Source of the DNA: Myxococcales bacterium
GTDB lineage: Bacteria; Myxococcota_A; Polyangia; Haliangiales; Haliangiaceae
DNA: 37,739 bases
Reading direction: 5' to 3'
Assembly: GCA_016794525.1 (NCBI GenBank)
Contig: JAEUJY010000091.1
Location: forward strand, 1-37,739
The notes under the pieces are model-generated. The model saw nothing but the letters and a program-made list of their open reading frames with translations. It made no database searches and was not told the DNA's origin. Below, piece by piece: positions 1 to 37,739 of the stretch (positions are counted from its first letter, which is position 1; every line of letters begins with the position of its first letter). A program made the position numbers and the translations under genes.

Positions 1-1791
1 GCCGTCGCCGTCGCCGCGGCGCACCGCGGTGGCCGCGACCTCGGCGGCCAGCGTCGGCTGTGCGGCCCGCAGCGCGTCGGCGACGCCGGGCCGCAGCGCG
101 CCGTCGTCGGCCAGCGCGCCCAGCCGATCGAGCGCGGCGCACGCCGCGGCCACCGCGTCGGCGCCGTGGCCGTGGGGCGCCGCCACCGCCGCGACGAACT
201 CGAGGTCGAGGCGCGCGCCGGTGACCGCGAGGATCAGCGCGACGGTCGTCAGCGTCGCGCCGCCAGCGGCGATCGTCGTCGCCAGCGCCGCCGCGGTGGC
301 CGCGACCTCGGCCGGATCGCGCGTCGTCGGATCGGCGCCGTCGGCCGCCAGCGCGGCGATCGTCGCCCGCGCCACCGTCGGCAGGCCGCGGCTGGTGCGG
401 TACAGCGCCTCGAGCCACGCCGCCGGCGGCGGCCGATCGCACCACGCGCCGACGATCGCCGCGAACTCGGCGCGATCGACCGCCCCGATCGCCACCCGCG
501 GCGCGGTCGTGATCGGCTCGGCGTCGGCCTCGATGACGACGAACACCGCGGCCGGGCCGACGGCGCCGTCGACGGCGGCGGCCAGCGCCGCGGCGCGCTC
601 GTCGCCGGTGGCGTCGATCACCACCACCGCGGCCGGCGATGCGACCGCGGCCCGCACCGCGCGCTCGGCCCGCGCGCGGGCCCGCTGCTCGTCGGCCCCG
701 GTCGCCCCGCCGTCGTCGAGGGCGGCGTCGTCGAGCGCCACCGCGCGCAGCGCCAGCTCGGGCAGCCCGGCCAGCGCCGCGGCGATCTGATCGCGGCGGA
801 CGCCGTGGGCCACCACCGCGCGCGCGCCGGCGCCAGGCGGGGCGTGCACGACCAGCGGCGGACCGGCCACGCCAGCGCGCGCCTCGCCGACCCGCCGCGC
901 GATCGCGGCCAGCGCCGGCTCGAGGCTGGGCCAGGCGTCGGCCCGGGCCAGCATCGGCCGCCCGCGGCTCGGCGCCGCGCGATCCGGCACCGCGTCGGGC
1001 AGCGCCGCCCGCGCGACGCGCGCGCGCTCGAACACCGCCAGCGCCGACGCCGGGCGCCGCGCCGGATCGAGCGCGAGCAGCTCGGCGATCAGGCCGGCCA
1101 GCCCCGGCGCCTCGGCGTCGGTCAGCGTCGGACGCGGCGCGCGCGCGATCGCCTCCCACAGCGCCGGCCCGCGGCCCGCGACCGGCGCCACGCCGCGCGC
1201 CGCGAACACCAGGCACGCGCCGAGCCCGTAGAGATCGCCGGCCGGGTGGACGCGCCCGGTCAGCGCCTCGGGCGGCAGGTAGGCCGGCGTCCCGCGCACC
1301 GCGCCGTCGAGGCCGGCGCTGCCCGCCAGCCCGAGGTCGAGCAGCACCCCGCGGCGCGCGGCGCCCTCGCCGACGATCATCACGTTGCCCGGGCTGACGT
1401 CGCAGTGCACGAGCCCCGCGGCGTGCAGCGCGACCAGCGCCGCGGCGACGTCGATCGCCACCGCCCACACGCCGACGGCGTCGAGGGGCGCGCTGGCGGC
1501 GAGCGGCCGGCCGACGATCTCCTCGGCGGTGTAATACGGTGTGCCGGCGGCGATCGGGCCGAGGTCGGCGGCGAGGGTGCCCAGGTCGTACGCGCGCGGG
1601 ACGCTGGGGTGATCGATCGACGCCAGCCGCGCGAACTCGCGCACCAGCGTGGCGCGGGCGCTTGTGGGCACCGCCTTGAGCGCCACCACCGCGTCGCGTT
1701 CGCGGTCGCGGACCCGCACCACACGCCCCTGGGCGCCCTCGCCGAGATCGGCCAGAAGCTCGTACCGCGTGGCCGACATCGCCACCTTCAT
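1..1791 (-). CDS. Ser/Thr protein kinase with C-terminal degenerate AAA-like region (3' end cut by window edge)
   Basis: The minus-strand frame opens at the left edge and gives 597 codons without a stop. The N-terminal ~270 residues form an STK-type kinase: glycine loop GEGAQGRV, VALK lysine, catalytic loop HCDVSPGN and DLG in place of DFG. Cys replaces the Arg of HRD and Ser the usual Lys, so it is a non-RD kinase, but the catalytic Asp and Asn are kept. After the kinase comes a region resembling an AAA/NACHT-type ATPase, with a P-loop-like APPGAGAR that lacks GK[ST] and a hydrophobic VVVIDATGDE segment. Kinase-AAA fusions are common in myxobacteria. The start is ATG 1791 or, perhaps better, ATG 1779 (MSATRYELL), because AAGGTGG and a TTGACA box lie just upstream. 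The substrate is unknown. Confidence 0.85.
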   Translation of the reverse strand, partial: MKVAMSATRYELLADLGEGAQGRVVRVRDRERDAVVALKAVPTSARATLVREFARLASIDHPSVPRAYDLGTLAADLGPIAAGTPYYTAEEIVGRPLAASAPLDAVGVWAVAIDVAAALVALHAAGLVHCDVSPGNVMIVGEGAARRGVLLDLGLAGSAGLDGAVRGTPAYLPPEALTGRVHPAGDLYGLGACLVFAARGVAPVAGRGPALWEAIARAPRPTLTDAEAPGLAGLIAELLALDPARRPASALAVFERARVARAALPDAVPDRAAPSRGRPMLARADAWPSLEPALAAIARRVGEARAGVAGPPLVVHAPPGAGARAVVAHGVRRDQIAAALAGLPELALRAVALDDAALDDGGATGADEQRARARAERAVRAAVASPAAVVVIDATGDERAAALAAAVDGAVGPAAVFVVIEADAEPITTAPRVAIGAVDRAEFAAIVGAWCDRPPPAAWLEALYRTSRGLPTVARATIAALAADGADPTTRDPAEVAATAAALATTIAAGGATLTTVALILAVTGARLDLEFVAAVAAPHGHGADAVAAACAALDRLGALADDGALRPGVADALRAAQPTLAAEVAATAVRRGDGDG

Positions 1792-1818
1792 TGGCACTCG
1801 CAGGCAGCGAGTTGTCAA
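1790..1818 (-). promoter_or_regulatory. Candidate promoter of the left-edge kinase
   Basis: A consensus TTGACA lies at 1818-1813 on the minus strand. With a 17-base spacer the -10 position reads GCCAAT, which is weak. Transcription would begin around 1783, giving a nearly leaderless message if ATG 1779 is the start. The gene at 1892 is divergent. Confidence 0.4.
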
Positions 1819-1891
1819 CCAGGTATGCGCATGACAACCACGGAGGCTCGCCAGCGCGCGATTTCGGGCCTGCAGATCTGCGTGATATGGT

Positions 1892-3316
1892 GTGGAGGTG
1901 GGAGAGAAGGATCCGACGCGACGCGCCAGCGACGACACGCGCGGTCGGATCGATCAGCTCGCGGGCGGCTGGGATCTCGGCGATCGGCCCCCGGCCGAGC
2001 CCGATCCTGCCCCGGCCGAGCCGGCGCCCCCCGCGCCGGCGCCGGTGCGAAGCAAGGGCCCGACCCAGCCGCCCCCGGTGCCACCGCGCCGCGATCGCCC
2101 CTCGGCGCCACCACCGCCGCCGCCCGCCGCCGCCGCGCCCGCGCCGCCGCCCGCGCCGCCGCCGCCGATCATCATCGGCGGCGACGACGACGCCACCGAC
2201 GCCGACCGGGACGCCACGCGGGTCGATCCGCGCAGCGACGCCACGGTCATGGCCGCCGCCGAGCGCGCGACCCTGGCCGCCGGCGCGACGCTACCGGTGC
2301 GCGCCGCGTTCCGCCGCCGCCGCGGCCTCGGCGGCGACGTCGTCTACGTCGCGACCGTGCTGTTCCGCGGCGCCGCCACCCGGCGCGAGCTGCGGCGCAT
2401 CGAGGCCGCCGTCGACGAGCGCGCCCAGGCCCGGGCCGCCGCGCTGATCGCGCTCGGCGCCGACGGCATCGGCGACCCCGCGCTCGACGGCGCCGCGATC
2501 GACGCCGCCCGCGATCAGCTGGCCGCCCTCGAGGAGGAGCGCGCCGCGCGGGCCGGCGAGGTCGCGGCCGCCGACGCCGACGCCGCCACCATCGAGCGCA
2601 ACCGCAAGGGCGAGCTCGACAAGCAGGCCGAGGCGCAGAAGGCCGCCGAGGCCGAGTTGGCCGCGATCGCCGGGCGCCTGGCGCCGCTGGTCAAGGAGGC
2701 CGAGGCGGTGCGCAAGAAGGGCGACGAGCTGCGCGCGACGCTGGCCCGCCAGGACGATCTGCTGCGGGCCCAGGACGCCAAGGCGGTCGCGATGCGCGGC
2801 AAGGCCGAGCGCGCCGCCGTCGACGCCGAGATCGCCACGCTGCGCGCCGACCGCGTCGCGATCGCCAAGGACGAGCCGGCGCTCGCCGCCCAGCTCGCCG
2901 AGCTGGCGCCGCGCATCGCCGCGCTGGAGGCCGAGCGCGCCGCGGCCCAGGGCCGCCAGGCCGACGCCCGCGCCGCCGCCGCCGCCGCCGGCGAGCGCGC
3001 CGTCGACGAGCAGGCCGCCGTGACCGCGCGCAAGAAGGTCATCGAGCGGGGCGTCGCCGAGCTCGAGAAGCGCCGCGACCGCGCGCTGCGCCAGGTCGGC
3101 GAGGCGCTGGCGATCGCGCGGCCCCCCAGCCAGGCCGCCGCGCTGGCCCGCCTCGACGAGGTCGAGCTCGCCGCCGCCGGCGAGGAGCGCCGGGCCATGG
3201 AGCTGCGCGAGATGCTGGCCACCGTCGACAAGCCGGCGCTGGCCCGGGGCCTGGCGGTGATGCTGCTCCTGGCCGCCGTCGTCGGCGCCGCGCTGTGGTT
3301 CGCGCTCTTGCGCTGA
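1892..3316 (+). CDS. Coiled-coil protein with proline-rich N-terminus and C-terminal membrane anchor
   Basis: This 474-residue protein begins with a charged segment and a long Pro/Ala-rich disordered stretch (about residues 35-95). Next is IIIGGDDD and a short globular part, and then roughly 250 residues of Ala/Glu/Arg-rich heptad-like sequence predicted to be coiled coil. It ends in one hydrophobic segment (GLAVMLLLAAVVGAALWF), so it is probably a tail-anchored membrane protein. No enzyme motif is visible and I do not recognise the family. The listed start is GTG 1892; GTG 1898 is an alternative, placed 6 bases after a TATGGT -10-like box (1886-1891). The gene is divergent from the kinase at 1-1791 and may work with it, but that is only an inference from position. 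Confidence 0.8.
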   Translation: MEVGEKDPTRRASDDTRGRIDQLAGGWDLGDRPPAEPDPAPAEPAPPAPAPVRSKGPTQPPPVPPRRDRPSAPPPPPPAAAAPAPPPAPPPPIIIGGDDDATDADRDATRVDPRSDATVMAAAERATLAAGATLPVRAAFRRRRGLGGDVVYVATVLFRGAATRRELRRIEAAVDERAQARAAALIALGADGIGDPALDGAAIDAARDQLAALEEERAARAGEVAAADADAATIERNRKGELDKQAEAQKAAEAELAAIAGRLAPLVKEAEAVRKKGDELRATLARQDDLLRAQDAKAVAMRGKAERAAVDAEIATLRADRVAIAKDEPALAAQLAELAPRIAALEAERAAAQGRQADARAAAAAAGERAVDEQAAVTARKKVIERGVAELEKRRDRALRQVGEALAIARPPSQAAALARLDEVELAAAGEERRAMELREMLATVDKPALARGLAVMLLLAAVVGAALWFALLR

Positions 3317-3331
3317 GCCGGGCGCCGCGGG

Positions 3332-3580
3332 CTACCCGAGCATCGCGACCAGCCGGTCGAGCGCGACCAGCGTCACCGCGTAGCGCGCCACCGCCAGCAG
3401 CGTCCCGATCAGCGCCAGCGCCGCCGCCAGCGCGTGGGTCAGCCGGGCCGCGCCGGTGCGGCGGGCGCCGCGCAGCCCGAGGCCGAGCCCGGCGATACCC
3501 AGGCCCATGGCCACGAACATGCCCGGCGCGGGCAGGGCGACCGCCGCGAGGCAGCCGAGCGCCAGGAGCAAGGGCAGCAC
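3332..3580 (-). CDS. Small integral membrane protein
   Basis: The 82-residue product is almost entirely hydrophobic: a first membrane segment or hairpin at about residues 3-36, a short basic loop (RGARRTGAARL), and a second hydrophobic stretch at about 47-80. The GTG start at 3580 follows GAGG by 9 bases. It converges on the coiled-coil gene (15-base gap) and diverges from era. No family is recognised. The ORF is short in a genome where chance ORFs are common, but its hydrophobic pattern and base choice at third positions support a real gene. Confidence 0.55.
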   Translation of the reverse strand: MLPLLLALGCLAAVALPAPGMFVAMGLGIAGLGLGLRGARRTGAARLTHALAAALALIGTLLAVARYAVTLVALDRLVAMLG

Positions 3581-3627
3581 GGGCCTAGCCTCGGTGAGGC
3601 TCGCAGCGCAGTCCAGTTTTCGGCGAC

Positions 3628-3656
3628 TTGTGCCGGCGAGGCGCCCGCGCTATACG
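3628..3656 (+). promoter_or_regulatory. Candidate era-der promoter
   Basis: TTGTGC at 3628-3633, a 17-base spacer and TATACG at 3651-3656 match a sigma70-type arrangement in a locally less GC-rich stretch. The ATG of era begins only 9 bases after the -10 box, so the transcript would be leaderless or nearly so, which agrees with the lack of a Shine-Dalgarno sequence before era. Confidence 0.5.
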
Positions 3657-3665
3657 CGGCCTCCC

Positions 3666-6091
<2,426 letters not shown>

Positions 6092-6096
6092 CCGCG

Positions 6097-6116
6097 GCGG
6101 CCCGCTCCCGGGCCGC
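6097..6116. terminator. Hairpin between convergent der and lipoprotein genes
   Basis: GCGGCCCG, loop CTCC, CGGGCCGC forms a perfect 8-bp stem in the 27-base gap between the two converging stop codons. There is no T-tract on either side, so it is a candidate bidirectional terminator by position and stem strength only. Confidence 0.5.
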
Positions 6117-6118
6117 GC

Positions 6119-7231
6119 TCACCGCGGCGTGAACGCGACCGCGGCGACCCGGGCCCGGGCGTCGGGCAGCGCGCCGACGGTGGTCCAGGCGTCGCCGTCG
6201 ACCGAGGCCAGCACCTCGGTGCCGCCGCCGACGATCAGCAGCCGCGCGCCGTCGTCGACCATGCCCGGCGCCTCGCGCGGCGCGCCCGGCAGCGGCGCGA
6301 CCGGCGCCCACGTCGCCAGGTCGCTCGAGCGCTCCATCGCGACGCCGAAGCCGCCGCCGCGCAGCACGTAGGGCCCGCGCCAACCTGCGGACGCGAAGTC
6401 CTGGCCGATCGTCAGCGCGCCGCGCGTGGTCCAGGTCGCGCCGTCGGGCGAGGTCAGCACGTCGGTCAGGTAGCCGGCCGCGTCGTGGCCGCCGAGCGCG
6501 ACCAGCGCGCCGTCGGCGCTCAGCAGGTCGAGCTCGTGGCGCGCGGTCGGCAGCTGGCCGACCTGCGTCCACGCGACGGCGTCGGTCGAGCGGTAGACCT
6601 GATCGTAGCTGCCGGCCTCGTAGCCGCCGGCGATCCACAGCGCGCGCGCGTGGACGGTCGCGCCGAGGCTGCCGGCGCGGTTCGGCAAGGCGCCGACGGC
6701 GGTCCACGCGACGCCGTCGGTCGACGCCCAGACGTTGTCCTGCGACGCGCCGCCGGCGTCGATGCCGCCGAGGTAGTAGATCCGATCGTTCCACACCAGC
6801 GCGGCGCCGCTGTCGCGCGGCGCCGGCAGGTGGCCGACCAGCGCCCACGTGACGCCGTCGTCGGAGGCCAGCACCTCGTCGAGCGCGGCGCCGCCGCGCT
6901 GCCCGCCGATCAGGAACAGCCGCGCGCCGCGGTGGGTGATCGTCGCGCTGGCCAGCGCGCCGGCGGCGTCGGCGACGGTCACGACGGTCTGGCCGACCCG
7001 GGCCGGCGCGACGAAGCCGCCGTCGACGTCGACCTCGCCGGCGCCCGCGGTCACCGCGAAGCCGTAGGGCGGGGTGCCGCCGCGCGCGGTCAGCTGCAGC
7101 GGCGACGACAGGTTGATCGTCGCACTCGGCGGATCGATCGCGAGGCCGTCGCCGCCGTCGACGACCGGGTCGTAGCCGATCCGGCCGCAGCCAGCGCCCA
7201 GCAGCGCCGCGAAGAGCAGGAGCCGGCCCAT
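6119..7231 (-). CDS. Lipoprotein with Ig-like domain and kelch-like beta-propeller repeats
   Basis: The 370-residue product starts with a lipoprotein signal (MGRLLLFAALLGAGC, lipobox LGAGC). About residues 30-100 look like a bacterial Ig-like domain (PPYGFAV, VTVADAAG). The rest consists of about five to six repeats of the form S.DG..W..VG.LP..R followed by glycine-rich strands (IYYLGGID, LWIAGGYE, LVALGGHD, LLIVGGG), typical of kelch-type propellers. It is probably an outer-membrane or surface protein; the binding partner is unknown. ATG 7231 is chosen because the signal peptide starts there; TATCCT lies 6 bases upstream (7243-7238), which suggests a leaderless transcript. Confidence 0.85.
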   Translation of the reverse strand: MGRLLLFAALLGAGCGRIGYDPVVDGGDGLAIDPPSATINLSSPLQLTARGGTPPYGFAVTAGAGEVDVDGGFVAPARVGQTVVTVADAAGALASATITHRGARLFLIGGQRGGAALDEVLASDDGVTWALVGHLPAPRDSGAALVWNDRIYYLGGIDAGGASQDNVWASTDGVAWTAVGALPNRAGSLGATVHARALWIAGGYEAGSYDQVYRSTDAVAWTQVGQLPTARHELDLLSADGALVALGGHDAAGYLTDVLTSPDGATWTTRGALTIGQDFASAGWRGPYVLRGGGFGVAMERSSDLATWAPVAPLPGAPREAPGMVDDGARLLIVGGGTEVLASVDGDAWTTVGALPDARARVAAVAFTPR

Positions 7232-7310
7232 GGCCCCAGGATACGGGCCTGGCAACGGGGAAGTCGATCGGTCCCGGGGCCGATGCAGCCCCGCTCGTGA
7301 CGTCGCCGGC

Positions 7311-7421
7311 TTCGGACGAGCACCGGTCCGCGCGCCGGGCGTCTCGCGTCCTGGTGGGAGGCTCGGCGGGGACCCGGCCCCGCCGAGGAGGTGCGGCGAC
7401 GCACCTCCTGGAACTCAGCGC
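7311..7421. repeat. Structured intergenic repeat, copy 1
   Basis: This 111-bp unit has about 50 unpaired bases beginning TTCGGACGAGCACCG, then two adjacent perfect 10-bp hairpins. The first is CTCGGCGGGG with a 6-base loop (7362-7387); the second is AGGAGGTGCG with a GCGA loop (7386-7409). It is followed by a diverged second copy with the same layout. It lies between two minus-strand genes and I see no ORF in it. Confidence 0.75.
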
Positions 7422-7431
7422 TTGTCAGTGT

Positions 7432-7545
7432 TTCGGCCGAGCACCGACCCATGCGCCAGGCGTTTCGCGTCTTGGGAGGGGGCCCCGTCGGGGCATGACC
7501 CGACGGGGGAGGGCGTGGCGACACGCCCTCCAGGAATCAGAGCGC
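7432..7545. repeat. Structured intergenic repeat, copy 2
   Basis: This second copy begins TTCGGCCGAGCACCG and keeps both hairpins with altered stems: CCCCGTCGGG with a 6-base loop (7483-7508) and GGAGGGCGTG with the same GCGA loop (7508-7531). Its last bases overlap the stop codon of the upstream lipoprotein gene (7537). The stems differ from copy 1 by paired changes, so the structure rather than the sequence is conserved. Confidence 0.75.
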
Positions 7546-9309
7546 GGGCCGCGGCAGCACGACCGCGGCGGTGCCGACCTCGTCGGCCTCGCCGCGCCCG
7601 CGGACGACCGCGACGCCGGTCGAGCCCAGCGCCGAGACGCAGCTGGTGGTGTCGTCCAGCTGCTCGTAGATCGTCAGCGCGGCGTGGGCCACCGGGCCGT
7701 GATCGACCGACAGGATCAGGCCGCGCACGTGGGCGGCGTCGGGCAGGTCGAGGTCGCCGCCGACCTCGGGATCGCGGTCGGTGAAGGTCCACTCGGGGCG
7801 CGGATCGCCGCTCGACGGCCGGACCGTCACGTCGTAGGTCAGGTCGACGCCGGCGAGGTCGCCGTCGACGTACATCGTGAACTCGCCCTTGCCGTTGGTG
7901 CTGACCTGGATCGGCGCCTGCGACAGCGCGATCCGCGACGCCTCCGACGACAGCACGCACAGCGTCGCCTGGGCCACCGCCGCGGTGACGGTGGCGCCGG
8001 CGACGTTGCGGCCCTCGTGGTCGCGGACCCGCCCGACCAGCGCGACCCGGCGCGGCAGCGCCAGCGCCAGCGGGCCGACCTCGGGCACCAGCTCGGCGCC
8101 GTAGCGGGCGGCCAGGTCGCTGCCGGGCGCCGGCAGCACGTCGACCCGGTAGTGCAGCGGCAGGCTGTCGAGGATCGCGAACAGCGGCAAGACCGCGCGG
8201 CCGGCGATCGTGCGCGCCCGGGCCTCGACCGTCAGCTCGCCGCCGCTGGCGAGCGGCTCGTCGAGGCGGACCACCACGGTCGCGCCGTCGACCGCGATCG
8301 CGGCGCCGGCGCCGTCGACGCCGCGGACGTCGATCGCCGCCAGCTTGGGCTGGCCGAGGAGCGGGATCGCGATGTCGCGCATCGTCGTGCCCAGCACCTG
8401 ATCGCGCAGCCGCACCGACGGCCGGTGGTCGGCGTCGGCCTCGGGCGGCGGCTGCACCAGCACGTCGGCGACCGTCGTGCTGGGCGGCACCAGCAGGTCG
8501 AACTCGCCGAGGTCGTCGGTCACGGCCAGCGTCGAGATCATCGACCGCGAGCCCAGCACCGGGTTGGTCACGACCTCGGCGGTGACCCGCCAGCCGGCGA
8601 CCGGCCCGTCGGCGATCGGCCGGACGATGCGGCCGCGCACCCAGCGCTGCGCGGCCGGCTCGAAGCCGAAGTCGTGGACGATCGCGCCGCTGTCGGCGTC
8701 GATCTGGTCGGCGGTCAGCGTGACCTCGACCGCCACCGGCGGCAGCAGCGTCGCCGGCACCAGCGCGTCGGGCGCCGCCACCACCGCCGGCGTGAACGCC
8801 GCGGTGAACGTCCGCGGCGCGCCGGCGACGGGCCGCGCCAGCGCCACCTCGTAGCTGCCGTCGTCGCCGACCTCGGCGGTCTCGCTCAGCCGCGGCCCGC
8901 CGGGGAACGCCGGGTCGCGGTACCAGCGCAGCTGGCCGGCCAGGCCGAGGCGGTCGGTGCACACCGCCACCGGCGGGCACGGGATCGTCACCCGGCCGCG
9001 CACCAGCACCGCCTCGTCGAGGGTCAGCGCGTGATCGGTGCCGTTGCCGAGCGTGCCGTCGGCGTCCATCGACAGCGACGGGATCGCGGTCTTGACCAGC
9101 GTGCCGCGCAGCTCGGTCGGCGGCGCGATCACCGCGGCGTAGGTGCCGACCGGCGGATCGCCCCAGCACACGCCGACGTCGCACACCTCGCCGGCGGCGA
9201 CGTTGCAATCGGCGGGCTGATCGCACTCGACGATCGGCGCCTCGTCGTCGACGCCCGGCAGGCAGGCGGCGAGCGAGGTCAACGCGAGCGCGAGCGCGCG
9301 GCGGCTCAC
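7537..9309 (-). CDS. Lipoprotein with carboxypeptidase-regulatory-like domains
   Basis: The 590-residue product begins MSRRALALALTSLAAC, a lipoprotein signal with lipobox SLAAC, then a Cys-rich segment (ECDQPADCN, GEVCDVGVCWG). The remainder is a series of beta-sandwich modules. One contains VGRVRDHEGRNVAGATV, the signature of carboxypeptidase-regulatory-like (CarboxypepD_reg) domains, and similar strands recur before it. It is likely a cell-surface structural or binding protein. GTG 9309 overlaps the upstream gene's stop (GTGA) and follows GAGG by 8 bases, so the two lipoproteins form one coupled operon. No enzymatic motif is seen. Confidence 0.8.
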   Translation of the reverse strand: MSRRALALALTSLAACLPGVDDEAPIVECDQPADCNVAAGEVCDVGVCWGDPPVGTYAAVIAPPTELRGTLVKTAIPSLSMDADGTLGNGTDHALTLDEAVLVRGRVTIPCPPVAVCTDRLGLAGQLRWYRDPAFPGGPRLSETAEVGDDGSYEVALARPVAGAPRTFTAAFTPAVVAAPDALVPATLLPPVAVEVTLTADQIDADSGAIVHDFGFEPAAQRWVRGRIVRPIADGPVAGWRVTAEVVTNPVLGSRSMISTLAVTDDLGEFDLLVPPSTTVADVLVQPPPEADADHRPSVRLRDQVLGTTMRDIAIPLLGQPKLAAIDVRGVDGAGAAIAVDGATVVVRLDEPLASGGELTVEARARTIAGRAVLPLFAILDSLPLHYRVDVLPAPGSDLAARYGAELVPEVGPLALALPRRVALVGRVRDHEGRNVAGATVTAAVAQATLCVLSSEASRIALSQAPIQVSTNGKGEFTMYVDGDLAGVDLTYDVTVRPSSGDPRPEWTFTDRDPEVGGDLDLPDAAHVRGLILSVDHGPVAHAALTIYEQLDDTTSCVSALGSTGVAVVRGRGEADEVGTAAVVLPRPAL

Positions 9310-9848
9310 GACGGCGACCTCACGCAGGTGATGTTCCACCAGTACGAGACGATCTCGCCGGGCGGGGTGACGTCGCGGTACAGGCGCGTCGTCGTGCTGG
9401 TCGGCAGCCGGTCCATCAGGTCCAGCTCGAAGACGTGGGTAGGGCCGTCGGCGATGTCGTCGGTGCACACGCCGATCAGCGAGCAGGTCGTCGTGCGCTC
9501 GGTGTCGCCGGACGGGCTGGGCCCGACCTGGCAGTCGGCGCGCACCTGGGTCGGCCCGGCCAGGCCGTAGTCGAGGTACATCCGGTAGTACAGCGTGTCG
9601 CCGGGATCGGTGTCCTCGGCGGTGATGCGCAGCTCGCCGGTGCCGACCGCGAACACGTGGGGCCCCGGCCGCACCAGCTCCTCGCCGGTGCCGTCCTTGA
9701 CCGAGCGGAACGCCGGCGGGTGGTTGACCGCCGCGTCGGCGCCGTCGGTCTGCAGCGGTGGGGGGATCACGCACCCCGTCACCACGAGCGGCGACAGGAG
9801 GGCGGCGGCGGAGGTCACGGCCACAACCCCATGCACGCAGCGCGCCAT
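9306..9848 (-). CDS. Lipoprotein of unknown function
   Basis: The 180-residue product starts MARCVHGVVAVTSAAA and has the lipobox LVVTGC, so the mature protein is lipid-anchored. The mature part contains a PPAFRSV-type start, a segment ITAEDTDPGDTLYYRMYLD resembling a single Ig/cadherin-like domain, and several Cys residues (ADCQVGPS, TCSLIGVCTD, NITCVR). ATG 9848 is preferred over the more upstream start at 9950 because the signal peptide begins there. It is first in a two-gene operon with the larger lipoprotein at 7537-9309. No known family is recognised. Confidence 0.75.
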   Translation of the reverse strand: MARCVHGVVAVTSAAALLSPLVVTGCVIPPPLQTDGADAAVNHPPAFRSVKDGTGEELVRPGPHVFAVGTGELRITAEDTDPGDTLYYRMYLDYGLAGPTQVRADCQVGPSPSGDTERTTTCSLIGVCTDDIADGPTHVFELDLMDRLPTSTTTRLYRDVTPPGEIVSYWWNITCVRSPS

Positions 9849-9946
9849 GATGGCTTTCGCCAGGGATTGCGAGTAGTTGTCGCGGTGGGACGGGCGCGCA
9901 GCGGACCCCAGGTACGGCATCGATGTCAGGGTGCGCGCGCGCCGGG

Positions 9947-11758
<1,812 letters not shown>

Positions 11759-11777
11759 GGGTCCTCGGAGCGATGGC

Positions 11778-12643
11778 TCAGAACTGGAAGCGCAGGGCGG
11801 CGCCGGCGCCGTCGCCGGTGATCACCGGCGCCAGCTCGAGGCGGGCCGCCGGCTTGGGCGGTGGGTCGGGCTTGCGGCGCAGCTCGGGGGGCAAGAGCGA
11901 CTCGTCGGCCTTGCGCTGCACCGACGGCTGGTAGTGGCGGAGCGAGTCGACGATGCCCCACGCCATCAGGCCCAGGCAGGCGACGCCGGCGCCGATCTCG
12001 ATCGCCTCGAGGCGGCGCACGAACTGGTTGTCCTCGTCGGGGACGACGCCGTTGATGCCGTAGGTGCCGGCCAGGTACAGCCAGATGCCGGCCGACACCG
12101 CGCCGGTCACGCCCTGGCTGGCCGCGAACGCGATGGCCTTGCCCGGCTGGCCGTTCTGGAACTGGCCGGCGCCGAACGGCACGAAGTTGATGTAGTAGGG
12201 GCGGGTCTCGATCACCACCATCGACGCCAAGAGCTGCTTGTAGCGCTCGTTCTCCTCGGCGATTCGCCGGCGCTCGGCGTCGAGCCGGTTGCGCTCGCGG
12301 ACCGCCGCCTTCTGCTCCTCGAAGTAACGCACCGCCTCGGCCGAGAACAGCACGGTGTCGAGCGTCAGATCGGCCTCGAGGTACAGCGCCTCCTCGAACT
12401 CGCGGCTGGCGGTGGCGCGGTCGCCGGTCTCGAACGCGCACACCCCCAGCAGGACGTGGGCCTCGAGCAGGTCCTCGGCGCGGGCCAGCCGCGGCGACGG
12501 GTAGAGCAGGTAGCTGAGCAGCGGGATCGCCGCGGCGAACTCGCCCTGGCGGAACCCGGCGCGGGCCCGGGCCAGATCCTCGGCCGGGGTCGCGGCGTCG
12601 GCGCGCGCCACCAGCGCGGCCACCGCGCACGCGGCCACCAGCG

Positions 12644-12656
<13 letters not shown>
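11778..12656 (-). CDS. Exported TPR-like protein with C-terminal membrane segments
   Basis: The 292-residue product has a signal peptide (MRAVALVAACAVAALVARADAA) and an N-terminal alpha-helical part with two TPR-like repeats (ARAGFRQGEFAAAIPLL, AHVLLGVCAFETGDRATA). A charged helix with NRLDAERRRIAEEN follows, and then two hydrophobic segments around GAGQFQNGQPGKAIAFA, reminiscent of DUF5683-type membrane proteins. It ends in a Pro/Lys/Arg tail. It probably sits in the cell envelope. The GTG start at 12656 lies inside the 3' end of the kinase gene (13-base overlap), so the two are coupled; the sigma54 activator follows. The function is unknown; sensing or scaffolding for the kinase is an inference. 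Confidence 0.75.
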
Positions 12657-14416
<1,760 letters not shown>

Positions 14417-14428
14417 GGGCGGGGCACC

Positions 14429-14444
14429 GTGACAACCATGTCAC
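14429..14444. promoter_or_regulatory. Inverted repeat GTGAC-N6-GTCAC
   Basis: A 5-bp inverted repeat with a 6-base spacer lies just upstream of the kinase start in the 179-base divergent region. It could be an operator; chance occurrence is possible. I see no clear sigma70 box for the kinase here, and no gene between 14417 and 14595. Confidence 0.3.
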
Positions 14445-14595
14445 GGCGAGGCTGGTTCGAGCTAGGACTGGCTGCAGGCCGCAGCGGTTGCCTAACCCGC
14501 GGCCATCGTAGGCGGAGCCTCCGGGCCACCGCAAGGCAGCGTGACATCGGCGTCGCGCCCGGGTGGCGGCGCCGGGTTCCGCGCTACGATGCGCC

Positions 14596-15405
14596 ATGCG
14601 CTGGGTCGTGAGCCTGGTCGGCCTGGCGGTGGCCGCCGCGCCGGCCGCCGCCGATCTGGTCGACGTCCGCCTGTCCGAGGTCGCGACCGCGAGCGCCGTC
14701 GGCGATCCCGCGGCGCGCTACGTCGAGCTCGAGGCCACCGCCGCCGCGTGCGTGTTCCCGTCGACGCGGGTGGTCAGCTACGACGCCGCCGGCGCGGTCG
14801 TCGGCGACGTCGCGCCCTTCGCCAGCGCCACCTGCGTCGCCGCCGGCACGTTCCTGCTGCTCGCGACGCCGGCGGCCCGGACCGCGTTCGGCATCGCCGA
14901 GGTCGACGGCAGCCTGGTGCCGCCGATCGATCTCGACGCCGGCCAGCTGTGCCTGGTGTCGTCGGCGACCCGCTACGACTGCGTGCGCTGGGGGGCGATC
15001 GCGGCGCCGGTGCGCGACCTGTTCGGCCCCGACGACGCCACCGCGGCGATCCCGCCGCCGGCCGGCCTGGCGCTGGCGCGGATCGCCAACACCGACGTGA
15101 TCGCGGTCGACTGGCGGGTCGAGACGCCGTCGCCGCGGCGGCCCAACGACGGCACGCCGTGGGATCCGGCCGACGCCGGCGTCGACGCGCCGCGCCCCGA
15201 CGCGGGCACCGACGCCGCGCCGCCGATCGACGCCGCGCGCGCCGACGCCGCGGCCGACGCGCCGGTGGCCGACGCCAGCCAGGCGTTCCTCGATCTCGAT
15301 CCCGGCGGTGGCGCGGCGTGCGGCTGCGCCAGCGGGCCGACGCCCGACGGCGCCGCGGCGCTGCTCGCGGTGGCCGCGCTGCTGGCGCGGCGCCGGCGGC
15401 GCTGA
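14596..15405 (+). CDS. Surface protein with lamin-tail-like domain and MYXO-CTERM-like sorting tail
   Basis: The 269-residue product has a signal peptide (MRWVVSLVGLAVAAAPAAA). A globular part of about 150 residues (DVRLSEVATAS, YVELEATAAAC, LCLVSSATRYDCVRW) resembles lamin-tail-like domains of myxobacterial surface proteins. A DA-rich linker follows, and then a tripartite tail: Cys-containing GGGAACGCASG, a hydrophobic segment (AALLAVAALLA) and RRRRR. That tail matches the MYXO-CTERM pattern, which is known to direct surface anchoring in Myxococcota. ATG 14596 is preceded 5 bases away by TACGAT (14585-14590), suggesting a leaderless transcript. It converges with the multihaem gene (4-base gap). 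Confidence 0.8.
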   Translation: MRWVVSLVGLAVAAAPAAADLVDVRLSEVATASAVGDPAARYVELEATAAACVFPSTRVVSYDAAGAVVGDVAPFASATCVAAGTFLLLATPAARTAFGIAEVDGSLVPPIDLDAGQLCLVSSATRYDCVRWGAIAAPVRDLFGPDDATAAIPPPAGLALARIANTDVIAVDWRVETPSPRRPNDGTPWDPADAGVDAPRPDAGTDAAPPIDAARADAAADAPVADASQAFLDLDPGGGAACGCASGPTPDGAAALLAVAALLARRRRR

Positions 15406-15409
15406 CGCG

Positions 15410-18400
15410 TCACCAGGTCTCGAGGCCGTGGCAGGCCGGGTCGCAGCGCTTGGTCGCGGCGGTCCAGGTCCCGGCCTGGCGCAACGACACCTGCACGACG
15501 CCGTCGACGTGCAGCGGCAGCCCGACGATCGTGGCCGAGCCGCTGACCACCGTGGCGTGGCACTCCTGGCAGGCGATGCCGCGCGACTTCACGTGCAGCC
15601 GGTGTTCGCCCGACATGTTGAACGTCGTCGTCGGCGTGGTCGCGTCGTGGTGGCACGACGCGCAGGTGATGACCGGGTCGGTGGTCCAGGTCGCGGCGCC
15701 GCCGTCGGTGCGGCCGTCGCCGTGGCAGTGCATCGCCGCGCAGCCGGCGGTCGCCGGCGCGTAGGTCGCGGTCGGGTTGAGCGCGTCGAAGCGCACCTCG
15801 GCGCGGCCGTCGCCGTCGATGTGGCCGGGCGACAGCGCCGACGTCGGCGTGACGTGGCAGCGGGCGCAGGTCCACGGCGCGTGGATCGCGGTGGCGTCGA
15901 GGTGCAGCGTGTGGGCGCCGACCGCGATCGTGCTGCGCGCCAGCTCGCCGCCGACGCCGGCCGGCGGCGCGCCCGACGCGTTGTCGACGCCGCCGTGGCA
16001 GAACGTGCACCGGGTCTCCCAGTCGGCGTGGCACGACGTGCACGACACCGCGCTCATGCCGCCGCGCAGATCGGCGCCGTGGCAGGTCTGGCAGGCCGCG
16101 AGGCCGCCGTCGTTGGCCGCCGCGCCGTGGGCCGCCGGCGTGGCCCAGCCGGTCGGGTGGACCGCGGTGACCTCGACGACGCCGTCGACGTGCAGCGCCG
16201 GGCCGACGAACGCGCCGGCGAGCGACACCACGGCCGGGTGGCACATGCCGCAGGCCTGCGGCACCGGCGCGCCGACCGCCGGGTGCGCGCCGCCCGGCGG
16301 CAGGCCGTGGCACGTGCCGCACGCGGCCTGGGTGCCGTCGACGATGGTCCACTGCGGCGCGTGGTTGCTGCCGCCGGGTGCCAGCGTCGCGCCGTGGCAG
16401 TAGGCGCCGGCGCAGCGCGCGCCGTCGAAGCTCGGGGTGGCGCCGTCGGCGCGCGCGGTGGCGCCGAACCGCAGCTCGGCCGGCAGCGGCGTGTCGAAGT
16501 GGCCGGCGGCGAGGACGCTGCTCGGGACCACGTGGCATTCGCCGCAGGCGATCGGCGCGCGCCAGGTCGAGGCGCGCAGGTGGCTGCGGTGCGCGCCGAC
16601 GCCGCGGGTGGTCGTGGCGAGGTTGCCGCCGACGTCGCGGGGCGGCGACGGATCGCCCGCGCCGCCGTGGCACGAGTCGCAGGTGAGGCTGCGGACCTCG
16701 ACGACGCCGTCGACGTGCAGGGCGGCGTTGGCGAAGCTGCCGTCGGGAGCGATCACCGCGTCGTGGCAGGCGCTGCACGCGGCCGGGATCGCGCCGGTGA
16801 CCGGCGGGTGGCCGCCGCCGGGTGGCAGGCCGTGGCACGCGCCGCACGCGGCCTGGGTGCCGTCGACGCGGGTCCACGTCGGCGCCGTGGTCGTGCCGCC
16901 CGGGCGCAGCGTCGCGCCGTGGCAGTAGACGCCGGCGCAGGTCGCGCCGCCGAAGCTGGGCGTCGCGCCGTCGGCGCGGGCCCGCGGGCCAAAGGTCAGC
17001 TCGGCGGGGAGCGCGGTGTCGCGGTGGCCGGGGCTGTCGACCGACGTCGGCACCAGGTGGCAGTCGGTGCACGCGATCGGCGCGCGCCACGTCGACGCGC
17101 GCAGGTGGCTGCGGTGGGCGCCGACGCCGCGGGCGGTGGTCGCGAGGTTGCCGGCGAGGTCGCGGGGCGGCGCGGGATCGCCGGCGCCGCCGTGGCACCC
17201 GTCGCACGCCGCGGCGGTGACCTCGACGACGCCGTCGATGTGCAGCGCGGCGTTGGCGAAGGTGCCGCCCGGGGCGATCACCGCGCCGTGGCACGGCGCG
17301 CACGACATCGGCGGCGCGCCGGACACGCTCGGGTGCGGCGCGCCCGGCGGCAGGCCGTGGCAGGTGCCGCACGCGTCCTGGCTGCCGTCGACCTGCGTCC
17401 ACGTCGGCGTGGTGTCGGCGCCGCCGGGCGCCAGCGTCGCGCCGTGGCAGTACGCGCCCTGGCAGGTCACGCCGTCGAAGACCGGCGCCGCGCCGTCGGC
17501 GGTCGCCAGCGGCCCGAACGTCAGCTCGGCCGGGCGCGGCGAGTCGAGGTGGCCGACCGCGGTCGGCGTCGCCGGCACGCGGTGGCACTCCTCGCACGCG
17601 ATCGGTGCGTGCCACGGCGACGGCGCCAGGTGCGCCTGGTGCGCGCCGACCGCGCGCGCGGTGGTCGCGGTCTCGCCGAGCAGACCGCGCGGCGGCGCCG
17701 GGCTCGCGCTCGAGCCGTGGCACGCGTCGCAGCTGGTGGCGACGACCTCGACGATGCCGTCGAGGTGCAGCGTCGGATCGGCGAAGCTGCCGTCGGCGGC
17801 GATCACCGCGCCGTGGCACGCGCTGCACGCCGCCGGCACCGCGCCGGTGACGGTCGGGTGGCTGCCGCCCGGCGGCAGGCCGTGGCAGGTGCCGCACGCG
17901 GCCTGGGTGCCGTCGACCCGGGTCCAGGTCGGCGTCGTGTCGCTGCCGCCGCCGAGCGTGGCGCCGTGGCAGTAAGCGCCGGCGCAGGTCACGCCGTCGA
18001 AGCTCGGCGTCGCGCCGGCCGCAGTCGCCAGCGGCCCGAACGTCAGCTCCGCGGGCAGCGCGGTGTCGGCGTGGCCGACCGCGCCGACGCTGGCAGGCAC
18101 GGCGTGGCACTCGGCGCACGCGACCGGCGCGTGCCAGGTCGCCGCCCGCAGGTGGCTGCGGTGCGCGCCCACGCCGCGGGCGGTGGTCGAGACCTGGCCG
18201 CTGAGGCTGGTCGGCGGCGACGGATCGCCAGCCGAGCCGTGGCACGAGTCGCACGCCAGCTCGCGCAGCTCGACGACGCCGTCGATGTGGTTGGTCGCGT
18301 CGAGGAACGGCGTGCGCAGGTCGACCGACGGGTGACAGGGGCTGCAGAAGGTCGCCGCCGGGTGCGGCGGGCCGGGCGGCAGGCCGTGGCAGGTGCCGCA

Positions 18401-18949
18401 CGCGGCCTGGCCGGGCTGGCCCGAGGCCCACCGCGGCGCCGGGTTGGTGCCGCCGGCCAGGCTGGCGCCGTGGCAGTAGGTCGTGCACTGCACGCCGTCG
18501 AAGGCCGGGGTGACGCCGCCGGCGCTGGCCAGCGGGCTCCACGTCAGCTCGGCCGGCAACGCGCTGTCGACGTGGCCGAGCGAGTCGCGGGTCGGCGGCA
18601 CCACGTGGCAGTCGCCGCACGCCAGGTCGCGGTGCCAGAAGGCGCCGGTGGTCAGGTGGGCGCGGTGGGCGCCGACGCCGCGCAGGAGCGGGCTCACGCC
18701 GCCGGTGGTGTCGCGCGGCGGCGCCGCCGTGGTGGCGTCGCCGTGGCAGGTCTCGCAGGCCGGCTCGATCGCGGCGTCGACGTCGGCGTCGATGTCGGCG
18801 TCGACGTCGGCGTCGACCGCGACCGCCGCGTCGGTGGCGGCGTCGAGGTCGGGCGCGTCGACCGCGGCGTCCGGGGGGAGCGCTGCGCCGCCGCCACAGG
18901 CGGCGACCGCGAGCGTGACGACCAGCAGCGCGCGACGGAGCAGGCGCAT
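15410..18949 (-). CDS. Multihaem c-type cytochrome lipoprotein with tandem 175-residue repeats
   Basis: The 1179-residue product has a lipoprotein signal (MRLLRRALLVVTLAVAAC, lipid Cys18) and a DA/DV repeat linker to about residue 61. After that, candidate haem-attachment sites occur about every 34 residues. I count 26 CxxCH, 5 CxxxxCH (such as CAGAYCH) and 2 CxxxCH (CTTYCH, CDPACH), 33 in all. The alternation of C4xCH and CxxCH is the pattern of the Geobacter GSu_C4xC__C2xCH family. Five tandem repeats of about 168-175 residues each carry five sites, and a divergent C-terminal part carries eight. It is probably outer-membrane or extracellular and moves electrons; whether the atypical motifs bind haem is uncertain. 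No cytochrome c maturation gene is in the window. Confidence 0.9.
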   Translation of the reverse strand: MRLLRRALLVVTLAVAACGGGAALPPDAAVDAPDLDAATDAAVAVDADVDADIDADVDAAIEPACETCHGDATTAAPPRDTTGGVSPLLRGVGAHRAHLTTGAFWHRDLACGDCHVVPPTRDSLGHVDSALPAELTWSPLASAGGVTPAFDGVQCTTYCHGASLAGGTNPAPRWASGQPGQAACGTCHGLPPGPPHPAATFCSPCHPSVDLRTPFLDATNHIDGVVELRELACDSCHGSAGDPSPPTSLSGQVSTTARGVGAHRSHLRAATWHAPVACAECHAVPASVGAVGHADTALPAELTFGPLATAAGATPSFDGVTCAGAYCHGATLGGGSDTTPTWTRVDGTQAACGTCHGLPPGGSHPTVTGAVPAACSACHGAVIAADGSFADPTLHLDGIVEVVATSCDACHGSSASPAPPRGLLGETATTARAVGAHQAHLAPSPWHAPIACEECHRVPATPTAVGHLDSPRPAELTFGPLATADGAAPVFDGVTCQGAYCHGATLAPGGADTTPTWTQVDGSQDACGTCHGLPPGAPHPSVSGAPPMSCAPCHGAVIAPGGTFANAALHIDGVVEVTAAACDGCHGGAGDPAPPRDLAGNLATTARGVGAHRSHLRASTWRAPIACTDCHLVPTSVDSPGHRDTALPAELTFGPRARADGATPSFGGATCAGVYCHGATLRPGGTTTAPTWTRVDGTQAACGACHGLPPGGGHPPVTGAIPAACSACHDAVIAPDGSFANAALHVDGVVEVRSLTCDSCHGGAGDPSPPRDVGGNLATTTRGVGAHRSHLRASTWRAPIACGECHVVPSSVLAAGHFDTPLPAELRFGATARADGATPSFDGARCAGAYCHGATLAPGGSNHAPQWTIVDGTQAACGTCHGLPPGGAHPAVGAPVPQACGMCHPAVVSLAGAFVGPALHVDGVVEVTAVHPTGWATPAAHGAAANDGGLAACQTCHGADLRGGMSAVSCTSCHADWETRCTFCHGGVDNASGAPPAGVGGELARSTIAVGAHTLHLDATAIHAPWTCARCHVTPTSALSPGHIDGDGRAEVRFDALNPTATYAPATAGCAAMHCHGDGRTDGGAATWTTDPVITCASCHHDATTPTTTFNMSGEHRLHVKSRGIACQECHATVVSGSATIVGLPLHVDGVVQVSLRQAGTWTAATKRCDPACHGLETW
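16160..18679 (-). repeat. Five tandem ~525-bp coding repeats in the cytochrome gene
   Basis: The segment coding for the G/A-V-G-A-H motif that opens each unit recurs at 18679, 18175, 17653, 17128 and 16603, giving periods of 504, 522, 525 and 525 bp. The fourth and fifth units are the most alike, which suggests recent duplication or gene conversion. Each unit carries one C4xCH and four CxxCH sites. Confidence 0.85.
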
Positions 18950-19151
18950 GCCGCGAGCGCGTGCAACCAGGGCGCCGACGGCGCGGGTGAGTCAGGATGC
19001 CGCGCCTGCGCCCGCGCTGGCGCCGCCGTTCGCGCACGCTTTGCGGCGGCGGCGCGCGCCGCCGCGGTCCCTCGCAGAAACCGCGCGGCCGGGCGCGGCC
19101 CGGCGTGCCAGCGCGGCGCGCCGGCTGTGCAACGATCGGACAGCGTCGTCG
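18950..19151. other. Intergenic gap between UbiB-like and cytochrome genes
   Basis: This 202-base gap separates two minus-strand genes. It is extremely GC-rich, with short self-complementary tracts such as GGCGGCGGCGCGCGCCGCC around 19043. I see no convincing gene or consensus promoter in it. Confidence 0.4.
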
Positions 19152-20429
19152 CTACAGTCGCCCGGCGGCCTTGAGCGTCGCGAAGAACGGCAGCGCCTCG
19201 CGCATCAGGTCGAGGTCGGGATCGAGCTGCTTGCCGATGCCCTCGGTGACCGCGATGGCGACGTTGCACATCGTGTAGGTGGCGTTCACCCGCACCCGGT
19301 GGGTGCGCAGGATGTTCATCATGTCGAGCGCCACCGTCGACACCTGGACCTCGCCCAGCGCCTTGCCCAGGTAGCGGCCGACGAACGCGATCACGTCGGC
19401 CTCGTAGGCGGCGTAGTCGCGGACCTTGGCCGACGGCGAGAACTCGGCCATCAGCTTGGCCATCGTCTTGCCGTCGCCGGCGGCCCAGCTCGCGAACGAC
19501 ATCGCGAACGCGCGGCGGGCCCGCTCGTCGAGCTCGGCGGTCAGGCCGAGATCGAGCAGCACCACCTTGGCGTCGCGGTCGACCAGGATGTTGCCGGGGT
19601 GCAGGTCGGCGTGGACGAAGCCGTCGGCGAAGACCATCTGCAGGAGCGTGCGGAAGCCGATCTTGGCCAGCCGGGTGGCGTCGGCGCCCTGGGCCCGCGG
19701 CGCGTCGAGCACCTTGGCGCCGGTGATGAAGTCCATCGTCAGCACCCGCGGCGAGCACAGCGCCGGGTGCAGCCGCGGGAACGCGACGTCGGGATCGCTG
19801 GCGAAGTTCTTGGCGAAGCGCGCGTTGTTGCCGGCCTCGATCGACAGATCGATCTGCGCGCGGATCGCGCGGCCGAACTCGTCGACGCTCTCGACCGGGG
19901 CCAGGAGCCGCGCCGAGGGGACCAGCGCGATCACCCGCGCGACCAGCCGCATCACGGTCAGATCGAACGCGACCAGGTCGGGCAGGCCCGGCCGGCGCAC
20001 CTTGACCGCGACCGGCGTGCCGTCGGCCAGCTCGGCCTTGTGCACCTGCGCCACCGACGCCGACGCCACCGGCGTCCGGTCGAAGCGCGCGAACAGCTCG
20101 TCGGGGCCCTTGCCGAAGTCCTCGCGGAACGCGCGCTCGACGTGGCGCCACGCGAACGCGCCGACGTCGTCCTGTAGCCGGGTCAGCGCGCCGATGATGT
20201 GCGGCGGGAACAGATCGGGGCGGGTCGACATGATCTGGCCGACCTTCACGAACGTCGCGCCCAGGCCGATCAGCAGCGCGGCCAGCCGCCGCCCGAACCA
20301 CGCCTGCCGCGCGGCCTTGCCGCGGAAGCTCAGCAGCAGCGCGAGCCAGCCGACGAACCACACCAGGCCGTGACCCAGCAGCAGCAGCGCGATCCACAGC
20401 CCGCGACCGGTGAAGCGAAGCGCGCGCAT
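19152..20429 (-). CDS. UbiB/ABC1 (AarF)-family atypical kinase
   Basis: The 425-residue protein carries the family signatures in order: the KxGQ motif (FVKVGQIMSTRPDLFP), the Ala-rich nucleotide loop (VASASVAQVH), VAVKVRRPG, the catalytic-type ADLHPGNILV and the metal-binding LLDLGL. An N-terminal hydrophobic stretch (LWIALLLLGHGLVWFVGWLALLL) should anchor it to the membrane. Family members are ATPases linked to quinone biosynthesis or lipid handling; the exact substrate cannot be read here. ATG 20429 (MRALRFTGRG) is chosen because conservation begins there. It is divergent from the exported protein at 20457 with only 27 bases between, and upstream of the cytochrome gene on the same strand. 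Confidence 0.9.
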   Translation of the reverse strand: MRALRFTGRGLWIALLLLGHGLVWFVGWLALLLSFRGKAARQAWFGRRLAALLIGLGATFVKVGQIMSTRPDLFPPHIIGALTRLQDDVGAFAWRHVERAFREDFGKGPDELFARFDRTPVASASVAQVHKAELADGTPVAVKVRRPGLPDLVAFDLTVMRLVARVIALVPSARLLAPVESVDEFGRAIRAQIDLSIEAGNNARFAKNFASDPDVAFPRLHPALCSPRVLTMDFITGAKVLDAPRAQGADATRLAKIGFRTLLQMVFADGFVHADLHPGNILVDRDAKVVLLDLGLTAELDERARRAFAMSFASWAAGDGKTMAKLMAEFSPSAKVRDYAAYEADVIAFVGRYLGKALGEVQVSTVALDMMNILRTHRVRVNATYTMCNVAIAVTEGIGKQLDPDLDLMREALPFFATLKAAGRL

Positions 20430-20456
20430 CCGTCGCCGTGTAGTATCAGCGCGACG
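20430..20456. promoter_or_regulatory. 27-base divergent start region with -10-like boxes on both strands
   Basis: TAGTAT at 20441-20446 lies 10 bases before ATG 20457 on the plus strand. The overlapping minus-strand GATACT lies 12 bases before ATG 20429. No good -35 boxes are seen. Both transcripts would have very short or no leaders. Confidence 0.4.
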
Positions 20457-21392
20457 ATGCAGCCACAACGGTGGAGTGGGGTCGCGGCGGCGCTGGCGCT
20501 CGGGTGGGCGGGGCCGGCGTCGGCCGGCGAGGCCGAGCGCGCGCCGCCGCCGATCGCGCTCACGTACGACGCGCCGGCCGCGTGCTCCGAGGAGCAGCTG
20601 CGCGACGCGCTCACCGCGCGCGTGCCGGAGGCGCGGATCGCGTCGGACGCTGCGGTGGTGGTGATCGCGCGCATCGCCGACAGCCGCGAGGGCTACCTCG
20701 CCGAGTTGACGGTGATCGCGCCGGGCGCGCCGGCCGATCGGCGGCTGTTCCCGCCGAGCGTGACCTGCGTCGACGCGACCGACGCGCTGGCCGGCGCGAT
20801 CGCCGGGCACCTGGCCGCGCTGCCGCCGCCGGCGCTGGCGCCGGGCGAGCGGCCCGTGGCGTGGGTGCGGCGACCGGTCGCGCGGTTCGAGTTCGGCGCC
20901 GGCGGCGAGCTGCTCGGCGGCGACGGGGCCGGCCTGGCGATCGAGGCGGGGTACCTGCGGCTGCGCGGGCCGTGGTGGGCGGGCGGCATGTTGCGCCTGC
21001 AGACGCGCAGCGAGACGCTGGGGCCGGCCGAGAGCTCGGCGCGGACCTACGGTGCTGCCGACCTCGTGGGGCTGGCCCGCGTCTGCCGCCGCGGCGGGCC
21101 GATCGAACTCTGTGGCCTGGTCGGCGCAGGCCTCCGGCGGCTGAGCGAGACGGATCGCTTCTCGTCGTACTCGAGCCTGGGCGGTTTCGGGGCGGTCGGC
21201 GGGCGCGCCGCGCTCGTCATTCCGATCGGCCGGCGGGTGGAGATCGCCGTGTGGGGCGAGGCGCTGATGCTCGCCGGACAGCCGACGCTCTACACCTCGG
21301 ACATCGGCAGCGGGGCGGGCAACGTGATCGTCGCTGGCAGCGTCGCCTTCGCGATCGAGCCCGCGCCATCAAAATCCCCGCGGCACCCTTGA
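20457..21392 (+). CDS. Exported beta-rich protein, probable outer-membrane or envelope protein
   Basis: The 311-residue product has a signal peptide (MQPQRWSGVAAALALGWAGPASAG). The first ~120 mature residues form a domain with two Cys (DAPAACSEEQL, SVTCVDATD) typical of myxobacterial periplasmic proteins with an alpha/beta fold. The C-terminal half alternates hydrophobic and polar residues with many Gly and aromatics (RFEFGAGGELLGG, LRGPWWAGGMLRLQTR, VEIAVWGEALMLAGQ), consistent with a small beta-barrel. No specific family is recognised. The final residues are basic (APSKSPRHP) rather than the usual barrel-terminal Phe, so the barrel prediction is uncertain. It is followed by tRNA-Val. Confidence 0.75.
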   Translation: MQPQRWSGVAAALALGWAGPASAGEAERAPPPIALTYDAPAACSEEQLRDALTARVPEARIASDAAVVVIARIADSREGYLAELTVIAPGAPADRRLFPPSVTCVDATDALAGAIAGHLAALPPPALAPGERPVAWVRRPVARFEFGAGGELLGGDGAGLAIEAGYLRLRGPWWAGGMLRLQTRSETLGPAESSARTYGAADLVGLARVCRRGGPIELCGLVGAGLRRLSETDRFSSYSSLGGFGAVGGRAALVIPIGRRVEIAVWGEALMLAGQPTLYTSDIGSGAGNVIVAGSVAFAIEPAPSKSPRHP

Positions 21393-21423
21393 CTCAGGCC
21401 GCCAAGCCAGCTACCAGATGCAC

Positions 21424-21445
21424 CTCGCGAATCCCACTTCGCGAG
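21424..21445 (+). terminator. Hairpin before tRNA-Val
   Basis: CTCGCGAA, a 6-base loop and TTCGCGAG form a perfect 8-bp stem 5 bases before the tRNA. There is no T-tract. It could end the upstream transcript or act in tRNA 5' processing. Confidence 0.4.
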
Positions 21446-21450
21446 AAGAC

Positions 21451-21523
<73 letters not shown>

Positions 21524-21570
21524 TAGGAATGACGGAGGGTTAGGCGGGTGGCGGGGCAGGGTCGGGCAGG

Positions 21571-21593
21571 TCGGGCCCCACTTCGGGCCCCAC
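21571..21593. repeat. Subterminal repeat, left end of element
   Basis: Two tandem copies of a 12-bp unit (minus strand GTGGGGCCCGAA, second copy lacking the last base) lie between the attachment site and the integrase stop. The same 23 bp recurs near the other end (36112-36134). Candidate arm-type integrase sites. Confidence 0.65.
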
Positions 21594-21594
21594 C

Positions 21595-22812
21595 TCAGTT
21601 GCTCCCCATCGGGGCGGGCACGGCCATCGCCACCAGCGCCGAGAGGCCGGCAGCGATCTCGTGGTCGCGGGCGGTGCTGTAGTGCCGTTGCATCGCTTCG
21701 GTGGCGTGCCCCGAGATCGCCCGCGTGATCACGCCCTCGACCCGCGCCTCGCGCGCCATGTCCTGAAACGTCCGGCGCATCGCGCGCGGCGTCAGCTTGT
21801 AGGGTAGCCCCATCGCCGCCGCGCACTTCGCGAAGGGCTTATCGAACGCCTCGACCGGCAGGAACGCGCCCGTCGTGCTGGGGAACAACAGGTCCGACGC
21901 CGCGGCCTTCCCCTTCAACCCCGCGACGTGGTCGCGCAGGATCGCCACCAGCTCGGCCGGCATCTGGATCCGCTGGTCGCGGCCGGTCTTCGTCGCCGGC
22001 ATCACCTCGGTGCCCCGCGTGTGCGACTGCCTGACGAGCAACAGACCATCGTCCCACTTCACGTCCGACGCCGGGCCGCGGCGTCGGAGCGGGCGCAGCG
22101 ACGACGGGCGAAGGCCGGTCACGAACCCGAGCACCGTGGGCGCGTACATCCTCGGGAACATCTCGCGCATGGTGGCCAGGAACCGCGGCACGTCGGCGGG
22201 CGCGAGCGAGTTCGGCGCTTCGTCGGTGTAGGTCCGATGGCCGCGGGTGTCGAACGGCCGCACCCGCCGCATCGGATCCTTCAGGTCGTACTCGTCGGCC
22301 GCCGCCGCGGTGATGACCCGGAGCACCGACAGGATCGTGTTGCCGGTGGTGGGGCTGGCGTTGCCGGCGCGGACCTTCGCGGCGAACCGGGCCTTCCATG
22401 CCTCGACGTCGGCCGCGGTCAGGTGATCGATGTAGATCGACCCGAACGCGGGATCGAGGTGGGCGCGGAGGATCACCATCCATTTCTCGCGACCGGACGC
22501 CGACGCGATCCGGCCATCGGTGATCTTGCGCGCCATGATCGTGGCCGCGTACTCGGTGAACCGCGGCAACGCCTCCGCATCGCGCGCGCCTCCCTTCGCG
22601 CGCTCGAGCTCGGCGGCCAGAGCGGCGCTCGCCTCGCGCGCGCTCTTGGCATCGGGCAGGGCGCGGCGCACCTCGACCATGCGGCCGGTGCGCGGGTCGA
22701 CGACACGCCCGCGGATGCGGTAGCCGCCGGCCTTGCGCTTGTAGACGCCGGGCGCCACGGGCTTGGGATCGATCTCGTCGTGCCAGCGTGACACCCACCG
22801 GCCGGCGCTCAC
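21595..22812 (-). CDS. int: Tyrosine recombinase integrase
   Basis: The 405-residue integrase has an N-terminal arm-binding-type segment (VYKRKAGGYRIRGRVVDPRT), a SAM-like core-binding domain (about 80-185) and a catalytic domain. The catalytic residues are Arg235 (TGLRPSSL), Lys275 (ATKTGRDQR), Arg346 in box II (PRAMRRTF), His369 (SGHA) and the nucleophile Tyr378 (RHYST). The box II His is replaced by Arg343, as in some phage integrases. It catalyses integration at, and excision from, the tRNA-Val 3' end. GTG 22812 overlaps the upstream gene's stop (GTGA). It is the last gene of a three-gene operon that starts behind the palindromic operator at 24125-24141. Confidence 0.93.
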   Translation of the reverse strand: MSAGRWVSRWHDEIDPKPVAPGVYKRKAGGYRIRGRVVDPRTGRMVEVRRALPDAKSAREASAALAAELERAKGGARDAEALPRFTEYAATIMARKITDGRIASASGREKWMVILRAHLDPAFGSIYIDHLTAADVEAWKARFAAKVRAGNASPTTGNTILSVLRVITAAAADEYDLKDPMRRVRPFDTRGHRTYTDEAPNSLAPADVPRFLATMREMFPRMYAPTVLGFVTGLRPSSLRPLRRRGPASDVKWDDGLLLVRQSHTRGTEVMPATKTGRDQRIQMPAELVAILRDHVAGLKGKAAASDLLFPSTTGAFLPVEAFDKPFAKCAAAMGLPYKLTPRAMRRTFQDMAREARVEGVITRAISGHATEAMQRHYSTARDHEIAAGLSALVAMAVPAPMGSN

Positions 22813-23771
22813 GACACCACCCCCGACGCACCCCAGCGGGCGCGGGCGCGGGCGATGGCGTCGATGCTGGCAACCGGATCGGGCGCAGGCGTCTCGGGCG
22901 CTTCCTCGACGCCCTCCCCGTAGTCGGCCGCCCAGAGCTTTTCGACTTTCTCGAGCACGTGCTCTGAGAACAGGTAGAGGCGCGACGCCGTCGGCCCGTC
23001 AAACATCACGTCGCCCAGGTCGTCCCACGCCTCCACGGTCGCGAGCGGCACGTCGCAGTTGTAAACGTCGCCGATGAACTCCGCGACCATCGCGGCGACG
23101 CGGTCGCCATAGGCGGGTTCGTGCTTCGCGATGGCGGCACCGATGGCGCGCCAGCGGTCGCGAACCGCAAATGCCGGATGGGGATACGTCGAATCGGACG
23201 TCGGGCCGAGCACACCCACCATCACATCCACGCCATCGCTGCGACCCCGAAAGAAGCGCGTTCCGGGGCGTGGCGTCGCTCGTCGACACCACAACGGCGC
23301 CGGCGACGATGACGAGATCCAGGAGCTCCACCGCATGTGACGCGTCCACGGATCGAGCGGCACAAACAGACTCCGTTGGAGCCACGCCTCCATGGCCGTC
23401 GTCGCGTCGACGTGACCGGCGCCGATGTCCTGTGCCGTGTCGATCATGTCGTCGACGACGTCGGGCGCGTCGCTCTCGATCATCTGGCAGCAGACGTCAC
23501 GCCACCCGGTCTTGGCCTCGCTGCCGGGCGGCAGTACGTGCGCGAGCCGACGACGCACCGTCTCGAGCATTGCAGCGAACACGCCCGACGACCGAGCGCG
23601 CTTGCCCACCGCCATGCCCGACAGCCGGCGCAGGGCGTCGCCGGCGGTCATCCATGCTTTGATCGCCTCGCCGTCGCTTCGGTTCGTCGGTGCGCACCGG
23701 CCAGCGTGCATGGCGCAGAACGTCGGGGCGGTGCTGGCGCGCGGCGCGGCCGGCGCTTCGGTTGTATCCAT
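22809..23771 (-). CDS. Hypothetical element protein upstream of integrase
   Basis: The 320-residue product is not recognised. It starts MDTTEAPAAPRASTAP with two Cys (FCAMHAGRCAP), has helical segments (EAIKAWMTAGDALRRL, GVFAAMLETVRRRLAHV) and an acidic, helical C-terminal half (LFSEHVLEKVEKLWAADYGEG). GGAGGGAG sits 9 bases before ATG 23771, and the same leader is used by the small gene at 23853. About 23245-23345 reads poorly in this frame (WSSWISSSSPAPLWCRR), while another minus-strand frame there gives a more protein-like AVELLDLVIVAGAVVV. Two compensating indels are possible. It overlaps the integrase start and may be a partner in recombination, by position only. Confidence 0.7.
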   Translation of the reverse strand: MDTTEAPAAPRASTAPTFCAMHAGRCAPTNRSDGEAIKAWMTAGDALRRLSGMAVGKRARSSGVFAAMLETVRRRLAHVLPPGSEAKTGWRDVCCQMIESDAPDVVDDMIDTAQDIGAGHVDATTAMEAWLQRSLFVPLDPWTRHMRWSSWISSSSPAPLWCRRATPRPGTRFFRGRSDGVDVMVGVLGPTSDSTYPHPAFAVRDRWRAIGAAIAKHEPAYGDRVAAMVAEFIGDVYNCDVPLATVEAWDDLGDVMFDGPTASRLYLFSEHVLEKVEKLWAADYGEGVEEAPETPAPDPVASIDAIARARARWGASGVVS

Positions 23772-23852
23772 GGCTCGTTTCTCCCTCCGTCGCGTCGAGA
23801 GTGACCGGGGGCAGGCGGCGCGACGGCAACCGCCCGCCCCCCGGCGCTGCAC

Positions 23853-24050
23853 TTAGTCGACGCGCGACAGGCGCCCGGCCTTGGTGACCCGGTACGTCGC
23901 GAGGTCGCCGCGCAGGTTGCGCAAGACAACGTGATCGCCTCGCACCTCGCACATGCCCTCCGAGGGTTGATCGGCGCCCGGTTCCCGCATGAACGCGGCG
24001 ATGGCTCGCTTGATGATCTCGTCGTCGGTGTCGTTCGTGTTCTTCGTCAT
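23853..24050 (-). CDS. Small hypothetical element protein
   Basis: The 65-residue product (MTKNTNDTDDEIIKRAIAAF...) has an acidic helical start and a beta-rich C-terminal half (MCEVRGDHVVLRNL, TYRVTKAGRL) that looks like a small barrel. GAGGGAG lies 9 bases upstream of ATG 24050, in a leader nearly identical to that of the next gene. It is the first gene after the palindromic operator, which suggests an early, repressed gene; an accessory recombination or regulatory role is only a guess. Confidence 0.65.
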   Translation of the reverse strand: MTKNTNDTDDEIIKRAIAAFMREPGADQPSEGMCEVRGDHVVLRNLRGDLATYRVTKAGRLSRVD

Positions 24051-24124
24051 GGCTCGTGTCTCCCTCTGTCGCTGGGTTCGTTGCACCGGGCACCGCGGCG
24101 ACAGCGCGCGGGCCGGTTGAGATA

Positions 24125-24141
24125 GTAACCGATTCGGTTAC
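24125..24141. promoter_or_regulatory. 17-bp palindromic operator
   Basis: GTAACCGA-T-TCGGTTAC is a perfect palindrome in the 137-base gap between the HTH gene and the integrase operon. It overlaps a minus-strand TACTAT -10-like box (24128-24123) for the operon at 24050-21595. A related sequence lies in the replication gene at 34441-34464. Confidence 0.65.
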
Positions 24142-24187
24142 CGGTTCGATGGGTGAAGTTGTGGCGGTGGCGCGATCGCGGCGCCTG

Positions 24188-24655
24188 CTACTTGCGGCGG
24201 CGCTTGACCGCGGCGATCACGCGGTCGGGCTCGACGAGCGCGGCGGCGATCTCGTCGTCGGTGAGGCTGTCGGCCAGCTTGATCCAGGCGTGGTGCGCGC
24301 TCGACCGCACCGCGACGATCGGCGGCGGCATCGGGGCCGTGGTCGCGCCCTTCGCCCCCTCGACCTTCACCAGCGCCCGGCGGATGCGCTCGAGCTGGTC
24401 GGGGTTGACCCGGCGGCCCGACTCGCCCCGGATGGCGCGCCAGACCGTCTGCCGGGTCATCTTGGCGGCGGCGGCGACCGCCACCACGCCCGCCGCCTCG
24501 ACCCGGACGCGCAGCGCCGCGACGTAGCGCGGGTCAGCGTTGACCGGATGGCGCGGCGGGTACGCGGGCACGTTGGCCGACGGTACCCGATCGGGCCGCC
24601 GCCGGTGCGAGCTGGCCAGCATGGCGAGGCGGAACGGCGGGATCGGGGCGGTCAT
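24188..24655 (-). CDS. HTH transcriptional regulator, candidate element repressor
   Basis: The 155-residue product contains a helix-turn-helix near residues 68-108 (ARVEAAGVVAVAAAAKMTRQTVWRA pattern, with AAAKMTRQTVWRAIRGESGR as the core). It is of the Cro/C1 or repressor type, with helices continuing in NPDQLERIRRALVKVE. The C-terminal part (SLTDDEIAAALVEPDRVIAAV) is helical with a basic end (KRRRK). AGGAG precedes ATG 24655 by 8 bases, and the start overlaps the ligase stop (ATGA). It is the last gene of the lipoprotein-ligase operon and sits beside the palindrome at 24125-24141, so control of the integrase operon is a reasonable inference. Confidence 0.75.
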   Translation of the reverse strand: MTAPIPPFRLAMLASSHRRRPDRVPSANVPAYPPRHPVNADPRYVAALRVRVEAAGVVAVAAAAKMTRQTVWRAIRGESGRRVNPDQLERIRRALVKVEGAKGATTAPMPPPIVAVRSSAHHAWIKLADSLTDDEIAAALVEPDRVIAAVKRRRK

Positions 24656-25527
24656 GAGCGGCACTCCTGGGGTGCGAGGTCGGTGCGGATGCGGGTGATC
24701 CGCGGGTGCTTCGGTGTGGTGGTGCGCTCGTGCCAGCCGTCGATCGCCACCTCCACGATCTGGCCAGGCGTCAGCGCCGACCACCGGCCGCGCGCGCTGG
24801 CCAGGAACGGGAGGCCGCGCCAGTGCAGCGCCGCGACCCCGCCGCCGACCCGGATCACGGTGGCGTCGAGGTCGGCGCCGTCGCGGATCTTGAGCTTGGC
24901 GCCGCGACCGCCGATCGGGGCGTCGAGCCGGGCGGCCACCAGCCCTTCACCGCCGGCCCTGACAACGTGTTCTTGCCATGCCGCGGCGCCGGCGCCCGGC
25001 CCGCGATGGAGCGGCACCACGGGCACGCGGCGCAGGTCGCGGGGGATGGCCCGGGTGTAGCGGCCGGTCGTCGCGTCGTGTGCGTCGCCATGCACGTCAC
25101 AGCGCCAGCCGCGGACCCGGCCGGCCCCGTCGCCCTCAACCCACCCGTGCGCGCGGTACAGCGCGCCGTGACGGGCCTCGAACGGCTCCCGCGTCAGGTC
25201 GCGGCCGTTCCACCGCTCGCAGTCCCACAGCCACGCCAGCCGGTACCCGCGGGCCGTCGCCGCCCGGTTGCCCGCTTCGGTGTGCGCTTCGAGCTCGGCC
25301 CAGAGGATCGAGTCGGGCGGGCCGGCCACGATGCCGTGTAGCTCGCGACCGGCGGCCAGCTCGCGACCGGCGCGCGAGAGGGTCGACGCGATCCGGCCGC
25401 GGTCGTCGAGCCGCATGCGTACACAGGCGCCGTCGATCTTGGGCATGTACGCCCACCGGCGCGGGGATAGCTCGAGTGCGGCGCCCGGCGCCCGGCGCAG
25501 GCGTGGCCCGGGGTAGCCGGCGATCAC
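24652..25527 (-). CDS. Compact ATP-dependent DNA ligase
   Basis: The 291-residue protein has the ATP-dependent ligase motifs in order. These are motif I MPKIDGACVR (adenylated Lys30), motif III ILWAELEAH (about 74-82), motif IIIa LWDCERWNGRDL, motif IV GGEGLVAAR (about 193-200) and motif V AKLKIRDG (about 210-217). A C-terminal OB-fold follows (GQIVEVAIDGW, PKHPRITRIRTD). There is no N-terminal DNA-binding domain, so it is a minimal ligase of the phage or Lig E-like size class. No secretion signal is seen, unlike Lig E. GTG 25527 overlaps the previous stop (GTGA). It probably seals nicks during element replication or recombination. Confidence 0.85.
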   Translation of the reverse strand: MIAGYPGPRLRRAPGAALELSPRRWAYMPKIDGACVRMRLDDRGRIASTLSRAGRELAAGRELHGIVAGPPDSILWAELEAHTEAGNRAATARGYRLAWLWDCERWNGRDLTREPFEARHGALYRAHGWVEGDGAGRVRGWRCDVHGDAHDATTGRYTRAIPRDLRRVPVVPLHRGPGAGAAAWQEHVVRAGGEGLVAARLDAPIGGRGAKLKIRDGADLDATVIRVGGGVAALHWRGLPFLASARGRWSALTPGQIVEVAIDGWHERTTTPKHPRITRIRTDLAPQECRS

Positions 25528-25736
25528 TGCGCCCCCCGACGGGCGTTCGCCAGCGCGACCGCGGTCACCTCCCAGGTGCGCACCATCGTGGCGAACAACT
25601 CCGAGTCGATGCTCTCGATGAGTCGGCCCACCTCGCGCCAGCGGGTGGCGAGGTCGTCGTCGGCGGCTTCCGCGCGGTTGGGCGTCAGTTGCGCAATTTG
25701 AGCACCTGCCGGCGGGCGGCGGCTCGCGCGGCTCAC
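25524..25736 (-). CDS. Small hypothetical element protein
   Basis: The 70-residue product has a basic start, a polar middle and one amphipathic helical region (DLATRWREVGRLIESIDSELFATM). It is coupled on both sides by GTGA overlaps. Its end (ARRGAQ) is encoded by a G-rich stretch repeated at the end of the neighbouring gene. No family is recognised. Confidence 0.6.
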   Translation of the reverse strand: MSRASRRPPAGAQIAQLTPNRAEAADDDLATRWREVGRLIESIDSELFATMVRTWEVTAVALANARRGAQ

Positions 25737-25942
25737 TGCGCCCCCCCGGTGCCGTTCGTGCGCTTCTCGGCGGTTGCGCTCAACTGCGGAAGTTCCGCAG
25801 TTGCCGGCGACCGCATCGCCGCGACGGTGCGCACCGCGTCCACGCGTCGCGTGTCGCCGCTCAGCGCCGCGTCACGTTGCACCCGACGCCACGCCCGCAC
25901 GATCGCGGCGTCGATCCCTTGCAGGATGGTCGGCGGCTTCAC
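25733..25942 (-). CDS. Small hypothetical element protein
   Basis: The 69-residue product starts at GTG 25942 (KPPTILQGIDAAIVRAWRR), overlapping the lipoprotein stop (GTGA). The first half is helical and basic; the second half is Ser/Thr/Ala-rich and ends TGGAQ. A 23-bp perfect palindrome (25781-25803) lies within the coding sequence. No family is recognised. Confidence 0.6.
   Translation of the reverse strand: MKPPTILQGIDAAIVRAWRRVQRDAALSGDTRRVDAVRTVAAMRSPATAELPQLSATAEKRTNGTGGAQ
25781..25803. promoter_or_regulatory. Perfect palindrome inside a small gene (family member 1)
   Basis: Arms CAACTGCGGAA and TTCCGCAGTTG flank a single G. It belongs to the same family as the palindrome at 26401-26421; the arms differ by one paired C/G change. 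Candidate protein-binding site or RNA hairpin. Confidence 0.6.
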
Positions 25943-26181
25943 GGGCACCACCCCGCGATCGCGGTGCCGTCGGCGCACTCGGCGGCGCAGGCGTCATAGG
26001 TCGCCCCGGCGCACCGCTGGCCGGTGCCGGGGTCGGTGTCCTGGCCGATGGCGCAGGCGCGCTTGCAGCCGGACAGGCGGTCCGCGGTGGGCGCGCACGT
26101 CGTCGCGGCGTCGGGCGTGGCGTCGAAGTCGCCACCAGAACAGGCGGCGGTGAGAGCGAAGGCGAGGAGCATGCGGTTCAT
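25939..26181 (-). CDS. Small Cys-rich lipoprotein
   Basis: The 80-residue product has a short lipoprotein signal (MNRMLLAFALTAAC, lipobox LTAAC) and a mature region with seven further Cys (CAPTADRLSGCKRACAIG, GQRCAG, YDACAAECADG, GWCP). It should be lipid-anchored and disulfide-rich. AAAGGA lies 6 bases before ATG 26181. It opens a five-gene operon that includes the ligase and HTH gene. Phage-encoded lipoproteins often block superinfection, but nothing in the sequence proves that here. The fold resembles short Cys-rich lipoproteins of Myxococcota, so it may have come from the host. Confidence 0.75.
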   Translation of the reverse strand: MNRMLLAFALTAACSGGDFDATPDAATTCAPTADRLSGCKRACAIGQDTDPGTGQRCAGATYDACAAECADGTAIAGWCP

Positions 26182-26398
26182 CGGCGGTCCTTTCGGTTCG
26201 GTCGTGTCCTTCCCTTGTGCGGCCGTCGACGCGGGGAAGCAATGCAACGCCGGGAACGGGCGACGCCCGGATTCCCAAATGTTTTTGAGAAGTTGTGATG
26301 TGTGTTGCCGCGGTGGCGCCCCCTTTGTTCCCCGGTCGCGTCGGATCGGAAACACCCATGGAGCACACGCCACCGTAATGGTTACGTGTACTTGCGCG
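26182..26398. other. 217-base intergenic regulatory region
   Basis: This is the least GC-rich part of the element and contains no convincing gene. It holds a hairpin with a T-tract on the plus strand (26252-26286). It also contains CGTAA-TGG-TTACG (26374-26386) and a candidate minus-strand -35 box TTGACG (26402-26397) for the lipoprotein operon. The leader of the lipoprotein message would be about 190 bases and include the hairpin. Confidence 0.5.
26252..26286 (+). terminator. Terminator-like hairpin with T-tract
   Basis: GGGAA-CGGGC, loop GAC, GCCCG-GA-TTCCC gives a 10-bp stem with a 2-base bulge, followed by AAATGTTTTT. It would stop plus-strand transcription, although every element gene is on the minus strand. 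It may block antisense transcription or act as leader structure. Confidence 0.5.
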
Positions 26399-26797
26399 TC
26401 AACTGGGGAAGTTCCCCAGTTCCTCAGCCACCATCGCCCGAATTGTCACGATCGTGTCATCCGGTACAGACGGCACGACCGGCGTAACCGCTACACTCGG
26501 CCTGATCGTCACGAGCGGGCGCTCGTCGGCCCGGGTCGCAGCCTCCGCCATCGTGGCCACCGAGTCGCCGCGGGGCCGCGCCAGCACCATCCCCAGCGCC
26601 GCCAGCATCTCACGTTCGGCCGCCAGCTCGTCGCGGGTCGGTTGCTCGAACGCGTCGCAGGCGTTGCAGGTGAAGCCCTGCCACCCGCGCTTGGCCGCGA
26701 CCATGAGGCAGTCGCGGCGCCTGGCGCAGAGCAGCCGTTGCACCGTGGGCGTGGCGTCGGCGTTCAGGATCTCGGGGTGCGGTTGCGGGTTGGGCAT
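26399..26797 (-). CDS. Small protein with paired Cys motif, possible zinc-binding
   Basis: The 132-residue product has four Cys in the pattern C-x5-C...C-x2-C (LLCARRRDCLMVAAKRGW, GFTCNACDAF) at about residues 24-48, which could bind zinc. The rest is Ala/Arg-rich helix and a Pro/Val-rich tail. Similar Cys patterns occur in small proteins of mobile elements in delta-type proteobacteria, from memory only. GAGGAG is 3 bases before ATG 26797. It follows the beta-rich pair by 7 bases and is the last gene of the long right-hand operon. Confidence 0.65.
   Translation of the reverse strand: MPNPQPHPEILNADATPTVQRLLCARRRDCLMVAAKRGWQGFTCNACDAFEQPTRDELAAEREMLAALGMVLARPRGDSVATMAEAATRADERPLVTIRPSVAVTPVVPSVPDDTIVTIRAMVAEELGNFPS
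26401..26421. promoter_or_regulatory. Perfect palindrome at the -35 of the lipoprotein operon (family member 2)
   Basis: Arms AACTGGGGAA and TTCCCCAGTT flank a single G. It overlaps the minus-strand TTGACG box and the stop codon of the upstream gene (26399). Compare 25781-25803. Confidence 0.6.
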
Positions 26798-26804
26798 GGG
26801 CTCC

Positions 26805-27287
26805 TCACGCGTCGGGTTGGAGTGCCGCGGTCACCGTGACGACCGCGCCGGGGGGCAGCGGGTCGCCGGCCGTGATATCGAGGCGCGCGTCGTTTCCGCT
26901 GAACGTGACGCCGCGCGCCTCCAACGTGCATGGGCGCCCGAGGTAGACGCCCGCGAGGCGCCCCCGGTAGACGTTGCGGCCGGGCGAGTACGTCGGATCG
27001 GGCACCACCAGCACGAGGCGCCCGGCCTCGGTGCGCTCGAGTGTCGCGACGTGTGCGGTGATTTCGGACCCGGCCGACGGCTCGAACGTCGCGAGGGACA
27101 CGCCATGCACCACCACGCATATGTTGCCGTCGACCATGCGCCGGCCGCGGATCGTCGTCGGGACGCCTTCGATGTTCAGGCGGTCACCGACCCGTGGCTC
27201 ACCGAGTGCCGCATACCCGGCCGGCGTGAGATCGATCGCGAGCGTCCGACCGTCACGCCAGGCCACCACGCGACCGGCGGCGGTCAT
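26805..27287 (-). CDS. Beta-rich element protein, paralogue of its upstream neighbour
   Basis: The 160-residue product is rich in predicted strands (GRVVAWRDGRTLAIDL, NICVVVHGVSLATF). It shares with the neighbour (27284-27724) a conserved tail of the form YLGR...L...V...I..GDPL..GA.V and an internal GD.L.I.G segment. ATG 27287 overlaps the neighbour's stop (ATGA). I do not recognise the family. The position between a tail-like gene and the operon end fits a small structural protein, which is inference. Confidence 0.65.
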   Translation of the reverse strand: MTAAGRVVAWRDGRTLAIDLTPAGYAALGEPRVGDRLNIEGVPTTIRGRRMVDGNICVVVHGVSLATFEPSAGSEITAHVATLERTEAGRLVLVVPDPTYSPGRNVYRGRLAGVYLGRPCTLEARGVTFSGNDARLDITAGDPLPPGAVVTVTAALQPDA

Positions 27288-27724
27288 CGTGCGGCCTCGG
27301 GCGCGGGGCCGATCGGCACGCGGGCACCGACGCGCAGCGGGTCGCCCGAGGTGATCGCGTAGCCGGCGGTTGCCCCCGGCCGCGCCACCCATGCGAGCGT
27401 CAGATCGACATGCCGCCCAAGGTAGGTCGCAGCGACGACCGCCCGATCTCCGAGCGCGCCGTCGGGATCGACGATGACCGCCCGCCCCGACCCGTGCCCG
27501 ACGCGGAAGGGGCGGCCGTCGATCGTGAGGTGGGCCAGCGCGTCGCCGGCCAGGCGCAGGCGAACGCCGGTCGCGGTGTTCCGCTCGTCGACGACGCGCG
27601 CGCGGGCGCCTCCGATCACGACGTCATCGCCGGCGCACGGGTTTCCGCACGCGATGTAGGCGCGGACCGGGGCGACCACGATCACGTCACCCGCGTCCCA
27701 CCCGGTGACGACCGCGGAAGTCAC
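27284..27724 (-). CDS. Beta-rich element protein, first of a tandem paralogue pair
   Basis: The 146-residue product contains GDDVVIGGARARVVDERN, then VVAATYLGRHVDLTLAWV and YAITSGDPLRVGARV, the segments shared with the following protein. Two Cys (ACGNPCAGDD) are unique to this copy. GTG 27724 overlaps the upstream stop (GTGA). A duplication within an element this small suggests that the two copies work together or have specialised. Confidence 0.65.
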   Translation of the reverse strand: MTSAVVTGWDAGDVIVVAPVRAYIACGNPCAGDDVVIGGARARVVDERNTATGVRLRLAGDALAHLTIDGRPFRVGHGSGRAVIVDPDGALGDRAVVAATYLGRHVDLTLAWVARPGATAGYAITSGDPLRVGARVPIGPAPEAAR

Positions 27725-28269
27725 CGCCGCCCCGAGTGCGGGCCGACGCGGACCGACGACAGCTCACGCTTGAGGCGAGAGCTGAACTCGATCGGCCCGA
27801 GCTTGGCCAACAGCGCGTTGCGATCAGCGATCGACATGTCGATGATCCGCATGTCGTCGCGGTAGGCGGAGGCCGGCGGTGGCGGCCCACCCGAGGTCAC
27901 GGGCGCGCCGAGTTGCGGCCGGCTGGCTGGCGGCGGGGGCGGCGCGGAGATCGACAGGTCGCCGGCGTACCGGGCGATCTCGTCGGGGCCGTAGCCGGCG
28001 GCGGCGAAGGCGGCGGCGCGGGTCGCGACCACCGAACCGTCGGCGGCCGGGGCGTTGCTGCGCGTCGCGGGGGGTGTGGCCTTGCCTTTCGCGCCGGTGA
28101 AGGTGCGCCGCGCCGACGCGTACGCGGCGTTGCGCTCGTGGGCGATCCGATCCTCGACCACGCGGCGCAGGTCCGGCGGCAGCGTGGCCAGCGGGTCGGG
28201 GGCGCCGGGGTCGGCAGGGGGTGCGCCGTAGGCGGTCGGGTCGGTGTCGGTTTCGGGCGTGTCGCTCAC
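27721..28269 (-). CDS. Hypothetical element protein, Pro/Ala-rich
   Basis: The 182-residue product has an acidic Pro-rich start (SDTPETDTDPTAYGAPP), a helical segment (LPPDLRRVVEDRIAHERNAAY) and a flexible middle. It ends in a helical basic segment (ADRNALLAKLGPIEF, SSRLKRELSSVRV). Acidic N-terminus, flexible middle and basic helical C-terminus recall phage scaffolding proteins, but no family match can be claimed. GAGGAG lies 6 bases before GTG 28269, which is preferred over upstream starts for that reason. Confidence 0.6.
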   Translation of the reverse strand: MSDTPETDTDPTAYGAPPADPGAPDPLATLPPDLRRVVEDRIAHERNAAYASARRTFTGAKGKATPPATRSNAPAADGSVVATRAAAFAAAGYGPDEIARYAGDLSISAPPPPPASRPQLGAPVTSGGPPPPASAYRDDMRIIDMSIADRNALLAKLGPIEFSSRLKRELSSVRVGPHSGRR

Positions 28270-28279
28270 AGGTAGCTCC

Positions 28280-28600
28280 TCAGTTGGGGGGAAAGGCGGT
28301 GTTCGGCATGAACGCCGCGGAAAACAAAGCGGCCGGCGCGAACGGCAGCGGCAAGGGTGGCGGGCCAGCACCGCCGCACGTCACGCGCGCGGCCCGGTAG
28401 AACAGCCAGCTCGCATCCTCAAGCCAGCCGGACGACACCGCGGCGTCGCGGTTCATCACGAGCGCGGCCATCGCCTCGACGACGGTGTCGGTCGCGAACG
28501 GCTCCGGCAGCATCGCGACGGCGCGCCACTGATCGATCCAGGCACGCAGCTCGTCGCGGATGTCGCTGGCGATCTGTGCGTTGCGCTCGTCGATGATCAT
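28280..28600 (-). CDS. Small hypothetical element protein
   Basis: The 106-residue product starts MIIDERNAQIASDIRDEL, is helical through AWIDQWRAVAMLPEPF, and has an aromatic WLEDASWLFYRAARVTCGG stretch before a hydrophobic Pro/Ala/Phe-rich tail. ATG 28600 overlaps the LexA-like gene's stop (ATGA). No family is recognised. Confidence 0.6.
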   Translation of the reverse strand: MIIDERNAQIASDIRDELRAWIDQWRAVAMLPEPFATDTVVEAMAALVMNRDAAVSSGWLEDASWLFYRAARVTCGGAGPPPLPLPFAPAALFSAAFMPNTAFPPN

Positions 28601-28842
28601 GGCGTCCCCTCGCGGCGGGTCAGCACGCGGATCGATCGCGGTGAGCGGTGGCCGGACGCCCACAGGCACGCCACCTCCCCGCGGTCCTCGAGGCGACAGA
28701 TCAGCTTGTAGATGAACGGAACGCTGACGCGCAGCTCGTCCGCGATCTCCTCGTAGACCGGGGCGATGCCGCGAACGGTCGAGTACGCGCGCACGAACGC
28801 GAGCAAGTGCAGCTCCCGAGCGCGGGTGCGGGACGGTCGCAT
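28597..28842 (-). CDS. LexA-like winged-helix DNA-binding protein without peptidase domain
   Basis: The 81-residue product aligns by eye with the LexA N-terminal domain: helices ELHLLAFVRAY and PVYEEIADELRVS, recognition-type VPFIYKLICRLEDRGEV, and a basic wing (GHRSPRSIRVLTRREG). There is no C-terminal S24 peptidase, so it cannot cleave itself. GGGAGG precedes ATG 28842 by 4 bases, and the ATG shares one base with the stop of the giant gene (TGATG). It may regulate element promoters or compete with host LexA; both are inferences. Confidence 0.7.
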   Translation of the reverse strand: MRPSRTRARELHLLAFVRAYSTVRGIAPVYEEIADELRVSVPFIYKLICRLEDRGEVACLWASGHRSPRSIRVLTRREGTP

Positions 28843-31800
28843 CACGCCTCCCACTCGATCAGCGACGCGGCGTAGACGCTGATCGTGTTCGTGCCGTCGC
28901 CGGCGAATTTCAGATCGTACTTCGCCAGCGACGCGGGGAGACTCGCGGTCGCGGTGTACCAAGCGGGCGTCGCACTGTTGATCGTCGCGGTGGCCAGCGT
29001 CGTGCCGCCGCTATCCACCAGCACGACGGTGCCCGACCCGCTCGACATCGAGCCGTACACCGCCAGCTCAACCGGAACCGTGGCCACGCCTTCGGTGGCG
29101 CGATAGCTCAGGTCCAACTTCACCCCGGGCGTGGCGGTGGTCGGCGCGCCGGTGGTGGTGCCGTCGACGAGGTTGGCGGCCGTCGCGCTCGTCCGCGTGC
29201 GGGCCGACCCGTCGATCTGCGCCCAATGCGTCACGGTCCCGGCGTTGTGCCGATGGATCTCCGACAGCCCTTGCAGCAAGCGACCGTGGAACGCGTCGAA
29301 GATCGGGGCGCGCGCTTGCGGGATCGTCGACGAAAACCACTCGGTCGACTCGCTGATCGTCTCGGCGCCAAGCTCGTAGGCCACGATCGCCAGCACGCGG
29401 CCGTAGTCGATCGCCTCGAGTTTGCCCGTGTAGGCGGTGTCGGCGCTCACCGCGATCGTGCTCCCCACGATCGCCAGCTCGTCGGGGGCGTCGGTCGCCG
29501 CGACGGGCGACAACCCGTAGTAGAACGTCTCCGTCAGCGGCGGGGACCCGTCGATCGTGAACGTGACCCGCGGATCGGTCCCGGTGCCGCCGGTCGCGGT
29601 GCGGCCGAGGATCATCAGGATCCGGATCGCGCTCACCCCGTGCCCGGTGCGGAACCGGAACCGGCCAAGCGTGGTGGTGCCGCTGTAGCCGTAGCTGGAG
29701 TTCCCCAGCGCCCACGACCGCGCGTAGACCGGCCGGTGGCGGTACGCGGTGGCGTGGTTCATGACGCCCACCAGGCGCGCGTAGAACTGCGCGCTCGGCG
29801 TCATCCCATTCAGGCAGTCGCGTTGCCACTCGACGACACCGGGCCGCATGGCCAGCCCCGCCCCGCCGATCGCCGACTCCAGCGGCCCCACGTACTGAAC
29901 CGGCACGCCGCAAACCTCCGCGTTCGCGCTCTCGCTCTCGACGACCAGCCACGCGACGCCGCCGAGCGGGCCGGGCGCGAGCGAGAGGTGGCCACACGAC
30001 AACGCCTGCGCCGTCGGGATCGTGTAGCTCGTGCTGGACGTGGAGAAGGTCGCCGACTGGTAGGGCTCGACGAGCGTCACGTCTTGCAGCGTCCCGCCTT
30101 GCGGCATCACCCGACACAGCGAGACGCGCACGGACACCGACGCCCCGGTCTTGCTGCGAAGCATCGGCGCGACGTAGTAGGAAAACGACTGCGACGCGCT
30201 GAGCTGGCCGATCCCGACGAACACCGGCGCGACCTCGAGTAGCACCCGCGTTCCCGTCGGCGTACTGCTGCGCGCCTCGCTGTAGATCGTCGGCGCTTGC
30301 GGGGCGCTCTTGTAGCTGACGATGTTGTTCGCGAGCCGCGCCAAGTCGCGCGCCGCGCCGACATCGAACGCCACGCCATCCCCGATCTGATTCGTCGAGT
30401 AGCGGGCCGGCAGCTCGCTTGGCGACGCGTGGGTAAACGTCAGGGACTGCCCGGTCCCGCTCGACATCATCGCGTAGGGCTGGCGGGCGTTGGCCACCAG
30501 GCCGTCCGCGTCGTCAGCCTGGTAGGCGTTGACCCGCTGGGAACTGGCGGCGCTTCCGTAGCCGACCGAGGTGATCCGGTACTTCTTGGCGGTGTCCCAC
30601 GCGGGTGCGCTCAGGGTCGACGTGAGAATGATCTCGTCGGTGGAGATCGACGCGACGGTGCGATCCCACGACAGCGCCGCCGCGGGGTCGGGCGGATCGA
30701 TCTCGGTGATCCGCACTTCGTCGCCGGCCGTGAACCGCGACGCATCGACCGCCATGGACGCGGTGCTGTACTCGTGCGACTTGCACTTCAGCGTCTTGGT
30801 ACCGGCGTCATATCCCGCGTTCGTGGCGGTGTGGTCGACCTGCGCGGCGGGGCAGTACGGGGCCTCCGAGACGCGGTCGAAGATCATGACCGACACCTCG
30901 CCGAACAGCGACCGGGCGCTCGGCGCCGCGCCGTCGACGCCGAACATCGGGCCGCCCCAGTCGTGGCGGTTGGCGACGACGACGCCCGGCCAGCCCGTGA
31001 TGCCGCGGAGGCCCGTCTCGGGGTTGCGGATGTGCGAGTCGGTGATCGTCACGTAGGTCCCGACCGTCAGCGACTCGAACAGCTCCAGCCCGACCGTCCG
31101 CGTGATGATCTTGTGGGGGCGAGAGAACAGCGGCAGCGTCGCGGCGAAGCGAGCCACGAGCCCTTGCAGGTCGCCGATCGCGGACTGGCCGATGGTGTTC
31201 GCGGCGTCGAGGGTCAACCCACGCGAGCCATACGCCGCAACGCTATCCTTGTCGACGATCGGCACCGACGAGACGAGCGTCCCGTCAGCGTTGCGCCCAT
31301 AGCGAACCGTGATCTGGTTTCGGATGAACTCGAACCGCTCCTCGCCCGCGCTGCGTTGCTTGTCGGACGCCGCGCGCTCGGTCGCGATCGCTTTGTTGCT
31401 CTCGGTCAGGGCCACCGTCGCAGCGCCGGCCGTTGGCGTGCCCCAGCTCTTGAGGTGAAGGCGGCCAGCGCCCCAGGTGAGAAAGCAGAACCGCAAGATG
31501 AAGTCGACGTTGAAGAGGTCGACAAAGCGCGTGGGCCGGTCGATGACCATGGCGAGCGTCGCGTCAGCCGCGGCAACGCCGGCGGCATCGTCGACAAAGG
31601 AATCGCTCAGGAGCGAATACGGGATCGCGCACCCCAGCTCGGCCGACAGCGTGTCGTAGGTCGCATGGTTGTGGCCGGTCGCGCCCGTCGACAACAGGAG
31701 CTTCAACAGGAGCGACTGAAAGTCAGACTCGATCAGGAGTACCTGTTGAACGGGAACCGCTTGATCGTCGTCGACCTCGATCGCGATCTCGCCCTGGCGC

Positions 31801-33260
31801 GGCGGCAGGTAGCGCGATAGCTGGCCGGTCGGGGTGAGTAGCCGGAAGTAGCCCGACAGCTTTTGCGCGACCGCGTAGCCGTCGCCGATCTTGATGATGC
31901 CTTCGGCGTCGCCGACGACCGTCGAGCGCAGGGGCGCGGGCATGATGTCGGCCTGATCGATCCAGGTGCCGCGGTCGTTCGCGGTGTACAGGCGCAACGC
32001 GTCGGCGGTCACCAGCGTGCGGAGCGGCGGGTGATCGCTGTAGCGGCGCCCCTCGCCGGCGGTCACGACGTCGGCCGCGTGGATGTTCGGATCGTCCCAT
32101 CCGAGGAAGCGCGCGATCGTCGCGTCGGGCAGGTCAATGAAGTAGTCGAGGCCGACCGCGCCGCCCGAGTCGACGAACCGGATCACCGAGACGCCGCCCG
32201 GCCCGCCACCGACGCGCCAGAGCAGCGGGAACGAAATCTGTCCCGCGTTGTACTCGCTTTGAAGCCAGGCCATGATCGACTGCGCGAGCCGTTCGGCCGA
32301 GTACGGCCCCGCCTGGATCTCGTTTGCACTCGCAGGCGCGCCACTCACGACCACCAGCGGGGTGGCCGTCTTGGCGCTCGTGCCGCGGATCGTGCGGGCG
32401 TTGAACTCCATGCCCGTCGCGACGTAGACGCCATCCGCCACCGTCGAGGTGAACGGGTCGCCCATCAGCTTGGTTTCGAAGATCGACCGGAGCGCGTGCT
32501 CGCACTCGATCACCGTCTCGCCGTTCTCGCCCTCGGTGATGCCGGCGATCTTGCCGGCGAAGGCGAGGTGGCTTTGTTCGGACACCTCCACGGCGCCATC
32601 GACGACGCGGCACAGCCACACGCCCACCCACCGGCCGACGAACCCGCGCGGTTCATCCGTCACGAGCGGGGGCAACCCGACGCCGACCGGATCGCCGGTC
32701 GCGGTGGTGAGGTCGCGGACGATGTGAGAGCGCGCGAACCGTCCGCCACCGTCGGTGTGGTGGGGACAGTAGACGCCGCGGGTCGCGCCGGTGAAAGACG
32801 TTCCGGTCTTGCCCGAGTAGAAGATCGCTTCGGGGCCGACGTGGGCCACGCCCGACGACGCGAACGATCCAGCGGAGCGCACCGCCACGGTGGTGGCGTC
32901 GGGCGCCAGGGTGCCGGTTAGGTGCGTCTCGGTGCCGCCCGACCGCTTGAACACGTCGACGGCGAAGTCGTCGGACAGGTCGCCATTCGCGTCGATGTCG
33001 GCGATCACCGCCAGGCGGCAGATCGGGGGCTGACCGAACGGCTCCCACGGGCTGGCGGCGGTGTTCTGGTCGAAGATCACCGACAGGCCACCGAAGGCCC
33101 GGTTGACCTCGGAGTGCCCCGCGGCGTCGGAGGCTTGCCAGGCGGCCAGCGCGGCTGCGGCTCGGCCGGTCGCCAAGATCGCGTCGTAGCCCTCGATCTG
33201 GACGACGTAGACGACTTCGCAACCGCCCGCCTCGAGTGCGGTCAGGGTGTTCGTGGTCAT
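28842..33260 (-). CDS. Giant tail/virion-like protein (1472 aa)
   Basis: This is the largest gene of the element, 30 percent of its length. The N-terminal ~300 residues resemble phage tail hub or baseplate proteins (GPEAIFYSGKTGTSFTGATRG, CEHALRSIFETKLMGDP). The middle has ring-like beta segments (ITVRYGRNADGTLVSS, LELFESLTVGTYVTIT). The C-terminal ~400 residues are Ser/Thr/Gly-rich beta sandwiches (DGTTTGAPTTATPG, VPVELAVYGS, GTNTISVYAASLIEWEA) typical of receptor-binding or carbohydrate-binding modules. There is no signal peptide. GAGGAG is 5 bases before ATG 33260. Alternatively it is a host-adhesion protein, but the absence of an export signal argues against that. Confidence 0.6.
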   Translation of the reverse strand: MTTNTLTALEAGGCEVVYVVQIEGYDAILATGRAAAALAAWQASDAAGHSEVNRAFGGLSVIFDQNTAASPWEPFGQPPICRLAVIADIDANGDLSDDFAVDVFKRSGGTETHLTGTLAPDATTVAVRSAGSFASSGVAHVGPEAIFYSGKTGTSFTGATRGVYCPHHTDGGGRFARSHIVRDLTTATGDPVGVGLPPLVTDEPRGFVGRWVGVWLCRVVDGAVEVSEQSHLAFAGKIAGITEGENGETVIECEHALRSIFETKLMGDPFTSTVADGVYVATGMEFNARTIRGTSAKTATPLVVVSGAPASANEIQAGPYSAERLAQSIMAWLQSEYNAGQISFPLLWRVGGGPGGVSVIRFVDSGGAVGLDYFIDLPDATIARFLGWDDPNIHAADVVTAGEGRRYSDHPPLRTLVTADALRLYTANDRGTWIDQADIMPAPLRSTVVGDAEGIIKIGDGYAVAQKLSGYFRLLTPTGQLSRYLPPRQGEIAIEVDDDQAVPVQQVLLIESDFQSLLLKLLLSTGATGHNHATYDTLSAELGCAIPYSLLSDSFVDDAAGVAAADATLAMVIDRPTRFVDLFNVDFILRFCFLTWGAGRLHLKSWGTPTAGAATVALTESNKAIATERAASDKQRSAGEERFEFIRNQITVRYGRNADGTLVSSVPIVDKDSVAAYGSRGLTLDAANTIGQSAIGDLQGLVARFAATLPLFSRPHKIITRTVGLELFESLTVGTYVTITDSHIRNPETGLRGITGWPGVVVANRHDWGGPMFGVDGAAPSARSLFGEVSVMIFDRVSEAPYCPAAQVDHTATNAGYDAGTKTLKCKSHEYSTASMAVDASRFTAGDEVRITEIDPPDPAAALSWDRTVASISTDEIILTSTLSAPAWDTAKKYRITSVGYGSAASSQRVNAYQADDADGLVANARQPYAMMSSGTGQSLTFTHASPSELPARYSTNQIGDGVAFDVGAARDLARLANNIVSYKSAPQAPTIYSEARSSTPTGTRVLLEVAPVFVGIGQLSASQSFSYYVAPMLRSKTGASVSVRVSLCRVMPQGGTLQDVTLVEPYQSATFSTSSTSYTIPTAQALSCGHLSLAPGPLGGVAWLVVESESANAEVCGVPVQYVGPLESAIGGAGLAMRPGVVEWQRDCLNGMTPSAQFYARLVGVMNHATAYRHRPVYARSWALGNSSYGYSGTTTLGRFRFRTGHGVSAIRILMILGRTATGGTGTDPRVTFTIDGSPPLTETFYYGLSPVAATDAPDELAIVGSTIAVSADTAYTGKLEAIDYGRVLAIVAYELGAETISESTEWFSSTIPQARAPIFDAFHGRLLQGLSEIHRHNAGTVTHWAQIDGSARTRTSATAANLVDGTTTGAPTTATPGVKLDLSYRATEGVATVPVELAVYGSMSSGSGTVVLVDSGGTTLATATINSATPAWYTATASLPASLAKYDLKFAGDGTNTISVYAASLIEWEA

Positions 33261-34726
33261 GAAAGCTCCTCGGGGTTGATGGCGAGCGCAGAGGCCAGGC
33301 CGCGCAGCTCCTCGGACTCGAGGCGTTGGGCGACGGCGCGGGCCGCCGCGGCGCCGCGCAAGTGACTGGGCGTGAGATCGGACGGGTCGAACGCCAGCGC
33401 GGCGGCAAGCCCCTTCGGCTCTGGCCCACGCTTGATGGGCTTGGCGCCGTTCGCCTTACGCTCGGCGTCGATCAACTTGATGATGTCGGGGTTCGCAGCC
33501 TCACGCGCTGCCGCTTCCGCTGCCTCAGCGGCGCGCTTCGCAGCTTCCGCGGCCCGCTCCTCGGCCTGGCGCGCGATCAACTCCTCGCGGAGCTGATAGG
33601 CGATGGTGATCGCGGCCCGCCGCTCGGCGGGCGTCGGCTGGCGGCCATGCGCGGTCGCGAACTGGTCTACGACGTCGGCGGCGAGGCGGTAGTCGTAGCC
33701 GAATTCGAAGTACGCCTGTTCCGCGATCTCGCGTTCGGCGGTGGCGACCGCTTCGGCGTCGAGCGGGAACGGGATCGATGGCGTCGGTGTTGGCGGCGGC
33801 GAGCTAGGCAGCTCCAGGAAGTTCCGACGAGGCGGCGGCGGCGGTGGCGCGCCCACGAGCTTGTCGAAGTGCACCACCAGCGTCCCGAGGTCGGGCGCTC
33901 CCTCGAACCACTCGAGGCGACCGCCGAGCAGCGCGCCCATGCGGCGCGTCACCTCCGCGTGGCCATGCTCGCGACAGAGGCGCGTCAGGTTCGTGAGGTG
34001 CCCGACGTGCCGCGTGGGCTTGGCGCCGTGCACGTACTCGTAGCCGCGCCACCACGCGTCAACCGCCGGCTGGTGGTCGTGGGCGGGGTCGACTGCCTTG
34101 CGGGCCGTGGGCGCCTTCCTGGCGGCCGTGGCGACCTTCGGCGGCTGGTCTGGGTCCGGTTCCGGGTCAGATCCATGGGCACCAAAGAGCCGGGGCTGCG
34201 TAGCAGCCGCGGGGGTCCGGGGCTTCTTAGGATCCCGATCATGATCCGGATCCGGAGGAAGATCCGGAGCCAGATCCAGATCCAGATCCGCTGGCGGCTG
34301 GACGGCGCAGGCTGGACGCTCACCAGCCGCACGCTGGCCGTCACCAGCCTGACGCTGGTCGGTTGCCCCGAATCGGCCACCAGCCGCCCGCGGGGCGCTC
34401 GCAGCGCGGGCCTTTCCGCCGGCGACCGCGATCTCGTCGCGCCGGTTGAGGTAGCCGATTCGGTCCGTGATGCCGCGGACCCGCACCCGGTTGTCCCCCA
34501 GGTCGTCGGCCAGGTCGGCCCGCACCATGGCGGCGGCAAACCCGTCATGGTCGGCCGCGTCGTCAACGTCGAGCGCCGCCAGCTCGGCGGTGCGGCGGTC
34601 ATGCGCGACGCCCCACACATAGAGCAGACGCCCGAGCACACCGAACGGACAGAGCCCCGTGTACCGCGGGAGCCGCTTGCAGATGCGCGGGTCGCGCAAC
34701 GCCTGGTCGTCGACGTTGATACGCAT
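33257..34726 (-). CDS. DnaD-like replication initiation protein
   Basis: The 489-residue product has an N-terminal winged-helix-like region (about 1-100; FGVLGRLLYVWGVAHDRRTAEL, FAAAMVRADLADDLG, RVRGITDRIGYLNRR) similar in pattern to phage replisome-organiser or DnaD N-domains. Next is a Gln/Arg- and Asp-rich linker (about 100-215). A second helical domain follows (VDAWWRGYEYVHGAKPTR, LCREHGHAEVTRRMGALL), and the C-terminus is Ala/Glu/Arg-rich coiled coil. Such proteins load helicase at phage origins; no ATPase motif is present. Its gene carries GATC and 21-bp repeats (34231-34362) that could be the origin. ATG 34726 shares one base with the upstream stop (TGATG). Confidence 0.6.
   Translation of the reverse strand: MRINVDDQALRDPRICKRLPRYTGLCPFGVLGRLLYVWGVAHDRRTAELAALDVDDAADHDGFAAAMVRADLADDLGDNRVRVRGITDRIGYLNRRDEIAVAGGKARAASAPRAAGGRFGATDQRQAGDGQRAAGERPACAVQPPADLDLDLAPDLPPDPDHDRDPKKPRTPAAATQPRLFGAHGSDPEPDPDQPPKVATAARKAPTARKAVDPAHDHQPAVDAWWRGYEYVHGAKPTRHVGHLTNLTRLCREHGHAEVTRRMGALLGGRLEWFEGAPDLGTLVVHFDKLVGAPPPPPPRRNFLELPSSPPPTPTPSIPFPLDAEAVATAEREIAEQAYFEFGYDYRLAADVVDQFATAHGRQPTPAERRAAITIAYQLREELIARQAEERAAEAAKRAAEAAEAAAREAANPDIIKLIDAERKANGAKPIKRGPEPKGLAAALAFDPSDLTPSHLRGAAAARAVAQRLESEELRGLASALAINPEELS
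34231..34362. repeat. Origin-like repeat cluster inside the replication gene
   Basis: Eight GATC tetramers fall at 34231, 34237, 34243, 34249, 34261, 34273, 34279 and 34285, all in a 6-bp register. They are followed by two tandem 21-bp repeats (34321-34341, 34342-34362), each holding CCAGC-N5-GCTGG. They encode the Asp-rich and Gln/Ala/Gly linker of the replication protein. Confidence 0.5.
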
Positions 34727-34953
34727 CAGCCGGCGTCCCGCGGGTCGCGGATGACCTCGGTCGGCGGCCCCAGGGTCCCGAGCGGGGCGACGCTCTCGGG
34801 CCGCCAGGCGCGCAGGTGCGCCACCAGCATGCCGGCGATGGCCGCGACCTCGGCCGGGGCGTACCGCTCGAGCTCGGCCAGCTCGGCCAGGGCGTGTTGC
34901 AGGTCAGCGGTGGCGCGCTCGAGCCGCCGCGCCACGTCGTCGGTGCGGGTCAC
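34726..34953 (-). CDS. Small hypothetical helical protein
   Basis: The 75-residue product is a long helix or coiled coil (DDVARRLERATADLQHALAE, LERYAPAEVAAIAGML) with a Pro-rich tail. GTG 34953 overlaps the HTH gene's stop (GTGA) and its own stop overlaps the replication gene start. It may assist the replication protein; there is no family match. Confidence 0.6.
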   Translation of the reverse strand: MTRTDDVARRLERATADLQHALAELAELERYAPAEVAAIAGMLVAHLRAWRPESVAPLGTLGPPTEVIRDPRDAG

Positions 34954-35270
34954 GGGCGGCCCCCGCGGCCCATCTCGACGATCTTGGCCAGCGCGTCGGA
35001 CGTCGAGCCGTCAGCGCGGCGCCGGACGACCGGGGCGGGCAGGGGCGCGGGTGCCGGTGCGTTGCCGGTGGCGCCTGCGAGCCACCGCTCGACATCCTCG
35101 ACCCGGTAGACGACCGGGCCCCGGCCACCACGCCGGCCAAACCGGACTAGGCGGCCGGCCAGCTCGTCGCGGTCAAGCGCGGACGCCGACGCGAGGCCGG
35201 CGGCGATGAGCTGGCGGCGGGTGACGTAGGGTGACGGCCAGGCGGTGGCGGTCGGTGCGGGGCGGGACAT
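34950..35270 (-). CDS. Excisionase-like HTH DNA-binding protein
   Basis: The 106-residue product has one compact winged-helix region at about 15-65 (YVTRRQLIAAGLASASALDR, GPVVYRVEDVERWLAG) in the MerR/AlpA/HTH_17 style used by excisionases and element activators. A Pro/Ala linker and a basic end follow. It could direct excision or activate the downstream operon. A 73-base gap upstream (35271-35343) holds no clear promoter. Confidence 0.65.
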   Translation of the reverse strand: MSRPAPTATAWPSPYVTRRQLIAAGLASASALDRDELAGRLVRFGRRGGRGPVVYRVEDVERWLAGATGNAPAPAPLPAPVVRRRADGSTSDALAKIVEMGRGGRP

Positions 35271-35343
35271 AGCCGCACCATGCCCAAGCTCGCGATCCCC
35301 ATCGGTGAGGCTGTCGGATTCTTTTCCTCACCCTTGGCGCACG

Positions 35344-35976
35344 TCACCCGCGCTTGAGGCGTTCGGGCCGCGGCGCCGGACCGGCGGTGCCAAGCTTGGC
35401 CTTCGCACGACGACGCGCTTGCTTCACCGCGTCCCCCGAGGTGTCGCCTAGGACCGAAGCAACGTCTTGCGCGAGCGCGAACGCGGTTCCGTATCTCGCG
35501 ACGTACTCCTGTGCCGACAGCTCGTCGTCCGGTGTCTCCGGGAGCATTTGCTCGATGTCGGCGCGCACCGCTTCGGACCATGCGCCGACACGCGCTACAG
35601 CGTCGACGTGATCGCGCTCCCACTCGGCAAGCGCGGCGGTGGCCCTGCTGAACTCTGCAAGCGCGCCGAGCAGCGCCTTCTTTGCCGCAACGGCATCGCG
35701 TCGGGCCTCGTGGGCGTTGCGCATGTTCGAGAGAAACGCGATCTCGGTGGAGCGGAAGAACTCCTTGTCCCCGATCTCGAACAAGACCTGTAGGCCGATT
35801 GCCGCGGCGTCCTCGCCCGTCATCGGCTTCTTCAGGCGAGCGAGATGCCGCATGCGCACCGATGCTGGGGTTCGCCCGTCGGGCGTCGCCATCGCCGCTT
35901 CCTCGCCGCATGCGTCACACAGCGGCGTGGTCGGTGTGCAGCCTTCGCGGCCGCGCTTGCACTTGTGCTTCTTCAC
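35344..35976 (-). CDS. Hypothetical element protein with N-terminal Cys pairs
   Basis: The 210-residue product begins KKHKCKRGREGCTPTTPLCD with a further Cys three residues on (CDAC), a likely zinc knuckle. A mostly helical domain follows (MTGEDAAAIGLQVLFEIGD, LGALAEFSRATAALAEWERD) and then a basic tail (KQARRRAKAKLG). GGAGG lies about 7 bases before GTG 35976. It is the first gene of the long right-hand operon, behind the GTCGGACC cluster, which suggests an early function such as regulation. No family is recognised. Confidence 0.65.
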   Translation of the reverse strand: MKKHKCKRGREGCTPTTPLCDACGEEAAMATPDGRTPASVRMRHLARLKKPMTGEDAAAIGLQVLFEIGDKEFFRSTEIAFLSNMRNAHEARRDAVAAKKALLGALAEFSRATAALAEWERDHVDAVARVGAWSEAVRADIEQMLPETPDDELSAQEYVARYGTAFALAQDVASVLGDTSGDAVKQARRRAKAKLGTAGPAPRPERLKRG

Positions 35977-36016
35977 GACTCACCTCCGGCGGTGAGGTCT
36001 GGCGAGTGAGAAAAGG

Positions 36017-36095
36017 GAGTCGGACCCGGGTGGCCAGGACACCCCCCGTTGCAAGCGGGTGGTCCGACTCGACGAAGATAGCGCACGGGTCCGAC
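36017..36095 (-). promoter_or_regulatory. Promoter-operator region of the right-hand operon
   Basis: On the minus strand GTCGGACC occurs at 36095-36088 and 36068-36061, on both sides of a TATCTT -10-like box (36080-36075). It occurs inverted at 36019-36026, where a 10-bp inverted repeat GAGTCGGACC pairs with 36061-36070. No clear -35 box is seen. Confidence 0.5.
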
Positions 36096-36111
36096 GGTGG
36101 CGCCGAGCAAT

Positions 36112-36134
36112 TCGGGCCCCACTTCGGGCCCCAC
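36112..36134. repeat. Subterminal repeat, right end of element
   Basis: These 23 bp are identical to 21571-21593, in the same orientation: two tandem units of minus-strand GTGGGGCCCGAA, the second lacking one base. It lies 85 bases inside the distal attachment site. Confidence 0.65.
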
Positions 36135-36218
36135 TTGGGCGGGGTGAGGTGGGGCCGCTCGGGGTAGGTCGCTCGCGATTCCTCGACGAGAAACGCACGC
36201 CGCGCGCGGTCGCAAGTC

Positions 36219-36263
36219 CCTTGACACGGTAGGGGTCCGCGGTTCAATCCCGCGCACACCAAC
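36219..36263 (+). repeat. Attachment site, distal copy (45 bp of tRNA-Val 3' half)
   Basis: It is identical to 21479-21523. The 5' half of the tRNA is absent here, so it is not a second tRNA. Host sequence resumes at 36264; 36264-36322 holds no gene. Confidence 0.93.
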
Positions 36264-36322
36264 GAGACGACAGGGCGGGGGAGGCGGCGGACACGGCGAG
36301 GCGCGACGCGCCGCGGCCGTGG

Positions 36323-37546
36323 TCACCGCGTGGCGCGCAGCGCGGCGCGCAGCGGCCGGGCCAGATCGCCGCGCGCGGCGGCGACGACGTCGGTCAGCGT
36401 GAGCCAGCCCGCCATGGCGCGTAGCTCGGCGGCCAGCGCGGCCGCCACCTCGGCGACGGCGACGCCTGGCTCGGCGAACGCGCCGTGGACCCGCAGCACG
36501 CCGGCGGCGCGATCGGCCTTGAGGTCGACCCGCGCGACCAGCCGATCGCCGAGCACGAACGGCAGCACGTAGTAGCCGTGGCGGCGCTTCGGCGCCGGCG
36601 TGTAGATCTCGAGCCGGTAGTGGAAGTCGAACAGGCGCAGCGCCCGGTCGCGGTGCCACACCAGCGGATCGAACGGGCCGACCAGCGCCCGGGCGTCGAT
36701 CGCGCGCGGCAGCGCCGCGGCGGGATCGAGGTACGCCGGCTCGCGCCAGCCCTCGACCGCGACCGGCGCCAGCGCGCCCGCTTCGACCAGCTCGGCGAGC
36801 CGCGGCCGCGCCACCGGCCGCTTGATCCGGAAGTAGTCGGCGAGATCGGCGGCGGTGGCGACGCCGAGCGCGCGGGCGGCGCGCGCGAGCAGCTGGCGGT
36901 GGGCCTCGTCGACCGTCGGCGTCGGCGCCGCGAGGATCGCCGGCGGCAGCACGCGCTCGGGCAGGTCGTAGACGCGCTCGAAGCTCCCCTCGCGGCGCGT
37001 CGCGGTCAGCGCGCCGGCCCAGAACAGGTACTCGACCGCGCGCTTGCCGTCGCTCCACTCCCACCAGCCGCTCCGCGGGCGCGCGCCGCCGCCGTCGAGC
37101 TCGCCGGCCGCCAGCGGGCCGCGCGCGCCGATCTGCGCCAGCACCTCGTCGCAGAAGCCGCGCCGCTCGCGGGCGATGCGCGCGATGTTGCCCCAGACGT
37201 TCGCGCCGGCGCGGGCCGCGTCCATGCGCCAGCGCAGGAGCGGGTGCAGCGCGACCGGGCACAGGCTGGCCTCGTGGCCCCAGTACTCGAACAGCTCGCG
37301 GCGAGCCACCGCGGCGGGCAGCAGGTCGCGCGGGTGGGGGCCGAGCCGCGCCCACAGCGGCAGCTCCTGCGCGCGCACCAGCACGTTGACCGAGTCGATC
37401 TGCACCAGCTGGACGTGATCGAGCACGCGGCGCAGCGCGGCCGGCCCCGGGCGCGCCGGCCGGGCCCGCGCGAACCCCTGCGCCGCCAGCGCCGCCCGCC
37501 GCGCCGCGGCGGCGCTCAGGCGCTCGGGTCGACGCGCGCGCGGCAT
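36323..37546 (-). CDS. YcaQ-family winged-helix DNA glycosylase
   Basis: The 407-residue protein belongs to the HTH_42/YcaQ family, whose characterised members unhook interstrand DNA crosslinks. The QxD catalytic signature is at Gln49-Ile-Asp51 (VQIDSVNVLVRAQELPLWAR), with the family segment EYWGHEASLCP at 87-97. Further family-like segments are RGFCDEVL, WEWSDGKRAVEYLFWAG, DYFRIKR and GPFDPLVWHRDRALRLFDF. The length fits (about 400). ATG 37546 begins MPRARRPERL. Its third positions are strongly GC, like the host genes. It lies just outside the element, 27 bases from the next gene, which is probably co-transcribed. Confidence 0.9.
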   Translation of the reverse strand: MPRARRPERLSAAAARRAALAAQGFARARPARPGPAALRRVLDHVQLVQIDSVNVLVRAQELPLWARLGPHPRDLLPAAVARRELFEYWGHEASLCPVALHPLLRWRMDAARAGANVWGNIARIARERRGFCDEVLAQIGARGPLAAGELDGGGARPRSGWWEWSDGKRAVEYLFWAGALTATRREGSFERVYDLPERVLPPAILAAPTPTVDEAHRQLLARAARALGVATAADLADYFRIKRPVARPRLAELVEAGALAPVAVEGWREPAYLDPAAALPRAIDARALVGPFDPLVWHRDRALRLFDFHYRLEIYTPAPKRRHGYYVLPFVLGDRLVARVDLKADRAAGVLRVHGAFAEPGVAVAEVAAALAAELRAMAGWLTLTDVVAAARGDLARPLRAALRATR

Positions 37547-37573
37547 GAGCGCGCAGCGTACTACGCGCGCGGC

Positions 37574-37739
37574 TCAGTCGAAGCGGTGGAAGCCGTCGTC
37601 GCCCGCGGGATCCGCGGCGCGCGGCTTGCGCTTGCGCAGCTCGAAGCCCAGCGTGCGATCGCGATCGCGCGCGACGTCCTGGCGCACGGTGGCGTAGCCC
37701 GAGCGGCGGAGCTCGACGTGCACGGCCGGCCCGGGCGGC
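37574..37739 (-). CDS. C-terminus of a probable PEGA-domain protein (5' part beyond window)
   Basis: About 54 codons are visible, ending at TGA 37576-37574. The sequence PAVHVELRRSGYATVRQDVA followed by RDRDRTLGFELRKRKPRAAD matches the end of a PEGA domain: a strand, GY turn, a charged strand and a final hydrophobic strand. PEGA domains often end Ser/Thr kinases and surface proteins in this phylum. The tail is Asp/Gly-rich (GDDGFHRFD). Confidence 0.55.
   Translation of the reverse strand, partial: PPGPAVHVELRRSGYATVRQDVARDRDRTLGFELRKRKPRAADPAGDDGFHRFD

Follow-up and report, generated by a model that had tools for sequence, protein, structure and literature searches.

A REP-like family of dispersed hairpin repeats located next to stop codons in a genus of the Kofleriaceae

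The window analyzed here is the whole 37,739 nt stretch of contig JAEUJY010000091.1 from a Myxococcales bacterium. Its + strand has two copies of a repeat in tandem at positions 7285–7542, in which base pairing is maintained through compensated changes. Copy 1 (positions 7285–7420, +) matches covariance model R1 with 103 bits; its conserved lead begins at position 7311 and the CTCAG at its 5' end is decayed. Copy 2 (positions 7405–7542, +) matches the same model with 142 bits and has its lead from position 7432. The two are joined at positions 7416–7420 (+), where a CTCAG is common to copy 2 and the end of copy 1. Copy 2 adjoins a minus-strand gene, a 745 aa ORF from position 9774, whose TGA stop codon is at positions 7537–7539 (-), 5 nt off the second hairpin of the repeat. 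Copy 1 is the farther of the two from this gene. The copy pair occupies most of the gap up to the next minus-strand gene, which encodes a kelch-repeat protein and has its start near position 7231.

Each copy displays two hairpins in its 3' part, termed C and D. In copy 1, hairpin C (positions 7362–7387, +) is CTCGGCGGGG-ACCCGG-CCCCGCCGAG and hairpin D (positions 7386–7409, +) is AGGAGGTGCG-GCGA-CGCACCTCCT, the first two bases of which overlap hairpin C. In copy 2, hairpin C (positions 7483–7508, +) is CCCCGTCGGG-GCATGA-CCCGACGGGG and hairpin D (positions 7508–7531, +) is GGAGGGCGTG-GCGA-CACGCCCTCC. Column covariation is present in hairpins C and D of both copies. A comparison of the two copies shows that 4 of the 10 pairs in hairpin C are unlike, all of them compensated, with both stems perfect; in hairpin D 5 of the 10 pairs are unlike and 5/5 are compensated. 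An earlier note on this DNA, made from the sequence alone, had described two structured tandem copies with GCGA loops and with these five compensated pairs in the second hairpin, and they are present where it placed them. The note had also described the hairpins of each copy as perfect 10 bp stems that are adjacent. The stems are indeed perfect, but this description goes slightly too far: as 10 bp stems C and D overlap by 2 nt in copy 1 and by 1 nt in copy 2, and both hairpins therefore cannot form fully at the same time. When hairpin D is shortened to 8–9 bp there is no overlap with hairpin C. The unit length of about 112 bp given for the two copies was too short: the left end of the unit is a CTCAG approximately 27 bp beyond the one described, and two more hairpins, both weaker, belong to it. 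RNA folding of the + strand yields z-scores of -2.9 and -3.3 for the two copies. Perfect stems of 10 bp or more are found at 8 positions in the window, compared with 0–5 in 20 simple dinucleotide-block shuffles.

Two other features of the window are of separate interest. A tRNA gene is located at positions 21451–21522, and its 3' part is repeated (69 nt, 86% identity) 14.7 kb away (positions 21451–21547 and 36219–36287). A phage-type integrase gene (positions 21595–22782, -) is beside the tRNA gene and many short minus-strand genes are enclosed; this arrangement suggests integration of an element at the tRNA gene. In addition, positions 15410–18952 (-) represent a gene for 1180 aa with about five repeats of 525 bp, which matches multihaem cytochrome c families.

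The full repeat unit, as seen in an alignment of the best copies, is approximately 135 bp and consists of CTCAG, hairpins A and B, a TCTCGCGTMYYGG core, hairpins C and D, a short tail and TCAG. A TCTCGCGT core precedes hairpin C in most copies, with several different leads to its left. Sorting of the copies by lead with fuzzy patterns gives classes that overlap, and for this reason no subfamily counts are given. A similarity search of the genome that contains the window finds the repeat in 42–43 places. The earlier note had proposed a search for further copies in this genome and its relatives, together with a covariance model, and had set an absence of such copies against its own reading; model R1 finds at least 148 matches in this 9.8 Mb genome, and the true total may be higher. 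Relatives of the full unit that have other leads are included among these ~150 copies.

An alignment of 17 copies reveals that the four-hairpin structure has 93.7% of cells paired, as opposed to 37–54% when the partner is slid by 1–3 columns. Double-sided changes are present in 11 of the 31 pairs, none of them outside hairpins C and D: hairpin C has them in 6/10 pairs, hairpin D in 5/9 pairs, and hairpins A and B in none. Hairpins A and B are thus weakly supported. Hairpins C and D are strong and covarying, and their pairing outlasts changes in sequence. The copies of this genome have 42 different hairpin D sequences, nearly all of which are fully paired. With these and the 11 double-sided changes, the selection on structure claimed in the earlier note is upheld.

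The position of the repeat relative to genes is highly regular. The reading frame beside each copy was assigned by codon preference, with a score for which long ORFs from this DNA served as the training set. On the hairpin D side, a minus-strand gene is faced by 92 of 103 copies in this genome, and in 80 of the 103 (about 78%) the stem base of hairpin D has an opposite-strand stop codon at a distance of -2 to +12 nt. The share expected for randomly placed and oriented intergenic points is 4.2%. The neighboring genes on the far side are evenly divided (53 plus and 51 minus), which shows that docking is by one end of the element only. In a congener, the Kofleriaceae MAG G006, 12 of 21 array-end copies that face a minus-strand frame dock likewise, and several others score as noncoding. 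Two copies in one locus (L100) adjoin tRNA genes, for tRNA-Asn and tRNA-Gly, at their 3' ends, which indicates that the element docks to gene ends and not to translation as such. The docked stop codons are TGA (69), TAG (10) and TAA (2), in proportions similar to those of other genes. The context of the stop differs from that of other genes in that C before it and a purine after it are enriched (p = 4e-6 and 9e-10). Ten TAG and two TAA stops are docked without a CTGA tail; a pure CTGA target rule therefore does not fit every copy. The arm of hairpin D closest to the stop has, on the gene strand, a Shine-Dalgarno-like GGAGG/GGGAG run in 50 of 81 docked copies, e.g., at window positions 7531–7520 (-).

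Strong hairpins right behind stop codons, in tandem and in convergent settings and at tRNA ends too, would fit a transcription terminator of the intrinsic type, or one similar to it, that has spread from gene to gene. This explanation is improbable. A scan of both strands here for intrinsic terminators shows no T-run and no terminator-like site, and copies separate the genes of the co-directional pairs gapA-pgk and etfB-etfA, in which the second gene would be silent if termination were complete.

In this genome 82 copies have GCGA as the loop of hairpin D, 28 have TCGA and 1 has ACGA; in G006 the loop is GTGA or GCGA. The earlier note had read the loop as a GNRA tetraloop if the + strand is transcribed. 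That fits most copies, which have GCGA or GTGA, but it does not fit the 28 with TCGA, and the GNRA-bearing + strand is antisense to the gene that the element abuts. The product under selection could nevertheless be a structured + strand RNA, antisense to the abutting gene, and the GNRA loops in both genomes and the folding z-scores near -3 in both copies are consistent with this. Such an RNA is quite unlikely: TCGA is not a GNRA loop, the docking at stop codons indicates the opposite strand, and the conserved loop equally fits the recognition of folded single-stranded DNA. In addition, a promoter scan here finds no promoter-like site and the Rfam 15 family models give no match. The counts of G.T versus A.C pairs (11 v 7, and 2 v 1) represent too few events to tell the strand and are uninformative.

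Comparison with congeners provides evidence on how the copies arose. The docked genes include those which, from their sequences, are taken to be gapA, typA, citrate synthase, etfA, etfB, pilB and rpoN, and the C-termini of the docked genes appear complete. In congeners, gapA, etfA, etfB and rpoN end at the identical codon and are followed by ordinary DNA without the element; citrate synthase ends within four codons of its end in this genome, also with no element after it. A further site is seen when L081 is compared with L197, where the gap in G006 is approximately 100 bp. The element-free gene ends show that the copies were inserted next to genes whose ends were intact, and these orthologous sites together with near-identical copies at unrelated loci indicate dispersal, beyond inheritance in place. 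The typA stop is without the element in two of three congeners, and in G006 a differently sequenced member is at the same place, such that some docking sites may be re-used or old. The unlike members that follow the typA stop (L228 in this genome and L243 in G006) could be due to repeated insertion or to replacement of the hairpin set. Exact junctions and target duplications were sought in the congener comparison and none are readable, the noncoding DNA being too diverged.

In a set of 35 genomes of the order, many matches are seen in this species and G006 only; two further genomes have one match each (at 1e-5). At least 87 copies are present in G006, which also has tandem arrays, and five other congeners have one copy among all five. 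A pattern scan of named genomes finds matches in JAGPCY01, a Kofleriaceae MAG and evidently the same genome as G006, and in one contig of a Myxococcales MAG. A search of phage and plasmid collections gives no match. The ~150-copy repeat is a new sequence family in a Kofleriaceae genus, and it is REP-like in a working sense.

A linked transposase was sought next to the repeats in this genome and the congeners and none was found. This genome has 17 Y1_Tnp genes, and at C143 and C47 a Y1 gene has the left half of the repeat on one side and the right half on the other. The short repeat could thus be an internal-deletion derivative (a MITE or REPIN) of a resident Y1 transposon, with the repeat halves as its ends, and this explanation was favored at first. 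However, the Y1 elements are bounded by ends of their own, CTGATCATTCATCACATCTCCACGGC and the inverse sequence, they join the repeat at several differing points, and the one at C143 has GTCGCGGGGG on both sides, which together indicate that they are insertions into repeats. There is also no co-occurrence: the protein of these Y1 elements is not found in G006 at 1e-5 despite at least 86 repeats there, and five congeners have this protein with almost no repeats. No intact transposon bounded by CTCAG with hairpins A/B and by hairpins C/D, and free of Y1-type inverted ends, was found. The deletion-derivative explanation was dropped on the own ends, the varied join points and the lack of co-occurrence, and is now regarded as very unlikely.

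The Y1 elements themselves merit description. The one at C143 (L054/L042, about 54.8–56.5 kb of G000:C143) is in a hairpin repeat and is flanked by the 10 bp direct repeat GTCGCGGGGG, which was seen once. L028, L034, L056, L062, L128 and L136 also have Y1 elements with inverted ends of approximately 26 bp (CTGATCATTCATCACATCTCCACGGC) inserted into hairpin repeats. Such elements resemble the 'TIRtrons' described in PMC3733652. A second RAYT-like family of about 327 aa, with a weak match to NF047646, has many copies in the congener (L265–L272, G006) and diverged or broken copies in this genome; it was rejected as the mobilizer because no repeats are beside its genes.

The most satisfactory explanation, considered probable as a whole with its proposed movement and RNA role, is that the repeat represents a new REP-like, non-autonomous dispersed family of a Kofleriaceae genus. 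The + strand would move as folded single-stranded DNA, acted on in trans by a tyrosine (HUH, RAYT-like) transposase that may have been lost or may not be linked. Insertion would have a preference for CTGA on the gene strand. With TCAG at both ends of the unit, insertion at a TGA would rebuild the stop codon and so would be tolerated. The element would be transcribed with the gene and its double hairpin would be in the 3'UTR just past the stop, where, by analogy with E. coli REPs, it may shield the mRNA from 3' exonucleases and/or hold terminating ribosomes. A target preference combined with purifying selection may account for a large part of the docking; it leaves the TAG and TAA copies without a CTGA tail unexplained.

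That docking reflects tolerance alone, i.e., random intergenic insertion after which selection leaves the gene-end sites, fits with gene 3' ends being among the least harmful intergenic sites and with the preference of REPs elsewhere for such sites, but is very doubtful given that 78% of copies dock within 14 nt versus 4% expected, that a single end and a single orientation of the element are involved, that docking is close even where the congener gap is long (rpoN, typA), and that the degree of nearness and the C/purine context are left unexplained. Within the reading of a REP-like mobile family, a more specific proposal is that of a self-neutralizing 'safe harbour' element, in which the CTGA preference and the TCAG ends rebuild the stop and the post-stop double hairpin acts on termination or decay. 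This is put forward tentatively, as a possibility with the greater weight against it.

The general properties of REPs are all present, namely many dispersed copies, palindromes with pairing kept, and extragenic positions near ORF 3' ends. The suggestion in the earlier note of a mobile REP-like family is in agreement with the ~150 dispersed copies, their presence or absence at orthologous genes and their extragenic sites at gene 3' ends. Specific classes were also compared. GTAG directly 5' of the palindrome is absent from the consensus; GTAG is found in the tail, 3' of hairpin D, in about ten copies of one subfamily. A RAYT gene with the repeat on either side, a trait of GTAG REPs and REPtrons, is not found, and the Y1 genes sit inside repeats. 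A CGTC tag adjoining a stem of 8–9 bp with a loop of 4–5 nt is not found; CGTM is present in the core, 13–17 nt from stem C. REPINs are made up of two inverted REPs of one sequence, and a layout of one REP in two inverted copies is not seen here, where hairpins C and D are unlike and in direct succession. On the tests made, the element is outside the GTAG/RAYT class.

REP-like repeats are known chiefly from gamma- and alpha-proteobacteria. The gene-end habit of REPs is now seen in a myxobacterial family, with docking that is much tighter and one-sided. The element-free gene ends of congeners offer a natural with/without comparison for the effect of a post-stop hairpin on expression and for site choice.

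REPs in general sit near ORF 3' ends, and the termini of GTAG REPs often provide a stop codon (PMC3733652). The new element resembles the GTAG REPs and BIMEs with their RAYT (TnpA-REP) in being a high-copy extragenic palindrome with compensated stems, near ORF 3' ends and with ends able to supply a stop (PMC3733652). It differs from GTAG REPs in its two dissimilar successive hairpins, long lead and one-sided docking, and in having neither a 5' GTAG nor a linked RAYT. With CGTC REPs it has in common that no transposase is linked (PMC3733652), that CGTM is in the core, and that hairpin D resembles their 8–9 bp stems with 4 nt loops. Unlike in CGTC REPs, most of which occur as head-to-head dimers carrying CCA tails, the CGTM of the new element is not beside a stem. 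REPINs (PMC3116915) are similar as miniature mobile units of approximately 100 bp with paired hairpins. Integron attC sites also come after stop codons, whereas copies of the new element are dispersed and not in cassette arrays. The E. coli REPs are alike in having a hairpin right behind the stop, according to work cited in PMC12306157; the same text cites a reduction of translation only when the REP is <16 nt from the stop, by reported ribosome stalling. The stop-proximal share, however, is about 11% for E. coli REPs (446/4,072 within 15 nt, a count cited in PMC12306157) versus ~78% for the new element.
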